64,000 nucleotides of DNA, from positions 434,001 to 498,000 of the forward strand of contig NZ_VCEI01000011.1 in the NCBI RefSeq assembly GCF_005860765.1, written 5' to 3'. The notes under the pieces are model-generated. The model had not been told where the DNA came from and ran no database searches. It saw nothing but the letters and a program-made list of their open reading frames with translations. Of the stretch, positions 1-64,000 are shown piece after piece. This DNA is from Dyadobacter sediminis (GTDB lineage: Bacteria > Bacteroidota > Bacteroidia > Cytophagales > Spirosomataceae). A program made the translations under genes and the position numbers. Positions within the stretch are counted from its first letter, which is position 1, and the number at the start of each line of letters is the position of its first letter.

Positions 1-878
1 CCGATGTAACGGGTAGTTCCCAACCCAAATACTGCCAGCGCCACTATGGTGCCGCCAATTGCGGGCCGGAATGGCGGAAACAAAATTTTACGCTTAAACA
101 GGCTGCTTGTGAAATGGGTGAGGCGGCTGAACACTACTGAACCGGCACCGAAAACCGCCCCGGCTGCCACGGCATAAAATACGTTGAGGGGCGAGAGCTC
201 GGGAATGCGATCGATATGATAAGAAGTATGTCCTACGTGCCAGGCTTTGGTCGTCATATCCGCAAATACTGAAGCTGCAAAAGCAGGCAGAAGTGCATTG
301 TACCGCAGGCTGCCTATCAAAAATACTTCAAGGCCGAAAATGCCTCCGGCAAGCGGCGTTCCAAACACCGAGCCGAAACCGGCTGCTATTCCCGCAATGA
401 GAATGAGTTTTCTGTCGCGGGGACGCAGGCCAAGAAACCGCGTAAACTGGTCGGCGATAGAGCCTCCGATCTGCAGCGCGGTGCCTTCTCTGCCCGCAGA
501 GCCTCCGAACAGGTGGGTAGCAATGGTCCCAACGAGTACAAATGGCGCCATTTTGATGGAGATGATTCCGGAAGGCCGGTTGATATTCTCCAGCAGCAGG
601 TTATTTCCTGCTTCTACTTCCTTTCCAAAATAGTGGTACATGCATCCGATCACAAAGCCGGCCAATGGCAGCAGTGCAATGATCCACGGGTTGCTTTCCC
701 TGAACCGCGTAGCCCAATCCAGCGAAACCAGAAAAAAGGCGGAAGCAGAGCCAACCAGAAGTCCGATTAAAACAGATAGGAACAGCCATTTGACCGTATA
801 AAAAACGATTGGAAATTTCCGGAAGACCGATTCGGGCTTTTCAGAAAGACGATAGCGGAAAGCTGACATTTTAAACAT
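1..878 (-). CDS. ClC-family chloride channel/transporter, 3' end cut by window edge
   Basis: Integral membrane protein predicted to move chloride (channel or Cl-/H+ exchanger) across the inner membrane. About 292 codons lie in the window and no stop is reached, so the C-terminus is outside. Translating the complement gives a cytoplasmic N-terminus, a hydrophobic segment near residues 31-52, and the ClC signature GGSAGREGTALQIGGS at about residues 125-140, where GREG matches the conserved selectivity-filter loop. The following LIAGIAAGFGSVFGTPLAG is also typical of ClC proteins. The start is the ATG at 878; a second in-frame ATG lies at 869. A TATATTTG element sits 15 bp upstream. Family assignment is firm; whether it is channel or exchanger cannot be told. 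Confidence 0.9.
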   Translation of the reverse strand, partial: MFKMSAFRYRLSEKPESVFRKFPIVFYTVKWLFLSVLIGLLVGSASAFFLVSLDWATRFRESNPWIIALLPLAGFVIGCMYHYFGKEVEAGNNLLLENINRPSGIISIKMAPFVLVGTIATHLFGGSAGREGTALQIGGSIADQFTRFLGLRPRDRKLILIAGIAAGFGSVFGTPLAGGIFGLEVFLIGSLRYNALLPAFAASVFADMTTKAWHVGHTSYHIDRIPELSPLNVFYAVAAGAVFGAGSVVFSRLTHFTSSLFKRKILFPPFRPAIGGTIVALAVFGLGTTRYI

Positions 879-892
879 ACCTATTAGTTGAA

Positions 893-900
893 CAAATATA
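893..900 (-). promoter_or_regulatory. -7-like element upstream of the ClC gene
   Basis: On the minus strand TATATTTG matches the Bacteroidota -7 consensus TAnnTTTG, 15 bp before the ClC start. No TTG at the usual 17-23 bp upstream distance was found, so this is only half a promoter match. Confidence 0.3.
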
Positions 901-1111
901 ATTTGATTCCAATAGGCGCCATCAGCCTTTTTAAAGGGCGGTTCCTGCAGGAAGACACCATTTCCTGTTCTGTAAGGCAAATGTAAGCTAAAAGTATGTA
1001 AAAAGCCCTAACAGTAGCTGGCCACCGGAATCTGCAAAGAACAGACGAGAGCCGGTTGGCAGCATTTTTGTGAACCATTTTCCGGCAGATTAAGCCATTT
1101 CAAAGTTCAGC

Positions 1112-1510
1112 ATGAAGATGAGAGAAACAGAAAGCGACAGGTCGCATAAAAAGAATGCCGGGGATCACCTGGCCAATGAAAGAACATTCCTTGCCTGGAT
1201 CCGCACCAGTATAGGCATTATGGGGTTTGGCTTTGTGGTGGTCAAATTTTCATTGTTCATCAGACAAATTGCCGCTGCGCTCGGAAGTAAGGCCCCGGTA
1301 CCTGCTACGGGATTTTCTCCGGTCATCGGTGTTTTGCTGGTCAGCCTGGGTGCTTTGGCGACGCTCTTTTCCTATGTGCGTTATTCGGCCACCAAAAAGC
1401 AACTGGAACGGGGTGACTATTATCAGTCTTCGCTACTGATCAAAGCCATGACGGCGGTTATTTTTCTGACAAGCATTCTGCTGATTGTTTATCTGGTTAA
1501 AACCACGTAA
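1112..1510 (+). CDS. DUF202 (YidH-like) small membrane protein
   Basis: A 132-residue inner-membrane protein of unknown function. A charged N-terminus is followed by the family hallmark ANERTFLAWIRTSIGIMGFGF at about residues 21-41 (LANERTFLAWIRT is the diagnostic stretch). Three membrane segments can be seen, at about 33-50, 68-90 and 107-128, the usual layout for DUF202. It stands alone between divergent or unrelated genes, so context gives no hint of role. The start is the ATG at 1112; a second ATG two codons later is equally possible. Confidence 0.88.
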   Translation: MKMRETESDRSHKKNAGDHLANERTFLAWIRTSIGIMGFGFVVVKFSLFIRQIAAALGSKAPVPATGFSPVIGVLLVSLGALATLFSYVRYSATKKQLERGDYYQSSLLIKAMTAVIFLTSILLIVYLVKTT

Positions 1511-1783
1511 GGAATCACGTGATAGAATGTACGGCGATTTACAGTTGGTTTGTGATTTCAATTGGCCAATTGCCAAGTGTACCTTTTTACATCATCCAAA
1601 AACATTGAATGTCTGAAAATACCGAAGCAGGAGCAGGGATTGGCATTTTCAGGTATAAGGCTTTCACGTAAAACAGGTTATGCCTTACACCTGAAATGGG
1701 TTTATAGTTTTAAATCACAGAATAGAAATCGTTAAGTTGCTGTTTGAACAATGCGGATCCTGACTTGCATTCGGGCTAGCGAT

Positions 1784-2860
1784 CTAAAATGCATAGCGGA
1801 TCTTGCAATAGGGAAGCTGTGTCTTCACAGCTTCAACCAGTTCCGTAACCACTTCTTTTTTGACGTTATTTTTGTAACGGACATTCCGCTGGCCTGTCTG
1901 ACTGTACTTCACCTGTTGAATTTCCGGTTTCCAGAGTACGTCTTCGGCTTTGGGGTGCCAGCCCAGGTTTACTTCATGCAGCCGGTCATTGTGCGTCAGA
2001 CAAATGATCTCTGTGGCGAGCTGTGCCTTGGTTTGTTCATTCAGAACATCGTTCAACTCTTCAAAAAGCGCATGCCAGTCATCCAGCCAGCCATCATAGT
2101 AAATAACCGGGGCAAAACTGACATTGACTTCGTAACCGGCCTCATGAAAATCGTTCATAACCGCAATTCGTTCACTGATCGGTGTGGTGCGCACATCCAC
2201 CAGACGCGACATCTTATGCGGCATCAGACTGAACCGGATGCGCGTTTTTCGCTGCGGGTCATAACTGAGCATTTCACGGTTGACAAATTTGGTTGCAAAG
2301 GTCAGCTTGGCATTTGGCAGCTCTGTATAAAGGCCGATCAGGTCTTTCACGTTGTCGCAGATCGCAGCGTCAGCAGAGCAGTCGCCATTTTCACCGATCT
2401 CATATACCCAGTACTCGGGGTCAGTCTGGTCCGGTTCGGGTTTTACCCCCTGCCGCGCTGCATGTCTGCTGAGATGGCCCATAATCTGTTCGATATTGAC
2501 AAAAATGGAGATAGGATTGGCAAACCCTTTGCGTCTGGGCACATAGCAGTACGAGCAGGACATGGCGCAGCCATTGGATTGCGAAGGTGCGATCCAGTGT
2601 GAACTGCGGGTATTCGGCCGGCAAACCAGACCTTTCTTCGTACCCAGTATGAGCACGTTCTTTTTGTTCCAGAGCCAGTCGTCCACCGATCCTTCGAAAC
2701 CGAAAAGCTCGGGTATCTTCCAGTGTGATTCTACCTCGATGTGTTCGGCGTGAGGATATTTGGTTAGGATCTCGCGCCCGCGCTGGTATTTGGGCACATC
2801 AGGTTCCAGGTAAATTTGATGAATGGTCAGAAGGTCGTCAATGGTTTTTTGATGAAGCAT
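1784..2860 (-). CDS. Spore photoproduct lyase-like (SPL) family radical SAM protein
   Basis: Radical SAM enzyme related to spore photoproduct lyase and found in many non-sporulating bacteria, where its substrate is unknown. From the chosen start the protein has 358 residues. The 4Fe-4S/SAM motif CAMSCSYC (Cys98, Cys102, Cys105) is followed by YVPRRKG, as in SPL proteins. The reading frame extends 28 codons further upstream to 2944, but the ATG at 2860 (MLHQKTIDDLL) is preferred because the upstream part is not protein-like. The last codons contain a 9-bp inverted repeat (1814-1835). DNA repair of a pyrimidine lesion is a family-based guess only. Confidence 0.85.
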   Translation of the reverse strand: MLHQKTIDDLLTIHQIYLEPDVPKYQRGREILTKYPHAEHIEVESHWKIPELFGFEGSVDDWLWNKKNVLILGTKKGLVCRPNTRSSHWIAPSQSNGCAMSCSYCYVPRRKGFANPISIFVNIEQIMGHLSRHAARQGVKPEPDQTDPEYWVYEIGENGDCSADAAICDNVKDLIGLYTELPNAKLTFATKFVNREMLSYDPQRKTRIRFSLMPHKMSRLVDVRTTPISERIAVMNDFHEAGYEVNVSFAPVIYYDGWLDDWHALFEELNDVLNEQTKAQLATEIICLTHNDRLHEVNLGWHPKAEDVLWKPEIQQVKYSQTGQRNVRYKNNVKKEVVTELVEAVKTQLPYCKIRYAF

Positions 2861-3090
2861 AGCTACGTTGTTTTTTACAACCTTTATACTAAAATGTTGC
2901 CAGCTATGCCACCGGAAGAAAACGGAATGTTCGTTTTCATGCAATTGTCTGCTTCAATTCCTGCTGAAAGAAACCGGGAAGTTGATTATGCCTTGCAATT
3001 CACTAATTTTAAACCTTCACATTCCCGGTCAGCATAATGCGGATCGGTTGTAGCCAATAGCCGTAACACGCCAATTGAACCGGATTTTAC

Positions 3091-3768
3091 ATGAAATTTA
3101 TTAACAGACTGGATGCACATCACAAGCTATATATTTCTTTAACTTCCGGTTTATTCGCCTTTTTTGTCCTGTACGGAAAGTGCTCAGTTCCTGTGCACGT
3201 CATGCTTACATGGCTTTCGTACTGTCTGACAAGCCTTTTTCTTTCCTGGGTAACGATTCTCAGCTCGCATCCTTCAGAGGTGAAAAAGGAAGTTTTTGCT
3301 CAGGATTCCAGCAGAACCCTGATTTTTCTATTTACCGTTACAGCCGCATTTGCCAGCCTTTTTGCCATATTGATCCTCTTGCAAAGCAGCAGCCAGACTT
3401 CCTCGCAAGCTGATCTGGACGGACATATCCTGCTGTCACTGGCTTGTGTAATTTCTTCCTGGTGTCTGGTACACACGATTTTTACCATGCGGTATGCGCA
3501 TCTTTACTATCAGAATGTAAAAAACACCGACAGAAATAAAAATCAAAAGCCCGCCGGGCTGGATTTTCCGGATGAGGATCAGCCCGATTATCTTGACTTT
3601 ACATATTTTTCATTTGTACTGGGAATGACTTTTCAGGTTTCTGACGTTACCATCAATTCCAAAGAAATCCGAAGACTGGTGCTGGTCCACAGCTTGCTGT
3701 CTTTTGCATTCAATACCGTCATCGTTGCCTTTAGTATCAACATCGTTTCAGGATTGATGCAGAAATAG
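3091..3768 (+). CDS. DUF1345 domain membrane protein
   Basis: A 225-residue inner-membrane protein. Membrane segments are visible at about residues 14-32, 36-57, 75-98, 109-130 and 200-221. The conserved YLDFTYFSFVLGMTFQVSDV near residues 170-190 is characteristic of DUF1345, whose biochemical role is not known. It is transcribed toward the M56 operon and ends about 115 bp from it, a convergent arrangement with three 10-bp repeats in between. Confidence 0.85.
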   Translation: MKFINRLDAHHKLYISLTSGLFAFFVLYGKCSVPVHVMLTWLSYCLTSLFLSWVTILSSHPSEVKKEVFAQDSSRTLIFLFTVTAAFASLFAILILLQSSSQTSSQADLDGHILLSLACVISSWCLVHTIFTMRYAHLYYQNVKNTDRNKNQKPAGLDFPDEDQPDYLDFTYFSFVLGMTFQVSDVTINSKEIRRLVLVHSLLSFAFNTVIVAFSINIVSGLMQK

Positions 3769-3800
3769 GTAGGATTGGAAAAGGTTGTATAGTCATTAAG

Positions 3801-3830
3801 GAACTGTCAGAAATTGTCAGGGATTGTCAT
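3801..3830. repeat. Three tandem 10-bp repeats with TGTCA core
   Basis: Three consecutive decamers, gaactgtcag, aaattgtcag and ggattgtcat, share the core nnnTGTCAk in the convergent gap between the DUF1345 gene and the M56 operon. A weaker partial unit precedes them at 3791. The unit length equals the one at 7991-8040. Confidence 0.5.
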
Positions 3831-3885
3831 GAAGTGGATTTAGGCAAAATGATATCGCGTTGTTTCTATGCGTTACATCTTCATA

Positions 3886-5682
3886 TCATTTGTTTTTGAA
3901 CAAGCGCGCCGGGCCAGTTGTTGATGCATTGTAATTCGGCCAGCCATGATTGTAATTCATAAAACGGTAATGGCTTGAATCGGGAGTGTATCGGTATTCG
4001 GCCTTCGGCGGAATCTGGTAAGGATTAAAAGTTTCCGGTTCAAAAAAGGCCAGCGATGAACTGAAAATTTCTTCAATCTTTACTCTGGCAATCCGGAAAT
4101 TGAGAGCGGGAGTGGGACTCGGCAGGTGAAATCCCTGCCGCATATCACCCTTTGCAGTGGCCAGATCGAATCTGATTTCAATGGTCTGAGCCATTTCCAG
4201 CGGCTTGCCGTTCTGGATTCCCGGTTTCCATTTGGGCATGTTTTTCACCAGACGGATGGATTCCGCATCCAGCCCGAAACCCACTCCTTTTACAATGGTA
4301 ATACTGTTCAACATACCTGCCTGGTCTACGACAAACCGGACGATTACAATACCTTCTACATTGGCTTTAAGGGCGGCTGCCGGATATTTAATGCTGTTTT
4401 GCAGGTATTCCAGCAGGGCCGCATAGCCACCGGGAAATTCGGGCTTTTGCTCCTCTGTCTTCAGGGCATTGCTGTTGGAATCGGCGGTTTTCACAGGTAT
4501 TGGTTTTGAAGCTGTCCGTTCCACAGGAATGGTTATATTTTTTGAAACGGTTTCATCCCGTTCCATGATAAAATCATAGCGGGTTTTCGCTTTACTGAGC
4601 GCCATTTCACTGGTTTTATATTGAATTTGACTGGCTACCAATACCGCATTCTCTGCTATGTTCGTCAGTTCAAATTTTCCGTTTACGTCTGTTGCAACTC
4701 CCTGATTTGTATTTTTAACAATGACAATGGCACCCGAAATCCCCTTGCCGCCTGGATCAGAAACGGTTCCCTGAACCAGTATGTCTTTTGGCTGCGCATG
4801 CGCCGGATAAGTAACGGGGAGAGGTATATGTTTTCTGGCAGCGGTGTACAATACGGTAATCACGGCCAGCGGTAAAATCAGCAGGTACTTGCTGAGCAGC
4901 CACTTGGGTGTACGGTTTTTATAGATCATTTTGATTCTGTCTTTAAGTAATGAAGAATTTGAAAAATGATTGACAAGCATTTGTACAGGCATTTTCAATG
5001 CATAGGCAACCAGAAACGCCGCGTAACTTTCCCGGTTTGCAGCTTCCTGATCGGCCAGGTATTCATGCACCGACTGCATGGCACGTTTGTAAAACCACAC
5101 TGCCGGGTTCATCCAGAAAACGACTTTCAGCAATTCAATCAGCAGAATATCCATGCTGTGCAGCTGCCGGATGTGTACGTGCTCGTGACGGATGATGGTA
5201 TCCGGATTCGTTTCATAGTCCAGGCGACTGACGAACATCCATCTGAAAAACGAGAAAGAACCGCTGTATCCGTTTCCGGAATGTTCTGTAAAAACCAGCG
5301 TATAATCTTCAAGTTGAATGTGTTCGCCGGTTCTGACCAGCAAAAAAAGCCTCCGGAATGACCTTAGTAAATTGATCAGCATGAAAAGTGCACCGGCTGC
5401 GTAGCATCCAAGCAGTACAACGGGCATGTAGTCTGTTTCTTCGGCAACCCGCACAGGCGCTTGATGCATCTCTGCTGTTTCCATGACCCCGGAACCAGCT
5501 GCGGGCACAGCGGCATCGCTGTAAAACACAATGGCGGGAAGCAGAAAAGACGCCGCAACCGAACCAAGCAGATAAAACCTGTTCCACTGAAAAAAGGTAT
5601 GTTTGCTGAGAAACAGCCAATAAGTAGAACAGAACAGGATCAGATAAAGGTTTGTCCTGGCCAGATAACTCAGCAATTCCAT
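3886..5682 (-). CDS. M56/BlaR1-type membrane metallopeptidase with carboxypeptidase-like and TonB C-terminal domains
   Basis: A 598-residue sensor-type protease, last gene of the blaI operon. The N-terminal M56 domain has membrane segments near residues 5-25, 35-55 and 87-106 and a zinc motif HEHVH at 166-170. A further membrane segment at about 265-282 leads to a periplasmic region. There, residues about 300-370 resemble a carboxypeptidase-regulatory-like domain (VQGTVSDPGGKGISGAIV) and residues about 415-515 a TonB C-terminal domain (EFPGGYAALLEYLQNSIKYP). BlaR1-like proteins signal by cleaving a BlaI-type repressor; the signal here is unknown. It starts 3 bp after the stop of the upstream paralogue, so the two are surely co-transcribed. 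The C-terminal 70 residues after the TonB domain match nothing I know. Confidence 0.88.
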   Translation of the reverse strand: MELLSYLARTNLYLILFCSTYWLFLSKHTFFQWNRFYLLGSVAASFLLPAIVFYSDAAVPAAGSGVMETAEMHQAPVRVAEETDYMPVVLLGCYAAGALFMLINLLRSFRRLFLLVRTGEHIQLEDYTLVFTEHSGNGYSGSFSFFRWMFVSRLDYETNPDTIIRHEHVHIRQLHSMDILLIELLKVVFWMNPAVWFYKRAMQSVHEYLADQEAANRESYAAFLVAYALKMPVQMLVNHFSNSSLLKDRIKMIYKNRTPKWLLSKYLLILPLAVITVLYTAARKHIPLPVTYPAHAQPKDILVQGTVSDPGGKGISGAIVIVKNTNQGVATDVNGKFELTNIAENAVLVASQIQYKTSEMALSKAKTRYDFIMERDETVSKNITIPVERTASKPIPVKTADSNSNALKTEEQKPEFPGGYAALLEYLQNSIKYPAAALKANVEGIVIVRFVVDQAGMLNSITIVKGVGFGLDAESIRLVKNMPKWKPGIQNGKPLEMAQTIEIRFDLATAKGDMRQGFHLPSPTPALNFRIARVKIEEIFSSSLAFFEPETFNPYQIPPKAEYRYTPDSSHYRFMNYNHGWPNYNASTTGPARLFKNK

Positions 5683-5685
5683 ATC

Positions 5686-7422
5686 CTAGTTTTTCTTGGT
5701 AGTGATCAGAATTACGCCGTTCCGGCCTTCTTCTCCGTATGGCGCTGTGGCGCTCTGATCTTTCAGTACGTTAATGGACTGAATTTTTTCAGGATCCAGA
5801 GCTTTCGTGCCAAAGCCGCGTTTTTGTTTTACGCCGTCAATAATATACAAAGGTTCCGGGAGCAGGGGTTCGTTGCCTTTCACCTGCATTTTTACGTCTG
5901 GTGCAATGCCCGGATCTAGCTTGTCCGTTCTGGAAGGCGCCTTGCTTTCCGTTGATTTTTGATCCGAAATATACACGATGGTGGCCTGTTGTGATGCGTC
6001 CGGTTTGGACGGTCTGGTGCTGATCTCGATGACACCGTCCCTGCCTTTGCTGCCATAGGCAGTCAATGCTTTTTGATCCTTGATCACATTAACAGAAGCA
6101 ATTTTGTGCGGTACTATTTTTTCCACATCTTCTTTTTTCATTTCCTGACCATCGACCAGGTACAACGGATTGTTTTGACTGTCTTCTGCAGAAAGCTTTT
6201 TCGATGCGTTTTCTTCCAGCATAAAGTTGATCGGCAAGGTGAGTTTTACATTTACCTTGTTTCCGTTTTGCTCGCCGGGTGTCCAGGCCGAAAAGCTTTT
6301 GATAACGCGGGCCGCTTCCTCGTCACATCCGAATCCGATGCCTTTTTCAACAGTTACATTCTGAACGGCACCCGCTTCGTTGACTATAAAGGAAACAAAT
6401 ACTTTACCCTGAACTCCTGCCTTCGCCGCGGCGGTCGGATATTTGATGTTTTTTCCCAAAAACTGGAACATGGCCGTTTCACCTCCCGGAAATTTTGGCA
6501 CTTCGTCCACTTCGGTAAAAACCTTGTCAGGCATTTTTTCCTTTCTTGCCTGTGCCGTTTCCGGCTGTTGGTCTTCTTTTTGTTCACATCCGGCCACAAA
6601 CACGGCGGTGGCGCCGATCAGTGTAGCTGCTGCCAGGTAAGTGCCCAGCAACCATTTCGAGCTTCTGTTTTTGTAGATCATTTGAATTCGGGATTTGATT
6701 TGAGATGGTTTGAAAAAATGGTTTGTTAATGAAGTCGCCGGTGCATTCAATGCGTAGCTTACCAGAAACCGCGCATAACTTTCACGATTGGAAGCTTTTG
6801 AATCTGCCAGAAATTCGTGGACCTGCTGCAAGTCCTGCTTGTAAAGAACCAGAACCGGGTTGAACCAGAACAGTACTTTCATGATCTCGACAAAGAGAAT
6901 GTCTGCGCTGTGCCATTGCCGGGTATGGACCATTTCATGAGACAGAATATCATCAAAATGGCTTTCGTAATCGTTCCGGTTAATGACAATCCATTTCAGG
7001 AAAGAAAAAGAACCGATTTGATTGGAATGGATCATCACAACAGTGCAATCGTCCAGCTCAATCTGTTCGCCGGATCGGATGAACATGCGCAGCTGAAAAA
7101 TGTTCCGGAGCAGGAAAAAACCCGCGACGGCCAGTCCGGATGCGTACAGGATCCATACGGCATCCATCCAGGTGAAGAGCTGCTGTTCCTGCTTTGCAAA
7201 GGAAATTTCAGCTATGGTGGTATTTACTTCATAAATAACCGGAATAGGCGGTGCATCGGCCGGATAAATCACAAAGGGCAGTGCAAAAGCGACAACAATG
7301 GAACCCAGCAGATAAATGCGGTTATACTGGAAAAAGGTATGATTCCGGAGCATCAACCGGTAACAGGCCAAAAGCAGAACCCAGTACAGATTCACTTTGC
7401 CGATGTACAATAGCATTTCCAT
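5686..7422 (-). CDS. M56/BlaR1-type membrane metallopeptidase with TonB domain and two plug-like repeats
   Basis: Paralogue of the next gene in the operon, 578 residues from the ATG at 7422 (the frame also has a TTG at 7431 and an ATG at 7416). M56 domain with zinc motif HEMVH at 162-166; a lipoprotein-like hydrophobic stretch ending in VAGCEQ at about 275 is the last membrane segment. A TonB C-terminal domain follows (VPKFPGGETAMFQFLGKNIKYP). The C-terminal third carries two copies of a sequence resembling the end of a SusC plug domain: PLYLVDGQ...VNVIKDQKALTAYGSKGRDGVIEI and PLYIIDGV...INVLKDQSATAPYGEEGRNGVILI. Probable sensor for the BlaI repressor encoded just upstream. The ligand is not known. 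Confidence 0.88.
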   Translation of the reverse strand: MEMLLYIGKVNLYWVLLLACYRLMLRNHTFFQYNRIYLLGSIVVAFALPFVIYPADAPPIPVIYEVNTTIAEISFAKQEQQLFTWMDAVWILYASGLAVAGFFLLRNIFQLRMFIRSGEQIELDDCTVVMIHSNQIGSFSFLKWIVINRNDYESHFDDILSHEMVHTRQWHSADILFVEIMKVLFWFNPVLVLYKQDLQQVHEFLADSKASNRESYARFLVSYALNAPATSLTNHFFKPSQIKSRIQMIYKNRSSKWLLGTYLAAATLIGATAVFVAGCEQKEDQQPETAQARKEKMPDKVFTEVDEVPKFPGGETAMFQFLGKNIKYPTAAAKAGVQGKVFVSFIVNEAGAVQNVTVEKGIGFGCDEEAARVIKSFSAWTPGEQNGNKVNVKLTLPINFMLEENASKKLSAEDSQNNPLYLVDGQEMKKEDVEKIVPHKIASVNVIKDQKALTAYGSKGRDGVIEISTRPSKPDASQQATIVYISDQKSTESKAPSRTDKLDPGIAPDVKMQVKGNEPLLPEPLYIIDGVKQKRGFGTKALDPEKIQSINVLKDQSATAPYGEEGRNGVILITTKKN

Positions 7423-7434
7423 GGCATGCAAGGT

Positions 7435-7809
7435 TTATTGTTCGTTTTTATGCCGGTCGATCAGCTTCATGATTTCTTCCAGATCCTTTGTTTTCAGATC
7501 ATTGTCTTTCACGAAGAAGGAAACCAGATTCGGCAGTGAATTGTCAAAATAATTGACCATCAATTGTTTTATCTCGTGGCGCTTGTATTCCTCTTCACTG
7601 ATGAGTGGGAAGTACTCATGTGTTTTTCCGTAAGCCGTATACCCGACGACTTCTTTTTTCTCAAGAATGCGGATTATGGTTGAAACCGTGTTGTAGGCCG
7701 GTTTGGGTTCAGGCATTTCGGCAAGGATGTCTTTAACAAATGCCTTTTTCAGTTGCCAGAGAATCTTCATTACTTCTTCTTCGGCGCGCGTCAATGTGCG
7801 AATTTCCAT
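7435..7809 (-). CDS. BlaI/MecI/CopY-family transcriptional repressor
   Basis: First gene of the operon, 124 residues from the ATG at 7809 (a TTG at 7818 is also in frame). The N-terminal winged helix (LTRAEEEVMKILWQL..., then YNTVSTIIRILEKKEVVGY at about residues 39-57) is typical of BlaI/MecI. The C-terminal part would dimerise and hold the site cut when a BlaR-type protease is activated. The stop lies 12 bp before the ATG of the first M56 sensor, the standard blaI-blaR order. The promoter 40 bp upstream is overlapped by a likely operator array, consistent with autoregulation. Confidence 0.93.
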   Translation of the reverse strand: MEIRTLTRAEEEVMKILWQLKKAFVKDILAEMPEPKPAYNTVSTIIRILEKKEVVGYTAYGKTHEYFPLISEEEYKRHEIKQLMVNYFDNSLPNLVSFFVKDNDLKTKDLEEIMKLIDRHKNEQ

Positions 7810-7849
7810 GATGTACAAATGGTATTAAACTTGGATTGGATTGTAGGAT

Positions 7850-7893
7850 CAAAGGTAAGACTATTTATTTAGTTTCAAAACTATTTTTTTAGT
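7850..7893 (-). promoter_or_regulatory. blaI promoter with overlapping TAGT/ACTA operator array
   Basis: Minus-strand promoter: -7 TACCTTTG (7850-7857) and -33 TTTTG (7876-7880), separated by 18 bp, a full match to the Bacteroidota consensus. Across and beyond the -33, four half-sites ACTA (7860), TAGT (7870), ACTA (7880), TAGT (7890) alternate at exactly 10-bp spacing, creating nested palindromes; the central one is TAGTTT-CA-AAACTA (7870-7883). One helical turn per half-site fits side-by-side binding of BlaI dimers. The sites are seen; binding by BlaI is inference. Confidence 0.7.
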
Positions 7894-7990
7894 TATTTAA
7901 CATTAACACCCTTTTTTGAATGCGGATGGCTTTTGGCTGTTGGCAAGCAGTCATAAGTTGTTCGCTTATCAATTGTAAATTGTTTGCTAA

Positions 7991-8040
7991 TCGGTCATGC
8001 GTAGTCATGTGTAGTCATGTGTGGTCATGCGTAGTCATGT
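7991..8040. repeat. Five tandem 10-bp repeats (consensus GTAGTCATGT)
   Basis: Units tcggtcatgc, gtagtcatgt, gtagtcatgt, gtggtcatgc and gtagtcatgt follow one another without spacers. They lie in the 430-bp gap between the divergent blaI and GH106 genes, about 100 bp from the blaI promoter. Function unknown; the helical phasing would suit a multi-site protein target or a bent region. Confidence 0.7.
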
Positions 8041-8115
8041 ATGGTTTGGCTGTTAATTCGGAGTTGGTGATTTGGTGCCGGTAGACACTGGCCCTTTGCT
8101 TTAAGTCAGTAGCAT

Positions 8116-8150
8116 TCAGCCAACAGTCAACAGCTGACAGCCAGCAACAA
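8116..8150. repeat. Degenerate heptamer repeats (ACAGYCA type)
   Basis: About four to five 7-bp units (tcagcca, acagtca, acagctg, acagcca and a decayed one) upstream of the GH106 gene. The same family of heptamers fills the gap at 49158-49312. Confidence 0.5.
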
Positions 8151-8244
8151 CAAACATTAATGCGACAGGTAAGTTGGCGTTAGAATCTGCTTTTGAATAC
8201 AGTTCTGGTTTTGTCCTTAGGTTTATCATCCAAATTGGTTTTCC

Positions 8245-11200
8245 ATGAAAAAAGTGACTGTTCTGGCCTGGATCTTTTTTCCGGCACTTTCATTTGCGCA
8301 GCCATCCGCATTGCAGGAAGGTTTTCAAAATCCGCCGAATGCCGCAAGGCCACGCGTTTGGTGGCATTGGATGAACGGAAACATTACGAAAGATGGAATA
8401 ACCAAAGATCTGGAATGGATGGACCGTGTGGGCATCGGCGGTTTTCAGAATTTTGACGCCAGTCTTTTTACACCGCAGGTTACACCTGAGAAGCTAGTGT
8501 TCATGACGCCGGAATGGAAAGACGCTTTCAGGCACACGACGGATCTTGCCAAAAAACTCCGCCTTGAAATGACCATTGCAGCCTCTCCGGGATGGAGCGT
8601 AACGGGCGGTCCGTGGGTAACGGCCAGCAATGCCATGAAAAAATATGTGTGGACAGAAACCAGATTGACAGGAGGACAGGCATTTTCAGGAAAACTTTTA
8701 TCGCCGTCCAATACAACGGGAAGCTTTCAGAATGTGCCGGTGGGAAACAATATGCTGGACGTGCCAGTAGGGGAGAAAAAAGCTTTTTACGCGGATGCGG
8801 CAGTAATTGCATATCGCTTGCCGGCAGCGGAAACACAGCTGGATGCATTGAATCCGACAATTTCATCAAGCGGCGGCACGTTCAGCCTGGCCGAACTGAC
8901 GGATGGCGATCTGGCAAAATCGACGTTGTTGCCGCCGATGGAAGTAGGGCAGGACATGTGGATTCAGTATGCCTTTGACAATCCGCAGACAGTAAAGGCT
9001 TTCACGATTGCCGGCGCCAGCAGCGGAGGAGAGCTGGCGGAATTCAGAGGTGCACCCGATAACCGGACCTTGAAAGTGAGTGATGATGGCGTGAATTTCC
9101 GGGAGGTGGTGGCGATCAAAGGCAGCACCGTTCCGCAGAATACGATGAGCATTGTGCCGGTTACAGCCAGATATTTCCGGTTTACATTCCAAACTCTGCA
9201 ACCGCAAGGCAACCCATTTGCCGAAATGTTCGGAGGAAAGCAGGAAACGCCCAAACCGGAAGGTGTGCAGGTCGCTGAAATTGTACTTCACAATACAGAC
9301 CGTGTGGATTTGTTTGAAGAAAAGGCAGGTTTCAGTCCATGGAAAGAAAATACGCCTACGCTGGTCAGGAAAGATGCAGAGGCTGTTCCAATGACAGAAA
9401 TCGTGGATCTGACTTCCCGGATGACTGCCGATGGAACACTCAACTGGACACCACCCGCCGGAAACTGGATCGTACTGCGTATGGGATACTCAATTACAGG
9501 CAGACAAAATCACCCGGCTTCCCCGGAAGCGACCGGTCTGGAAGTGGACAAGCTGGACAAAGTTGCCGTTGGCAAATACATTGAAACGTATCTGGACATG
9601 TACAAGGATGCAACCGGCGGACAACTTGGCGCTCAGGCATTGAGCCACATGGTTCTGGACAGCTACGAAGCCGGCCATATGACGTGGACGAAGGCGATGC
9701 CGGAAGAATTCAGAAAACGCCGCGGCTATCCCATTACGCCATGGATTCCTGTATTAACAGGACGTGTGATCCAAAGTGCCGAGGCAAGTGAAAAATTTCT
9801 CTGGGATTTCCGCAGAACCATCGGTGAGATGATTGTTGCCAATCACTATGAAGTCATCGGCGACGCTTTGCACGCCCGCGGAATGAAACGCTATACCGAA
9901 TCGCACGAAAACGGGCGCATTTTTCTGGCCGACGGAATGGACGTAAAAAGAAAAGCCGATATTCCGATGTCCGCCATGTGGACGCCGGGCAGTCTGGCGG
10001 GCGGTGCCGACGAAGAGGTACGCAGTGAGGCCGATATACGCGAAGCTGCATCCGTCGCACATATTTACGGACAGAATCTTGTAGCCGCCGAATCGATGAC
10101 TTCCGTCGGCAATGCTTTCAGCTGGCATCCGGAGAAACTGAAACGGACTGCAGATCTGGAAATGGCTTCGGGCCTGAACCGTTTTGTGGTTCATACTTCG
10201 GTACATCAGCCGCTGGACGATAAAAAACCCGGGATTTCGCTCGGACCTTTCGGACAGTATTTTACAAGGCAGGAAACCTGGGCAGAACAGGCAAAAGTCT
10301 GGACGGATTATCTTGCGCGAAGCTGTTTTCTGTTGCAGCAGGGAAAGCCGGTAGTGGATATTCTTTATTACTACGGTGAAAACAACAACATAACGCAGGC
10401 TTTTGCCCAAAAACTGCCTGCAATGCCTTCGGGCTATGCATATGATTTTGCCAATGCAACGGTTCTCAAAGAGGCAATCCGGATCGAAAATGGAATGATT
10501 GTGGCGCCAAGCGGCCAGCAATACCGCCTCCTTGTGCTGGATTCCACGGCAAAGGCAATGACTTTGCCCGTATTGAAAAAACTGGGTGAGCTGGTCAAAG
10601 CAGGCATGAAAGTAGCAGGCACAAAGCCGGAATACAGCCCGGGCCTCGGTGACAATGCTGCGGAATTTACAACGCTGGTCAATGAGATCTGGAGTAACCC
10701 GAATGTTTCAGGCAAACCGGTAGATGCGGTTCTCAAGGAACTGGAAATTGAAAAAGATGTGGATATTTCAGGAGCCGCACCCAAAATCCTTTACGTACAC
10801 CGCCAGACTGCGGATGCAGACATTTACTGGCTGGATAACAGAAGCGATAATCCCGGTGAAGCAGAAATCAGCTTTCGGGTGACAGGAAAAGTACCGCAAT
10901 TGTGGAATCCGGAAACAGGCAAAATGGAGAAAGTAACTTATCGAATTCAGGACGGCCGGACTGTTATACCTTTAAAGTTTGAATCATGGGAAGCCTGTTT
11001 TGTCCTTTTTGAAGGAAAGGGAACAGCAGCTTCTTTCACAAAACCGGCAGTTAAAGAATCGGAAGTTGCTGTTGTAAAAGGCAATTGGAAAGTCAGTTTT
11101 CAGCAGGGCAGGGGAGCTCCGCCGCAAGCTGTTTTCAAAACACTCGTATCACTTTCGGAGAATGCCGATACTGGAATAAAATACTTTTCCGGTACCGCCA

Positions 11201-11556
11201 TTTACGAAAACAGGATCGCGCTGAAAACCGTCGGCAGGAACAGCTCCTATATCCTTGATCTGGGTGATGTAAAAAACATTGCCGAAGTTACCGTAAACGG
11301 AAAAAAGGTGGGTACCGTATGGAAAAAGCCTTTCCGGATAGCCATTACAGATGCGTTGAAACCAGGTGAAAACCTTTTGCAAATCAGTGTGACTAATCTG
11401 TGGGTAAACCGAGTGATCGGCGACGCACAGCCCGGAGTAACGAACAAGGTTACCTTTACAACCATACCTTTCTACAAGGCGGATGCGTCGTTGCTTCCTT
11501 CCGGCCTGATCGGGCCGGTGCGCCTGCTAGAATACAGAGAAGCAGGAGTCAAATAA
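8245..11556 (+). CDS. Secreted glycoside hydrolase, GH106 alpha-L-rhamnosidase-like
   Basis: A 1103-residue protein with a signal peptide (MKKVTVLAWIFFPALSFAQ, residues 1-19), so exported to the periplasm or surface. The start of the mature chain, ARPRVWWHWMNGNITKDGITKDLEWM at about 34-59, is the recognisable opening of GH106-like enzymes of Bacteroidota. GWSVTGGPWV and SYEAGHMTWT further along also fit. The C-terminal 130 residues form a beta-sandwich similar to the GH2 sugar-binding domain (VNGKKVGTVWKKPFRIAIT). The likely activity is removal of terminal rhamnose from plant or microbial polysaccharides, but many relatives lack tested specificity. No SusC/D neighbours are adjacent; a hairpin-poor region follows the stop. 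Confidence 0.82.
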   Translation: MKKVTVLAWIFFPALSFAQPSALQEGFQNPPNAARPRVWWHWMNGNITKDGITKDLEWMDRVGIGGFQNFDASLFTPQVTPEKLVFMTPEWKDAFRHTTDLAKKLRLEMTIAASPGWSVTGGPWVTASNAMKKYVWTETRLTGGQAFSGKLLSPSNTTGSFQNVPVGNNMLDVPVGEKKAFYADAAVIAYRLPAAETQLDALNPTISSSGGTFSLAELTDGDLAKSTLLPPMEVGQDMWIQYAFDNPQTVKAFTIAGASSGGELAEFRGAPDNRTLKVSDDGVNFREVVAIKGSTVPQNTMSIVPVTARYFRFTFQTLQPQGNPFAEMFGGKQETPKPEGVQVAEIVLHNTDRVDLFEEKAGFSPWKENTPTLVRKDAEAVPMTEIVDLTSRMTADGTLNWTPPAGNWIVLRMGYSITGRQNHPASPEATGLEVDKLDKVAVGKYIETYLDMYKDATGGQLGAQALSHMVLDSYEAGHMTWTKAMPEEFRKRRGYPITPWIPVLTGRVIQSAEASEKFLWDFRRTIGEMIVANHYEVIGDALHARGMKRYTESHENGRIFLADGMDVKRKADIPMSAMWTPGSLAGGADEEVRSEADIREAASVAHIYGQNLVAAESMTSVGNAFSWHPEKLKRTADLEMASGLNRFVVHTSVHQPLDDKKPGISLGPFGQYFTRQETWAEQAKVWTDYLARSCFLLQQGKPVVDILYYYGENNNITQAFAQKLPAMPSGYAYDFANATVLKEAIRIENGMIVAPSGQQYRLLVLDSTAKAMTLPVLKKLGELVKAGMKVAGTKPEYSPGLGDNAAEFTTLVNEIWSNPNVSGKPVDAVLKELEIEKDVDISGAAPKILYVHRQTADADIYWLDNRSDNPGEAEISFRVTGKVPQLWNPETGKMEKVTYRIQDGRTVIPLKFESWEACFVLFEGKGTAASFTKPAVKESEVAVVKGNWKVSFQQGRGAPPQAVFKTLVSLSENADTGIKYFSGTAIYENRIALKTVGRNSSYILDLGDVKNIAEVTVNGKKVGTVWKKPFRIAITDALKPGENLLQISVTNLWVNRVIGDAQPGVTNKVTFTTIPFYKADASLLPSGLIGPVRLLEYREAGVK

Positions 11557-11702
11557 AATGGCTGCAACAAACATAAGGCTTGCATGCTTGTTTAAAGCAG
11601 AAGCGTGCAGGCCCTATAACCTTACGCATAAAGTGATTCAAGCCATGCAGGCTGCGTGCTGGAAGAGGACGTTTCATTCAGGATAAGTGATTGCTTTGAA
11701 GA

Positions 11703-11741
11703 AGCCCATCGCTGACAGCTTTGAGCCGTTGGCGATGGGCT
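11703..11741 (-). terminator. Hairpin downstream of the ABC permease
   Basis: Perfect 10-bp stem AGCCCATCGC/GCGATGGGCT with a 19-nt loop, 29 bp beyond the permease stop. The following minus-strand bases (TTCTTCAAA) are only modestly T-rich, so it is a probable rather than classic terminator. Confidence 0.5.
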
Positions 11742-11769
11742 GGGATTTTCCGATATCGAAGCAGCTTTG

Positions 11770-14121
11770 CTATTCTGCTTTCAGGGATTTTACCGGATTG
11801 ACAATGGCGGCTTTGATGCTCTGGAAACTTACCGTAAACAATGCGATGCAAATGGCCATGCCTCCTGCCGTTGCGAAAATCTCCCAGGACAAATCAATGC
11901 GGTATACAAAACCTTGCAGCCAGTGGCTGGTTGCATACCAGGCCAGCGGAGTGGAAAGTACAATGGCAAGAAGGACCAGTTTGACGAAATCCCTGGAAAG
12001 CAAAGCGACCACATTGCCTACATTGGCTCCCAGCACTTTCCGGATACCGATTTCCTTCGTGCGCTGTTCAGCGGTAAAGGCAGCAAGTCCGAGCAGGCCG
12101 AGACAGGAAATCACAATGGCCAGCAATCCGAAACATTTGATCAGCGTGTTGACAATCATTTCGGAACGGTACATTTTTTCATAATCCTGATCCAGGAAGT
12201 GATAGGAAAACGGATAATCAGGATTCAGGCTTTTAGTTACTTTTTCAACATGGTCGAGCGCTTCCTTTGTTTTCCCGGACTGTGCTCTGATCATCAGGTA
12301 TTCGGTGTTAAGCCCTTTGTAATTGACCAGAATCAAAGGCTTTATCGCTTCATGAAATGTGGAAAGGTGAAAGTCTTTCATAACACCGACAATGGTTCCC
12401 TTGCCCATCCAGAAACCCACCTGCTTTCCCACGGGATCTTTCATTTTCATCATTCGGGCAGCAGCTTCATTGATGATGTAGTTGGCCGTATCTGCTGCAA
12501 AATCTTTTGAAAAATCACGGCCGTCAACCATTTTGATATTCATGGTTTTTGTAAAATCATATCCGACGAAAGTCGCGTTTACCGTATTGTCAAGATCCTT
12601 GTCACGCCCCGTCCAGTCCAGGTCACCGGAATTGCTGGTGATATTGGTGGGAATGGCACCTGTTGATGTGGCCGCCATCACAAACGGAGAATTAATGATT
12701 TCCTGACGCGCGACTTCCAGTTTGTCAATGAGAATACCCTCGATCGGAATGTACAGTACATTTTCCCTGTCCAGCCCTAATCTTTTTGTCTGAATGTAAT
12801 TCATCTGGCGTCCGATGACCAGCATGCCTGTAATCAGAAAAATGGAAAGGACAAACTGAAACACAACCAGTCCTTTCCGGAGATAAGCGCCTTGCGTCGT
12901 AAAAGCAAGCCTGCCTTTCAGGATTCGGATGGGCTGCAGCGCGGACATGTACAATGCGGGGTAACTTCCGGCCAGCAAACCGGTAATCAGCAACAAGGCC
13001 GTAAGCGAAAGCCATAACGAGGGATCGGAAAAGGAAAGTGTAAACTGTTTTTGAACCACTTCATTAAAAAACGGCAAGACGGCCATAATAAAAAACAATG
13101 CCAGGATGGAGGCAAGAATGCTCACGATCAGCGATTCGCCCAGAAACTGCATGGTCAGGTATTTCCTTTCTGCACCGACTACTTTGCGAACGCCTACTTC
13201 TTTTGCCCTTTTTACAGAACGTGCCGTAGCCAGGTTCATAAAGTTGACGCACGCAATAAGCAGGATAAAGATAGCTACAACAGAAAACACCCGCACATAC
13301 TCGATCCGCCCGCCCGCGGCCTGAAGTCCTTTATAGTCGGAATACAAATGAACATCTTCAAAACGCTGAAGCAAAGGAAAACTGAGCAGTTCGGGCGGCG
13401 CACTCTTTTTGATAACCTGACGCATCACCTTTTCGGCATGGGCCGCATTGGCATTCTGTGTGAGCAGCGCGTAGGTTTTAAAGCTGGAGTTGCCCCACCA
13501 TTTCATCCAGTCCTGCTCCTGTACTTTAAAGTTAATAATCCAGTCGAATCGTTCGGTGGCGTTCAGTGGAATGTCTTCAAAAACAGCACTTACTGTAAAA
13601 TTGGCTTTGTTGTCCACTTTCATCATTTTGCCGATTGCATTTCCCGAACCGAAATACTTTTCTGCCAGCTTGCGCGAGATCGCAATGGAAGTAGGTTGCG
13701 AAATGGCGCTGGCGGCGTTGCCGTGTATAAAAGGTGTCACGAAGACTTTGAAGAAATCGTCTGTGGCGTAAATACCGTTTTCTTTGGTGGATTTTTCACC
13801 CGCCTTGATGAGCAGATCGCGGTTCCAGGTAATTTTTGTAATCGCTGCAACTTCGGGAACCTGCTTCTGAATGGCTTCCTGCCACGGTCCGGGCGTAGCC
13901 ATACCGGCGCCGGTCTGACCTTTCCAGTCGAAACCTGACCGGATGAAGTAAATCCGGCTCAAATTGGGATAGAAACGGTTGTAGGAAATTTCATCCTGCA
14001 CCCACAGCCAGATCAAAAGGCTGCAAGACATGCCCAGTGCCAGTCCAAAGATATTAATGAATGAAAAAAGCTTGTTTTTCAACAAACTCCTTACAGCAAC
14101 TTTAAAATAATTTTGAAGCAT
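11770..14121 (-). CDS. ABC transporter permease, FtsX/MacB type (two-copy)
   Basis: A 783-residue inner-membrane protein from the ATG at 14121 (MLQNYFKVAVRSLLKNK); the open frame runs 68 codons further up but that part is not protein-like. The layout is MacB-like: a membrane helix at about 21-42, periplasmic core domain, three FtsX helices near 285-450, then a second membrane helix, core domain and three more helices ending near 775. This duplicated 780-800-residue form is common in Bacteroidota and is linked to efflux of peptides, antibiotics or lipoproteins by mechanotransmission. No ATPase, membrane fusion protein or outer-membrane partner is adjacent, so its partner must be encoded elsewhere. 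Substrate unknown. Confidence 0.88.
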   Translation of the reverse strand: MLQNYFKVAVRSLLKNKLFSFINIFGLALGMSCSLLIWLWVQDEISYNRFYPNLSRIYFIRSGFDWKGQTGAGMATPGPWQEAIQKQVPEVAAITKITWNRDLLIKAGEKSTKENGIYATDDFFKVFVTPFIHGNAASAISQPTSIAISRKLAEKYFGSGNAIGKMMKVDNKANFTVSAVFEDIPLNATERFDWIINFKVQEQDWMKWWGNSSFKTYALLTQNANAAHAEKVMRQVIKKSAPPELLSFPLLQRFEDVHLYSDYKGLQAAGGRIEYVRVFSVVAIFILLIACVNFMNLATARSVKRAKEVGVRKVVGAERKYLTMQFLGESLIVSILASILALFFIMAVLPFFNEVVQKQFTLSFSDPSLWLSLTALLLITGLLAGSYPALYMSALQPIRILKGRLAFTTQGAYLRKGLVVFQFVLSIFLITGMLVIGRQMNYIQTKRLGLDRENVLYIPIEGILIDKLEVARQEIINSPFVMAATSTGAIPTNITSNSGDLDWTGRDKDLDNTVNATFVGYDFTKTMNIKMVDGRDFSKDFAADTANYIINEAAARMMKMKDPVGKQVGFWMGKGTIVGVMKDFHLSTFHEAIKPLILVNYKGLNTEYLMIRAQSGKTKEALDHVEKVTKSLNPDYPFSYHFLDQDYEKMYRSEMIVNTLIKCFGLLAIVISCLGLLGLAAFTAEQRTKEIGIRKVLGANVGNVVALLSRDFVKLVLLAIVLSTPLAWYATSHWLQGFVYRIDLSWEIFATAGGMAICIALFTVSFQSIKAAIVNPVKSLKAE

Positions 14122-14529
14122 GATCCGGTGTTTATAGAAAGGTTGTAAAATGGAATAATCAGGTAACCATCTGCTATGCCTAAAAAATGTACCATATTTT
14201 AATTGCCTATTAATCAGTAACTTGCTTTTCCGGTATTGTCCGTTAATGAACATGGGATTTCCAAACTGAACATGAGTCATCCGCATGGACAGGCTGCAAA
14301 GGATACACGAATTCGATTTGTACAAAGCCGTTCATCAATGCATACGAACCTGAGAAGTACATGGCTTTGAAGCAGGAATTACCATAAACACTGATGACAA
14401 ATGAGCGCCTGTTCTTGCAATTTCCAGCGCGTAATGATAATTTCCAGTCCGTTAAGGATGCCGATTTCCGGCCAAAATGGATCCGCTCTTATGATATTCA
14501 GTTTCTCTGCAACGCCTGATTTTGACTTT
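14122..14529. other. Intergenic region between ABC permease and AraC regulator
   Basis: About 400 bp separating divergent genes. I find no gene. The only structure I see is the pair of direct repeats listed at 14419-14459 and a looser third copy of the core at 14463. Confidence 0.5.
14419..14459 (+). promoter_or_regulatory. Two direct repeats upstream of the AraC gene, possible operator
   Basis: Units beginning aatttccag at 14419 and 14439 continue as cgcgtaatgat and tccgttaaggat, so they are alike over about 20 bp with the starts 20 bp apart. A partial third copy (gatttccgg) starts at 14463. AraC-family proteins commonly bind direct repeats about two helical turns apart. The repeats end about 70 bp before the regulator start. 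Binding is inference. Confidence 0.4.
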
Positions 14530-15471
14530 ATGACTTACTTTGCACGTCATATTCATGCCACTATTCACAACGGCGTTCTGGAGATACCTGAAAGTCTCGG
14601 TCAGGGTTTTATCCGTAAACTGGAGTTCGGACAAGATTTCAAGATCACCATTCATCATTATCTGCTGATAGAAGATCTGGTCATCAAACGGAATGCTTCC
14701 GGCATGGGAAACGAACTGATTACCGTCTTTTTTTACAGCAATGAGCAGTCGCTCGGCATTGCTTTCAACGACGACCGGAATGTCACTTTTTCACAGCGCG
14801 ATGATTCAGCCGTTCAGGTCACGTCCAATGACATCAGTTCAACAGTACGCTTTCCGGCAGATCAGCAAATCCATTATGTGGTCGTGGCCATCAAACCCGG
14901 GCGCCTGAAGGAACTGATACACATCAACGAACCCAATTCGGTTATCCAGACCATAACAGGAACGGGTAATTCGTTCCTGTTCTTCGAAAGCATGAATGCC
15001 GAGACAAAGACGTTGCTAAAGAACATGCTGGCAGTAGATATGAATGATACCCTGAGCAACTTTTACATGCAGATCAAGGTTCAGGAACTGCTTTACCTGA
15101 ATTTTCACAAGCTGTCGCTGCGGGAAAGCGCTGCCCATCATACAATCAACAGCACCGATGCGGCGAAATTACTTCAGATCCGTAACGAAATATTGAAAGA
15201 TCTCAGCATACCGCCTGTTCTGAAAGAACTGGCAGGCAACAGTGCAATGAGCGAATCGAAACTCAAGCAGCTTTTCAAGCAGACTTTCGGGTCTTCCATA
15301 TACAGTTTTTACCAGCAAGCCAGAATGGAAGAAGCTGCATTTCTACTGAAACATGGCAAAGGTTCCGTTGCTGAAGTCGGCTATGAAATGGGATTTTCCA
15401 ACTTGAGTCATTTCAGCAGGCTGTTTGAAAAACATTACGGCCAAAATCCGAAAAGGTATTCATACTCCTGA
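14530..15471 (+). CDS. AraC-family transcriptional regulator
   Basis: 313 residues from the ATG at 14530 (MTYFARHIHATI); an upstream in-frame ATG at 14401 would add 43 residues that overlap the direct repeats and look non-coding. The N-terminal 190 residues would sense a ligand but match no named effector domain I recognise. The C-terminal 100 residues hold the two helix-turn-helix motifs of AraC/XylS proteins (LKELAGNSAMSESKLKQLFK and VAEVGYEMGFSNLSHFSRLF), ending FEKHYGQNPKRY. The gene is convergent with the MDR oxidoreductase 80 bp downstream, a common arrangement for regulator and target, but regulation of that gene is not shown. Confidence 0.9.
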   Translation: MTYFARHIHATIHNGVLEIPESLGQGFIRKLEFGQDFKITIHHYLLIEDLVIKRNASGMGNELITVFFYSNEQSLGIAFNDDRNVTFSQRDDSAVQVTSNDISSTVRFPADQQIHYVVVAIKPGRLKELIHINEPNSVIQTITGTGNSFLFFESMNAETKTLLKNMLAVDMNDTLSNFYMQIKVQELLYLNFHKLSLRESAAHHTINSTDAAKLLQIRNEILKDLSIPPVLKELAGNSAMSESKLKQLFKQTFGSSIYSFYQQARMEEAAFLLKHGKGSVAEVGYEMGFSNLSHFSRLFEKHYGQNPKRYSYS

Positions 15472-15552
15472 ATTTTTCAAAAGTTTCGAACGGCGGAAAA
15501 ACTCCATGATAGTTCAGGTATTTTCTTGTTTCAGGTGTGGTATCCGCATCGC

Positions 15553-16494
15553 TCAATCAAATAATATGACCGATTTCCCGATGATCTTGCCCTTGCTTGC
15601 CTCGTTGTAGGCTTTCCGGACTTCGTTGATGAAATACGTTTTGTCCAGCACGATCTGCAGATTTTGTTCGGCAAGCCCGGTTAGTTTTTTCAGGTTTTCC
15701 ACCGTAGGTTTTACAATCAGTATCTTCAGTTTTTTCCCGGAAAAGAGATTGTTGAAAAAGGAATACAGAAGCACCTGCGGTTCAGGCAGCGTGGTAACAA
15801 AGGTGGCTTTGTCTTTCATGCGTTTTTTTGCAGCTTTAAAAGTAAGCCGTCCCGAAAGGTCAATAACGGCGTCGAACTTTTGCGTTAACTGCTGAATATC
15901 CTGTTTTTTATAATCAATAACCTTGTCGGCTCCCCATTGCTTTGCTTCGTCCAAGCTTTTGGTACTTACCACCGCCGTCACTTTCGCTCCGCGCTGCCTG
16001 GCAATCTGTACGGCAAAAATTCCGATCCCGCCGCTGGCACCGTTGATCAGGATTTCCTGATTCGGCTGTACCGCTGCCAGCTGATCCATGATCTGAAGAG
16101 CGGACAGTCCGGTTACGGGCAAAGCTGCGGCTTCTGCAAACGACGTATTGGCAGGTTTCAAAACAATATCGGTTTCCTTGACGACAACATAGTCTGCAAG
16201 CGCCCCGCCTTTGAATACATCCAGCATGCCTATAATTTCATCGCCGGTCTTAAAGCCTGTGATATGGCTGCCTGTTTTTTCCACAATGCCGGAAAAATCA
16301 ATGCCCACGGATTTTGGAAATTTTGAGCCTGACATCAGTTTCATTTCACCTCCGTACACTTTCCAGTCCAGCGGATTGATCGAAACAGCTTTTACCCGGA
16401 TCAGCAGCTGGTTCTGTTCAGGTACAGGCACTGCCTGTTCGGTTAATTCCAGTACATTGGCGTCGCCAAAGCGGTTGTAAATTACTTTTCTCAT
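15553..16494 (-). CDS. Zinc-independent MDR oxidoreductase (quinone oxidoreductase-like)
   Basis: A 313-residue NAD(P)H-dependent enzyme of the medium-chain dehydrogenase/reductase superfamily. An N-terminal GroES-like domain (MRKVIYNRFGDANVLEL... and SINPLDWKVYGG) is followed by the nucleotide-binding Rossmann domain with ILINGASGGIGIFAVQIA at about residues 147-164. The cysteine and histidine ligands of zinc alcohol dehydrogenases are absent, which places it with quinone oxidoreductases and enoyl reductases. Length is normal for that group. Cytosolic; substrate unknown. It is convergent with the AraC gene and divergent from the cupin gene. Confidence 0.88.
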   Translation of the reverse strand: MRKVIYNRFGDANVLELTEQAVPVPEQNQLLIRVKAVSINPLDWKVYGGEMKLMSGSKFPKSVGIDFSGIVEKTGSHITGFKTGDEIIGMLDVFKGGALADYVVVKETDIVLKPANTSFAEAAALPVTGLSALQIMDQLAAVQPNQEILINGASGGIGIFAVQIARQRGAKVTAVVSTKSLDEAKQWGADKVIDYKKQDIQQLTQKFDAVIDLSGRLTFKAAKKRMKDKATFVTTLPEPQVLLYSFFNNLFSGKKLKILIVKPTVENLKKLTGLAEQNLQIVLDKTYFINEVRKAYNEASKGKIIGKSVILFD

Positions 16495-16871
16495 GTTTTT
16501 AATGGTTAAAATAAATAGGACTGACCTGAACTGATGCTGCTGGAAGCAGGCTCATAGTGGCTGTTGCCGTTTTGTTTTTAAAGGGTAACAAGTCTTTTGA
16601 AAAAAGCAGGATCAGCGTTTTCATTGAAAGTCTTTTAGGTTTGAACCCCACAAAGTTGCACGGTTTTCAAACCGGCAAATAGCGCAGACAGTCAGAAAAA
16701 CAGTCCGGAACGACATCCCTGCACTAGAAACGGCTCGGATACAAGGGGAAAGCAAGTGATTGGCTGATTGCACCTTTTGATAGGTACAATGTCTTTGTCC
16801 GATGGAGCTGATTTAATGTCGTTTGCAGGTATTTTCAGGAAGTTGTTACACCGAATTTTGCAGCAATCAAA
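16495..16871. other. Divergent intergenic region between MDR enzyme and cupin
   Basis: About 380 bp without a supported gene. No clear promoter pair or inverted repeat was found; an A/T-rich stretch near 16500-16580 precedes the MDR start. Confidence 0.4.
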
Positions 16872-17384
16872 ATGTATAAAGACGATGAAGAACGAAAAAA
16901 AAACCCCATTTTGCGTAGCCCTGAAGAAGGGAACAGCATTTCCGTTGTTGGCAACACCTACCGGATTCTGGCCGGTGGAAAGGACACGAACGGCGCTTTT
17001 GCAACCATTGATATGCTTGTTCCGCCCGGCGGCGGCCCGGGCCCGCATGCACATGCCGGTTTTGAAGAATCATTTTATGTGATTGATGGAGCAATTGAAT
17101 TCAAGACAGAAACAGGCAGTTATGTTGCCGTAAAAGGTGCCTTTGTCAATATTCCCAAAGGCGGTATGGTGCACAGTTTCAAAAACAAAACGGAGAAGCC
17201 TGCCCGTTTGCTCTGCACGGTTGTACCGGCGGGTCTGGAACAGTTTTTCGAAGAAGTCGGACAGCCTGTTGAACACGGCCAGTTGTTGCCGCTTCCCGTC
17301 ATGGATAAAGCGTATATCCAGCATTTGCAGCAGGTTGCAGAACGGTATGGCCAGCAAGTATTTCCACCTGATTTCCTGGATTAA
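16872..17384 (+). CDS. Cupin domain protein
   Basis: A 170-residue single-domain cupin. Cupin motif 1 is complete: GGGPGPHAHAGFEESFYVIDG (about residues 56-76; HxH plus Glu as metal ligands). Motif 2 reads GAFVNIPKGGMVHSFKN (about 89-105; His ligand present), so a metal site is expected. Small cytosolic cupins of this kind include dioxygenases, isomerases and ligand sensors, and sequence alone does not choose between them. The gene stands alone, 220 bp before a lipoprotein gene; a weak hairpin (caatggc/gccattg) follows the stop. Confidence 0.85.
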   Translation: MYKDDEERKKNPILRSPEEGNSISVVGNTYRILAGGKDTNGAFATIDMLVPPGGGPGPHAHAGFEESFYVIDGAIEFKTETGSYVAVKGAFVNIPKGGMVHSFKNKTEKPARLLCTVVPAGLEQFFEEVGQPVEHGQLLPLPVMDKAYIQHLQQVAERYGQQVFPPDFLD

Positions 17385-17396
17385 GGAGCGTTTGTA

Positions 17397-17415
17397 CAAT
17401 GGCAAAGCGCCATTG
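17397..17415 (+). terminator. Weak hairpin after the cupin gene
   Basis: Stem caatggc/gccattg with a 5-nt loop, 13 bp after the cupin stop; a short T-run (cgtttt) lies 10 bp further on. A possible terminator only. Confidence 0.3.
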
Positions 17416-17604
17416 CTCAGAATCGTTTTGGCTTGCACTACCGCAGGATCTAAGCAGCTCCACCAATAATCCTATACAAACAAATTTTAGTACTGGAATT
17501 AAAATCAAATTAAAACGAAATTAAATATTTTAAATCATTTTTAATCTGAAAGGCTGTCTCATACGTAGGTTGGTAAAACAATTGCTCATTTAACCAATCT
17601 GCTA

Positions 17605-19203
17605 ATGAATTTTTTTAAGCAACATTTGAAACGAACGGCATTTGCCGTAGGCATTGCTGCTTCTTTTTCTTTGTTTTCGTGCGAAGATCACCGGGTACCT
17701 CCAACAGAGCAGGCCTTGCCCGACCGGATTTTTTACGCACTTTCCGATAATAACCAGCTGCATGAAATCAATGTGAAAAATACCGGTACGCCACTCCGGT
17801 CTTTTGCCGTAACAGGACTGGAAAGCGGCGACAGGCTTGCCGGAATTGATTTCAGACCTGCCAGCGGACAGCTTTATGCCATCAGTGTTCAGAGCAATTT
17901 GTATCAGATCAATGTAAAATCGGGTGACCAGCAGGGCAAAGCAACTCGGATCGGAACGGCTCCGGTGGCCGTAACGCTGTCGGGCAACATTGGTTTTGAC
18001 TTCAATCCGACGGTCGACAGGATTCGTGTGGTGACCAGCACTGCACAAAATTTGCGCCTGCATCCTGAAACGGCAGCAGTCGTTCCGGGTGATGCGGCAC
18101 TGAATGGGCCGGCCAGTCCGCAGGTCGGAGCCGTGGCGTATACCAACAGCCGTGCGGGCGTTGTTGCGGCGCCAGCGGGTGCAGGTACGACCTTGTATGA
18201 TATGGATCCGGTTACAGACATGTTGTATATACAAAATCCACCGAATCCCGGTGCGTTGGTGGAAGTTGGTTCGTTTGGAACAAACATTCAGGAAGTTGGC
18301 GGATTTGATATTTCACCGGATGTGGAAGCTGCCAACGTGTATCCGATTGCTTCCGTCAAAGTAGGCGGTGCATGGGAACTGGATTACGTGGACCTTACTT
18401 CAGGTAAATTGCAGAAATTGGGCAATTTTCCGGCAGGTGTCAACATCGTGGGTATCGCCATTCCTTCGCTCCCGGTGGGTTACTCACTGGATGCCTCGAA
18501 CAATATCCGGATATTCAATCCTGAGTCAGGAAGTGATTATGGTACTAAAGCTGTTACCGGATTGCCCGCGAACGTCATGCTGCATGGCATTGACTTCAGG
18601 CCTGCCAACGGTCGTCTGCACGCGCTGGGCAGTGACAGCAAAATATACGGCATCGATCTGGGCTCCGGTGCTGTAACAGAACTGGCCGCTTTAAAACTGG
18701 CCGATAATACGCCGGTAGCATTGAACGGAACCATGTTCGGTGTGGATTTTAATCCTGCTGCGGACCGGCTCAGAGTAGTCAGCAACACGGGCCAGAACCT
18801 GCGGATCAATGTCATGGACGGGGTGACGATTCTGGACGGCGCACTGAAAACCGGCAGCGCTGCGGGTGTGACGCCGGCCATAACGGCAGTAGCGTACACC
18901 AACAGCTATCCGGGTGTAGTTGCGGCCAATACGACTCTATTTGATATAGACAGCGGATCAGACATTCTTTATAAACAAAGTCCGCCAAACGACGGGATTC
19001 TGATCGAACCCAAACCGCTGAACAGGGATGTGGCAACGGAAATTGGTTTTGATATCGGCAATGTTTCAGGTGTAGGTTACGCGATTTTTACTGTGAACGG
19101 TACAACAAGCTTTTATTCCATTGACCTTGCCACCGGTACTTCTCAACTAAAATACGGTTTCAACACGCCATCCAAAGGTCTTGCGCTGGGATTTGGTTTG
19201 TAG
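17605..19203 (+). CDS. DUF4394 lipoprotein with two tandem repeats
   Basis: A 532-residue secreted protein with a lipoprotein-type signal: hydrophobic stretch then LFSC, Cys26 being the lipidation site. The mature part consists of two similar halves of about 230 residues. Each has GIDFRPA(S/N)G(Q/R)L(Y/H)A, then GFDFNPT or GVDFNPA followed by DR(I/L)RVVS, the QNLR(L/I) stretch, AVAYTNS and a LYxxxPPN segment. A third partial unit closes the protein (FTVNGTTSFYSIDLATGTSQL). This matches DUF4394, whose function is unknown; a beta-propeller-like fold is my inference from the repeated short strands. A strong terminator follows. Confidence 0.85.
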   Translation: MNFFKQHLKRTAFAVGIAASFSLFSCEDHRVPPTEQALPDRIFYALSDNNQLHEINVKNTGTPLRSFAVTGLESGDRLAGIDFRPASGQLYAISVQSNLYQINVKSGDQQGKATRIGTAPVAVTLSGNIGFDFNPTVDRIRVVTSTAQNLRLHPETAAVVPGDAALNGPASPQVGAVAYTNSRAGVVAAPAGAGTTLYDMDPVTDMLYIQNPPNPGALVEVGSFGTNIQEVGGFDISPDVEAANVYPIASVKVGGAWELDYVDLTSGKLQKLGNFPAGVNIVGIAIPSLPVGYSLDASNNIRIFNPESGSDYGTKAVTGLPANVMLHGIDFRPANGRLHALGSDSKIYGIDLGSGAVTELAALKLADNTPVALNGTMFGVDFNPAADRLRVVSNTGQNLRINVMDGVTILDGALKTGSAAGVTPAITAVAYTNSYPGVVAANTTLFDIDSGSDILYKQSPPNDGILIEPKPLNRDVATEIGFDIGNVSGVGYAIFTVNGTTSFYSIDLATGTSQLKYGFNTPSKGLALGFGL

Positions 19204-19257
19204 CGCATTAAAGTATGTTTCTGACGCAGGAACACCGGAAGTGTTTTTACTAGTTTA

Positions 19258-19298
19258 TCAGGGTCAGGCAGATTTCATTGCCTGACCCTGATTTTTTG
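19258..19298 (+). terminator. Rho-independent terminator after the DUF4394 gene
   Basis: Perfect 13-bp stem tcagggtcaggca/tgcctgaccctga with an 8-nt loop followed by six T, 55 bp beyond the stop codon. Classic intrinsic terminator. Confidence 0.9.
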
Positions 19299-19422
19299 TA
19301 ATTAAAATTGTATAACGCAGAATCATGATCCGCTGCTAATAAAGATCCGCAACTAAAACCCTGATCATTTATTTAGGCGGGTTCTGAAATTTTGTCGTAA
19401 ATAACTGGTTTTGAATCAAAGC

Positions 19423-20013
19423 CTATTTCTTCAAAATTCCGTTTGCAACACTTTCATGGATAAGTTGCTCCGCAAATTTCCAGATTGTTTCCGAACCGTT
19501 TTTGATAACCTTTTTTTTACTGTATACTTTATCATAATTCACACCAAATTCATTCCATGTTCCGCCCTGATTGGAAGTGTTCTGCAACAGCGGTTCCAGC
19601 CTGTCCATCGCGCGCGCAAACTTTGCTTCATTGGTTTGCTGCTCCTCAAATTCTTCCCAGACAGCAATCAGTTCCGTGGCCTGATGTTCAGGTAATATCC
19701 CGAAAATCCTTCTGGCCGCTTCGCGTTCCTCCACCGTATTGTCGTGGTTTTTCTCGGTATCATAAATGAAGGTATCGCCCGCATCAATCTCCACAATATC
19801 ATGGATCAGGAGCATTTTTATGACTTTCAGCAAATCGATCTCAAAATTGGCATGATCCGCCAGCACGATAGCCATCAATGACAAATGCCAGCTATGCTCG
19901 GCATCATTTTCGTTCCGGTTGCTGTTGAAAAGTTTGGTTTTGCGGAGAATATATTTGAGCTTGTCCACTTCCCTGATAAACTCAATCTGCCGGTGTAGAT
20001 CAGAAAATTCCAT
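19423..20013 (-). CDS. HD-domain phosphohydrolase (YfbR/5'-deoxynucleotidase-like)
   Basis: 196 residues from the ATG at 20013 (MEFSDLHRQIEFIREVDKLKY); the longer frame to 20157 adds a non-coding-looking stretch that includes two hairpins. The metal-binding HD signature is visible: His in AEHSWHLSL (about residue 38), LIHDIVEIDAGDTF (HD at about 69-70) and a distal Asp in RAMDRLEPLLQN. This pattern is that of the HD_3 family, which includes nucleotidases acting on deoxynucleoside monophosphates. Cytosolic. The substrate is inferred from family only. Confidence 0.85.
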   Translation of the reverse strand: MEFSDLHRQIEFIREVDKLKYILRKTKLFNSNRNENDAEHSWHLSLMAIVLADHANFEIDLLKVIKMLLIHDIVEIDAGDTFIYDTEKNHDNTVEEREAARRIFGILPEHQATELIAVWEEFEEQQTNEAKFARAMDRLEPLLQNTSNQGGTWNEFGVNYDKVYSKKKVIKNGSETIWKFAEQLIHESVANGILKK

Positions 20014-20092
20014 TTGTATTTTTTTATGCGAAGATAAAAGAACTTGTTCGGAAAACCGGATTTTGGCATAACGATACCGTTGGAAGATGAGG

Positions 20093-20168
20093 GCTTGTGT
20101 CCTCACAAGCTTCAGGTAATGCTTAAACAATACGGCCCGGTCGCAAACGGGTTGCAACTGGGCCGTAT
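20093..20168 (-). terminator. Two adjacent hairpins after the T9SS protein gene
   Basis: First on the minus strand is a 9-bp stem atacggccc/gggccgtat (20130-20168) with an inner gcaa/ttgc pairing. A 7-bp stem gcttgtg/cacaagc with a 4-nt loop (20093-20110) follows. Neither has a good T-run; together they could end the upstream transcript or protect its 3' end. They sit upstream of the HD gene. Confidence 0.45.
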
Positions 20169-20225
20169 ATATCAGTTTGATCTTGAAAAATCATTAAGGA
20201 ACGCTTAACGCCTTTGTCTTGAAAT

Positions 20226-23200
20226 TCAAGGTTTGCCAATCATAACTTTAATGCTTTCCGCTTTCTTTGCAGACTGGATTCTAAGCATGTACAAGCCGGC
20301 GTTCAGGTGCGATACATCGATATCAGCCGACTTGCCGGGTTGTGGCTCCAAGGAGGAAAACACCGGAATTTCTTGTCCGTTTGCGGATACAAGCGATAAA
20401 TCGGTTTTACCTGAATGGGACAAAGCTACTCCGACAGTCATGTGGTCTGAAACCGGGTTGGGGTAAACAGATGAAGTTTCCGGGCTAACATTTTCCGCAA
20501 GACTTCCTTCCCGGCCCGTTCGGGCTGCCGGGCTGGACGTCGGTGCAGCCTGAATCACAAGCTGTGGCGGATGCAGTGCATTTTCCCGGCTGTTAAATAC
20601 TAACCTGAGATTGCGGTTGGCGGGATCATTCAGTTTAAAGCTGACGATTGCGTCACCTGTCTGCTGCTGCGCCTTTACAAAACTGGTGACGTCGAATTCA
20701 TAATATTTTTGCACTTGGTTTACACTGACGGAGCCGATTGACTGTTCGCGGGCAACCGGTGCATCCGATTGGGAAATGGTATTTTCCGCCCATTTGTCGT
20801 CATCCACGCCATACACATGCAGCAGCACACCCTTGGCATTTTCACGGTTGCGTCCGTAAATGCGCAGCTTTGCAGATCCTGCTGCGACACTTTCGGGTAC
20901 CACAAATTTAAGGTAAGCAGATCGCCTCGGTTCGACATTTTCCGGCGTGTTCTTGACATTCAGTTCCGGTTCGGCGCCGAAGTTATCATAATAGTATCCT
21001 TCTCGGACATAAGCATCTGCAATGGCGGGAACCTCGAGTTGCGTGGTCACAATCTCGATGGCCGACAATCTGGGCATATCGGCAGCTCCGCTTATCAGAT
21101 CAATGTTCAGAAAACCGTCTGTAACGGTAACCGGGAAAGTCCGGGTTATGGCTCGCATGGCGCCGCCGGCAGCAGCAAATATGTCAAAGTTGGTCAGTTT
21201 TCTGCTGCCTTCGATAGTTACATGGAACTGTCGTTTGCCTGCACCTCCGGGGCCTCTTCCCGGCGCACCATACCAGATTTCGGCAAAATGAAGCACTACA
21301 TTCACAGTGCCGCTGGATACGGGAATGTGATAACCGAATGAAGGCGAACTGCGCCCCGTGCGGTAAAGTGCATCGTCCGTTGTGTTCAGGATCTCGCCCC
21401 CGGAAATGGAGCTTACGCGGTCAATGCCACTGTAAAACTGATCGGTCATAAAGGTTCTGCCATCCGTAGAGGTGAAATCCGGACCGCCTGCATTGATCCG
21501 TACAAATCTTTTGGCTGGATCGTCACCGTCGATATATAAGGTTATGTCGAGTCTTGCACTGAAATAGCCGGGAGCAAACGCCGTAACAGTGGCCGTGTAC
21601 GTGCCGGGGCTCATGCCGGATGCATCCACCCAGAACGAAGTACTTCCCACTGTACCGGGCGGCAGATCCAGCCATGGCGTGTCATCGGTTTTTATCAATG
21701 TGGCATATACAAATTCGCCGTTACCGGTAATCAGGTATGCCGACTCACTTGCGGCCGGACTTGCCGGATCCACCTGAAAGCTGAGGCTGGATTGTGCCCA
21801 AGAGAGATACCCCGTTCTTTCCTGGCTGTCCAGACTTACCAGCCAGAAATCGTCTTTTCCGTCCGATCCTTTCTGGTTTTCGGTTTTATAATAGCCATTT
21901 GGAGAATTGGACGTTCCGGCCACCATCAGCGCGCCATAGTTTTCCATAATAACCCGCAGCTGATCCGTTCCTGTACCTCCAAAGGTCTTGTCCCAGGTCT
22001 TGCTTCCATTTGCCGAAAGTTTCAGAAGCCAGAAGTCATCGCCGCCCTGCGTACCGTAAGACATGGCTCGACCCTGACTGGCAGCAGAATGTCCGCCTAT
22101 AGCATATCCGCCGTCGCTGGTCTGGATGAGGGAAGTCAGGACACTATGGCCATTCTGACCGCCGAAAGTCTTATCCCATTGTCTGGAACCATTGTCCTGG
22201 ACTTTAATAATCCAGTAATCGTTAAACCCGTTAACAGCACTTTCCGACTTGTCGCCGCTTATGGCAGAATTGGAGTAGCCGCCCAGTATAAAGCCATTGT
22301 CCGAAGTCACCTGAAGCCGGTTCATTTTATCCGTCTGCATGCCGCCGTAGGTCTTGTCCCACTGTTTGGTGCCGTTGGACGAAGTTTTCACAAGCCAGTA
22401 ATCACTGCCGCCCTTCGAACCGGTGGTGACACCGGAGCCGGCAGCCGAGAAAGTGGAACCACCCAGGATATAACCTCCGTCAGAAGTCTGTTTGATGTCA
22501 GCCAGATCCTCGCGTTTTGCACCTCCGTACGTTTTATCCCATTGTCTGGAACCGTTGGATGCCAGTTTGACAATCCAGAAGTCACGACCGGAACTGCTTG
22601 CTGTTTTTTCTCCTCCCACTGGCGAATCCGATGTGCCGCCAAGCAAATAGCCGCCATCAGCGGTTTGAATGACAGCGTTCAACTCTTCTGTTTTGGTGCT
22701 GCCAATGGTTTTGTCCCATTCCTTGTTGCCGTCTGCCGAAACCTTTACAATCCAGTAATCGCTTGTCAAAGGTTCGTCCGGGCTGTTTTCGCCCCGATTG
22801 TTCTGGGATTTGTCACCGCCCTTACCCGAGAAAGAGTGGCCGGCCAGAATATAACCGCCGTCCGAAGTCTGAACAACGGAGCGCAGGTAATCTGCTTGTG
22901 GCCCGCCGATTACCTTGTCCCATTCTTTGTATCCCAAGGATGTTATTTTGACAAGCCAGTAGTCTTCCTCGCCCCGGCTTGCCCCGGTCACGTTTCCGTC
23001 TGCCTGCGACCGGGTGTGACCGCCTAGAATATACCCGCCGTCTTGGGTAGGCGTTGCCGTATAAAGCCGGTCGGTATCCGAGCCGCCAATGGTTCTGTCC
23101 CAAAGGTTGTCGGGCTGGGCAAAGGCGTTCTTTCCTGTCAGAAGAATGCAGGCGAGGCTGAATAGAACCGCAATCAGCTTACATGCCGGATCCGGCTTTG

Positions 23201-23231
23201 TACATCGGTTTTCTGGTTGAATTTTGTTCAT
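20226..23231 (-). CDS. Large secreted repeat protein with malectin, CBM96-like and T9SS sorting domains
   Basis: 1001 residues with a signal peptide (hydrophobic core at about 20-34, then NAFAQ). Residues about 40-470 hold seven tandem units of about 55-65 residues. Each has WDK(T/V)(I/Y/F)GG, then a TSDGGY(I/A)(L/I)GG core and a D(Y/F)W(L/I)(V/I)K strand, a beta-propeller-like pattern. After a linker domain, residues about 575-730 resemble malectin (FVRINAGGPDFT..., VVLHFAEIWYG). Residues about 730-895 resemble a DNRLRE/CBM96 module (ADAYVREGYYYDNFG). The end (SSVYPNPVSDHMTV... GLYMLRI) is a type A T9SS sorting domain, so the protein should reach the cell surface or medium. Carbohydrate or adhesion binding is inferred; no catalytic site is apparent. 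Confidence 0.85.
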   Translation of the reverse strand: MNKIQPENRCTKPDPACKLIAVLFSLACILLTGKNAFAQPDNLWDRTIGGSDTDRLYTATPTQDGGYILGGHTRSQADGNVTGASRGEEDYWLVKITSLGYKEWDKVIGGPQADYLRSVVQTSDGGYILAGHSFSGKGGDKSQNNRGENSPDEPLTSDYWIVKVSADGNKEWDKTIGSTKTEELNAVIQTADGGYLLGGTSDSPVGGEKTASSSGRDFWIVKLASNGSRQWDKTYGGAKREDLADIKQTSDGGYILGGSTFSAAGSGVTTGSKGGSDYWLVKTSSNGTKQWDKTYGGMQTDKMNRLQVTSDNGFILGGYSNSAISGDKSESAVNGFNDYWIIKVQDNGSRQWDKTFGGQNGHSVLTSLIQTSDGGYAIGGHSAASQGRAMSYGTQGGDDFWLLKLSANGSKTWDKTFGGTGTDQLRVIMENYGALMVAGTSNSPNGYYKTENQKGSDGKDDFWLVSLDSQERTGYLSWAQSSLSFQVDPASPAASESAYLITGNGEFVYATLIKTDDTPWLDLPPGTVGSTSFWVDASGMSPGTYTATVTAFAPGYFSARLDITLYIDGDDPAKRFVRINAGGPDFTSTDGRTFMTDQFYSGIDRVSSISGGEILNTTDDALYRTGRSSPSFGYHIPVSSGTVNVVLHFAEIWYGAPGRGPGGAGKRQFHVTIEGSRKLTNFDIFAAAGGAMRAITRTFPVTVTDGFLNIDLISGAADMPRLSAIEIVTTQLEVPAIADAYVREGYYYDNFGAEPELNVKNTPENVEPRRSAYLKFVVPESVAAGSAKLRIYGRNRENAKGVLLHVYGVDDDKWAENTISQSDAPVAREQSIGSVSVNQVQKYYEFDVTSFVKAQQQTGDAIVSFKLNDPANRNLRLVFNSRENALHPPQLVIQAAPTSSPAARTGREGSLAENVSPETSSVYPNPVSDHMTVGVALSHSGKTDLSLVSANGQEIPVFSSLEPQPGKSADIDVSHLNAGLYMLRIQSAKKAESIKVMIGKP

Positions 23232-23755
23232 AAGCGCTGAAATTGTTTTATGTGAAATCGAATGAACTTGTTAAATAAAATTCACGGAACAGCCAGGCAA
23301 GTCCGGGCCGGGTAAAATGCAGGAAAACTGGAATCAATAAGGTTACACGGTCACTGACTGGAATGACGCATGGATGTATAACGATCTTTCGCGGGCTATT
23401 TGGGAAAGGACAATTAAGAAAGGAAATCTCCTGAAACAGTATGTTTTTCCTTCGTTTGCAACAAATTATTTCTAATGAACATTGCAATTAATTGGCTACC
23501 GGAAAGGTAAATAGATTTAGTGAAGAAATCACATCCGTTATCCGGTAATTCAGTCAATTTTAAAAATCGGTCTTTATTCATCCGCTGGCAAACTCCTGTT
23601 ACTTACTCCTGAATCAGTTGCTGCGGTTCCAGAACGATCTTTTTTAAAGGCAGAATAACTGAACCGCCGGCTTCATACTGCAAAATCACCATTGTGAAGG
23701 AACTTGCAAGGGGATTAAATGCATTTTATTAGCATCATTCTTACAGATAATAGAT
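23232..23755. other. Intergenic region with no identified feature
   Basis: About 520 bp between the divergent T9SS-protein and LLM genes. No open frame with protein-like composition, no clear hairpin and no consensus promoter were seen. Confidence 0.5.
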
Positions 23756-24778
23756 ATGGCCGATAAATTAATTCAGGATATACCGTTTTCCATTCTTGAT
23801 CTTGCCCCGATTACGGAAGGAAACAATGCAGCCACCACATTCAGGAACAGCCTTCAGCTCGCGCAGTGTGTCGAGGAACTTGGCTATAAACGTTATTGGC
23901 TTGCCGAACACCACAATATGGAGAGCGTGGCCAGCTCGGCAACCTCCGTCCTGATCGGTTACATTGCAGGCGGTACGCATACAATCCGTGTGGGGAGCGG
24001 CGGCATTATGCTGCCCAATCATGCGCCACTGGTTGTGGCCGAACAATTTGGCACGCTTGCGTCCCTTTATCCCGACCGCATAGACCTTGGGCTCGGGCGT
24101 GCGCCGGGAACGGATCAGGTTACGGCCCGTGCGCTCAGGCGCAACTACATGGAATCCGCGCAGGATTTTCCGGACGATGTACTGGCATTGCAAACCTACT
24201 TTTCGGCAGAGAACCGCAACTCCCGCGTGCGTGCCATTCCCGGTGAAGGACTGGATATACCGATCTGGATTCTGGGTTCGAGCACCGACAGTGCCCAGCT
24301 GGCAGCACACCTGGGGTTGCCTTATGCTTTTGCAAGCCACTTTGCTCCCAACTATTTCCTGAATGCCATAGAACTGTACCGCCGCAATTTCCGGCCGTCG
24401 CGTTATCTTGCGCAACCTTATGTAATGGCTTGTGTGAACGTAATCGCTGCAGACACCAATCAGGAGGCGGAACGGCTTGCGACATCGTTCTTCCAGTTGG
24501 CTACGGGAATCATTACAGGAAAACGCCGGGCTTTGCAACCGCCTGTGGATAGTATGGACGGACTTTGGGGAGAATACGAAGAAGCTGCGGTACGGCAAAT
24601 GATGAAATACACTTTTATCGGCGACCGGAAAAAAATCGGCAGTGAGCTGGCCTACTTTCAAAGACATACGCAGCTCGATGAGCTGATGGTCACCAGCCAC
24701 ATTTACGATCCCGCTGCAAGAATCCACAGCTACGAAGTCTTGAAAAGCGTGCAGAACGAAAGTGTTCTCAGCGCATAA
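23756..24778 (+). CDS. LLM-class (luciferase-like) flavin-dependent oxidoreductase
   Basis: A 340-residue single-component member of the luciferase-like monooxygenase superfamily, related to the MsnO8/YhbW group. Typical blocks are present: [14 protein letters not shown] at the start, YWLAEHHNM (about residues 47-55), [20 protein letters not shown] (about 83-102), [13 protein letters not shown] and [10 protein letters not shown] (about 171-180). The substrate is unknown, and a flavin reductase is not encoded nearby. Cytosolic. A stable hairpin follows the stop. Confidence 0.9.
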
Positions 24779-24786
24779 TGTTGTTT

Positions 24787-24831
24787 TTGGCTGCATCCTT
24801 TCCGGCCTCGGTCCTGAATGGATGCAGCCAA
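24787..24831 (+). terminator. Hairpin after the LLM gene
   Basis: Perfect 12-bp stem ttggctgcatcc/ggatgcagccaa with a loop of about 21 nt, 8 bp beyond the LLM stop. There is no T-run, so efficiency as a terminator is uncertain. Confidence 0.45.
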
Positions 24832-25473
24832 ACTATAACTTAAATCGAATGGAGTAATATCAAAAAAAGATCTGCTAAACAGCATAAATGCTGACCAGTC
24901 AAGATAGTTAATACTTCAACCTTGCGGTTCCGGTGCATTGGTGTAGTTTCAGGTAAACCGGCCATTTGTCAGTCCAGATTTCGGATTAAGGGACGTATAT
25001 AATTCAGCGGTTTTCAGATGGAATGTACCATACAACGCCCGGTATGCTCTCTGTCCTTTTTACCCATTTACCCGATAAGCAAACATCAGTATCTGAGCTA
25101 ACGTTTTCTACTTCAACAATGGAAACCTGACGTTCCGGCCAGTATTTGCAATGATCCGGTTACATGCTTTTTCATGCAAGTAAACGCAGATGCGTGTACG
25201 TGCACGTTTTTGTATTTACTTTATTTTGCGTAGTAATAAATTTAGAAGTTAAACCGGGAAAAGTCGAAATACTATTTCTTCGTAATTGATTTTTATAAAA
25301 TTTTATTACATTACTCAAAGTTAAATATTCCTAAACCTTAGTCCAAAATATGCCTATGCCAAAGCCCAAACTACAACTGCTTTGTTAAGTTCTGCACGTT
25401 CCCTCCAAGGGTTCTCATTCTGTTTTCTGAACGCTTACTAATCCTTAAACCTTACAGATCCATTTTCTCAGTT
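24832..25473. other. Long AT-rich leader region before susC
   Basis: About 640 bp without a supported gene. It becomes very A/T-rich between 25205 and 25335, where the susC promoter is expected. I could not find a full TTTG-N(17-23)-TAnnTTTG match and assign no promoter. An 8-bp palindrome cgtgcacg lies near 25198. Confidence 0.4.
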
Positions 25474-28110
25474 ATGAAAGATCGATACAAACTTTTATTC
25501 AGGCGGTCGTTGCTTACGGCAACGGTGCTGTCCGCAGTGCTGCAAACATCCTGGGCACTAAGTCCGGAAATAAATGCCGGAAAGATGACCCGGAATGTGG
25601 TCAGACCACTGGAATATACCGTTACCGGAAAGGTGGTTTCCGCAGAAAAGGAAGCGCTGCCCGGTGTCAGCATTGTTGAAAAAGGAACGAACAAGGGAAC
25701 AACCACGGATATTGACGGTGCCTTCAGTATCAATCTTGCCAATCCAGGTACTACGCTCATTTTCAGCTTTATCGGGTACGCAACCAAAGAAGTGGTTGTA
25801 GACGGTGCAACCAATCTCGAGATCGTTCTTGAATCGGATGCCAAAGGGCTGGACGAAGTGGTGGTCGTGGGATATTCGGCCAAAAAGGCGCGTTATCTGT
25901 CCAGCTCGGTTTCGACGATCAGCAGTCAGAAACTGCGCGATGTTACTTCCAACGAGTTGCCCAATCTTTTGCAGGGCAAAGCGCCGGGTGTTGTTGTTTC
26001 CACCAATTCGGGCGATCCTACGAGCCCGGCAAGGATCGTAATCCGCGGCTCGGGGACGATCTCGGCCAGCAGCTCGCCGCTGTATGTGGTCGACGGCAAC
26101 ATCGACGGCAGCTATAACCCGGTGGATGTGGAAAATGTAACGGTGCTGAAAGACGTTGCCGCCACGGGTCTGTACGGCTCCCGAGCCGCAAACGGCGTGA
26201 TCATTGTCAATACCAAAATGGGTAAGGCCGGTAAAACCGAAATCAATTTCAATAATACTTTCGGATGGGCACAGGCAACAACCGGAAATTTCCGGCTGAT
26301 GAATGCGCAGGAACTGTTTGATTTTCAAAGCACTTTCAACCCGCGTGATCCTTCTGTACTGAAAAACAATACCAACTGGTGGAATGAAGCATTTCGCACG
26401 GGATTTGTAAACAACCATAACGTTTCTGTTTCCGGAGGTTCCGATAAAACCACATTCTATGTTTCCGGAAATTATTACAAAGAGCAGGGAACGGTGATTG
26501 AAAATGATAAAACGGGCTATAACTTCCGTACAAACCTGAGATCGCAACTGACGAACAAACTGACGGCGGCTGTCCTTTTCAATGCGCAGTATACCCGGGA
26601 CAATTACCAGAACAGCAACACTTTATACGATGCATATACCAACCTGCCTTTTGATCCGGCTTATGAGAACGGCGCACCCACAGACGGCCGCTCGTACCCG
26701 AACTGGCTTGGCCGTGACCGCGAAAATTTCCTCCATTCCATTCAGTACAATTTTGCTAATGCAAAAAGCCTGAGAACCAGCCTTGATGTAAACCTGGATT
26801 TTGACCTGACGGACAAAATCACACTTTCCAGCTACAACCGGGCCAATTTCGGAAACGGCTCCGGCGCTACCTACTACGACCGCCGTACCAAGCAGGGCGG
26901 AGCAAACGGAGGCGAGCTTTACAATAACAATAGCAACAACTATCGCCTGCTGACGTCTAACCGCATCCGTTATTCGGAGGATTTCGGAAAGCACAGCCTT
27001 ACTTTGCTGGGCGTGGCGGAAGCGGAGACATCTTTTATCGAATTCAATACTGTTTCAGGCAAAGGCTTGCCGGCGGGGCAGGACGTTTTGTCGGTGGCAA
27101 CGGATATTCTGGTTTCACCAACGAGTTACAATGAGCAGGTTGCTTTCCGCAAGTTTTTAGGACAGGCAGATTACAATTATGACAACCGCTACTTTCTGGT
27201 CGGTTCGCTGGTGAATGAATTTTCTTCATTGTTTGGGAAAAACAATTCTACTGCCAACTTCTTTCAGCTTGGAGCTTCATGGGTACTGTCGAATGAGAGT
27301 TTTCTTAAAAACAACAAAATACTTTCGTTTGCCAAACTGCGCCTTAGTCACGGAACCGTGGGGAATGCAGCTATTCCAAACTTTGCTTCACTGGGATTAT
27401 ACACCATTTCACAATCGGCCAGCTATGCAGGCGTGCCCGGCGCACAGCCTTTCCAAAAGGGAAATCCTGATCTGACATGGGAAAAAATTCGTGCATCAAA
27501 CGTTGGTTTTGACATCAGCCTCTGGAACCGTATTGATCTGGCAGTGGATCTTTATAACAAGAAATCCGAAGATCTGCTTTACCAGAAACCGCTGACAGCA
27601 ACTACGGGTTACAGCTATGTCTGGGTAAACGCAGGTTCTGTCCGCAACCGGGGCATTGAGTTCAGCCTGACATCCAACAACCTGACAGGCAAGCAGCTGA
27701 CGTGGGAAACGAACTTCAATATGGCTTTCAACCGCAACAAAATCCTGGAACTGAGTGGCGGCGCGGCTACTTTCCGTCCGGGCAACCGTTTGCCGTTGGC
27801 AGCAGGACACGATATGGGCGAGTTCAATATGCCGGTCTGGGCAGGCGTAAATCCGGAAAACGGAGATCCGCAATGGGAAAAGATCGTGAAAGATTCCGAT
27901 GGAAATGTAACAAAGGAATTGACCAATTCATATAGCTCTGTACAAACTGCGCAGTCACGCCAGTTTACCGGAAAATCGACCAACCCGAAATTTACTGGCG
28001 GTCTGACCAATACACTGGGCTACAAAGGATTCACGTTCTCGGCATTCTTCAATTTTGTGTATGGCAACTGGGTTTACAACGAAAGCCGCGCCTACTTTGA
28101 TAACGATGGT
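25474..28110 (+). pseudogene. susC: SusC/RagA TonB-dependent receptor, 5' part, interrupted by an IS
   Basis: First 879 codons of a SusC-type outer-membrane porin that would import a glycan or peptide together with SusD. Visible in order: signal peptide (to about residue 28), carboxypeptidase-like domain (YTVTGKVVSAEKEALPGVSI, about 49-68), TonB box DEVVVVGYS (about 128-136), plug domain (ARIVIRGSG, SPLYVVDG, VLKDVAATGLYGSRAANGVIIV), then the long beta-barrel. The frame runs into an IS at 28111 and would end at 28143 after 11 foreign residues. The rest of the gene continues at 29774. Removing the IS and one target duplicate restores one open frame of about 1005 codons (...YFDNDG + LYESYNQ...). 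The barrel lacks its last strands, so the product is probably not functional. Confidence 0.93.
28103..28110. repeat. Target-site duplication, left copy (ACGATGGT)
   Basis: Eight bases identical to 29766-29773 on the other side of the IS. With this length the terminal inverted repeats align at equal distance from both ends. Confidence 0.88.
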
Positions 28111-29765
28111 GGGTGTTGCACAACTCGAATAAAAATAGCTTGAATTCTTCGCAGATCGCCTCATTTTTTGTAACTTCAGGAATGCAAGGAAAAAAGAATT
28201 ATTCCGAAAAACTGTTTTTGAGCTTCCAATTATCGGACCGGATTCCAAAGGATAATTTCTATCGGCTCTTAAGAGAAGCGATTGATTTACGTTTCATTTA
28301 TAGCGATACTAGGGATCTTTATGGGAGCACTGGAAATCCTTCAATAGACCCGGTCGTCTTCTTTAAGTTGATGCTCACAGGCTATCTGGAAAACATAACG
28401 TCGGATCGGAAATTAGTAGAGCACTGTGCAATGCGCATGGACATTCTTTACTTTTTAGGGTATGATATCGATGAACAACTGCCCTGGCATTCTACTATCA
28501 GCCGCACCAGACAATTATATCCAACTGCCGTCTTCTCGGCCCTTTTTGAAAAAGTATTTACAATGTGTGTTCAAAAAGGGATGGTTTCAGGGCATACCCA
28601 AGCACTGGATTCTGCACCGGTTAAAGCCAACGCGTCCATGGAAAGTTTGGAATTAAAAAAGCCCGCTCAATCTACTGAAAGCCATTTTAAGATAGTGGAT
28701 GCTGAGAATAGGCCGGAGAAAAGCATTAATAAAAGGGCTTCCGGGCAATTTATAACAGCTTCTGAGCATGAGCTCACCCAATTAAAAAAACATCAGGACA
28801 AACTCCGCGAAAATCCTGTTGGCGCAAGTGGTGCATCCCATGAAAAAGCACAGTTGTTTAGTAATAAGACTCATTATAGCCCGCATGATCCGGATGCACG
28901 AATTTCAGTAAAGCCTGGCAAGGCAAGAAAACTTAATTATCACTGCAGTATGGCGGTAGATACAGCTCAGGGTGTAATCAGCCATATAGAAGCAAATTTT
29001 GCTGATGGACGTGACAGCCAATATCTTCCAGGATTAGTCAGCACAGTGCAAAAAAGGCTTATTCTAAATGAACTTAGAATGACCGATTTACTGGCTGATG
29101 CGGGGTATTCCAACGGATATAACTACCAGCTTCTAGAACGACAGGATGTCATTGGATGGATACCGGTATTCGGCATGTACAAGCCAGTGGTTGAAGGTTT
29201 TGCATATGACCACCAGGCTGATCAGTTTACCTGCCCAATGGGTAAACTACTACCATTCAAAACAATAGACTATACTGCCGACGGCAAACCGAAAAAAGCA
29301 TATTGGGCGTCAAAGAAGGATTGCATGAATTGTCCTTCGAAAGCAACATGTACTCCTAAAGCAGCATGTAAAAGGATTTATAAGACGGCGTATGAACCAG
29401 CGTACCAAAGGGCTTACATTCGGCAGCAAAGCAGGCGAGCAAAGCAAATGAAGCAGTTGCGGCAGAGTACAGTGGAACCTGTTTTTGGCAGCTTAGTTCA
29501 ATATTACGGATTAAACAAAATCAATGTTTTAGGAAAAGAAGGCGCACATAAAGTCATGATAATGGCAGCCACCTGCTTTAACCTTAAGAAATATCTAAAA
29601 ACATCGAAAAGAAAACTTGTAAAAAATAAAGCATTAGAAGCCTTTTCCGACCAAACCAGCACTTGTGCGGGTTCCTATCATATTTCCGGTTCAACTTTCA
29701 AGGAAATTCCAAAACCAGATAGGTCACTCGAATTTAGAAATTACCAAGTACGTTGTGCAACGGCC
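28111..29765 (+). mobile_element. Complete IS1182-family insertion sequence, 1655 bp
   Basis: Bounded by 14-bp terminal inverted repeats: left gggtgttgcacaac, right (complement) ggccgttgcacaac, 12 of 14 identical. It is flanked by the direct repeat ACGATGGT. It carries one transposase gene in the same direction as susC. By eye it is more A/T-rich than the surrounding genes. Perfect target duplication and intact host frame on both sides point to a recent insertion. Confidence 0.92.
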
Positions 29766-29798
29766 ACGATGGTTTGTATGAAAGCTACAATCAGATGA
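28182..29798 (+). CDS. IS1182-family DDE transposase, reading out of the element
   Basis: 538 residues from the ATG at 28182 (MQGKKNYSEKLFLSF); upstream codons to 28113 are in frame but overlap the terminal repeat. An N-terminal InsH/DUF772-like domain (GNPSIDPVVFFKLMLTGYLE) precedes an RNase H-like catalytic domain. Probable acidic triad: Asp in MAVDTAQG, Asp in LLADAGYSNG and Glu in STVEPVFGSL. A cysteine cluster lies between the second and third (CMNCPSKATCTPKAAC). Oddly, no stop codon occurs before the IS end at 29765: the frame passes through the right inverted repeat and ends at 29798 after 10 residues encoded by the target. Probably active. Confidence 0.9.
   Translation: MQGKKNYSEKLFLSFQLSDRIPKDNFYRLLREAIDLRFIYSDTRDLYGSTGNPSIDPVVFFKLMLTGYLENITSDRKLVEHCAMRMDILYFLGYDIDEQLPWHSTISRTRQLYPTAVFSALFEKVFTMCVQKGMVSGHTQALDSAPVKANASMESLELKKPAQSTESHFKIVDAENRPEKSINKRASGQFITASEHELTQLKKHQDKLRENPVGASGASHEKAQLFSNKTHYSPHDPDARISVKPGKARKLNYHCSMAVDTAQGVISHIEANFADGRDSQYLPGLVSTVQKRLILNELRMTDLLADAGYSNGYNYQLLERQDVIGWIPVFGMYKPVVEGFAYDHQADQFTCPMGKLLPFKTIDYTADGKPKKAYWASKKDCMNCPSKATCTPKAACKRIYKTAYEPAYQRAYIRQQSRRAKQMKQLRQSTVEPVFGSLVQYYGLNKINVLGKEGAHKVMIMAATCFNLKKYLKTSKRKLVKNKALEAFSDQTSTCAGSYHISGSTFKEIPKPDRSLEFRNYQVRCATATMVCMKATIR
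29766..29773. repeat. Target-site duplication, right copy (ACGATGGT)
   Basis: Identical to 28103-28110; marks the right boundary of the IS. Confidence 0.88.
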
Positions 29799-30154
29799 TA
29801 CTGGCCAGTGGCTGGTCACGCTGGCAAAAAGAGGGCGACGTGGCAACGCACCCGAAACCGATCGTGGGCGGTAACAAGGATTCCAACCAATCTTCGACGC
29901 GATATCTGGAAGACGGAAGCTACATCCGTTTGCGCAACGTGCGGCTGGGCTACACCATTCCGGTGGATGCCGTAAGGCGCATCGGGTTTGCGCGTGCCAA
30001 CATTTTTGTGAGCGTGGATAATCTCTGGACCGGTACCAAGTTCACCGGACCGGACCCGGAAGCTTCATTCTCTTTCGAAGATACGCCGGGTAATTCCAGC
30101 ATCAAATACCCGATCAGCCGGAAGCTGCTTTTCGGTGTCAACTTTACCTTGTAA
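29774..30154 (+). pseudogene. susC: SusC/RagA receptor, 3' part after the IS
   Basis: The last 126 codons and stop of the interrupted susC (LYESYNQMILASGWSRWQKEGD...). It includes the barrel-end motifs STRYLEDGSYIRLRNVRLGYTIP and NIFVSVDNLWTGTKFTGPDPE that close SusC proteins, ending in the aromatic-rich last strand GVNFTL. It has no start of its own in frame, so it is not expected to be made separately. The stop is 14 bp before the susD start. Confidence 0.92.
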
Positions 30155-30168
30155 TATTTTATACAGAT

Positions 30169-31668
30169 ATGAAATTTATACAATCAAAACTTGCCTTGGC
30201 ACTTGGACTGGTGTCGATGCTATCCTGCGAACAGTATTTTGATCCTACCACCAATATCAATGAAACATCTGCTCTGGCAAGCGAGTCGGATGTGCAGACC
30301 GTAACCATCGGGACATATGCATTCCTGAACAAATCGCCCTATGTATACAGTGGCCATATCATGATGGAGTACCCGAGTGACGAAATTGCCCAGGGACAAA
30401 TATCCGGCAATGACTTTACGCGCGTTTACCGGTACACGCATATCAATACTTCTTCGCATGCCACGAGTTACTGGAGCCAGTGCTATAAAATAATTGCGGC
30501 AGCCAACAAGGTAATCGGCTTTGTGTCCAATGATGCCTCTGCCGAACTGAAACAGCTCAAAGGCGAGAACCTGTACCTGCGTGCGATGGCGCATTTCAAC
30601 ATGGTGCGGATGTTCGGAAGGCCATATCCGCAGGATAACGGAAACAATCCCGGCATTCCGATCCTGCGCGACGGGCTGAGTGATACTGAAGTAACTTCCC
30701 TGCCCAGGTCTTCCGTCAAAGAAGTATATGATTTTGTGATCAGCGACCTGCTGGCAGCAGCGGAACTGATGACGGTAAGCAAAAGCAATATTTATGCATC
30801 GAAAGAAGTCGCTTATGCCTTGCTGTCAAAGGTTTATCTGTTCAAAAACGATAATGCCAATGCATTGAAATACGCGGATCTGGTTATTGACAGCGGCAGA
30901 TATACGCTTTTGCCGTCTTCCAATTATGCCAACTATTTCAAAATTGTACCGGAGAACAATTCGGAAACGATCTTTGCGGTGCGGCACACCAGCGTGCAGA
31001 TTGCGGAGATAAGCAGTATGTACATCAGTTCGGATCGTTCCGGCACGCCGCTTGCGCAGGGTGTAAGCGGCTGGGCCGAGTTGTATGCTTCCCAGAAGTA
31101 TATCGACTTTCTGAACCAGCATCCGGAAGATCTGAGAAAATCGTTTATAACACCGTATGTACTGAACGGAGAGCTGCAGACGAACAAAAAACTGACGCCT
31201 GCCACGCCCATGTATTACATTAACAAATATACGCTTCAGGATAACGTCATCAATGCTTCCTCGCCTGTATACCTGCGTCTGGCTGATATATACCTCATCC
31301 GTGCGGAAGCCAATGCAAAACTCGGCAACACGGCTGCCGCACTGGAAGATGTAAACCGCATCCGTACGCGGGCAGGATTAAGCGGAACGGCATTATATAC
31401 CACCGGAAACATGGCGGCAGCAGGCAAAACGATCCTGGATGTGGTTCTGGAAGAACGTTTTCTTGAACTGGCTTTTGAAGGCCACCGGATTTATGATCTT
31501 TTCCGGAACGGCCGGCCGATGATCCGCAATTATCCGGGCACGCATTCACAGAACAACACTCCGACGACTGATGTCCGTCAGACCGTCATGCCGACTGATC
31601 CGCGGGTAGTTTTCTTTATTCCGCAGAATGAAATTGACCAGAATAAAAATCTGGTTCAGAATCCGTAA
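30169..31668 (+). CDS. susD: SusD/RagB outer-membrane nutrient-binding lipoprotein
   Basis: 499 residues. Signal with LSC lipobox (Cys20), so a surface lipoprotein that caps the SusC pore and binds the substrate. A TPR-rich N-terminal part (SusD-like, about residues 20-210; YLRAMAHFNMVRMFGRPYP is typical) is followed by the RagB domain. Its end shows YLRLADIYLIRAEANAKLG, DVNRIRTRAGL, VLEERFLELAFEGHRIYDLFR and the terminal FFIPQNEIDQN, all classic. The gene is intact but lies directly behind an IS-disrupted susC, so its expression now depends on read-through or a promoter in the IS. Substrate cannot be told from sequence. Confidence 0.95.
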   Translation: MKFIQSKLALALGLVSMLSCEQYFDPTTNINETSALASESDVQTVTIGTYAFLNKSPYVYSGHIMMEYPSDEIAQGQISGNDFTRVYRYTHINTSSHATSYWSQCYKIIAAANKVIGFVSNDASAELKQLKGENLYLRAMAHFNMVRMFGRPYPQDNGNNPGIPILRDGLSDTEVTSLPRSSVKEVYDFVISDLLAAAELMTVSKSNIYASKEVAYALLSKVYLFKNDNANALKYADLVIDSGRYTLLPSSNYANYFKIVPENNSETIFAVRHTSVQIAEISSMYISSDRSGTPLAQGVSGWAELYASQKYIDFLNQHPEDLRKSFITPYVLNGELQTNKKLTPATPMYYINKYTLQDNVINASSPVYLRLADIYLIRAEANAKLGNTAAALEDVNRIRTRAGLSGTALYTTGNMAAAGKTILDVVLEERFLELAFEGHRIYDLFRNGRPMIRNYPGTHSQNNTPTTDVRQTVMPTDPRVVFFIPQNEIDQNKNLVQNP

Positions 31669-31697
31669 CGGCATTTCTTCATGAATTGATTTGTTTA

Positions 31698-31743
31698 CGT
31701 CCGTTTCAGCATCCGGTATGGTGCGGAAACGGACGGTTTTTTT
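31698..31743 (+). terminator. Rho-independent terminator after susD
   Basis: Ten-bp stem cgtccgtttc/gaaacggacg with an 18-nt loop, followed by seven T, 30 bp beyond the susD stop. Confidence 0.88.
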
Positions 31744-31826
31744 ACCAGTTCAGAAAGCAGGCAATGTAATCTGTAATGAATTTTCTAAGCAGCATATATG
31801 CTTCCATTGCAGCTGCATGAAAGAAA

Positions 31827-32366
31827 TCAGCGCCAGCCCAAACCCAGACCGATACCCGCATGTGAAGCGAGAAGGTTGGGAAGCAAAGGCGGTGTATAAC
31901 GCAGTTTCAGGATATAAATCCATTTTCCTGTAACCAAATGGAAGCGGAGGCCTGCCAGTGCGGAAGGCGTCAGGAGCCGTTGTTTGCTGTTGCCGGAGCG
32001 TATGTCATTGTCATAACGATCTACGGCAAACCCGCCCAGTCCTGCCTCAAGGTAGCTTTCAATCAAATAATTGCCCGGCTGGGGTACACAGGACTTTCTT
32101 TTATAGGGATTCAGTACAAAGCAGTGCGTCAATGCTCCGGAAAGGGAAGGACTGCGAAACGTTTTTTTATTAACCGCGCCTAGTCCGGCCTGGATATTCC
32201 AGAATGACTTTCTGAGATAACCAAACGCCGCTTCGGCTGTGACTGCGCCTTTCGGCGTAATGCCGAGCCATTCGGCACCCACTGCGCCTCGTATGCGCGT
32301 ATAATAAGGCTGGGCAGCAGTCAGCTGTGAAAAGAAAAGCAGAATGAAAAAATATTTCAGGAACAC
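31827..32366 (-). CDS. Probable outer-membrane or periplasmic protein, unknown function
   Basis: The open frame reaches 32468, but the residues before 32366 look random. A GTG at 32366 gives VFLKYFFILLFFSQLTAAQ, a good signal peptide, and a protein of 179 residues, so that start is preferred. The mature part alternates hydrophobic and polar residues with many aromatic and glycine residues (LGITPKGAVTAEAAFGYLRK, SYLEAGLGGFAVDRYD) and ends GIGLGLGWR, as in small outer-membrane beta-barrels. No named family recognised. It lies directly downstream of the MarR-GNAT gene on the same strand. Confidence 0.65.
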   Translation of the reverse strand: MFLKYFFILLFFSQLTAAQPYYTRIRGAVGAEWLGITPKGAVTAEAAFGYLRKSFWNIQAGLGAVNKKTFRSPSLSGALTHCFVLNPYKRKSCVPQPGNYLIESYLEAGLGGFAVDRYDNDIRSGNSKQRLLTPSALAGLRFHLVTGKWIYILKLRYTPPLLPNLLASHAGIGLGLGWR

Positions 32367-32467
32367 AGGTGCAGGATTTGTTTTCCAACGAAGGAACCAG
32401 AACTGCAAGTATATCCGGCAGCTGCATTTGGTGTGAATCTCCGTATTTTGTTCTCCACGAACTGCCA

Positions 32468-33445
32468 TTACCGGTCATACCTGATATTGCGCTGACTGAT
32501 ATCCACTTCCATTTGGATATTGCATCGTTTATAGGGTGTCGGATGTCCCGCAATTTTCTGGAAACCCAGTTTATGATAAAGGTTAATGGCCGGTTTCAAA
32601 ATGGTATTGCTTTCCAGATACACCTTTTTTCCGCCCAGTTCTCTGGCCTTGTCAAGTGCCGACTGACCGAGCAACCAGCCGATATGCTTGCCTTGTGCTG
32701 CGGGTGCTACGGCCATTTTGGCAAGTTCAAAAGTATCTTCCCTGTCCTTCATCCGGATCAAAGCACAAACGCCTGCAGGCTGCCCTTCGTACAAAGCCAC
32801 AAAAATGTGACCGCCTTTTTTGAGGATGTAGCCTTCGGGATCGTCCAGCGATTTGTAATCCGTTTCTTCCATTTTGAAATAATATGAAATCCATTGTTCA
32901 TTCAAGGACCTGAAATCCGGAGCATATTTTGATTCGTAATCAACAATCTGGACTGCTGTGCTTTCACGTTGCTTTTTTTGCTCGCACACTCTCCGGTACA
33001 GCGACTTTTGTTGCAGCAGAAATTCCCATTCTTCAATGGCTCTCCAGAGATCGTGGCCTGCCTGTGAAGCAACGGATTGGATGGCGGCCTCTACATCCGT
33101 GTACTGATCCCCGATTTTTGCTTTGTAATGGCTGCCTTTTTCTGTTAGGCTGACCATCGTGCGCCTGCCGTCATGAGCTACTTTTCTCTCCTGAACGAGT
33201 CCGTGCCTGATCATTTCACGGATGATTTTGCTCACTGAAGGATGCGAATGGCCGATTTCCTCTGCAATCCCTGTAATGGTTTTCTCGTCACTTTGCGACA
33301 GCGTGTAAAATACAGGGAACCATTTGGGTTGCAGTTCCATACCGTACAGCTGATAAATGGCGGCTGCGTCACTGGTAATTTTATCAGTGAGCATTCTCAG
33401 CCTGCTTCCGATTGCTTTAACGCCTGCTTCTTCAAAAAACTTCAT
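32468..33445 (-). CDS. MarR-type regulator fused to GNAT N-acetyltransferase
   Basis: 325 residues from the ATG at 33445 (MKFFEEAGVKAIGSRLRML). Residues about 1-145 are a MarR-like winged helix (TITGIAEEIGHSHPSVSKIIREMIRHGLVQERKVAHDGRRTMVSLTEKG). Residues about 165-315 are a GNAT acetyltransferase with the acetyl-CoA loop VAPAAQGKHIGWLLGQSAL (Q/RxxGxG/A-like) and YHKLGFQKI. This bifunctional layout is known in many bacteria, but the acetylated substrate is unknown. A clear promoter and overlapping repeats upstream suggest autoregulation. Confidence 0.9.
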   Translation of the reverse strand: MKFFEEAGVKAIGSRLRMLTDKITSDAAAIYQLYGMELQPKWFPVFYTLSQSDEKTITGIAEEIGHSHPSVSKIIREMIRHGLVQERKVAHDGRRTMVSLTEKGSHYKAKIGDQYTDVEAAIQSVASQAGHDLWRAIEEWEFLLQQKSLYRRVCEQKKQRESTAVQIVDYESKYAPDFRSLNEQWISYYFKMEETDYKSLDDPEGYILKKGGHIFVALYEGQPAGVCALIRMKDREDTFELAKMAVAPAAQGKHIGWLLGQSALDKARELGGKKVYLESNTILKPAINLYHKLGFQKIAGHPTPYKRCNIQMEVDISQRNIRYDR

Positions 33446-33447
33446 AG

Positions 33448-33503
33448 GTAAGTAATTACGTAACTGATTACGCAAATTTAATCAGGTTTAATTCCGGAAT
33501 CAA
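33448..33503 (-). promoter_or_regulatory. Promoter and likely operator of the MarR-GNAT gene
   Basis: Minus strand: -33 TTTTTTG (TTG at 33501-33503), 20-bp spacer, -7 TAAATTTG (33473-33480), a full consensus match. Between the -7 and the start codon lie CGTAATCAGTTACG and GTAATTAC, overlapping near-palindromic sequences of the kind MarR dimers bind. The promoter is seen; binding is inferred. Confidence 0.6.
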
Positions 33504-34015
33504 AAAAGCAGAATGTTTTTTACAACCTCAAATCGTTCTTCTCTTCAGTTCGCCGGGAGGCACGCTCAGCATGCAAAGGGCGATTTCCGATTTTCGTCCG
33601 GTTTTTCAGTTTATCCGGTGCCGGATTATTAAGGACCAACTCCACGGTTCATCGTAGCGGTTTGTGCACTGCATTCTTTTTGACATGGAACCTTCCGGAT
33701 GAAAGCAGGGAATATTTCCATGGCTGCTTTCACGTATTTTTCTTGCATTTGCCAGGTAGCTGTAAGCAAAACAAGTCCTTCCGAATCATCCGGATTTGCT
33801 CCTTTCAGGTTTCTGTACCTTTTCAAATGATACCGTTTCAAGGATACATAAGAAGATTTGATCCAATTCTTGGTTGTGTGTAAAACAGGGGTATAAATGT
33901 GTTATTTAATTACTATTGTGCATCCGTTTGCAACCATAATTTAGAACTTGTAAAAATTATTAGAATTCACGGTGTAGGAATAATTGTTTTACTGTCCGTG
34001 CAAACTAGACTCTAT
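33504..34015. other. Intergenic region with no identified gene
   Basis: About 510 bp. Two short overlapping open frames on opposite strands (33629-33841 minus, 33662-33883 plus) have composition unlike real proteins and no recognisable family. I see no RNA gene or repeat here. Confidence 0.45.
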
Positions 34016-34264
34016 ATGACCATACGTAATACTCCTAATAAATTCAGTGACGAGGAAATGCAACTGATCGAGCAGCATCAGAAAAGGAGTGATGCCTTGA
34101 CAGAGAAGCACGAAGCAGAAGTTTTAGAAAGTGAGAAAAACAATGTAAGTGAAGAGTATAAATCTAAAATGCTGCTGCGCCACGCGTCCGAATTGATTAA
34201 TTTATCCCATGAATTCCTGAATTTATGGATTGATCTTGTTGAGAAACAGAAAAAACCGGATTAA
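34016..34264 (+). CDS. Small hypothetical charged helical protein
   Basis: 82 residues from the ATG at 34016 (MTIRNTPNKFSDEEMQL); an upstream in-frame start at 33899 would add an unlikely leader. Nearly all helical-forming, rich in Glu, Lys and Leu (QHQKRSDALTEKHEAEVLES), with a possible coiled coil over residues 10-70 and no membrane segment. No family recognised. It stands alone, about 225 bp before the PAS kinase gene on the same strand. Confidence 0.5.
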   Translation: MTIRNTPNKFSDEEMQLIEQHQKRSDALTEKHEAEVLESEKNNVSEEYKSKMLLRHASELINLSHEFLNLWIDLVEKQKKPD

Positions 34265-34489
34265 GATTTTTATCCGTTCCATGGGAACAACGCGAATTGA
34301 AACATGCCTGTTTTTGCCCGGTTCAGAAGCTGTAAGGCGCTGGCAACAAACTTCTTTTACCAAGCACCCTACTTTTCACTTCTTCTTGCCAGCACAAAAT
34401 TTCATCATGTGGAACAATATTTTAAATTCCGTCCACAGGCAACAGTTACCGTCCTTAATCCAATAAGAAAGTAATAGTAGTAAGTAAAT

Positions 34490-36565
34490 ATGGACAGTAA
34501 TCATACGTCAGTTGAATTCGCGCAGCAATTAGGTTCTTTTCCGGATATAAACTTAGCCCTGCAAGCGGCCGGACTGGGTGCGTGGGAAATAGACCCTGAG
34601 CGCAACTGTATCCTGCTGAACCCTCATTGCCAGGTTCTTTTCGGCATACCGGGTCATACGAGTGTTGCGCTGGATCAAACCGCTGAATGCATGCATTCCG
34701 ATGATCTTGCCCACGTGCTGGATGTATTTTCGTACGCCGTAAGCAGCCGGTCGGGTGGCGACTTTGATCATACGTTCCCAATAGGAAAAACCAGTAACGG
34801 GCAATCCGGATGTGTACGATGCTGGGGAAAAAGCTACTTTGCTGAGACCGGCGAATTGATCCGTTTCAGCGGTATTGCCCAGGATGTAACCGAGCAGGAA
34901 CGGGACCGGCAAAAGCTGGAAGCAAGCGAAGCCCGGATATATAACATTGTGCAGCAAAGCCCGATTGCCACACTGGTCGTTCATGGTGAGGACTTCCGGA
35001 TCAGTCAGATCAACCAGCCAATGTCGGAACTTATCGGCAGCGACCAGGATGTAACCGGAAAGCCTTTGCTGGCAATCTTGCCTGAACTGGAAGGACAATA
35101 TGCATGGAACGAGGCTCAGAAAGTATACTATGAAGGCACCAGCGTCGATCACAAGGCAGTTTTGATCAGACATAAGCGGGCAGGGGAATTAAACGACTAC
35201 TATTATGATATTTCTTACAGGCCACTGGTGGAAAACGGTGTGATTATCGGAATGATACACGCTGCCATTGATGTCACCGGTCAGGAAACTGCCCGTAAAA
35301 TGCTGGATGAAAACCGGGCACTCCTGCAAACGGTTATTGATCTTGCGGAGCTAGGATCATACAGCATTGATCTTTCCAGTAATCAGATATCAAGTTCTGC
35401 ACGGGTTGCCGGCTGGTGCGGAATTCCCGCTGTCAGCGATCTGGACCGTTCTTTTCAGGTAATTCAGGAAACAGACAGAGACCGCGTTAATCAGCAGATA
35501 ATGGGAGCCCTGGAAAAAGGCGCCGATGGCTTTTTTCAGGAAGAATATACGGTTATAAATCCGCTAACCGGACAAAAGCGCATCCTTCGGACCAATGGCC
35601 AGGTACGGTGGGATTCAGCAGGAAATCCGGAGAGCATTTACGGTTCCGTTATGGACATTACCACGCAGAAAACGCTGCAGTTAAATCTGGAACAACAGGT
35701 GCAGCAGCGTACGGAGGAGCTGGCAACAATGAATGAAGAGCTGGCCACCATCAACGAAGAATTGACGGCCAACAATATGGAGTATGCCGCAATCAACGAA
35801 GAGCTGGAAGAAGCCAACGTCCTGCTAACCCTGTCCAACGAAAATCTTCAGCAGTTTGCCTATGTGGCGAGCCATGACCTGCAGGAACCGCTTCGTAAGA
35901 TCCAGCAGTTTGCCAGTCTGCTGAAAACCAGACTGGAAGAATCGCAGAGCGATGAACTTAATTATCTGAACCGTATGGAGTCAGCGGCGAGCAGGATGTC
36001 TTTTTTAATCAAGGATTTGCTTGATTTCTCCAATATTTCAAGCCGGGGTAAAATTTTCAGACCCGTTGATCTGGACAGTATCGTGGACCAGGCACTGGCA
36101 AATCTTGAAATCAGCATTGAAGAAACAAAAGCGGAAATCAGTGTAAGCCATTTACCTTCGGTGTCCGGAGATGCTTCGCAATTGTTGCAGCTTTTTCAGA
36201 ATTTGCTTTCCAATGCCATCAAGTTCCATAAGCCGGCGGAACATCCGGTGGTTTCAATTACCGCCTCCCGAGTGAATGATACCGAACTGCCCGCGCATGT
36301 CAAACCGGCACGTACTTCCAGAAGTTATTTCCGGATTGATGTGACCGACAACGGCATTGGCTTTAACGAAATGTATGCCGAACGCATATTCCAGGTTTTT
36401 CAGCGGCTGCACAACAAGAATACTTATGTTGGTACCGGAATCGGTTTGGCCATTTGCGAGAAAGTTGTCGTAAGCCACGGCGGAGCCATCACAGCTTCCA
36501 GCTCGCCCGGAAAAGGAGCAACGTTCAGTATTTTTTTTCCTTCAAACGGACCTGGCGAACTGTAG
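34490..36565 (+). CDS. Soluble PAS-domain sensor histidine kinase
   Basis: 691 residues without membrane segments, so a cytosolic sensor. Three PAS-type domains occupy about residues 20-140, 145-275 and 280-400 (TEQERDRQKLEASEARIYNI links the first two). A long coiled coil at about 400-450 has repeated NEEL heptads (ATMNEELATINEELTANN). The HisKA domain follows with phospho-acceptor His462 in YVASHDLQEPLRKI, then a HATPase_c domain with N box (LLSNAIKFHKP), G1 box (DVTDNGIGF) and GTGIGLAICEKVV. No response regulator is adjacent. The ligand or cofactor of the PAS domains is unknown. Confidence 0.92.
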   Translation: MDSNHTSVEFAQQLGSFPDINLALQAAGLGAWEIDPERNCILLNPHCQVLFGIPGHTSVALDQTAECMHSDDLAHVLDVFSYAVSSRSGGDFDHTFPIGKTSNGQSGCVRCWGKSYFAETGELIRFSGIAQDVTEQERDRQKLEASEARIYNIVQQSPIATLVVHGEDFRISQINQPMSELIGSDQDVTGKPLLAILPELEGQYAWNEAQKVYYEGTSVDHKAVLIRHKRAGELNDYYYDISYRPLVENGVIIGMIHAAIDVTGQETARKMLDENRALLQTVIDLAELGSYSIDLSSNQISSSARVAGWCGIPAVSDLDRSFQVIQETDRDRVNQQIMGALEKGADGFFQEEYTVINPLTGQKRILRTNGQVRWDSAGNPESIYGSVMDITTQKTLQLNLEQQVQQRTEELATMNEELATINEELTANNMEYAAINEELEEANVLLTLSNENLQQFAYVASHDLQEPLRKIQQFASLLKTRLEESQSDELNYLNRMESAASRMSFLIKDLLDFSNISSRGKIFRPVDLDSIVDQALANLEISIEETKAEISVSHLPSVSGDASQLLQLFQNLLSNAIKFHKPAEHPVVSITASRVNDTELPAHVKPARTSRSYFRIDVTDNGIGFNEMYAERIFQVFQRLHNKNTYVGTGIGLAICEKVVVSHGGAITASSSPGKGATFSIFFPSNGPGEL

Positions 36566-36663
36566 TTCATGGCGGACACCATACGATGACCACAGACCGG
36601 ATGAAAATAGGTTGGCTTGAAACACGTTCGGACTTTCCTGCAACAGGCAACAAGGAAGCTGTT

Positions 36664-37749
36664 TTACATCCGAACTACGTTCTTTTTACTCATGTTTTTT
36701 GGAGTTGCAATCCTGATTTTAAACAGTGAAGGCCAGTTCTTGCCTGTTATGTAGAACGCGTTTTCGGATGGCTGATAGGCAATCCCGTTCAGTACACTGG
36801 AACCGGGCCGGTCCACCTCTGCAGGTACTATTTTCTTCATGTCCATTTTGCCTGTCACTTTACCTGTTTGCAGGTCAATCTGAACAATCTGGTTGGTTTC
36901 CCAAATGTTGGCATACACATAGCCGTCCACATATTCCAGTTCATTGATTTTTAACACTGGTCCTTGATTGTCATAAACTTCCACTTCACCGGTTTTCTCA
37001 AACTCAGCATCAAAGAAGAAAAGCCGGTTGGAACCGTCTCCCATGATGATACATGTATCGTTATGCGTCATTCCCCAGCCTTGCGTGTAGTAAGAAAACG
37101 TTTTATCCAGTGTAAAATCCGGATGGTAACGGAAGCCGATGCCGGATTGCCATGTAAGCTGATAGATTTTATTTCTGAAAACCGTCATTCCTTCACCAAA
37201 ATACTGTTCTGCAATCGGAACGGATTTCAGGATGGCACCCGTTTGGAGGTCTACTTTCAGGAGCTGCGATTTTCCGTTTTCACCTGTGCTTTCATAAAGT
37301 TCATGGTTATGAAATTCAAGACCCTCCGTGAAACTGGACTTTTGATGCGGGTAGGAAGCCAGCAAAGTGTAGCTAATTTCCGTGGGAACAATATCCGAAA
37401 TCAACGTTACGGAAAGGGTATCAGCAAAAGGTTCATTGGCGTTCGTGGTGCCGTTTACCACAAGCTGCTTCCATCCGGTTGTAGGCGAAACAGCTTTGAA
37501 ACCCACCTTTTCAGCCGAAATTCTATAATCTGAAATCTTCAAGCCATTCCACAAAATCTCAAAATGCCGTACCGGTTGTGTAAAGGCAACGGTGATGGAA
37601 TCGCCTGTGGCATAGCTGCTTTTTGGGAGGGTTGCAACAGGATTTTTACCGGAGTCCGTCGTATGGGAATCCGATTTCCTTTCCTGATTGCAGGAAAAGA
37701 AAGTCATGATTCCTGTTATAAGAAAAAACCGGATGCAACGCGTGTACAT
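36664..37749 (-). CDS. Glutaminyl-peptide cyclotransferase (plant/bacterial type)
   Basis: 361 residues with a lipoprotein signal (MTFFSC, Cys20), so exported. The second half is the beta-propeller type glutaminyl cyclase that turns N-terminal Gln into pyroglutamate: FTEGLEFHNHELYESTGENGKS (about residues 139-160), YFGEGMTVFRNKIYQLTWQ, GWGMTHNDTCIIMGDGSN and the closing VLNGIAYQPSENAFYITGKNWP. Residues about 40-130 form an extra N-terminal beta domain. In T9SS-bearing Bacteroidota many secreted proteins carry N-terminal pyroglutamate, so it may mature secreted proteins such as those in this window whose mature chains begin with Gln (inference). Confidence 0.88.
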   Translation of the reverse strand: MYTRCIRFFLITGIMTFFSCNQERKSDSHTTDSGKNPVATLPKSSYATGDSITVAFTQPVRHFEILWNGLKISDYRISAEKVGFKAVSPTTGWKQLVVNGTTNANEPFADTLSVTLISDIVPTEISYTLLASYPHQKSSFTEGLEFHNHELYESTGENGKSQLLKVDLQTGAILKSVPIAEQYFGEGMTVFRNKIYQLTWQSGIGFRYHPDFTLDKTFSYYTQGWGMTHNDTCIIMGDGSNRLFFFDAEFEKTGEVEVYDNQGPVLKINELEYVDGYVYANIWETNQIVQIDLQTGKVTGKMDMKKIVPAEVDRPGSSVLNGIAYQPSENAFYITGKNWPSLFKIRIATPKNMSKKNVVRM

Positions 37750-37841
37750 AGAATGGTTTTAAAAATGGAACAGTCACAATGGATCAAATCGTATGCCAAA
37801 GCTTTAAAGGATTGTAATCAAGACCGTTGCGCAAGGAAGCG

Positions 37842-38762
37842 TCACTGATTTTTAAACGTCTGCCTGATTCCTTCGGCATAAGACATGGGCTTGTACGAAA
37901 ACCTCTTTTCGAATTTACTGCTGTCAAAGAAATAATCGCGGTCATATTGATACGCCATTTCTTTCAGTTCTTTCAGGATCGGGACAAAAAGACCAAGCAG
38001 CTGCATCATCCAGCGCGTAAAAATATAGAAGCGCGGCTTTAGGTTCATTTCTGAGGCAATCATTTCAATAAAATCTTTCCCGGTCCATTTTTCGGACGAC
38101 GTAGGCAAATGCCAGATTTCACCAAATGCGTCGGGAGTATTGCCCAGTAAAGCAAGCGATTTTCCGATATCGGGTACATATGTAAAGGAATGTACTTTGG
38201 AAGCATCTACCTGCCAGAAAGCCTTTTTGCCTTTCCGGAATTCGTCCGTTACAGAAATATTGAGTGGGCTGTTTTGAACATCGGGTCCGTAGAAATCGGC
38301 ACTGCGGGCAATCAATGCCTGTAAACCGTTCTCCTGAATGGCCCCAAGCAACTTATCCTGTACCTGAGCGCGAACCTTTCCTTTTTCACTCGGCGGGTTT
38401 ACGGCGGATTGCTCTGTCATGGACGGAATTTCACTTGCTGCATACATGTATACATTATCCAGAAAAACCAGTCGTGCTTTTGCTTTCAGGCAGGCATCGA
38501 TGACATTTTGTATCAGAATCGGCCAGTCACGTTTCCATACCTTGCTATTGTACTCCAGACCTGCGGTCAGATAAACCACGGAGGAACCCGCCACTGCATT
38601 TTCTACCTCGCGGGCATTCAGGAGATCAGTCGGAAACAGTTCATCATCGGCATTTACCCGCACCGGTTTGCGGGAAACAAGCCGGATTTGTTGTGTATAA
38701 GCCCTAAGTTCTTTGGCCAGCACTATGCCGGTTGCGCCGCCGGCGCCAAGTATCGTTTGCAT
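37842..38762 (-). CDS. NAD(P)-dependent epimerase/dehydratase family (extended SDR)
   Basis: 306 residues. N-terminal Rossmann motif GAGGATG (about residues 6-12); the usual TGATG is altered to GAGGATG, as in atypical SDRs and NmrA-like proteins. FLDNVYMYAA and RSADFYGPDVQNSP further along are typical of the epimerase family. The catalytic YxxxK is not obvious: the region around ARSADFYGP has no such pair, so it may be a non-catalytic or NmrA-like redox sensor. Likely cytosolic. A -7 element TACATTTG lies 17 bp upstream. The Crp-like regulator gene is immediately upstream on the same strand. Confidence 0.82.
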   Translation of the reverse strand: MQTILGAGGATGIVLAKELRAYTQQIRLVSRKPVRVNADDELFPTDLLNAREVENAVAGSSVVYLTAGLEYNSKVWKRDWPILIQNVIDACLKAKARLVFLDNVYMYAASEIPSMTEQSAVNPPSEKGKVRAQVQDKLLGAIQENGLQALIARSADFYGPDVQNSPLNISVTDEFRKGKKAFWQVDASKVHSFTYVPDIGKSLALLGNTPDAFGEIWHLPTSSEKWTGKDFIEMIASEMNLKPRFYIFTRWMMQLLGLFVPILKELKEMAYQYDRDYFFDSSKFEKRFSYKPMSYAEGIRQTFKNQ

Positions 38763-38778
38763 GTTGTTTTTTTTGATA

Positions 38779-38786
38779 CAAATGTA
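38779..38786 (-). promoter_or_regulatory. -7 element before the epimerase gene
   Basis: TACATTTG on the minus strand, 17 bp before the ATG, fits TAnnTTTG. No clear -33 TTG at the right distance, so partial support for a promoter separate from the upstream Crp-like gene. Confidence 0.35.
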
Positions 38787-38819
38787 TTGCGGGCGACACT
38801 CAGATATCGTTGATCTGTG

Positions 38820-39407
38820 TTAAGATTTTGCCTCTGTGAACAATCTTTTCCGGATGCGGCTCAGGCTTTCCGGGGCAATGCCGAGGTATTGTGCAATATA
38901 CCGCTGTGGCACGCGCTGTAAAATGTCGGGCCGTGTGTACGCAAGGTCCAGAAAACGCTTCTGAGGCGTGTAGGCCAACAGGGATTTGGTACGTTCCATG
39001 CTTTCGGCTGCAAGGCGTTCCACCAGCATGCGGAAGAACAATGAAACCGCCGGCAGTTCCCGCAGTAGTACAGCCATATCTTTACAACGCAGGCAAAGTA
39101 CGGACGTTTCCGTTAAAGCCTTGATCTGGGACGAAGCAGCTGTTTGTTTCAAGAAGCTTTCCAGGTCCGTTATGAATTCATTTTCAAAAGCAAAGTTGCA
39201 GGATTTCTCTGTACCGGAATCATCGACGTAAAACTGGTGCAAGGCACCTTCTACTACAAAAAATACTTCGGAAGCCGGCATGCCGCCTTTCAGAAGGGAA
39301 GCACCGCGTTTGTAGTTGCGTTTTTCAAAGAACGACAGAATGTACTCCGCTTCCGCATCGTCAAGCTGTACATCTTTCCGCAGGGTGCTGATAAGTTCGG
39401 ACGTCAT
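38820..39407 (-). CDS. Crp/Fnr-family transcriptional regulator
   Basis: 195 residues. N-terminal cyclic-nucleotide-binding-like beta barrel (YKRGASLLKGGMPASEVFFVVEGALHQFY at about residues 33-61) and a C-terminal helix-turn-helix reading RYIAQYLGIAPESLSRIRKRL (about 168-188). The arginine and serine that hold cAMP in CRP are not evident, so the effector is unknown; such short Crp-like regulators are common in Bacteroidota and often sit next to the enzyme they control. Here that would be the epimerase 57 bp downstream (inference). Confidence 0.9.
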   Translation of the reverse strand: MTSELISTLRKDVQLDDAEAEYILSFFEKRNYKRGASLLKGGMPASEVFFVVEGALHQFYVDDSGTEKSCNFAFENEFITDLESFLKQTAASSQIKALTETSVLCLRCKDMAVLLRELPAVSLFFRMLVERLAAESMERTKSLLAYTPQKRFLDLAYTRPDILQRVPQRYIAQYLGIAPESLSRIRKRLFTEAKS

Positions 39408-39582
39408 TTTTCCGGTATTGGTTTAGTAGGGAATCACCGCACAATATACGCCTAAACCTTTGCATGTAAACAATGCAATCTATGCCAAGCCGCATATTTG
39501 GCAGGCATTTTTTTAGCGTTGCCTGACATTTTCCTTCCGAATGTAAATCTATTTTCCACAGTCCGGTTTTTTGTGTTGTCTG

Positions 39583-39620
39583 AAAAAACAAAACCCTGCA
39601 AAAGTTGATTTGCAGGGTTT
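39583..39620 (-). terminator. Rho-independent terminator of the tRNA-Arg gene
   Basis: On the minus strand, a 12-bp perfect stem AAACCCTGCAAA/TTTGCAGGGTTT with a 6-nt loop, followed by TGTTTTTTC. It begins 12 bp after the tRNA CCA end. Confidence 0.88.
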
Positions 39621-39631
39621 CTGATTACAAA

Positions 39632-39706
39632 TGGTGCACCCGACGAGATTCGAACTCATATCGTCGGTACCGGAAACCGAAATTCTATCCATTGAACTAC
39701 GGGTGC
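39632..39706 (-). tRNA. tRNA-Arg, anticodon CCG, CCA encoded
   Basis: The complement folds as a cloverleaf: acceptor GCACCCG/CGGGTGC, D arm GTTC...GAAT, anticodon stem TCGGT/ACCGA with loop TTCCGGT (anticodon CCG, reading CGG), T arm ATGAG-TTCGAAT-CTCGT, then ACCA. A consensus promoter and a terminator flank it, so it is a single-gene unit. Length with CCA 75 nt. Confidence 0.95.
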
Positions 39707-39734
39707 TGGTTGGCTTAATGCCGGTAACGGGGTG

Positions 39735-39762
39735 CAAATATAGCGTCAATTTTGATTTTCAA
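39735..39762 (-). promoter_or_regulatory. Promoter of the tRNA-Arg gene
   Basis: Minus strand: -33 CTTG (TTG at 39760-39762), 17-bp spacer, -7 TATATTTG (39735-39742), followed 28 bp later by the mature tRNA 5' end. Good fit to the Bacteroidota consensus. Confidence 0.65.
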
Positions 39763-39808
39763 GCATACAGAAAGAAATTTGTTTGCAGATTTTCCGTGTA
39801 TGTTTTTT

Positions 39809-40483
39809 TCAGAGCTGCTTCAGCAAATCCCAGTCGCCCACATCTTTCAGGTATAAATAGTCCAGCAGCAAGCCGTTGACGTTCGTGATCAGGCGGTGGC
39901 CTTCTGCAAACGGCACCACAAAGGTGTTTATAAATTCATGATCTGAAATCAGGCCCTGTGTCGTATTATGATAGGATTTTATCTGCTCCGTACTCCGTTC
40001 CAGTTCGCAGTAAAACATATACATGGCCTCGTCGCTGGTTCCTGTTGACGGATAATACGGGTTTTCATTGACTTTCATCAATGCCTCTTTTGAAATCGCA
40101 ATTCCGGTTTCTTCAAAAACTTCCCTTGCGGCCACCGAGACTGCATCACTTTCACTGTCCAGCATGCCGGCGGGATGTTCATACGTCATGGAACCGTCAC
40201 AAATGCGTCGCTGCTGCACAAGTAACAGGTATTTCTCCCGTGTTTCTTCATCTATAAAACAAATCAGAACGCTTACGACTTCGCCTTTCAGGAAACAGAT
40301 CGGAGGAATCTTGTTGCCTTCTGGCGTAGTGGCATCGGTATACAGCAAGGAGAACAGGACCTCGCCGCCGCCGTTTCTTCTCGTATACAGTTCGTCAATG
40401 CGGTGTACTTCCATGCCGTTGGTTTCCAGCTTGTTTTTCCAGAGGTTGTATTTATGGGAATCAACCAGCTTTTCTTCGATCAT
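39809..40483 (-). CDS. NUDIX hydrolase
   Basis: 224 residues, cytosolic. The Nudix box GMLDSESDAVSVAAREVFEETGI (about residues 107-129) has the essential REVFEETG core, the Mg-binding helix-loop-helix. Preceding YLLLVQQRRICDGSMTYEHPAG is as in ADP-ribose pyrophosphatases and UDP-sugar pyrophosphatases, which have a dimerising N-terminal extension like the 75 residues seen here. The substrate is therefore probably a nucleoside diphosphate sugar, but this is family-level inference. It is followed by a tRNA in the same direction. Confidence 0.9.
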   Translation of the reverse strand: MIEEKLVDSHKYNLWKNKLETNGMEVHRIDELYTRRNGGGEVLFSLLYTDATTPEGNKIPPICFLKGEVVSVLICFIDEETREKYLLLVQQRRICDGSMTYEHPAGMLDSESDAVSVAAREVFEETGIAISKEALMKVNENPYYPSTGTSDEAMYMFYCELERSTEQIKSYHNTTQGLISDHEFINTFVVPFAEGHRLITNVNGLLLDYLYLKDVGDWDLLKQL

Positions 40484-40499
40484 TGATTATTTGGATTGT

Positions 40500-41183
40500 T
40501 TAATAACTGATGGGAAAGGACAATGCTGCAAACGGCACGCCATAGGTTGCTGAAAAACGTTTTTGTCCGTTGTCTAACCTTACCTTGGAAGTATAGGTAA
40601 TTCTGCCGTGTACATAGCCTGCTTTCAGTCCGATCCGTTCGGTAAACCAGAAACGTACAAAGAGTTCGGACTGTCCGTTTTGTTTGTCCAGTACCAAAGG
40701 AAGCGCATTTTCCAGGCTAGGCGTACTGGAAACATATTGATTGTAATACGCAGCGCCTTCTCCTTCAAAAAGACTGGATTTGGTATACAGGCCCGACCGC
40801 CTGGCGCCGAATGCCAAACCGAAGAGGTCGGTATTTGCGCCGATATCCAGTTTCCAGAGCCTGATACTGGCGCCTGCCAGGAAGCTGATCCCATTGGAAG
40901 TTATTCTGCCGAATTTCAGTGTGTCGTCCGAGAACTGGCTGCTCTGCGGCAACAGATTGGTTTTGTTGGCGTAATAGCCCCACGTCCGCACGCCCCAGCC
41001 GATCCGGAACCATGGAAAATTATTAAGGCTCAATTCCTGATGAAACATGACGGACGGAACCAGGGCATTATCCTTGTAACCCGTTCCCAGATCGATGCCG
41101 GAAGTTACCCGTGAGATACTTTGTGCAAAGCAGGAGATAGTTGTTGTAAGTATTAAAAGTATTATTAGGCGTGTACATTTCAT
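40500..41183 (-). CDS. Putative outer-membrane beta-barrel protein, unknown function
   Basis: 227 residues from the ATG at 41183 (MKCTRLIILLILTTTISCFAQ). The first 21 residues are a signal peptide, so the longer frame to 41270 is rejected. The mature part alternates polar and hydrophobic residues with many aromatic positions (FRIGWGVRTWGYYANKTN, LFVRFWFTERIGLKAGYVHGRITY), which suggests an eight-or-so-stranded barrel; it ends in ALSFPISY. No named family recognised. A TACCTTTG -7 element lies 23 bp upstream. The NUDIX gene begins 16 bp downstream, so both may be co-transcribed. Confidence 0.72.
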   Translation of the reverse strand: MKCTRLIILLILTTTISCFAQSISRVTSGIDLGTGYKDNALVPSVMFHQELSLNNFPWFRIGWGVRTWGYYANKTNLLPQSSQFSDDTLKFGRITSNGISFLAGASIRLWKLDIGANTDLFGLAFGARRSGLYTKSSLFEGEGAAYYNQYVSSTPSLENALPLVLDKQNGQSELFVRFWFTERIGLKAGYVHGRITYTSKVRLDNGQKRFSATYGVPFAALSFPISY

Positions 41184-41206
41184 ATGTGTTGAGATAATGT
41201 GTTTTT

Positions 41207-41214
41207 CAAAGGTA
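41207..41214 (-). promoter_or_regulatory. -7 element before the 40500-41183 gene
   Basis: TACCTTTG on the minus strand, 23 bp before the ATG; a -33 TTG at normal distance is not clear. It lies just after the glgB terminator. Confidence 0.4.
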
Positions 41215-41225
41215 AATAAAAGTGC

Positions 41226-41255
41226 AAAAAAAAAGGCAGAGAACCGGTCTCTGCC
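41226..41255 (-). terminator. Rho-independent terminator of glgB
   Basis: On the minus strand an 8-bp stem GGCAGAGA/TCTCTGCC with a 5-nt loop, followed by nine T, 25 bp after the glgB stop. Confidence 0.88.
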
Positions 41256-41279
41256 CTGAGAATTATACAATTTTACAAG

Positions 41280-43322
41280 TTAGCTGTCAGTTTCAATGCT
41301 GGTGGCGGCTGCCGGATGAAGTTTTAACAGCTGTTGCTTTTTTACAATTACAGCGCCTAGCGGCGGAAGGTCCAGCAGAATGGAATTGCTTCTGCCATGC
41401 CAGCGGTGGCTTTCGGAAGTAACTGCATGATAATTAATGATTCCGCTTCCGCCGTATGCAACGGTGTCCGAGTTATAGATTTCTTTCCAGTCCCCGTCTG
41501 AAGTTACGCCTACACGATACCCTTTTCGCGGAATTTCCGTCATATTCAGAACGATCACAAGAGTTTGTTCCGGATCAATTGCTTTTCTTGCAAAAATCAG
41601 CACGGAATTCTCTCTGTCCTGCGTATCGATCCACTCGAAACCGTTGGCAGAAAAAGAATATTCATGCAGGGCCGGTTCCGTTTTGTAAAGATGATTCAAC
41701 GTCTTTACGCATTCCTTCATGCCGGTATGCATTTTCTTTTCCAGTAAATGCCAGTCCAGACTTTGCTGGAAATTCCATTCGGAAGTCTGGGCAAATTCAC
41801 CGCCCATAAATATGAGTTTTGTTCCCGGATGGGTGAACATGTAGGAAAACATCAGCCTCAGGTTCGCAAATTTCTGCCATTCGTCCCCCGGCATTTTGTT
41901 GATCAGCGAATTTTTGCCGTAAACCACTTCATCATGGGAAAACGGCAGCATGAAATTCTCGGAAAAAGCATATACGAGACTAAATGTCAACTGATCCTGA
42001 TGCCATTTGCGAAATGCGGGGCTTTTCTCGAAATACTTGATCGTATCGTTCATCCAGCCCATCATCCATTTCATGCCAAAGCCAAGTCCGCCCACATAAA
42101 CCGGTCTGGAGACGCCCGGAAAAGAAGTGGATTCCTCGGCTACAATCTGGATGTCAGGAAATTCGGTATAAGCGGCTACATTCATTTCCCGGAACAGCGC
42201 AATGGCTTCCAGATTCTCACGACCGCCAAATTCGTTCGGAATCCATTCACCGTGATTTCTTGAATAGTCCAGATATAACATGGAAGCCACGGCATCCACG
42301 CGCAACCCGTCGGTATGGTATCGGTCTAGCCAGAAAATGGCATTGCTGATCAGAAACGATTTTACTTCGTTGCGGCCGTAATTGAATATATAGCTTTTCC
42401 AGTCCGGATGATACCCTTTTCTCGGGTCTTCGTGCTCGTAAAGCGCAGTACCGTCAAAGCGGAAAAGTCCGTGGGCGTCGCCCGGAAAATGGGAGGGAAC
42501 CCAGTCAATATACACGCCGATCCCTGCCTGGTGCAGCTGATCGATCAGATACATCAGTTCCTGCGGCGTTCCCATCCGCGAGGCACAGGAAAAGTATCCG
42601 GTGATCTGATAACCCCACGACGGCGGGTAAGGATGTTCCATCACAGGCATGAACTCCACATGCGTAAAGCCCATTTCCTGAACGTAGGCCACCAGCTGCG
42701 GCGCTATTTCCTTGTAGGTGAGGTACCGTTCCGGATCGGATGGATCGCGCTGCCAGGAGCCCAGATGAACTTCGTATACAGAAATCGGTGCATTCAGCTT
42801 GTTTTTTTCCTGCCGGGTTTTCATCCAGTCGGTATCCTGCCATTCGTACCATGTATCCCAAACGATGGACGCTGTACGCGGCGCCACTTCGCACCACAAT
42901 GCGAAGGGATCGGACTTTTCCTGCTGTTGACCGTTCTGTGAAACGACATGGTACTTGTAAACTTCACCGACGCCGATGTTGGGAATCCAGCCTTCCCAGA
43001 TGCCGGAACTGTCCCATCGGGACGACAGCATATGACTGTCCTTGTTCCAGCCGTTGAAATTCCCCGTTACGGATATGCTTGCGGCATTGGGCGCCCACAC
43101 GGCAAAGTACGTTCCGGTCACACCTTTGAATTCCATTACATGGGAGCCAAGTTTTTCATAAAGCTTGAAATGTTTTCCCTGACGAAAGAGATGTATGTCA
43201 AAATCGGTAAAACGGCTGATGGTTTCCACTGCATTCAATCCGAGGTACGGATTGTTGTTCTTGTCGTTTGCAGCAGAGTTGTTTGTTGGTTCTGTTTTTT
43301 GCTCCCCGGTTTTCCTGGCCAT
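41280..43322 (-). CDS. glgB: 1,4-alpha-glucan branching enzyme
   Basis: 680 residues from the ATG at 43322 (MARKTGEQK); a TTG five codons up is unlikely. Transfers alpha-1,4 chains to alpha-1,6 branch points in glycogen; cytosolic. An N-terminal CBM48/beta-sandwich (YFAVWAPNAASISVTGNFNGW, about residues 71-91) is followed by the GH13 barrel. GH13 regions are visible: IDWVPSHF (region I), GLRVDAVASMLYLDY (region II, nucleophile Asp), AEESTSFPGV (region III, acid Glu) and FSHDEVVYGK (region IV). Branching-enzyme specific: NEFGGRENLEA and YVGGLGFGMKWMMGW. A C-terminal all-beta domain closes the protein. It is the only glycogen gene here. Confidence 0.96.
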   Translation of the reverse strand: MARKTGEQKTEPTNNSAANDKNNNPYLGLNAVETISRFTDFDIHLFRQGKHFKLYEKLGSHVMEFKGVTGTYFAVWAPNAASISVTGNFNGWNKDSHMLSSRWDSSGIWEGWIPNIGVGEVYKYHVVSQNGQQQEKSDPFALWCEVAPRTASIVWDTWYEWQDTDWMKTRQEKNKLNAPISVYEVHLGSWQRDPSDPERYLTYKEIAPQLVAYVQEMGFTHVEFMPVMEHPYPPSWGYQITGYFSCASRMGTPQELMYLIDQLHQAGIGVYIDWVPSHFPGDAHGLFRFDGTALYEHEDPRKGYHPDWKSYIFNYGRNEVKSFLISNAIFWLDRYHTDGLRVDAVASMLYLDYSRNHGEWIPNEFGGRENLEAIALFREMNVAAYTEFPDIQIVAEESTSFPGVSRPVYVGGLGFGMKWMMGWMNDTIKYFEKSPAFRKWHQDQLTFSLVYAFSENFMLPFSHDEVVYGKNSLINKMPGDEWQKFANLRLMFSYMFTHPGTKLIFMGGEFAQTSEWNFQQSLDWHLLEKKMHTGMKECVKTLNHLYKTEPALHEYSFSANGFEWIDTQDRENSVLIFARKAIDPEQTLVIVLNMTEIPRKGYRVGVTSDGDWKEIYNSDTVAYGGSGIINYHAVTSESHRWHGRSNSILLDLPPLGAVIVKKQQLLKLHPAAATSIETDS

Positions 43323-43439
43323 TTTATTACGGTACAATTGTTGGTAATGAGTATGTAAGATTACAATTTTATTAAACTATTTCTTAAAATGTATCTATTT
43401 TTTTAGTTCTCCCTTTTATAATCCGCTGAATACCCGCAC

Positions 43440-44648
43440 TTACAGGGTGCCCGCCGCTTTCTCCACAACATCCAGAACGCGCATGATATTGCCGCCCCAG
43501 ATTTTCTCGATGTCTTTGGCCGAATATCCGCGTTTCACCAGTTCTTCCGTTATGCCGCCAATCTGGCTCACATCCTTAAGGCCGATTACTTCACCGCCGC
43601 CGTCCAGGTCCATGCCGATTCCGACATGATCCACGCTTGTCAGTCTGATCACATGTTCGATATGGTCTACGGCCTCACTCAGCGTCGGCATATCCGATTT
43701 GTATTTTTCATTTATGGCTTTCATTTCATCCCGCAACGCTTTTTTGTCTTCATCCGAAAGGTCGGTCTGACGGATTTTCAGGCGAAGCGCTTTCAACGAC
43801 ATTTCATGCGGCTGCGAAGGTTTTTTTACGAAGCCCGGAACAAAATTGATCTGGATGACGCCTCCGTTTTTCGCAAGGACCTTGATCATGTCGTCCGTCA
43901 TGTTTCGTGGCACGTCGCACAGAGCGCGGCAGGAAGAATGCGAGGCGATGACAGGCGCTTTGGTCAGTTTGATCACGTCGTAAAATGTCGAATCGGAAAC
44001 GTGTGAGATATCGACCATCATGCCCAGTCTGTTCATTTCCTTTACGACTTCTTCACCCAGTTTGCTCAATCCGTTATGTTCCGGCCCGTCGCCATCCGTG
44101 GAGGAATCGCAGATGTCATTGTTGGAAGAATGCGAAAGCGTGACATATCGGAGGCCAAGATCGTAGTACTGTTTCAGGTTGGACAGGTCTTTTCCGATGG
44201 GCCAGCCATTTTCCATACCGATGAATACAGCTCTTTTACCTTCTTTCTGCAAACGGTAGGCATCCTTTGAGGTCGTTGCCAGTCCGGCAACATTCGGGTT
44301 CCGTTTAACGGCTTCGTGTATTTTATCAAAAATGGCCAGCGCCTTCTGCTTGGCTTCCAGTGTTGCCTCGTCCGAACGTTTGCCCTGTCCGAGATAAACG
44401 GCGAAAAACATGCCGTCCATGCCGCCTTTGATCATGCGCGGGAAGTCGATCTGCGAACGGTCTTTTTCGTAATCATGTTCCAAAGCAATGTCAAATCCGG
44501 GCTTCATCATGTTGATCGGCACATCGGCATGCGTGTCGATTGTCAGCGCTTTGGCGTGTATTCTGGCCGCTTTGGGCGACAACGCATCCGGCGCGGTCTG
44601 AGCGAGGGATAATACGGGCAGCGATAAAAAGAGCAGAAGCTTTTTCAT
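43440..44648 (-). CDS. Membrane dipeptidase, peptidase M19 family
   Basis: 402 residues with signal peptide (MKKLLLFLSLPVLSLAQ), so periplasmic or outer-membrane associated. Zinc dipeptidase fold: IDTHADVPINMM (HxD at about residues 38-42 holds the first metal), FIGMENGWPIG (metal-bridging Glu), YVTLSHSSNNDICDS and ISHVSDSTFYDVI, SHSSCRALCDVPRN and the C-terminal VDHVGIGMDLDGGG. Family members cleave dipeptides, including those with a D-residue in second position, and can take part in peptide scavenging or cell-wall turnover. It stands alone; the next gene is divergent. Confidence 0.93.
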   Translation of the reverse strand: MKKLLLFLSLPVLSLAQTAPDALSPKAARIHAKALTIDTHADVPINMMKPGFDIALEHDYEKDRSQIDFPRMIKGGMDGMFFAVYLGQGKRSDEATLEAKQKALAIFDKIHEAVKRNPNVAGLATTSKDAYRLQKEGKRAVFIGMENGWPIGKDLSNLKQYYDLGLRYVTLSHSSNNDICDSSTDGDGPEHNGLSKLGEEVVKEMNRLGMMVDISHVSDSTFYDVIKLTKAPVIASHSSCRALCDVPRNMTDDMIKVLAKNGGVIQINFVPGFVKKPSQPHEMSLKALRLKIRQTDLSDEDKKALRDEMKAINEKYKSDMPTLSEAVDHIEHVIRLTSVDHVGIGMDLDGGGEVIGLKDVSQIGGITEELVKRGYSAKDIEKIWGGNIMRVLDVVEKAAGTL

Positions 44649-44884
44649 GTAAAGTAACAGGAGATGGTGAATGAATGAAGAAATACAAGTTGTTTTAAAT
44701 TGAATGTTTTTTTCGGAAATATCAACTTTGCCGAAGGAATCCTTTTTTTACTCCAACTTGTCCGTTATATCTTGCTATTTGTAGATCGGTAAGTCATAAA
44801 CGCCGCTTGCATGAAAATTTGCTTCCACACTGGAAAACGGCATTTTCAGTTCTATCTTTATAGTCGTTTTCAGTTTTGCATTAC

Positions 44885-45895
44885 ATGAAAAAAGGGATTC
44901 TATTACTGTTCTTGGCGTGGCTTGTTGCACCGTATGCAAACGCGCAGGTTACTTATTTCGGCGATATTCTCGGCAACGGTTTCAAGCAGGCAACCATCGT
45001 TTTTCCGCCTGATTACGAAGGCAGCGTGACCTGTACGGTCGTCAGGAAACTGGCTCCGGGGCAAAAGTCGAAATCCGTTCTGTACGTGCACGGATTCAAT
45101 GATTATTTTTTTCAGGAAGAAATGGCCGACCGTTTTATTAAAGAAGGTTATAACTTTTACGCCGTTGACCTTCGGAAGTATGGCCGCTCGTGGCTTGCCA
45201 ACCAGAAACTGAACGATGTGCGCGACCTGTCGGAATATTTTGCAGATATTGATACAGTGCTGAACATCATGCGCAGCGAAGGTTCCGGACCGATTTTGTT
45301 ATGCGGTCATTCGCTGGGCGGCCTTGTCGCTTCGCTGTATGCAGATGCCCGGACAGGAAAGGAATTGTTCGACGCCGTTTTGCTGAACAGCCCGTATTTT
45401 GATCCGGAAATGCATTCCGTTTTAAAGAAAAAACCTGCTTCGCTGATACTGAACCGCGCAGAAAAGCATCCTGAAACAACGCTGAATTCCGGCATGAACC
45501 CGCTTTACGGAGAAAGTCTGCATAAGGATGCGTTCGGTGAATGGAACTATAATCTCAGCTGGAAGCCTCATGAAGCGCCGCCGATAAGTTACGGCTGGAT
45601 AAAAGCCATGTATGATGCGCAGCAAAAAGTTGCCGCAGGACTGCAGATCGGCAAACCTGTGCTGGTGCTGCATGCCGCCCGATCGCTGGACGAAAAGAAA
45701 TGGAGCGAGGCATTCTTTACTGCTGATGCTGTTCTGAACGTTTCCGATATTGCCCGCATGGCCAGAAACATTCAGGGCCAGTACAGCATTCAGGCGGTAC
45801 AAGGCGGCATGCACGATCTCGTTTTATCCCGAAAAGCGGTACGCGACGATGTTTACGAAACGATTTTCAGCTGGGCCCGACGGAATATCAAATAA
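44885..45895 (+). CDS. Secreted alpha/beta hydrolase (lysophospholipase/monoacylglycerol lipase-like)
   Basis: 336 residues from the ATG at 44885 (MKKGILLLFLAWLVAPYANAQ, signal peptide); three codons upstream belong to a TTG-initiated frame. The fold shows VLYVHGFNDYFFQ (oxyanion region), the nucleophile elbow GHSLGG (Ser at about residue 139) and a C-terminal His in VQGGMHDLVLS. The likely acid is an Asp in the preceding region. The class is serine hydrolase active on acyl esters; substrate unknown. It is convergent with the GH127-type gene. Confidence 0.87.
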   Translation: MKKGILLLFLAWLVAPYANAQVTYFGDILGNGFKQATIVFPPDYEGSVTCTVVRKLAPGQKSKSVLYVHGFNDYFFQEEMADRFIKEGYNFYAVDLRKYGRSWLANQKLNDVRDLSEYFADIDTVLNIMRSEGSGPILLCGHSLGGLVASLYADARTGKELFDAVLLNSPYFDPEMHSVLKKKPASLILNRAEKHPETTLNSGMNPLYGESLHKDAFGEWNYNLSWKPHEAPPISYGWIKAMYDAQQKVAAGLQIGKPVLVLHAARSLDEKKWSEAFFTADAVLNVSDIARMARNIQGQYSIQAVQGGMHDLVLSRKAVRDDVYETIFSWARRNIK

Positions 45896-45915
45896 GTTAC
45901 GAAAGGTGTTTTACT

Positions 45916-47955
45916 TTATTTTACAACCGGAAAAGCAACAATCCGCACTTTGGTAAAGCCGTAAGGAACAAGCGTGATTTTCTCGATTTCCGGGTTTACG
46001 TCACCTTTGTAAATGCCTTCCCTGTCCGTAACGGGCTGCCTCGCCAGGCCATCGACCACTTTCCAGTTCGGTATTTTTTTCGCGGAGGCGGTGATTTCAA
46101 CAGGCACATGCGCCAGATTCCAGACAAAGTTGCCGGCTACGGGCTTTCCATTGCTGACCGTCAGGTTGGCCGCCGGATTATTCACAATATCCTGTAACAA
46201 ACCGTAATTCCAGTCGGTTTCAGGAAAAACGCTGTAATAATCGCCTTCCACCTTGTCGTTTTCCTTTTTCCACTTTTCACCGATTTTCAATGCGTACACG
46301 AGCGGACCTCTTTCTATGGCTCTCGAATTTTTGCCCCAGTTGGAAGTTGTAACTTCCATGGGAAGCTGCAATGTAAGTTGGTCGCCGCTTTTCCAGGTAC
46401 GGTCAATCGTCACGATCCGAGCGCCTTTTTCTCTTCTTAGTTCTTTTCCATTTACTGATATTACGGCTTCCCTGCACCAGTTCGGAATACGGAGCTGCAT
46501 GGGAAAAGCAACCTCTTTTGACATGGTAAAATCAAAACGGATTTGGTCTTCAAACGGATAATTGGTAACTTCATGGATCGTCACTTCAGTTGCACTTGCC
46601 CCGACTTTTGCATTGATTTTATTCGGACTGTATTCCAGTGCTGCCAGGCCGTTGTCGGGCGTTGCATACCATAAATGGCTGGCAAACTTGGTCCAGCTCT
46701 GGTGCATGTTGGCAAGGCAGCACGTGTAGCCGCTGCGCATGCCAAGCACGTTGTTCATCTGCCGGTCAAATGGCAGGGAAAAATCAAAAACGCCGCGGCT
46801 GATCTGCACCTGATTGGCAATCTGGAAGTATTGTTTTTGGTTGTAATCATCGGTCGTCTGCGCGGGAAGTGCGTTGAAAGTCATTCTTTCCAGCGCATCC
46901 ATATACCGGATATCGCCGGTAACGGCAATGATTTCTTCCAGCGAATACATGGCTTCGGCAATCGTGCAAAGTTCCACGCCCTGCGTCGGTGCATTGCCGT
47001 GCAGATCTTCATCGCCGGAAAAAATGCCCATCGGCAAGCCGTGCAGATGCATCAGGTCGTCGAAGCCGGTTTTCAGGTTTTTCAGGTGTTTTTCATCCTT
47101 TGTCCGCTGGTAATTTACCGAAGGTGCTTTTAGTGCCATACCGACGTTTACAGCATGCCGTTGCATCCATTTGTCCTTGTTTTGCTGTGCGGCGGCGTTG
47201 ATAACCCAATCCCTGTTTCCCAGCCATTCGCTCCATTGAAAGGATTGTTGCTCAATCAAGGAAGCCAGTTCCAGCAGTGCCGGTTCTTTGGTAATGCCAT
47301 AAAGCCATTGTGCCATCATGGCATTGTCGGTTCCGCGTGACTGCGCCCATTCGGTCCATTTTCCGAGCGGACAGGTTTTCAGTGCGGCAAGCTGATACTG
47401 GAAATATTTTGACATAAACGGCACAACACGCGGATCGTTCGTAGCCTGATAATACTGTTTGATCACTTTCAGCATCACCATTTTCGGCCACCAGTCTTCT
47501 CCGGCAGCACAGTTTTCGGGTGTAATCTGAATATTCTTTTCGCGTTCATCCTTAGTGAGCGGGCCGAAATAGCCCGATGGCCGCTGGTGATCAATCGTCC
47601 AGTTAATGTATTTCAATACTTTATCTTTCATTTCCTTGTCGTCCAGCAAGTAGGCGAGAGGAACGGCTCCGTCCAGCCAGTAAGGCGTTTCTTCCCAGCC
47701 ATCGCCTTTTCCGCCAAGCCAGCCATTGTCATTTTTGATTTTTGCGTAGACTTCATCCAGATGCCCGGTTGTGCCTTTGCGCATGGTTACCAGTTGATCT
47801 TTAAGCCAGCCTTCGGGCTTGATGGCCGATAACGGAACTTCCGAATAGGGCTGCGCAGCCAGCGTCTGCGCATGCAGGATTTTTGATCCGGGTAAAACCA
47901 GAGCAAAAGACAAGATTATGGCTTTTGTCAAAAGGGCAAATTTCTGATCGGACAT
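45916..47955 (-). CDS. Secreted GH127-type beta-L-arabinofuranosidase-like glycosidase (DUF1680)
   Basis: 679 residues with a signal peptide (core at about residues 10-25, ending LHAQ). The (alpha/alpha)6 barrel region contains SGYFGPLTKDERE, WWPKMVMLKVIKQYYQAT and the GYTCCLANMHQSW stretch (about residues 415-427). The paired cysteines of that stretch are the zinc/nucleophile cysteine region of GH127/GH146 enzymes. Downstream are two beta-sandwich domains (AFPMQLRIPNWC..). Family activity is release of beta-L-arabinofuranose from plant glycans or hydroxyproline-linked oligosaccharides; close relatives in Bacteroidota are not all tested. Together with the GH106-like enzyme it suggests use of plant cell-wall side chains. 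Confidence 0.85.
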   Translation of the reverse strand: MSDQKFALLTKAIILSFALVLPGSKILHAQTLAAQPYSEVPLSAIKPEGWLKDQLVTMRKGTTGHLDEVYAKIKNDNGWLGGKGDGWEETPYWLDGAVPLAYLLDDKEMKDKVLKYINWTIDHQRPSGYFGPLTKDEREKNIQITPENCAAGEDWWPKMVMLKVIKQYYQATNDPRVVPFMSKYFQYQLAALKTCPLGKWTEWAQSRGTDNAMMAQWLYGITKEPALLELASLIEQQSFQWSEWLGNRDWVINAAAQQNKDKWMQRHAVNVGMALKAPSVNYQRTKDEKHLKNLKTGFDDLMHLHGLPMGIFSGDEDLHGNAPTQGVELCTIAEAMYSLEEIIAVTGDIRYMDALERMTFNALPAQTTDDYNQKQYFQIANQVQISRGVFDFSLPFDRQMNNVLGMRSGYTCCLANMHQSWTKFASHLWYATPDNGLAALEYSPNKINAKVGASATEVTIHEVTNYPFEDQIRFDFTMSKEVAFPMQLRIPNWCREAVISVNGKELRREKGARIVTIDRTWKSGDQLTLQLPMEVTTSNWGKNSRAIERGPLVYALKIGEKWKKENDKVEGDYYSVFPETDWNYGLLQDIVNNPAANLTVSNGKPVAGNFVWNLAHVPVEITASAKKIPNWKVVDGLARQPVTDREGIYKGDVNPEIEKITLVPYGFTKVRIVAFPVVK

Positions 47956-48066
47956 AACGGATTTTCAGAATACGGGAAACAGTACTTCTTTTAACTGGCA
48001 GGCAGCCATGCAAAGAAGTTGGGATCGAGACATTTTTACTTCCTGTTCCGTTCTGAAAATAACGGA

Positions 48067-49014
48067 TCAGTTGCTTCCGCTTTTACCAAAAAACCTGGAT
48101 TTCGGGCTTTTTCTGTTGATCAGGTCTTTTAAAGCTTCTGCCGTTTCAATGGGATAATCGGATTCGATGATGGAAGCACCGTCTTTGGCCATGTTCACGT
48201 ATGCGGCTTTTCTCTCGTCTGCACTTTTCAGTTTGTCGTAGGAAGATGCCGCTGAAATCATGCACATGGCGCCTTTTTGATGAAGCAGATCGTATAATTC
48301 CTTGTTTTCCGGCTTCACCTGCGGCCCGATGTACGCGATAAGCTGTGAAAATGGCACGCCGGCTTTTACATAATCATCATATTCTTTCCGGTTTCGAATA
48401 AATGCCGAAAACATGCTTCTTTTGTCATTTTTCAGATAAAAAAGGGCCTGCTCCGGATGATGTACGGTCAGCATGACAAAAGCATCCGCATGGTGCTTGC
48501 GAATGATGGCTGCTGTCATTTCCAGCGGTACATCTTTATGGTCGAGGTTCAGGATCGTTTTGCCGCGTGCCCATTCAATCACTTCGGACAACGTGGGAAT
48601 GGAATAATCGGTAACGTTTCCTTCTGCATCTTTAAGGCGGAATTTCAGCAGTTCAGCGTATGTGTAATCCGAAACTTTTCCGGTTCCGGTTGTCGTACGT
48701 TCCAACGTGGCATCGTGCATCAGCACGATCACGCTGTCTTTGGTCAGACGCGGATCTATCTCAAAAAAAGCCGGCGTATGTTTCAGCGTATTTTCAAAAG
48801 TGGCCACCGAATTCTCCGGAAATCCTTTGACCATTCCGCCGCGATGACCTGCAATAATGAGGATGTCGTTACCCGTAAATGTAAAAAAGTTGTGAAGTTC
48901 TTTGGCACTGTTTATTTTCAGAACGTTCAGCACATCCTGCGCACGGGCGGAAAGCAGACCAGTGAAATACAGATTGAATACAAAAGCAAGTTTAAAGATC
49001 AGGTTCTTTTTCAT
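48067..49014 (-). CDS. Glycerophosphodiester phosphodiesterase family protein
   Basis: 315 residues with a signal peptide (MKKNLIFKLAFVFNLYFTG...ARA), so periplasmic. The GDPD TIM barrel is recognised by AGHRGGMVKGFPENSVATFEN (about residues 55-75; catalytic His, Glu), EIDPRLTKDSVIVLMHDATLERTT (metal Glu/Asp and second catalytic His, about 85-108), and ILNLDHKDVP. Hydrolyses glycerophosphodiesters to glycerol-3-phosphate and an alcohol, for lipid or phosphate scavenging. Stands between the GH127-type gene and the amino-acid permease. Confidence 0.92.
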   Translation of the reverse strand: MKKNLIFKLAFVFNLYFTGLLSARAQDVLNVLKINSAKELHNFFTFTGNDILIIAGHRGGMVKGFPENSVATFENTLKHTPAFFEIDPRLTKDSVIVLMHDATLERTTTGTGKVSDYTYAELLKFRLKDAEGNVTDYSIPTLSEVIEWARGKTILNLDHKDVPLEMTAAIIRKHHADAFVMLTVHHPEQALFYLKNDKRSMFSAFIRNRKEYDDYVKAGVPFSQLIAYIGPQVKPENKELYDLLHQKGAMCMISAASSYDKLKSADERKAAYVNMAKDGASIIESDYPIETAEALKDLINRKSPKSRFFGKSGSN

Positions 49015-49157
49015 AGAGCATCAGGTTTAAAGGCCGGTTAGTCAAAGTAGGAAACCGGAAATTGCAAGGTTACCAAAATGCAATGATGCGGAATATTTGC
49101 AGTTTGTTAAACGTTCCTGCAGGAATTTAATAAAATGACAATATAGCGAGGGGTGGG

Positions 49158-49312
49158 AGCTGTTAGCTGTTAGCCGTTAGGTTTTAGTCCTAAGCCTCCG
49201 GAATTTTTTTTCATGTTGCCAGTAGTTTGTTGTTAAAGACCAGAAGCTAAAGGCCAAAAGCCAATAGCCAGAAGCTAATAGCCAACAGCTAATAGCCAAC
49301 AGCCAACAGCTA
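49158..49312. repeat. Heptamer repeats forming two inverted arms
   Basis: The left arm (49158-49192) has units agctgtt, agctgtt, agccgtt, aggtttt. The right arm (49242-49312) has about ten units of the type agccaac/agctaat, running up to the permease stop codon. The left arm resembles the complement of the right arm, so the region can fold back. The same heptamer family occurs at 8116-8150. Function unknown; the position directly after the permease gene would allow a role in transcript ending. Confidence 0.7.
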
Positions 49313-50644
49313 CTCGCTTTTCTGCTTTCGGTTGTAATAATAATATACAGGTATTCCCGAGCAAATGAGTAGAAGTCCGGTTAACGTTTGCATCGGCTGA
49401 TTGATGGTGCTGACGATCACGAGTACAAAACAGAACGTGGAAAAAACAGCCGGAATCCAGAGCGGAACCTTGTATGGACGATGCATTTTGTTTTTACGGA
49501 ACAGAATGACGCCAAAAGAAGCGGCACCGTAAAACAGAAAGGAAGCAAACACCAGCAGATCTGTCAGCACATCAAAGCTTCCGGACCATACAAGCACAAT
49601 GGACCAGATGGCCTGAATAAGGATTGAAAAGGAAGGCGTGTTGTAAACCGGGTGAATGTCAGCAGCTTTCCGGATAAACAAACCGTCTCTTGCCATGGCA
49701 AAAAATATCCTTGCAGAAAGCAGTATGGTTCCGTTTGTGCAGTTGAACGTGGTGACTACAATCAGTACCGACAACAAAATGGCGCCGTAACTGCCGCCCA
49801 GAACACGTGCAACCTCAACGGCTGCAATCTGGCCCGGACGCAGGCTTTCAATCCGGCCAGCCGGCAGCACATAAAGGTAAACGGCATTGATCATCAGATA
49901 AAGCAGAATGACAATGAGCGTTCCGGCACCTAATGCAAGCGGCAGGTTGCGCTGCGGATTTTTGACCTCTTCGCCTGCAAAACCGATGTTGTTCCAGCCT
50001 TCATAACCCCAGAAAGCACTTAAGGAAGCCGCAAACAGGGCGATAAACAATTTCCAGCCGGTCGGGACCTGCGTGTTGGTACCGGTGAAATGTGCAAATT
50101 TTCCTTTTCCGGATGTTAACGCAAGCACCACAAAAGCCAGAATGGACAACACAATTGCTGCAATAAAATAGGTGCTCAGTTTTTCGCCGAAATGTACGCC
50201 GCGGTGGTTTACATAGCTCAGGGAAAGAATCAGCAGCGAAGCAATGATCTGGATACTGCCATTGCCAAGCATATGCAGGCCCGGAATGATTTCATGAATG
50301 GATTCTGAAAAGACGTAGGCAAGGGCCGCAATCGTGGCCGTTTTCATGACTGCAAAACTTCCCCAGCCGTACAGAAAAGAGAAAAATTTGCCGTATATTT
50401 TTCGAAAGTAAATGTATTCGCCTCCGGAACCCGGCATCATGGACGCCAGTTCGGCATTGCTCATGGCGCCCATCAGGCTCAGTGCGCCTGCGAGTGCCCA
50501 GCAAAGCAGCACCAGAGCCGGAGAATGCAGTTCAGCAGTCATCGGCGCTACTTTTTTGTAAATCCCGGAACCGACAATGGCGCTGACAACCAGAAATATG
50601 GCCGAAACCGGATTAATGGATGGCTTTAAAGAATTGCTGCTCAT
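49310..50644 (-). CDS. APC-family amino acid permease
   Basis: 444 residues with about 12 membrane helices, typical length for the amino acid/polyamine/organocation superfamily. The first helix shows the substrate-backbone motif VSAIVGSGIYKK (about residues 20-31, the GSG break), and the sixth SAFWGYEGWNNIGFAGEE. Probably a proton-coupled importer of an amino acid or a small acidic compound. The start ATGA overlaps the stop of the enolase-superfamily gene by 4 bp, so it is last in a three-gene operon with that gene and the DUF1611 gene. The substrate is therefore likely a D-amino acid, a dipeptide component or an N-acetyl amino acid (inference). Confidence 0.9.
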   Translation of the reverse strand: MSSNSLKPSINPVSAIFLVVSAIVGSGIYKKVAPMTAELHSPALVLLCWALAGALSLMGAMSNAELASMMPGSGGEYIYFRKIYGKFFSFLYGWGSFAVMKTATIAALAYVFSESIHEIIPGLHMLGNGSIQIIASLLILSLSYVNHRGVHFGEKLSTYFIAAIVLSILAFVVLALTSGKGKFAHFTGTNTQVPTGWKLFIALFAASLSAFWGYEGWNNIGFAGEEVKNPQRNLPLALGAGTLIVILLYLMINAVYLYVLPAGRIESLRPGQIAAVEVARVLGGSYGAILLSVLIVVTTFNCTNGTILLSARIFFAMARDGLFIRKAADIHPVYNTPSFSILIQAIWSIVLVWSGSFDVLTDLLVFASFLFYGAASFGVILFRKNKMHRPYKVPLWIPAVFSTFCFVLVIVSTINQPMQTLTGLLLICSGIPVYYYYNRKQKSE

Positions 50645-51696
50645 GAAATGCCCGGTCTGGAAAGAATGGAGAGGAAGCCGTCTTCAAGGATGAAACCACT
50701 ATGATCGCTGTCTTCCAGCAGGTCAAAACTGCCGTCCAGATCCAGGTAACGGGTGTGGGAACAAGCAAAGGCGGCATGCAGCGCTGCTGAGATACTAATG
50801 CTGCTTTCGTCATTGCAGCCCCAGAAAAGCGCGATGTCTGCTTGCCGGGCGATGTTTGCTATTTCAAAAGCGGCCGTTATGCCGCCGCATTTCATGAGTT
50901 TGATATTGAAAATTCCGAAAAGCCCGTCTTGCGCCAGTTCCAACGCCGTTTTCGCATCTTTTAATGATTCATCGGCAGCCAGTTTATTTCTGATTGCTCC
51001 GGGAAATTCCAGCAGTTCCATGTTCATGCGCGGGGAAAATGGCTGTTCGGTGAGTTCAAGCGGCAGGAATGCCGTTTTATTCAGAAAATAGCGAAGGTTT
51101 TCTGTTGTATAGCCTTCATTGGCATCCACCCGGATGGTAAAGTAATCACCGAATGTCTCGTACAAACGAATGATCCGCTCCGCATCTTCTTCAGTATCAA
51201 TGCCTGTTTTTACTTTCAATACCTTAAAACCCTGCGATTTGTATTCCCGTGCTTCCTGCAATGTGGCCGTGACGTCTTTGATGCCGATCGTAACGGAAGT
51301 AAGCATCTTGCTGTGATGGCGGCCGTAGAAATCGACAATGGGCAAGCCGATCCATTTTCCAAAAGCATCGTGCAGCGCCATATCAATGGCCGCCATGGTT
51401 GCCGGAAACTGTTGATATATTTTTCTGAAATTTCCAATGAGCGCATGAAATTCCCGGATATCTTTTTCGGCAAGTCCGCTTTGCACCTCGTCCGAATGCA
51501 GGTTACGGAGCGTCTGCAAAGGGGTTTCGCCGATTACTTCCGGATCAGGATTGGCAGCGCCCCTGCCGCAGATTCCGTTGGAAAGATGTATTTCCAGAAA
51601 AATGATTTCGGCCGTGTAAATTGTTTCGCGTGCAATGGTATAAGGTTTCTTTAATGGGATCAACTTGGCGTAGGCGCGTACCGTTTTGATGTTCAT
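50641..51696 (-). CDS. Enolase-superfamily dipeptide epimerase / N-acetyl-D-glutamate racemase-like (DgcA)
   Basis: 351 residues of the muconate-lactonising/Ala-Glu epimerase subgroup. Catalytic Lys in LKVKTGID (KxK, about residues 158-165) and metal ligands Asp in RVDANEGY, Glu in ELTEQPF and Asp in LAADESL (about 192-248). The second catalytic lysine is in IKLMKCGG (about 268-275), so the active site is complete. Such enzymes racemise the alpha carbon of L-Ala-D/L-Glu dipeptides. The pairing with DUF1611 (DgcN) matches the D-glutamate catabolic pair DgcN-DgcA, where the enzyme racemises N-acetyl-D-glutamate. Both readings point to D-Glu handling. Overlaps both neighbours by 4 bp. Confidence 0.9.
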   Translation of the reverse strand: MNIKTVRAYAKLIPLKKPYTIARETIYTAEIIFLEIHLSNGICGRGAANPDPEVIGETPLQTLRNLHSDEVQSGLAEKDIREFHALIGNFRKIYQQFPATMAAIDMALHDAFGKWIGLPIVDFYGRHHSKMLTSVTIGIKDVTATLQEAREYKSQGFKVLKVKTGIDTEEDAERIIRLYETFGDYFTIRVDANEGYTTENLRYFLNKTAFLPLELTEQPFSPRMNMELLEFPGAIRNKLAADESLKDAKTALELAQDGLFGIFNIKLMKCGGITAAFEIANIARQADIALFWGCNDESSISISAALHAAFACSHTRYLDLDGSFDLLEDSDHSGFILEDGFLSILSRPGIS

Positions 51697-52733
51697 TTCA
51701 GAAGGGATTTCAGAGCCGGAATAATGCGGTCGCAGCCTTCCTGAATGGGAAGCAGAACGGGAATGCCAAATCTTTCTTCATAATCAGCGCGGTAACTTTC
51801 CATTTCATCTGCTGTACAGTCTTCTGTGTTCAGCGCAAGCGCAATGACTTTCGAGCCGTATAATCCGATCAGTTCCATTTCGGTTTCCAGCGACGGAATT
51901 TTGCCAAAATGCGGTTCCTTGTCAAAAAATTCCCTTTTGGGAGAATGCACCAGAATGACATGCCTTGCACAGCCGGACAGCATAAATTCCGCCCCGCATG
52001 GTCCGCTCGGATTGCGGAGTGCAGACTGTCCTTCCAGAAAAATGAACTGAGGAGCAGTTTCTGCATGGCACGTCAGAATGGCGTTTTCCAGCTCACCGGA
52101 AACAAAATCGTTCAGCGTGGAATCAAAGATAAATCCATATCTGCCGCCCTGTAGCCAGCCCGTCTGGCCGGTATAGATCATCTGTGTATCTATTCCGGCA
52201 TCCGAACAGGATTTCATGAGCAATCTGGTCGTCGTACGTTTTCCAAGTGCGCAGTCGGTTCCCATAATGGCCACTACGGGTGTTTTCAGATGCAGGATTT
52301 CTCCCGTCCAGAAATGCAGATCGGAAAATTTTTTCGGTTTACGGATATCGGTCAGCTGTACATGGTGAAGTCTGGCAAGTTCTGAAATGTCCGGCCGTTC
52401 GGAAAGGTAGTCATGCAGTCCGTTGACAATGGACAATCCGTTTTCAATGGCTGTTTTGACAATGTGCAGCATGAAATCCGGAAAACGGCCGCCTGTTGTA
52501 GCTACGCCGATGATACAATGTTGCGCACCGGTCGGCAAGGCATCCTCAACGCTGGCAAACACAGGAATGTTTCGGTGCTTTCCGTCCAACACTGTTCCCG
52601 CATCGCTGCCGGCATGCTGGGTGTCAACGACGCCGGTTATTTCAAAACGCTCGCTTTCGCGGATCAGTCCGTGCGCGGTTTTGGCATCTGCCGTATTCAG
52701 CAGGCCGGTGGTCAGTATAATGGCTTTGTCCAT
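51693..52733 (-). CDS. DUF1611 P-loop protein, DgcN-like (D-glutamate N-acetyltransferase-like)
   Basis: 346 residues. A Rossmann-like N-terminal domain (about 1-130) is followed by a P-loop domain with GTDCALGKRTTTRLL (about residues 158-172), the family signature. FIFDSTLNDFVSGELENAIL and FLEGQSALRNPSGPCGAEF are other family blocks. Related DgcN was reported as a D-glutamate N-acetyltransferase acting with DgcA; other members remain DUF1611. First gene of the operon and divergent from an Lrp-type regulator. A promoter with a 23-bp palindrome lies upstream. Confidence 0.88.
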   Translation of the reverse strand: MDKAIILTTGLLNTADAKTAHGLIRESERFEITGVVDTQHAGSDAGTVLDGKHRNIPVFASVEDALPTGAQHCIIGVATTGGRFPDFMLHIVKTAIENGLSIVNGLHDYLSERPDISELARLHHVQLTDIRKPKKFSDLHFWTGEILHLKTPVVAIMGTDCALGKRTTTRLLMKSCSDAGIDTQMIYTGQTGWLQGGRYGFIFDSTLNDFVSGELENAILTCHAETAPQFIFLEGQSALRNPSGPCGAEFMLSGCARHVILVHSPKREFFDKEPHFGKIPSLETEMELIGLYGSKVIALALNTEDCTADEMESYRADYEERFGIPVLLPIQEGCDRIIPALKSLLK

Positions 52734-52754
52734 TTACAAATTGATTATATAAGC

Positions 52755-52790
52755 CAAAATTAGATTAATATGCTTCAAATCACAGCATAT
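52755..52790 (-). promoter_or_regulatory. Promoter of the DUF1611 operon with overlapping palindrome
   Basis: -7 TAATTTTG on the minus strand (52755-52762). Five bp further upstream is the inverted repeat atatgct-N9-agcatat (52768-52790), which covers where the -33 would lie; no perfect TTG is present at 17-20 bp (TGTG at 18). The palindrome sits midway between the operon and the Lrp-type gene, so it is the best candidate for the Lrp site. Confidence 0.5.
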
Positions 52791-52859
52791 ATGTAATAAT
52801 ATTCCTTAAATGTTGTAAATAGCGGAATGCATGGCTATTAAACATTACTCAACAGGAAT

Positions 52860-53312
52860 ATGACAGACGAACCCGACAAGAAAATTCTGAACCTGCTCCA
52901 GAAAAATGCCAAGCTCACGATTAAGGAACTGGCCGAAACACTGGAAATGAGTACAACGCCCGTTTTTGAACGGATCAAGCGAATGGAAAGGGAAGGCGTG
53001 ATAAAAGGATATGTAGCGTTGGTGGATCAGGAAAAAGTAGGGCGCGGACAAACTGTTTTCGTCAACATCCGCATGCCCGTTTACACAGCCGAAAACATCG
53101 CCGGGTTTGAAGATCACATCCGGGAAATGCCTCAGGTGCTCGAATGTTACCATCTTGCCGGCCCGATCGATTATCAGCTGAAAGTCGTTGTGGAGAACAT
53201 CAAGGAATACGACCGGCTGCTGCTGGAAATTTCCAAGATCCGAAACGTAAATATCGAAAGCAGCGTCATCGTGCTTCATGACGTCAAACAGCAAACCGCC
53301 ATCACCCTGTAA
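52860..53312 (+). CDS. Lrp/AsnC-family transcriptional regulator
   Basis: 150 residues. N-terminal helix-turn-helix (LDKK-like start, LLQKNAKLTIKELAETLEMSTTPVFERIKRMEREGVIKGY) and C-terminal RAM ligand domain (FEDHIREMPQVLECYHLAGPIDYQLKVVVENIKEY). Lrp-type proteins bind amino acids and control their metabolism and transport. Here it is divergent from the DUF1611-epimerase-permease operon across 126 bp and 2 bp upstream of a serine hydrolase gene. It is the likely local regulator. Confidence 0.93.
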   Translation: MTDEPDKKILNLLQKNAKLTIKELAETLEMSTTPVFERIKRMEREGVIKGYVALVDQEKVGRGQTVFVNIRMPVYTAENIAGFEDHIREMPQVLECYHLAGPIDYQLKVVVENIKEYDRLLLEISKIRNVNIESSVIVLHDVKQQTAITL

Positions 53313-53314
53313 AC

Positions 53315-54469
53315 ATGAACTTGTTACCTATTCTGAAAATGCCTGAATCCCGTTTTTGCATTTCCATTATCAAATGTCTGTCCATGATAATTTTTACATC
53401 CGCTGTTCTGGGTTCCTGTAAAAGCAGCAGGCCGAATGCCCGCCTTGATCCGGAAGCAGGGCTGGATAAAATACTGGCGGACGTTCCTGATTTCAGCGGT
53501 GTGCTGCTGGTGGCCGAAAAAGGTAAAATCATTTACCACAAGGCAAAAGGCTTTAAGAATTTTGAATCCCGGGAGCCGCTTGAAACTTCCGATATCTTTG
53601 AACTGGCCTCGCTTTCGAAACAATTTACGGCCATGACGATCATGCAGCTGAAAGATGCCGGCAAGCTGTCTTTTGACGATCCCATCGATCGGTACGTTCC
53701 CGGTTTGCCTTATTCCGGCATTACAATCCGGCATTTGCTGACGCATACGTCCGGTTTGCCCGATTATCAGGAGATTATGGATCAGCATTGGGATAAATCA
53801 AAGATAGCCGGCAATGCGGATAACATTGCTTACCTGATCCGGTATCATCCGCCGGTGCTTTTTGAGCCGGGTACCCGATACCTTTACAGCAATACAGGTT
53901 ACATGCTGCTTGCGAGTATAACGGAAAAAGTTTCCGGTCAGGATTTTATTGCGTACTGTCAAACCAGGCTGTTTATGCCGGCGGATATGCAACAGACGGC
54001 GATCCGAGCCAACGCGGAAAAGAAACAATTGCCGAATCTGGCAAAAGGGCACCTTTATGTCAGCGAAAAACAGCGTTACGTTGCGGTCGATTCTTTTCCG
54101 CAGTTCAATTACGCCATCTGGCTTGGAGACCGTAAAGGTCCGGGACGCGTAAGTTCAACTTCCGCTGACCTGCTGAAATGGGACCGCATGCTTTACACCG
54201 GAAAAATGGCGAAGCCCAAAACACTGGAAGAAGCTTTTAAGCCAGCCCGATTGAAAAATGATTCTGCTTCCAGTTACGGATTTGGCTGGAAAATCAGGGA
54301 AGACAAAAATAAAGGTAAGGTCGTATGGCATGATGGCGACAATCCGGGCTACGCTACCTATTTTGTCCGTTATATTGATGCAGACAAAACCATCATCCTG
54401 CTCTGCAACAATGCGCACGTGAAATTGCCGGAAATGCTTGCGGCCGTGGAAAGCTTGTTGCAGGAATGA
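53315..54469 (+). CDS. Serine hydrolase, class C beta-lactamase/DD-peptidase family
   Basis: 384 residues with a lipoprotein signal (LGSC, Cys at about 34), so periplasmic and lipid-anchored. The catalytic SxxK is in LASLSKQFTAM (Ser at about 98, Lys at 101). YSN in YLYSNTGYM (about 189-191) is the second element, and the third motif (KTG-equivalent) is HDGDNPGY near residue 339. Family members include D-aminopeptidases, D-amino-acid amidases and esterases as well as lactamases. Two bp after the Lrp gene, so co-transcribed. With the D-Glu-type operon opposite, cleavage of a D-amino-acid-containing peptide is plausible (inference). Confidence 0.88.
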   Translation: MNLLPILKMPESRFCISIIKCLSMIIFTSAVLGSCKSSRPNARLDPEAGLDKILADVPDFSGVLLVAEKGKIIYHKAKGFKNFESREPLETSDIFELASLSKQFTAMTIMQLKDAGKLSFDDPIDRYVPGLPYSGITIRHLLTHTSGLPDYQEIMDQHWDKSKIAGNADNIAYLIRYHPPVLFEPGTRYLYSNTGYMLLASITEKVSGQDFIAYCQTRLFMPADMQQTAIRANAEKKQLPNLAKGHLYVSEKQRYVAVDSFPQFNYAIWLGDRKGPGRVSSTSADLLKWDRMLYTGKMAKPKTLEEAFKPARLKNDSASSYGFGWKIREDKNKGKVVWHDGDNPGYATYFVRYIDADKTIILLCNNAHVKLPEMLAAVESLLQE

Positions 54470-54480
54470 AATGTTTTTGG

Positions 54481-54523
54481 GCCGCCACTGGTTAACGGGC
54501 TTTTGCAGTGGCAGCCTTGTTTT
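54481..54523 (+). terminator. Probable terminator between convergent genes
   Basis: Stem gccgccactg/cagtggcagc with one C-A mismatch and a 15-nt loop, then cttgtttt. It follows the serine hydrolase stop by about 12 bp. Confidence 0.45.
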
Positions 54524-54545
54524 GCCAGCCGGGATATGATCGTTG

Positions 54546-54785
54546 TTACAGGAATACGTACCATACAAAGGCCATCAGCACGATCCAGAGCAGCGCAACA
54601 GTTCCCCAGAACTTGGTCGTGTATTTTTGTGACGGATGGTTTTTGGGATGGTAATCCGGTCTGCTGGCGGATGCTTCCTCGTAGATTTTATCCAGCCTCA
54701 TTCTTTCAAACATGCTGACATTTCCGTACTGCGGTTTGATATAACCTCTTTCGCCAGCACGCCTCACTTCGTTTTCTTTAAACAT
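54546..54785 (-). CDS. Small membrane protein, unknown function
   Basis: 79 residues from the ATG at 54785 (MFKENEVRRAGERGYIKPQYGN). A charged N-terminal 55 residues and one C-terminal membrane helix at about 60-78 (FWGTVALLWIVLMAFVWYVF), so a tail-anchored single-span protein. The longer frame to 54872 adds an unlikely leader. No family recognised. Convergent with the serine hydrolase gene. Confidence 0.6.
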   Translation of the reverse strand: MFKENEVRRAGERGYIKPQYGNVSMFERMRLDKIYEEASASRPDYHPKNHPSQKYTTKFWGTVALLWIVLMAFVWYVFL

Positions 54786-55514
54786 AGCTTTAAAAATTTT
54801 AGGTTGATAAATTATGTTAAATGCTAATTGAAAAGCCATATGCTGATTCTGAAACCGGGAATACGAATGCATTTACAAGCGTATGCTGCTCACCGGATCA
54901 GGTAAGAAATGATACGGGATGCAGGGAATGTACGTAATGCAAGTATCCGGATTCTGCAGTTGGGCTGCGGCATAATTGATTTAAAACAAATGCATGAATT
55001 GTTGTAAATGAATTACTGAGTTGGTTCCGAAAAGAGAAAAGTGAGTTGTCTTCTGATGCGTACAGGTATTTCAGGTCACGGCTGGCGGGCCATTTGCTAT
55101 GTATGTTCATAACGTTGAGTTTACTTGTGAAATATAACGATTCGATGCGAATTATCCATCGGTCTGTTGTCATTTTTTTGATATAAATTCAGGAAATAGT
55201 CAAATGGAATGATCCGTTTTTTTCGTGCCGCATGATTCAAAATGTGCGCCACATCCTTCCTGAACGGCTTTTATACCAACGATCCGGATTTAAGCGCATA
55301 TCAGCCTTGTTCAGGCCGGTTTTCTTCTTGCTTCCATGCGGTTTGCAGCCCGTCGGAAGGATGAATCGGGAACCGATTGTTGCCGGATCGGGTAAAAAAT
55401 GCCTTGAAATGCCTTGCTTTAATGCGTACTGGCATGTATTTTATTGAAAGTATTCCGTCAGTTTACATTATACGTACCGGATTCAGTTAACTAACCAAAC
55501 CTTCATTTATACGA
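54786..55514. other. Intergenic region, one doubtful open frame
   Basis: About 730 bp. A minus-strand frame (54898-55110, MNIHSKWPASRDLKYLY) has a near-consensus TATATTTC about 20 bp upstream but no recognisable family, so it is not annotated as a gene. Nothing else clear was found. Confidence 0.4.
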
Positions 55515-56264
55515 ATGACGAAAGAACAAATACAGGAAGATGTCCGTAAACTCGGAAAATGGTTTCATAATATCGATCTGAATGGTGTAAAAACAGCACC
55601 GGATCATTTTCTCGGTGATTATCCCAATTTCAAATACAGAAACTTCGCTCACGCCATTCCTGAAAACCTGGAAGGAAAAACCGTTCTGGATGTCGGGTGC
55701 AATGCCGGATTCTATTCCATTGAAATGAAAAAGCGCGGGGCTGAACGGGTTCTGGGCATTGATTCGGACGAAAAATACCTCGCACAGGCGCGCTATGCAG
55801 CTTCTACGCTGGGCTTTGACATTGAGTTCAGAAATATGTCCGTCTATGAAGTCGGCAGCCTGGGTGAAAAGTTTGACGTGGTGATTTTCATGGGTGTGCT
55901 TTATCATCTTCGCCACCCGCTTCTTGCGCTTGATCTCTTGTATGAAAATGTAGTGAAAGACATGCTGATATTTCAGTCCATGCAGCGCGGAAGCAATGAA
56001 GTAGAACCCGTCAAGCCGGACTATAACTTTCAGGAAACCGGAATTTTCAGTAATCCGAATTTTCCGCAGATGTACTTCATCGAGCACCGCTATTCGCAGG
56101 ACCCGACCAACTGGTGGATACCCAACCGGGCCGGAGCCGAAGCCATGCTGCGAAGTGCAGGCTTTGAAATCACGATGCATCCGGAACCTGAGGTTTACAT
56201 TTGCCGTCGCGGCGAACTTTCAGACAATCAGGCTCGTGCCGTTTATCCAGTTAAAAAAAATTAG
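55515..56264 (+). CDS. SAM-dependent methyltransferase, TIGR04290 (Rta_06860) type
   Basis: 249 residues, class I methyltransferase. SAM motif I VLDVGCNAGFYS (about residues 56-67), acidic loop GIDSDEKYLAQAR and motif IV VVIFMGVLYHLRHPLLAL (about 118-135). The N-terminus (TKEQIQEDVRKLGKWFHNID) and C-terminus (NWWIPNRAGAEAMLRSAGFE) fit the TIGR04290 group, which often occurs in glycan biosynthesis contexts. The methyl acceptor is unknown. The next gene starts 11 bp after the stop, so they form an operon. Confidence 0.88.
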   Translation: MTKEQIQEDVRKLGKWFHNIDLNGVKTAPDHFLGDYPNFKYRNFAHAIPENLEGKTVLDVGCNAGFYSIEMKKRGAERVLGIDSDEKYLAQARYAASTLGFDIEFRNMSVYEVGSLGEKFDVVIFMGVLYHLRHPLLALDLLYENVVKDMLIFQSMQRGSNEVEPVKPDYNFQETGIFSNPNFPQMYFIEHRYSQDPTNWWIPNRAGAEAMLRSAGFEITMHPEPEVYICRRGELSDNQARAVYPVKKN

Positions 56265-56275
56265 TAAAATAATAT

Positions 56276-57160
56276 ATGATAGAAGCAGTAAAATTCTGGA
56301 ACGAGCCGAACAACAAGTCCCATTGGGATTTTGAAATTGATAAAGACTGGGTAATTTTTTCTGAAATGGTCAAAATGGCGGCTCAGGCTGTAAAAGCTGA
56401 AAATTCGGGAATTACCAGGGTACTTGGCGGCATTTCCCCGATTGATCCGCTGTTCATTACCAAGCTGGAGAGCCGGGGTGCATTGGCTGATATAGATGCC
56501 ATTGCCGTTCACGGTTTCCCGCTCGACTGGAACCATTGGCAGATTAATCACTGGCCTGATAAAATTGCAGAAATAGAAGCAGTTACCAACCTGCCGATCT
56601 GGGTTACGGAAGTCGGAATTTCTACTTTCGGTGCAGAAGAAGTCCAGGAATTCGGTCTGCGCCGTACTGCTGAGCTGCTGATGGGCAGGGTTCAGCGCGT
56701 ACATTGGTACAGCCTTTACGACCTGCCGAAAGCTTGGGAAGCTACAACGCGTCACCGGGAGGCTGAAGGCTCATCGTATTACCGGCATTTTTACATGGGA
56801 TTACTGCGCGAAGACGGATCTCCCAAACTGGCTCTGAAACATTTTTCTGACTTTACACCGGAATTCGGGATTTGCCAGTGGTTCCATTTTGAGGATGAAA
56901 GACTGGAACCTGCCATTCAATGGCTGAGAAAACTGGGCGTTAAAAAACTGCGTACGGGTTTGAGCTGGGCCGATTACCTTCGCCCGAATGCGCACCAGTG
57001 GTTTGACCATATGATGAAATCGCTTGAAGAATTTGACCTTACGGTGACATTCTGTTTTACACCCGAAGCAAAAGGAGTTCAGCCGCATCATACCAGCCCG
57101 CCGCAAAATATTGCAGAGTTCGCCGATTTTTGCGTTGAAATGATGCGCAGGTATGCATAA
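56276..57160 (+). CDS. Clan GH-A glycosidase-like protein with circularly permuted barrel
   Basis: 294 residues, no signal peptide, so cytosolic. The acid/base motif FWNEPNN (Glu10) that ends strand 4 of a GH-A (beta/alpha)8 barrel comes at the very N-terminus. Strands 5-8 follow: ITRVLGGISP, IDAIAVHGFP, IWVTEVGIS with nucleophile Glu112, and RVHWYSLYDL. Only then come segments that read as strands 1-3: FGICQWFHFEDERLEPAIQW, VKKLRTGLSWADYLRP and LTVTFCFTPEAKG. The last helix, NIAEFADFCVEMMRRYA, is the one that normally leads into the NEP strand. Total length suffices for one complete barrel. Often such neighbours are called beta-xylosidase (GH39-like). Native start 11 bp after the methyltransferase stop. 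Activity unproven. Confidence 0.75.
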   Translation: MIEAVKFWNEPNNKSHWDFEIDKDWVIFSEMVKMAAQAVKAENSGITRVLGGISPIDPLFITKLESRGALADIDAIAVHGFPLDWNHWQINHWPDKIAEIEAVTNLPIWVTEVGISTFGAEEVQEFGLRRTAELLMGRVQRVHWYSLYDLPKAWEATTRHREAEGSSYYRHFYMGLLREDGSPKLALKHFSDFTPEFGICQWFHFEDERLEPAIQWLRKLGVKKLRTGLSWADYLRPNAHQWFDHMMKSLEEFDLTVTFCFTPEAKGVQPHHTSPPQNIAEFADFCVEMMRRYA

Positions 57161-57274
57161 ACATTGCATTTACATGGCTTGGATTGTACTATCCGAGCCA
57201 TTCTTTTTTAGCTTAAAATCTTACGTTTACTCCTTGTCGGCAGCAGGTTTTGCTGCTGAATAATCACTTTTTAA

Positions 57275-58201
57275 ATGGGTACTGCAACGGAAAAGGAACC
57301 GGCGGATTTGTGGATGCAGCATATGCGCAACGGCGAATTTGAAAAAGTATGGAAGCTGAGCGACCGTGCTGTGGAAGAACGTGCCGGAAAGCCATGCTGG
57401 CACTGGCCGAGGCATTTGCAATATATTTGGGACGGAACACCGCTGGCAGGCAAGCGTGTTCTGGTTCGTTGCTATCATGGCTTGGGCGACACCATTCAGT
57501 TCATACGCTATATACCTCTGTTAAAAGAAATTGCCGGTGAAGTAATCGTCTGGGTGCAGGCGCCGTTGCTTCCGCTGCTCAAAACCGTTGAAGGCATTGA
57601 TCAGCTGCTGCCCTTGCACGACAGCAGTCCGGAGGCGGAATATGATGTGGATGTGGAAATTATGGAATTGCCGCATGTATTCCGGACTACGCTTGAAACG
57701 CTGCCTGCTCAGGTACCGTATCTGCATGCCCGTCCCGTTGCACTTTCCGGTCATGAAGGTTATTTTAAAGTTGGGCTGGTCTGGCGGGCAGGCGACTGGG
57801 ATTCGCGGCGAAGTGTTCCATTTGATGATCTGATTTCCTTGTTTAGTACGGAAAAGACGGATATTTATATTCTTCAGGCAGGTGCGGAATCAGCTGGCTG
57901 GAAACCCGGATATGGTATTCATCCCGGTGAATTTGATGTGAGTACATATGCCGGTGTTATCAAAAACCTCGATCTGATGATTTCGGTTGATTCCATGCCG
58001 GTACATCTGGCCGGTGCGTTGGGCGTTCCCGTCTGGAACCTGCTTCATGCCGACGCGGACTGGCGCTGGATGAACCATCCGCATGAAAGTGTGTGGTACC
58101 CAACCATGCGTCTGTTCCGTCAGGAAAAATCAGGCGAGTGGAAATCCGTTATAGATCGTGTTGCAGCAGAACTTGGAAAACAGAGCAGCAGTCTTTTGTA
58201 A
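57275..58201 (+). CDS. GT9-like glycosyltransferase (ADP-heptose:LPS heptosyltransferase-like)
   Basis: 308 residues. After a short helical N-terminus (QHMRNGEFEKVWKLSDRAVEE, remnant of a TPR-like region) comes the GT-B fold: VLVRCYHGLGDTIQFIRYIPLL (about residues 62-83), which has the heptosyltransferase-like GLGDTI motif. KVGLVWRAGDWDSRRSVPFDDL follows (about 166-187). The C-terminal stretch SVDSMPVHLAGALGVPVWNLLHADADWRW is the donor-binding region of GT9 proteins. Probably adds a sugar in lipopolysaccharide or another glycan. Donor and acceptor unknown. Same direction as the two preceding genes, 114 bp after them. Confidence 0.82.
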   Translation: MGTATEKEPADLWMQHMRNGEFEKVWKLSDRAVEERAGKPCWHWPRHLQYIWDGTPLAGKRVLVRCYHGLGDTIQFIRYIPLLKEIAGEVIVWVQAPLLPLLKTVEGIDQLLPLHDSSPEAEYDVDVEIMELPHVFRTTLETLPAQVPYLHARPVALSGHEGYFKVGLVWRAGDWDSRRSVPFDDLISLFSTEKTDIYILQAGAESAGWKPGYGIHPGEFDVSTYAGVIKNLDLMISVDSMPVHLAGALGVPVWNLLHADADWRWMNHPHESVWYPTMRLFRQEKSGEWKSVIDRVAAELGKQSSSLL

Positions 58202-58223
58202 TGAGGACACTGCTCCGCTTTTG

Positions 58224-59609
58224 CTAACCTTTCAGCTGGATATAACGTTTTTTTATTTCGCTGAACTTGCCCTGATGATATGCAAGACCGTGATATACAG
58301 CTGCAACCGTTCGTGCCCAGTTCAGGTAAACGGATGGTTTTTTAACCTTGCGTGCATAGCTGAAAATCCGGTTGCTCCATAAGGAAATATAATAGCGCGT
58401 CCGGTAAATCAGCTTGCGCTGCGGGGTAGGGGATTGCGAATCCGGAGCTACACGCTTCTTCGTTTTGGAACGTCCCGAAGCCCATGTAAGCCGGTATGCC
58501 AGCCCTTCACGGCGCTGGCGAAAGCCTGCCGCCTGCGTCTGTGCTACAAATTCTCCGCTGACCGATTCCAGATGAAGTCGTTTTTCAGCAATGGCCTTTT
58601 GTATGAGTTCTTCAATCAGCAAAGAGCGTACAACGGCAACATTCGTTCCTCTTCCGTCGGATGAATAAGGTTCCACCCAAGCGTCGCCAAAGGAAATATC
58701 AGCGGTTTCGGCCACTACGTCATCACAGAAATTACATGCATGATTCATGAAAAATCCCGCGCCCCAGTCTCCGTCCGCAAGATGCCACCAATCCTTGTTT
58801 ACCACGCGCCCGTCACGCAAGGTAAGCATGGCGTTGTACAGGTTTGCCGGACGGTCCGGATGCTTGTACCGGTAATCCACACGCTCGATCTCAGCGGACG
58901 GCACATCCATTTGCCAAGCAAAACTTTCTACAAACCTTGCGCTTTTCATATGTCCGCAAAAAAGTCCCAGCGTAAAAGGGATGCGTTCCCGGAAAAGCGG
59001 GTCTTCGCGCCGCAGCAAATGGACTGCTTTTATGAAACAGGGAATTCCGACTACCGCATACCGGCCCGGCGTATTGCGGATCAGGTCCAGCACACCGGAA
59101 AGTTCTATCGGATAATACCTTGACTTTGCACCGGCAAGGATTTCAGTCTCGCTTCTGGAAATGGTATAATGAAAGTAACGGTTATTGGTTTGCGGGTCAT
59201 TTTCGGCCACTACGTGTGCCACGCCGTCGATCAATCCTTTACGCATCAGCTCCGCCGCAACCCAGCTCACCATGCCGCCGGAACTGCCGAGCGTCCGGAA
59301 ATTATTTTCAGCCACATGCCCGACATACGCATTCTGGAAACGGCCCAGTTCGGCATTTTTTTGTGCAGTGTCCGCATAACGTTCGGCAGCAATTTCATTT
59401 TCATTTGCAGCGCCATAGGAAAACGGGCACGTCCGCGTAAAGTTTTCGGAACGTCGCTGGTACCAGGCTTCCGGACCATTCGGTTTTAACTGGCCAAGGC
59501 CGTCAAACTGCATTTTTACTTTCTCCGAAGTTTCCTGCGCTGCACAGCTGCCACACCCTATACACAAACCTGAACTGACGATATCCTTCGGACTAAGCAA
59601 CTGATTCAT
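58224..59609 (-). CDS. FrhB/F420-hydrogenase beta-subunit-like iron-sulfur protein in a glycan cluster
   Basis: 461 residues. Ferredoxin-like cysteines at the N-terminus (CIGCGSCAAQE at about residues 17-27, later TCPFSYG), an FrhB N-terminal region (FRTLGSSGGMVSWVAAELM) and the C-terminal domain (YAVVGIPCFIKAVHLLRR, FTLGLFCGHMKS, CNFCDDVVAETADISFGDAWVE). In methanogens FrhB reduces F420; in bacterial polysaccharide loci the domain is linked to pyruvyl-transfer systems, with unknown chemistry. It overlaps the pyruvyl transferase gene by 17 bp, so the two are translated together. Flavin/Fe-S electron transfer is inferred. Confidence 0.87.
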   Translation of the reverse strand: MNQLLSPKDIVSSGLCIGCGSCAAQETSEKVKMQFDGLGQLKPNGPEAWYQRRSENFTRTCPFSYGAANENEIAAERYADTAQKNAELGRFQNAYVGHVAENNFRTLGSSGGMVSWVAAELMRKGLIDGVAHVVAENDPQTNNRYFHYTISRSETEILAGAKSRYYPIELSGVLDLIRNTPGRYAVVGIPCFIKAVHLLRREDPLFRERIPFTLGLFCGHMKSARFVESFAWQMDVPSAEIERVDYRYKHPDRPANLYNAMLTLRDGRVVNKDWWHLADGDWGAGFFMNHACNFCDDVVAETADISFGDAWVEPYSSDGRGTNVAVVRSLLIEELIQKAIAEKRLHLESVSGEFVAQTQAAGFRQRREGLAYRLTWASGRSKTKKRVAPDSQSPTPQRKLIYRTRYYISLWSNRIFSYARKVKKPSVYLNWARTVAAVYHGLAYHQGKFSEIKKRYIQLKG

Positions 59610-60693
59610 TCTTTAATTGTTTGATTTTAAGTGCTTCATCAAGGTATTTGTTTGATGAAATGCGAAGCCGGTCAATGGTCTGGGAAATGACCGGGCTTAA
59701 AGGCTGGCTCAAAAGGTTGTTAACGACTGCTGACGGAATTTCATCACTGATCAGGTGCTGTTCGCCGCCCAGCTTGGACATAAGGCCCTGTACTTTGAAG
59801 CTTCTGTAGGAAGAGGATTCGCAGACAAACGGCTTTTCATTCCGGATTGCGAACACGCAGCCGTGGAAAAAATTGGTGGCAACTGCTTCCGAACGCGCGA
59901 TGAACTGTGCAAAATCATGCGGGTCTGCCTGGATCCATTGTTCATCGGCCCAGTCGTTACGGTACCCGATGCTTACAAGCGGAAGTTTTCTGCTATCTGC
60001 ATACTGCCTGATTTTACTTCTAAACGATTCCGTAAAATTGTGGCCGTACAAGGCAATATATGGCTTTTCCCAATATTTGTTTTCACGTTCGTCGGGATTA
60101 ATTGCAAACTGAAGGCATGGGTCCAGTACGATCTCGGGTTCCATGCCGATGGCATTTTTCACGATGGTCCACGAGTTTTCATCCCGTACCGAAATGCTGT
60201 CGAAATTCCTTAGCCGTTCAGCCCAGCTTTCTTCCAGACCGTATGAAGCCGGATAATTTCCGTAACTTGCTGCATAGGACACAAGTTGCTGAGTACGAAG
60301 ACCGTCGCCGTAAAATATCGGATTTCTGCCGAACCACGGATGATACAGATTCCAGACTTCATCGCTGCCGACCACTACAACGTCGTATTTTTCCATGTCC
60401 TCCGGCTTGTCAATGTCAAACCTTTTGGAAAGCGGCAACGACTCGAAAAGGGCGAAAAACTTCTCGATTTTTTCACGGTAAAGCGGATGGTCTGTTTCCG
60501 GAACATGCGTCGGCAGAACGGGTTGCATAGCGCATTTCCATTCTGCCAGGTTTATTCTTTTTGAATCATGATCAATAATGGAGGCATGGTGCCCGAGCGC
60601 CTGAATCCCTTCGGCAAGGCAGCGTGCCTGCCAGTAACTTCCATAATTGATGCAGCGGTGAAAAGTAAGCACCCCGACTTTTAAGACATCCAT
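59593..60693 (-). CDS. Polysaccharide pyruvyl transferase family protein
   Basis: 366 residues from the ATG at 60693 (MDVLKVGVLTFHRCINYGSYW); an upstream GTG at 60720 is less likely. GT-B-like pyruvyl transferase fold (WcaK/CsaB type): VGVLTFHRCINYGSYWQARC (about 6-25), YDVVVVGSDEVWN (about 103-115) and IARSEAVATNFFHGCVFAI (about 260-278), the last holding the conserved His near the active site. Adds pyruvate ketals from phosphoenolpyruvate to sugars of capsules or exopolysaccharides. First gene of the pair with the FrhB-like protein; convergent with the GT9-like operon. Confidence 0.88.
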   Translation of the reverse strand: MDVLKVGVLTFHRCINYGSYWQARCLAEGIQALGHHASIIDHDSKRINLAEWKCAMQPVLPTHVPETDHPLYREKIEKFFALFESLPLSKRFDIDKPEDMEKYDVVVVGSDEVWNLYHPWFGRNPIFYGDGLRTQQLVSYAASYGNYPASYGLEESWAERLRNFDSISVRDENSWTIVKNAIGMEPEIVLDPCLQFAINPDERENKYWEKPYIALYGHNFTESFRSKIRQYADSRKLPLVSIGYRNDWADEQWIQADPHDFAQFIARSEAVATNFFHGCVFAIRNEKPFVCESSSYRSFKVQGLMSKLGGEQHLISDEIPSAVVNNLLSQPLSPVISQTIDRLRISSNKYLDEALKIKQLKNESVA

Positions 60694-60964
60694 TCCTTTA
60701 TTCTCAGATTTAAATTGCACAGGTCATTTTCTGCCGGAACTTGGCCGGCTGTTTTTTATAGAATCAGTTCACGAAAGCCGGTATAAGTTCATCAGGCCAT
60801 TTGAGCACAAAACAGACCATTGAAAGAGGCATGATTATGTTCTGACAATATATTCTTAATTCCTTGTTTCCTGAAATTTTCCTTAAAATAGAATGCCTGA
60901 TAAATGCCGCATTTACTTAATGAAATGTTGAAAAACAGGTATTCCAAACGATATAATTACTATT

Positions 60965-61567
60965 ATGACTAAAATTCTGCTGATCCGTCATGCAACGAAT
61001 GACACAGTCGGCGTTCGCCTGAGCGGTCGGAGGGCCGGCGTACACCTGAATGAAGAAGGCCGGAGCCAAGCGCAGAAGCTGGCCGCCCAACTGAGAGGAA
61101 TGAAGATCCATGCCATTTACAGCAGTCCGCTGGAACGTGCCGTAGAAACGGCCGAGCCCATTTCGAAAATCTTGGGTATGGAAACGGTTATCTGTCAGGA
61201 TTTCCTGGAAATCAATTTTGGTGAATGGACGTTTAAAACCTTTAAAGAACTGGATGAACTTGCTCAATTCAAGCAGTTTAATTCTTTCAGGAGCTTTACG
61301 CGCGTTCCCGGCGGCGAGTCCATGCCCGAAGCACAGATGCGTATGATCGCAGGCATTGAAAAACTCTGCAGCCGGCATCCCGATGAAACCGTTGCCATTG
61401 TCAGTCACGCCGATATGATCAAATCTGCCGTTGCTTATTACACCGGAACGCACCTCGATCTTTTTCATCGTGTGGAAATCAGCCCGGCTTCGGTCAGTAT
61501 CATCGAAATCGGATACGGAACGGCGGCCATCCGGCTGGTCAATTATACGGGTGAGCTGGTGATCTGA
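60965..61567 (+). CDS. Histidine phosphatase family protein (phosphoglycerate-mutase-like)
   Basis: 200 residues, cytosolic. Catalytic RHG-type motif LLIRHATND (His at about 9), SSPLERAVETAEPI (second Arg, about residues 55-68), INFGEWTFK (Glu, about 84-92) and the distal catalytic His in IVSHADMIKSAV (about 142-153) are all present. Possible roles are removal of phosphate from sugar phosphates or intermediates; sugar-phosphate phosphatases are often found beside glycan genes. Divergent from the pyruvyl transferase. A strong hairpin follows the stop. Confidence 0.9.
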   Translation: MTKILLIRHATNDTVGVRLSGRRAGVHLNEEGRSQAQKLAAQLRGMKIHAIYSSPLERAVETAEPISKILGMETVICQDFLEINFGEWTFKTFKELDELAQFKQFNSFRSFTRVPGGESMPEAQMRMIAGIEKLCSRHPDETVAIVSHADMIKSAVAYYTGTHLDLFHRVEISPASVSIIEIGYGTAAIRLVNYTGELVI

Positions 61568-61575
61568 CAGGCCAT

Positions 61576-61605
61576 GTACCGGAATGTCCGGTACCGTTTA
61601 TTTTT
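61576..61605 (+). terminator. Terminator after the histidine phosphatase gene
   Basis: 8-bp stem gtaccgga/tccggtac with a 3-nt loop, then cgtttattttt, 9 bp beyond the stop. It overlaps the last codon of the convergent DUF1003 gene. Confidence 0.65.
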
Positions 61606-62161
61606 CAGACTCCTTCATATCCAGCGTTTTGCGGTTATAGCTTTCCATTGTATCCAACACTTTTTCCGGCTGTACGTCCTTGGCAAGAAAATCGATTTCG
61701 GCATCATTGGCTTCTGCAATGTCCATTTTTTTGGCCATGGCCGTAACCAGCTGGATAAGCCGGGTGATTTCATGTTCCGCCAGCAGATTGACCTGAAGGT
61801 TCAGGTCCGCCCGTTTGTCCGCCTGTGCGTTCATCCGGTTTTGGCTAATGAGTACGAATGTTGACAGAAAAATGGCTTCTACCGAAGCGAACATGGCAAG
61901 CACCACGAAAGAAGGGTCAAAAGGCTTTAATCCAAGCCATTCCAGGTTCCAGATAATCCAGATGGAAAATATAACCAGGTGAATGTAAACAAATTGCATA
62001 CTTCCCGTAAAGCTGGTTATGGTATCTGCAATTCTGTCTTTCCACGTTTTCTGTCTTTCTTCTTCCAGACTGCGCTCCATCAGCGCATGGATGTTCCTTA
62101 CTACAACGCCCATTTCCGGCCCAGTACCCGGAGCTGCCTCTTTATTGTTGATGTCCTTCAT
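61598..62161 (-). CDS. DUF1003 membrane protein
   Basis: 187 residues from the ATG at 62161 (MKDINNKEAAPGTGP); a longer frame to 62209 is unlikely. Two membrane helices at about 53-70 and 82-103 (FVYIHLVIFSIWIIWNL; PSFVVLAMFASVEAIFLSTFVL), followed by SQNRMNAQADKRADLNLQVNLLAEHEITRLI, the conserved DUF1003 block, and a helical C-terminus. Function unknown. Convergent with the histidine phosphatase, ending 30 bp away. Confidence 0.87.
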   Translation of the reverse strand: MKDINNKEAAPGTGPEMGVVVRNIHALMERSLEEERQKTWKDRIADTITSFTGSMQFVYIHLVIFSIWIIWNLEWLGLKPFDPSFVVLAMFASVEAIFLSTFVLISQNRMNAQADKRADLNLQVNLLAEHEITRLIQLVTAMAKKMDIAEANDAEIDFLAKDVQPEKVLDTMESYNRKTLDMKESEK

Positions 62162-62781
62162 ATATTCAGATGTAAGTTGCCTGTTTCGTCTACTTTCATG
62201 CCAGCACATACCGGGAGCAACAGCAGAATCTTGGTATGTTCTTTTTATTTATAATGGCAGCTTAATAAAAATATTTTCTGCTGTTTGTGGCACCTGCTTT
62301 AAAATTGGAAATGCAAAAAATATAGGACGGTCATATTCCCCCAAAAGAATACATTCCGGTTTCCGGAGTGAACGGTTCTTTTGTTGCCTTGTGGTAAATT
62401 CTCTACATCATAAAACAGAATGGAGGTATGTTCTCTACATTCTGAAACAGCATGATTGATCTGCATCGGATATACCGGCCATTCTGCTGATTTGCAAATA
62501 CGGATTTCGTCGTCAACTCACATTCCGGGAAATTATTGTATTCCGGCAAGCATCTATTTACCTATCTTCTTGATCTACATAGCTCGCGACAACGGTTTTG
62601 ATTTGTGCGGATTTCAGAAATGGCAACCGGCCGGAATTGGAAAATCACATACACAAGGTACAAAGCAGGTATATACCTGAAAATTGCCGTATAGTGATCT
62701 GTGACGGTATAATGCTTTATTTTGATGCTTATACGAATGGAACGGTTTTTTTTATAACTTCCGCTTTACTAAACTCAAAAT
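62162..62781. other. Intergenic region with no identified gene
   Basis: About 620 bp between the divergent DUF1003 and epimerase genes. Short open frames here have no protein-like composition. The last 60 bp are A/T-rich and likely include the epimerase promoter, but no consensus match is clear. Confidence 0.4.
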
Positions 62782-63900
62782 ATGGGCAAAACAGTTCTAA
62801 TAACAGGAGGCGCTGGCTTCATAGGTTCCCATTTGGCAAATGAACTTCTGGATAAGGGATACAATGTAAAGGCGCTAGATAATTTAAATGCACAGGTTCA
62901 TGGCAAAGACTGCGTTCGTCCGGAATACCTGAATCCGGAAGTGGAACTGATCGTCGGAGATGTCCGTGATCCTGACAAGGTAAAACAAGCGTTGAAAGGA
63001 GTGGATGCCGTTTATCATTATGCTGCCATGGTCGGCGTCGGCCAGAGCATGTATCAGGTACGGGAGTACACCGATGTAAACAATACCGGAACCGCTGTTT
63101 TGCTGGAAGCACTGATCGAAAATCCTGTTGAAAAACTCGTTGTTGCAAGCAGCATGAGTATTTATGGCGAAGGTCTTTATAAAGACAGTAAAGGTACGAT
63201 CAGCGCAGGCATGGAACGCAAGCTCGATCAGCTGAAAGCCGGGAGCTGGGAAGTGTACGGTGAAGACGGAAATGTCCTGACTCCCTATCCGACTCCCGAA
63301 ACGAAGAATCCTTCGCTGGCATCCGTTTATGCATTGTCCAAGTATGATCAGGAAAGAATGTGCCTGCTGATCGGCAAAGCATACAATATTCCTACCGTTG
63401 CCCTTCGCTTCTTCAATGTATATGGCACAAGCCAGGCATTATCCAATCCGTATACGGGCGTACTGGCCATTTTCGCATCCCGGATGCTGAACGGAAACGC
63501 ACCGATGATTTTTGAGGACGGAAATCAGCAGCGTGACTTTGTGAGTGTGCTGGATATAGCGCAGGCTTCCAGACTGGCACTTGAAACGCCCGCAGCTGAT
63601 TATGAATCGTTCAACGTTGGCAGCGGAAATGCTTACACCATCGTTGAAATTGCAGAAAAAATGGCACGAGTGCTTGGTAAAGAGCATTTAGATTTTGAAA
63701 TTTCCGGTAAATACCGCGTTGGAGATATACGTCACTGCTTTGCAGATATTTCAAAGGCGAAAAGAATCCTGGGCTATCAGCCTAAAATTTCCCTGGAAGA
63801 AGGACTTGTGGAACTGGCTACATGGCTGGAAGGCCAGACGGCAGAGGACCGGGTGGCGGAAGCAAAAAATGAATTAGTAACAAGAGGACTTACAGTATAG
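62782..63900 (+). CDS. Sugar-nucleotide epimerase/dehydratase (extended SDR)
   Basis: 372 residues, cytosolic. NAD-binding GGAGFIGSH (about residues 9-17), then Asp-linked AMVGVGQSMYQV, the Ser site SSMSIYGEG (about 122-130) and catalytic YALSK (Tyr at about 177, Lys at 181). Later blocks VALRFFNVYGTSQALSNPYTG, QQRDFVSVLDIAQA and FNVGSGNAYTI are typical of UDP-glucose/GDP-mannose epimerases and dehydratases. An insert of about 40 residues between the Ser and Tyr sites is longer than in GalE. Exact sugar unknown; it would supply a building block to the neighbouring glycan genes. Confidence 0.9.
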   Translation: MGKTVLITGGAGFIGSHLANELLDKGYNVKALDNLNAQVHGKDCVRPEYLNPEVELIVGDVRDPDKVKQALKGVDAVYHYAAMVGVGQSMYQVREYTDVNNTGTAVLLEALIENPVEKLVVASSMSIYGEGLYKDSKGTISAGMERKLDQLKAGSWEVYGEDGNVLTPYPTPETKNPSLASVYALSKYDQERMCLLIGKAYNIPTVALRFFNVYGTSQALSNPYTGVLAIFASRMLNGNAPMIFEDGNQQRDFVSVLDIAQASRLALETPAADYESFNVGSGNAYTIVEIAEKMARVLGKEHLDFEISGKYRVGDIRHCFADISKAKRILGYQPKISLEEGLVELATWLEGQTAEDRVAEAKNELVTRGLTV

Positions 63901-63933
63901 TATTATCTTCTCATATAAACATGTAACGTAAAT

Positions 63934-64000
63934 ATGGTGCAGGATATCTCCTTGAATAGAAAAGATATGGAACATGCAAATAGTGTCGGAATCGTACAAT
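63934..64000 (+). CDS. Start of a further gene, cut by window edge
   Basis: An open frame begins at the ATG at 63934 (MVQDISLNRKDMEHANSVGIVQ) and continues past the window, 33 bp after the epimerase stop in the same direction. A second in-frame ATG is at 63967. Too short to assign a family; the position suggests the same operon as the epimerase. Confidence 0.45.
   Translation, partial: MVQDISLNRKDMEHANSVGIVQ

Follow-up and report, generated by a model that had tools for sequence, protein, structure and literature searches.

A gene at positions 56276–57160 of the window (plus strand, 885 bp) encodes a putative GH-A-like glycosidase of 294 aa, designated P0001, whose (β/α)8 barrel is circularly permuted. 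The window is the whole 64,000-nt stretch of Dyadobacter sediminis DNA that was analyzed. The chain starts with the segment that is β4 in normal relatives, continues to β8, and only then gives β1 to β3. This order is common to a widespread family with conserved active-site residues, and the two swapped parts are homologous to an unpermuted paralogue in the same genome and to PslG of Pseudomonas aeruginosa. We consider it likely that P0001 is a permuted glycosidase of the GH-A type (PslG/GH39-like), that it is cytosolic and takes part in glycan assembly, and that the permutation predates the spread of the family over many phyla.

Gene, motifs and relatives

Clan GH-A is among the largest glycosidase clans and includes families GH39 and GH53. 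Its members carry the acid/base Glu after an Asn at the end of β4 and the nucleophile Glu at the end of β7. In P0001, residues 7–13 read FWNEPNN (56294–56314, plus strand), the β4 motif with the likely acid/base Glu10. Residues 109–114 read WVTEVG (56600–56617, plus strand), the β7 motif with the likely nucleophile Glu112. The segment β1-α1-β2-α2-β3-α3, which is N-terminal in normal relatives, spans residues 197–294 (56864–57157, plus strand), and the C-terminus is ...EFADFCVEMMRRYA. The coordinates, frame, motifs and terminal sequence given in the initial annotation were all found in the DNA. The start codon of the gene was also correctly placed 11 bp past the upstream methyltransferase gene, which ends at 56264.

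In native order, Pfam gave no more than a borderline match to a glycosidase core (PF11790, 23.2 bits against a cut-off of 21). No NCBIfam family was found at E up to 1, and no GH13 or GH70 family appeared in Pfam searches with the native or the rotated sequence at E up to 1.

The relatives used below were the best 80 of at least 581 related stretches, ranked by score, which favors full-length matches. All 80 matched from residue 1 or 2 to residues 286–294 in the same order, with 67–98% identity. With P0001 they made a set of 81 sequences.

Match to an unpermuted paralogue

A second GH-A-type domain begins 6.8 kb downstream of P0001. It lies mostly past the end of the window (63934–64000 in the window, plus strand, continuing to 65991; L092:9935-11992). 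The frame encodes 685 aa, of which about 300 residues form a GH-A-type domain in normal order, followed by an NAD-dependent epimerase/dehydratase.

P0001 matched this paralogue in two blocks with the order swapped. Residues 5–185 aligned with 123–298 of the paralogue (35% identity, E 2e-23), and residues 198–294 with 19–117 (35% identity, E 5e-14). When P0001 was rotated (195–294 followed by 1–194), a single alignment was obtained with 34% identity and an E value of 2e-46. The fusion of the two swapped blocks on rotation indicated that the order in P0001 is beyond chance.

The rotation was also scanned in 10-residue steps by Smith-Waterman alignment with the paralogue. The native order scored 270, and the scores over the scan ranged from a minimum of 229 to a maximum of 440 at step 190, which adjoins the predicted cut (194/195).

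The same comparison was extended to the whole family set of 81 and to 20 fused domains (one a duplicate, L100 being the same as L104). The mean score was 251 in native order versus 377 after rotation. Shuffled members, shuffled once each and compared with the first five fused domains, scored 64 at most. Rotation gave no gain in 45 of the 1620 member-domain pairs. All 45 involved the divergent fused domain L122, and thus made up 45 of its 81 pairs; its profile score was likewise unchanged. With the native family profile, each of the 20 fused GH domains was hit as two domains; with the rotated profile, 19 of them were hit as one.

Comparison with PslG and other barrels

In native order, P0001 found no PDB sequence at E up to 10, nor did phmmer find one at E up to 1. 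Rotated at residue 197, it matched PslG with an E value of 3.8e-6 in one stretch (4–282 against 25–319), and the alignment had no gap at the new junction.

Profiles gave the same picture. The native profile of all 81 sequences found PslG at E 6.3e-7 as two swapped segments (198–293 against 22–128, and 3–153 against 132–301). A profile of 8 of the 81 sequences found PslG in two stretches at E 8.4e-7 in native order, and in one stretch at E 3.4e-12 when rotated. The unpermuted fused domain alone found no PDB entry by phmmer (E up to 1), so the link to PslG rests on the permuted family.

In the rotated alignment, Glu10 was paired with PslG chain position 139 and Glu112 with position 250. The structural alignment implies an offset of 26 to the entry numbering, and these positions are thus E165 and E276. 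Both are named as catalytic residues of PslG in the available parts of PMC6813494 and PMC9075953.

Among the PDB matches of the rotated 8-sequence profile (E up to 10) there was no GH13/GH70-type chain, and the only matches of a non-GH-A type were two phage gateway proteins (E 0.34–0.36).

The initial annotation had proposed, as a test of the permutation, whether the rotated sequence aligns markedly better than the native one to GH-A families. This was clearly so with a whole barrel, that of PslG or the paralogue. With Pfam the scores were nearly unchanged (PF11790 from 23.2 to 24.1 bits; GH53 from 14.7 to 18.1 bits) and were close to uninformative, because these models match only stretches within β4–β8. 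The GH53 match to rotated P0001 also took in the helix before β4.

Predicted structure

An AlphaFold2 model was built from the 81-row alignment. P0001 was predicted to form one complete (β/α)8 barrel in the order β4–β8 followed by β1–β3, with a mean pLDDT of 91.4 and a pTM of 0.90 (the five models spanned 91.4 to 85.8 pLDDT). The model thus shows the single closed barrel that the initial annotation had suggested looking for.

The modeled strands are residues 2–7, 47–53, 75–80, 108–113, 141–145, 197–200, 224–230 and 254–260, each with a helix after it. The last helix is 279–293, and the chain runs from β4 to α3 with almost no spare residues at the ends. Only three residues separate the helix at 187–193 from the strand at 197–200. 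The lowest confidence was at residues 151–170 (block means 59 and 54). N9 and E10 come directly after β4 in the model, and E112 lies within β7. Among the features of clan GH-A, the (β/α)8 barrel and the Glu residues at β4 and β7 were present, and the β1-to-β8 chain order was absent.

Structural alignment by VIA-align placed TIM barrels across residues 1–294; the best was a designed barrel (Z 13.6, 218 residues, 3.7 Å). For PslG (9g17), Z was 12.0, with 175 residues superposed at 2.4 Å and a low identity of 21%, and the alignment covered model residues 1–195 only. This restriction to the β4–β8 part was expected from an order-bound aligner and a permuted barrel. The whole-model matches from Foldseek were, as expected for the same reason, weak and to mixed TIM barrels, the best being a sugar epimerase (E 8.8e-5, TM 0.40). 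That no clean full-length GH-A match was among them counts against the GH-A reading.

Gene neighborhood

The upstream gene (55515–56264, plus strand) encodes a TIGR04290 family methyltransferase (NCBIfam, 391.5 bits against a cut-off of 300). Downstream are a GT9-like protein (57275–58201, plus strand; PF01075, 20.4 bits, below the cut-off of 22; relatives at 39 of the 80 loci) and an FrhB/FdhB-type protein (58224–59609, minus strand; PF04432 and PF04422; 23 of 80). These are followed by a polysaccharide pyruvyl transferase family protein (59593–60720, minus strand; PF04230, 115.6 bits; 23 of 80), a histidine phosphatase family protein (60965–61567, plus strand; TIGR03848, 175.9 bits, below the cut-off of 203.85; 44 of 80), and an NAD-dependent epimerase/dehydratase (62782–63900, plus strand; PF01370, 175.9 bits; 23 of 80). 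The FrhB-type and pyruvyl-transferase-type genes (58224–60720) overlap by 17 bp, and their relatives occurred together at 23 of the 80 loci.

Farther downstream in the same genome are genes for two oxidoreductases (an MDR dehydrogenase and a Gfo/Idh protein), for a glycosyltransferase that has group 1/family 4 domains, and for three Glyco_trans_1_2 proteins. The nearest NCBIfam families for the two oxidoreductases were scyllo-inosose 3-dehydrogenase IolM and inositol 2-dehydrogenase, both far below cut-off.

The initial annotation had placed the gene next to a methyltransferase and a glycosyltransferase. The former stood, and the latter was found only as the sub-threshold GT9 match. A relative of a cluster glycosyltransferase was found at 65 of the 80 loci, the GT9-like protein being counted in. 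A TIGR04290 relative was present at 40 of the 80 loci, and was directly upstream of the permuted gene at 38 of the 78 loci with enough upstream DNA. The initial annotation had asked whether homologues beside such a methyltransferase have the permuted order in common; these 38 did, and the restriction of the adjacency to them counts against the proposed role.

The cassette of Azospirillum brasilense (L095, 4284-14927) contains a myo-inositol-1-phosphate synthase gene and one for a TIGR04295 B12-binding radical SAM protein, hinting at an inositol-containing product. That the product of the cassette contains inositol and is methylated is a guess from the neighbors. In this annotated stretch no gene is named a flippase, polymerase or initiating transferase; its gene table is possibly incomplete, with one 584-aa 'hypothetical' protein.

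Sinorhizobium meliloti 1021, a model organism open to genetic work, has relatives of 13 of the 15 searched cluster genes within 33 kb of its pSymB (L094, 241009-273890). The two exceptions were the GT9-like gene, for which nothing was found, and the fused gene, whose match was confined to the epimerase part. The S. meliloti relative of P0001 had no NCBIfam family at 1e-10.

The cassette is common to Bacteroidota, Proteobacteria (S. meliloti pSymB included), Acidobacteria and Myxobacteria, and was not found in the literature searched. These searches returned nothing for TIGR04290 or TIGR04295, for CgeB with cluster terms, or for Rta_06860. Nor did they return anything for the name 'rhizo-twelve' or for SMb20240, SMb20241 and SMb20242, the S. 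meliloti tags as guessed from map position.

Proposed function

In the single barrel that the model predicts, Glu10 would be the acid/base and Glu112 the nucleophile of a retaining enzyme. By a two-step retaining mechanism, P0001 would hydrolyze or transfer a glycosidic bond. Its substrate may be a glycan or glycoside under assembly by the neighboring glycosyltransferases, epimerases, methyltransferase and pyruvyl transferase. P0001 might trim, release or transfer an intermediate, by analogy with the service of PslG to Psl. The location is probably cytosolic, because the chain starts inside strand β4 and leaves no room for a leader. A cytosolic role in glycan assembly, as first suggested in the initial annotation, is plausible from the leaderless start and the neighbors. 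Most probably P0001 would act there as a retaining enzyme, either a glycosidase or a transglycosidase.

PslG is among the closest known systems. Its catalytic Glu residues are likewise on β4 and β7, and segments from both halves of its barrel align with P0001 after rotation (PDB 4zn2, 5bx9 and 9g17). It is encoded in an exopolysaccharide assembly cluster, according to the accessible text of PMC6813494 and PMC9075953, and P0001 also lies in a setting that resembles glycan assembly. The available part of PMC10485009 assigns PslG to GH39. PMC6813494, as far as its text was accessible, states that loss of the pslG gene or of its two Glu residues cut Psl production, and also that a second group did not see this dependence. 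Unlike P0001, PslG has the normal strand order and a longer chain, and is located in the inner membrane/periplasm.

The fused paralogue resembles P0001 over the barrel after rotation, and differs from it in its normal order, its fusion and, in some rows of its type, the loss of one catalytic Glu. All five genomes of the genus with the permuted gene also held a long frame with a normal-order GH domain, 6.5–6.8 kb away. Such a fused frame (677–744 aa) was found in 16 of the 36 genomes searched, which were hand-chosen from the 80 loci and were mostly named strains on large contigs. The epimerase part was present in all 20 fused frames compared. One catalytic Glu was gone in 4 of the 19 fused rows compared by residue (L122 left out; 18 distinct, since L100 = L104): the nucleophile was replaced by Ala in three, and the acid/base motif was lost in one. 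The fusion of a GH-A domain to an epimerase is odd, and in some lineages it may be a scaffold or pseudo-enzyme.

A bolder proposal joins these points. The permuted family would be a cytosolic transglycosidase or glycan-releasing enzyme of a so far undescribed assembly pathway, the product of which is perhaps an O-methylated, inositol-linked glycan. It would work beside the unpermuted, partly catalytically dead GH-A domain fused to the epimerase, which would perhaps serve as a scaffold or substrate guide. We regard this full scheme as rather unlikely.

The decay of the fused partner in those four rows shows that GH-A domains in this pathway can lose their catalytic residues. P0001 might by the same token have a real permuted barrel and no longer be a glycosidase, acting in the cassette as a carbohydrate-binding or scaffold protein. 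On the other hand, neither catalytic Glu was lost in any of the 81 permuted sequences. Asn9, Glu10, His79, Glu112, Trp144, Gln201, Arg226 and many more residues were invariant in 81/81, including the Asn before Glu10 and residues on β1, β2 and β8 (Gln201, Arg226 and Trp144). This conservation makes a non-catalytic P0001 improbable, and favors an active glycosidase.

Among the matches listed, the plasmid records that annotate the gene name it beta-xylosidase, as does the record of Azospirillum brasilense, and an ordinary catabolic enzyme of this kind would fit the weak matches of the rotated 8-sequence profile to GH39 beta-xylosidases (1px8 and others; best E 0.033, the rest weaker). PslG was matched far better (3.4e-12), there is no space for a leader at the start of the chain, and the neighbors are mostly of the assembly type. 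A catabolic beta-xylosidase is for these reasons very unlikely, and the public name is probably misleading. The assembly role remains our preferred reading.

Chain ends, spread and origin of the family

In the 81 sequences, the window's own included, a start codon was present at residue 1 or one before it in 80. Upstream of residue 1, an in-frame stop was reached after no more than 5 codons in 16 and no more than 15 codons in 29. The C-terminus was at most 4 residues from residue 294 in 56, and the longest tail was 54 residues. These stops, starts and C-termini point to the permuted chain as the entire protein.

A fragment, an accidental join of two half-genes or a local rearrangement, for which nothing speaks apart from the unusual order itself, has next to no probability in view of these ends, the confident single-barrel model, and the same order with nearly the same start in all of the best 80 of at least 581 relatives. 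The initial annotation was right that P0001 is no mere fragment, and a rearrangement confined to one genome, which it had named as a possible refutation, was not seen. The circular permutation that it had proposed is supported by the paralogue, by the rotated versus native comparison with PslG, by the model, and by the occurrence of the order in 12 taxonomic groups.

Permuted barrel glycosidases are already known, namely the GH70 glucansucrases, permuted relatives of GH13. In them, as in P0001, a (β/α)8 barrel of the glycosidase type is naturally permuted, and the cut lies close to that of P0001. GH70 enzymes belong to clan GH-H, synthesize α-glucans, and are discontiguous multidomain proteins. 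P0001, unlike them, is a 294-aa single-domain protein of the GH-A type and starts one element later, at β4. The available text of PMC4919382 places the start of the GH70 chains at α3 and gives duplication as the proposed route of their permutation.

A similar route, by analogy with GH70, would be the simplest for P0001. Probably after a tandem duplication, the outer halves were lost, so that the chain would open at β4 and close with helix α3, and a short link ahead of β1 would connect the former termini. The permutation would be older than the spread of the family over many phyla.

As in the initial annotation, which knew of no described class of permuted GH-A enzymes, no permuted GH-A family was found in the literature searched, which left most subscription papers outside and included the accessible parts of PMC10485009 and PMC13105402. 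The family is a natural, widespread and compact circular permutation in clan GH-A. With permuted and unpermuted homologues in one gene cluster, it offers a direct way to test how strand order affects folding and catalysis.

The distribution of the permuted gene is patchy. Within the genus, 5 of 48 genomes had it. At phylum level, a sample of 395 genomes gave the full-length gene only in the window's own, and the match in the other 8 matching genomes spanned only about residues 4–122. Bacteroidota-titled loci made up 18 of the best 80. The 81-row tree gave 12 groups labeled from record titles, with 4 rows in none. Metagenome bins may be mislabeled; one locus with the title Williamsia (L028) grouped with Bacteroidota. 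Three Lysobacteraceae loci (L033, L056 and L078), together with L041 and L053, nested inside the Bacteroidota branch. This nesting, together with the downstream genes that these loci have in common with Bacteroidota, suggests transfer of the cassette.
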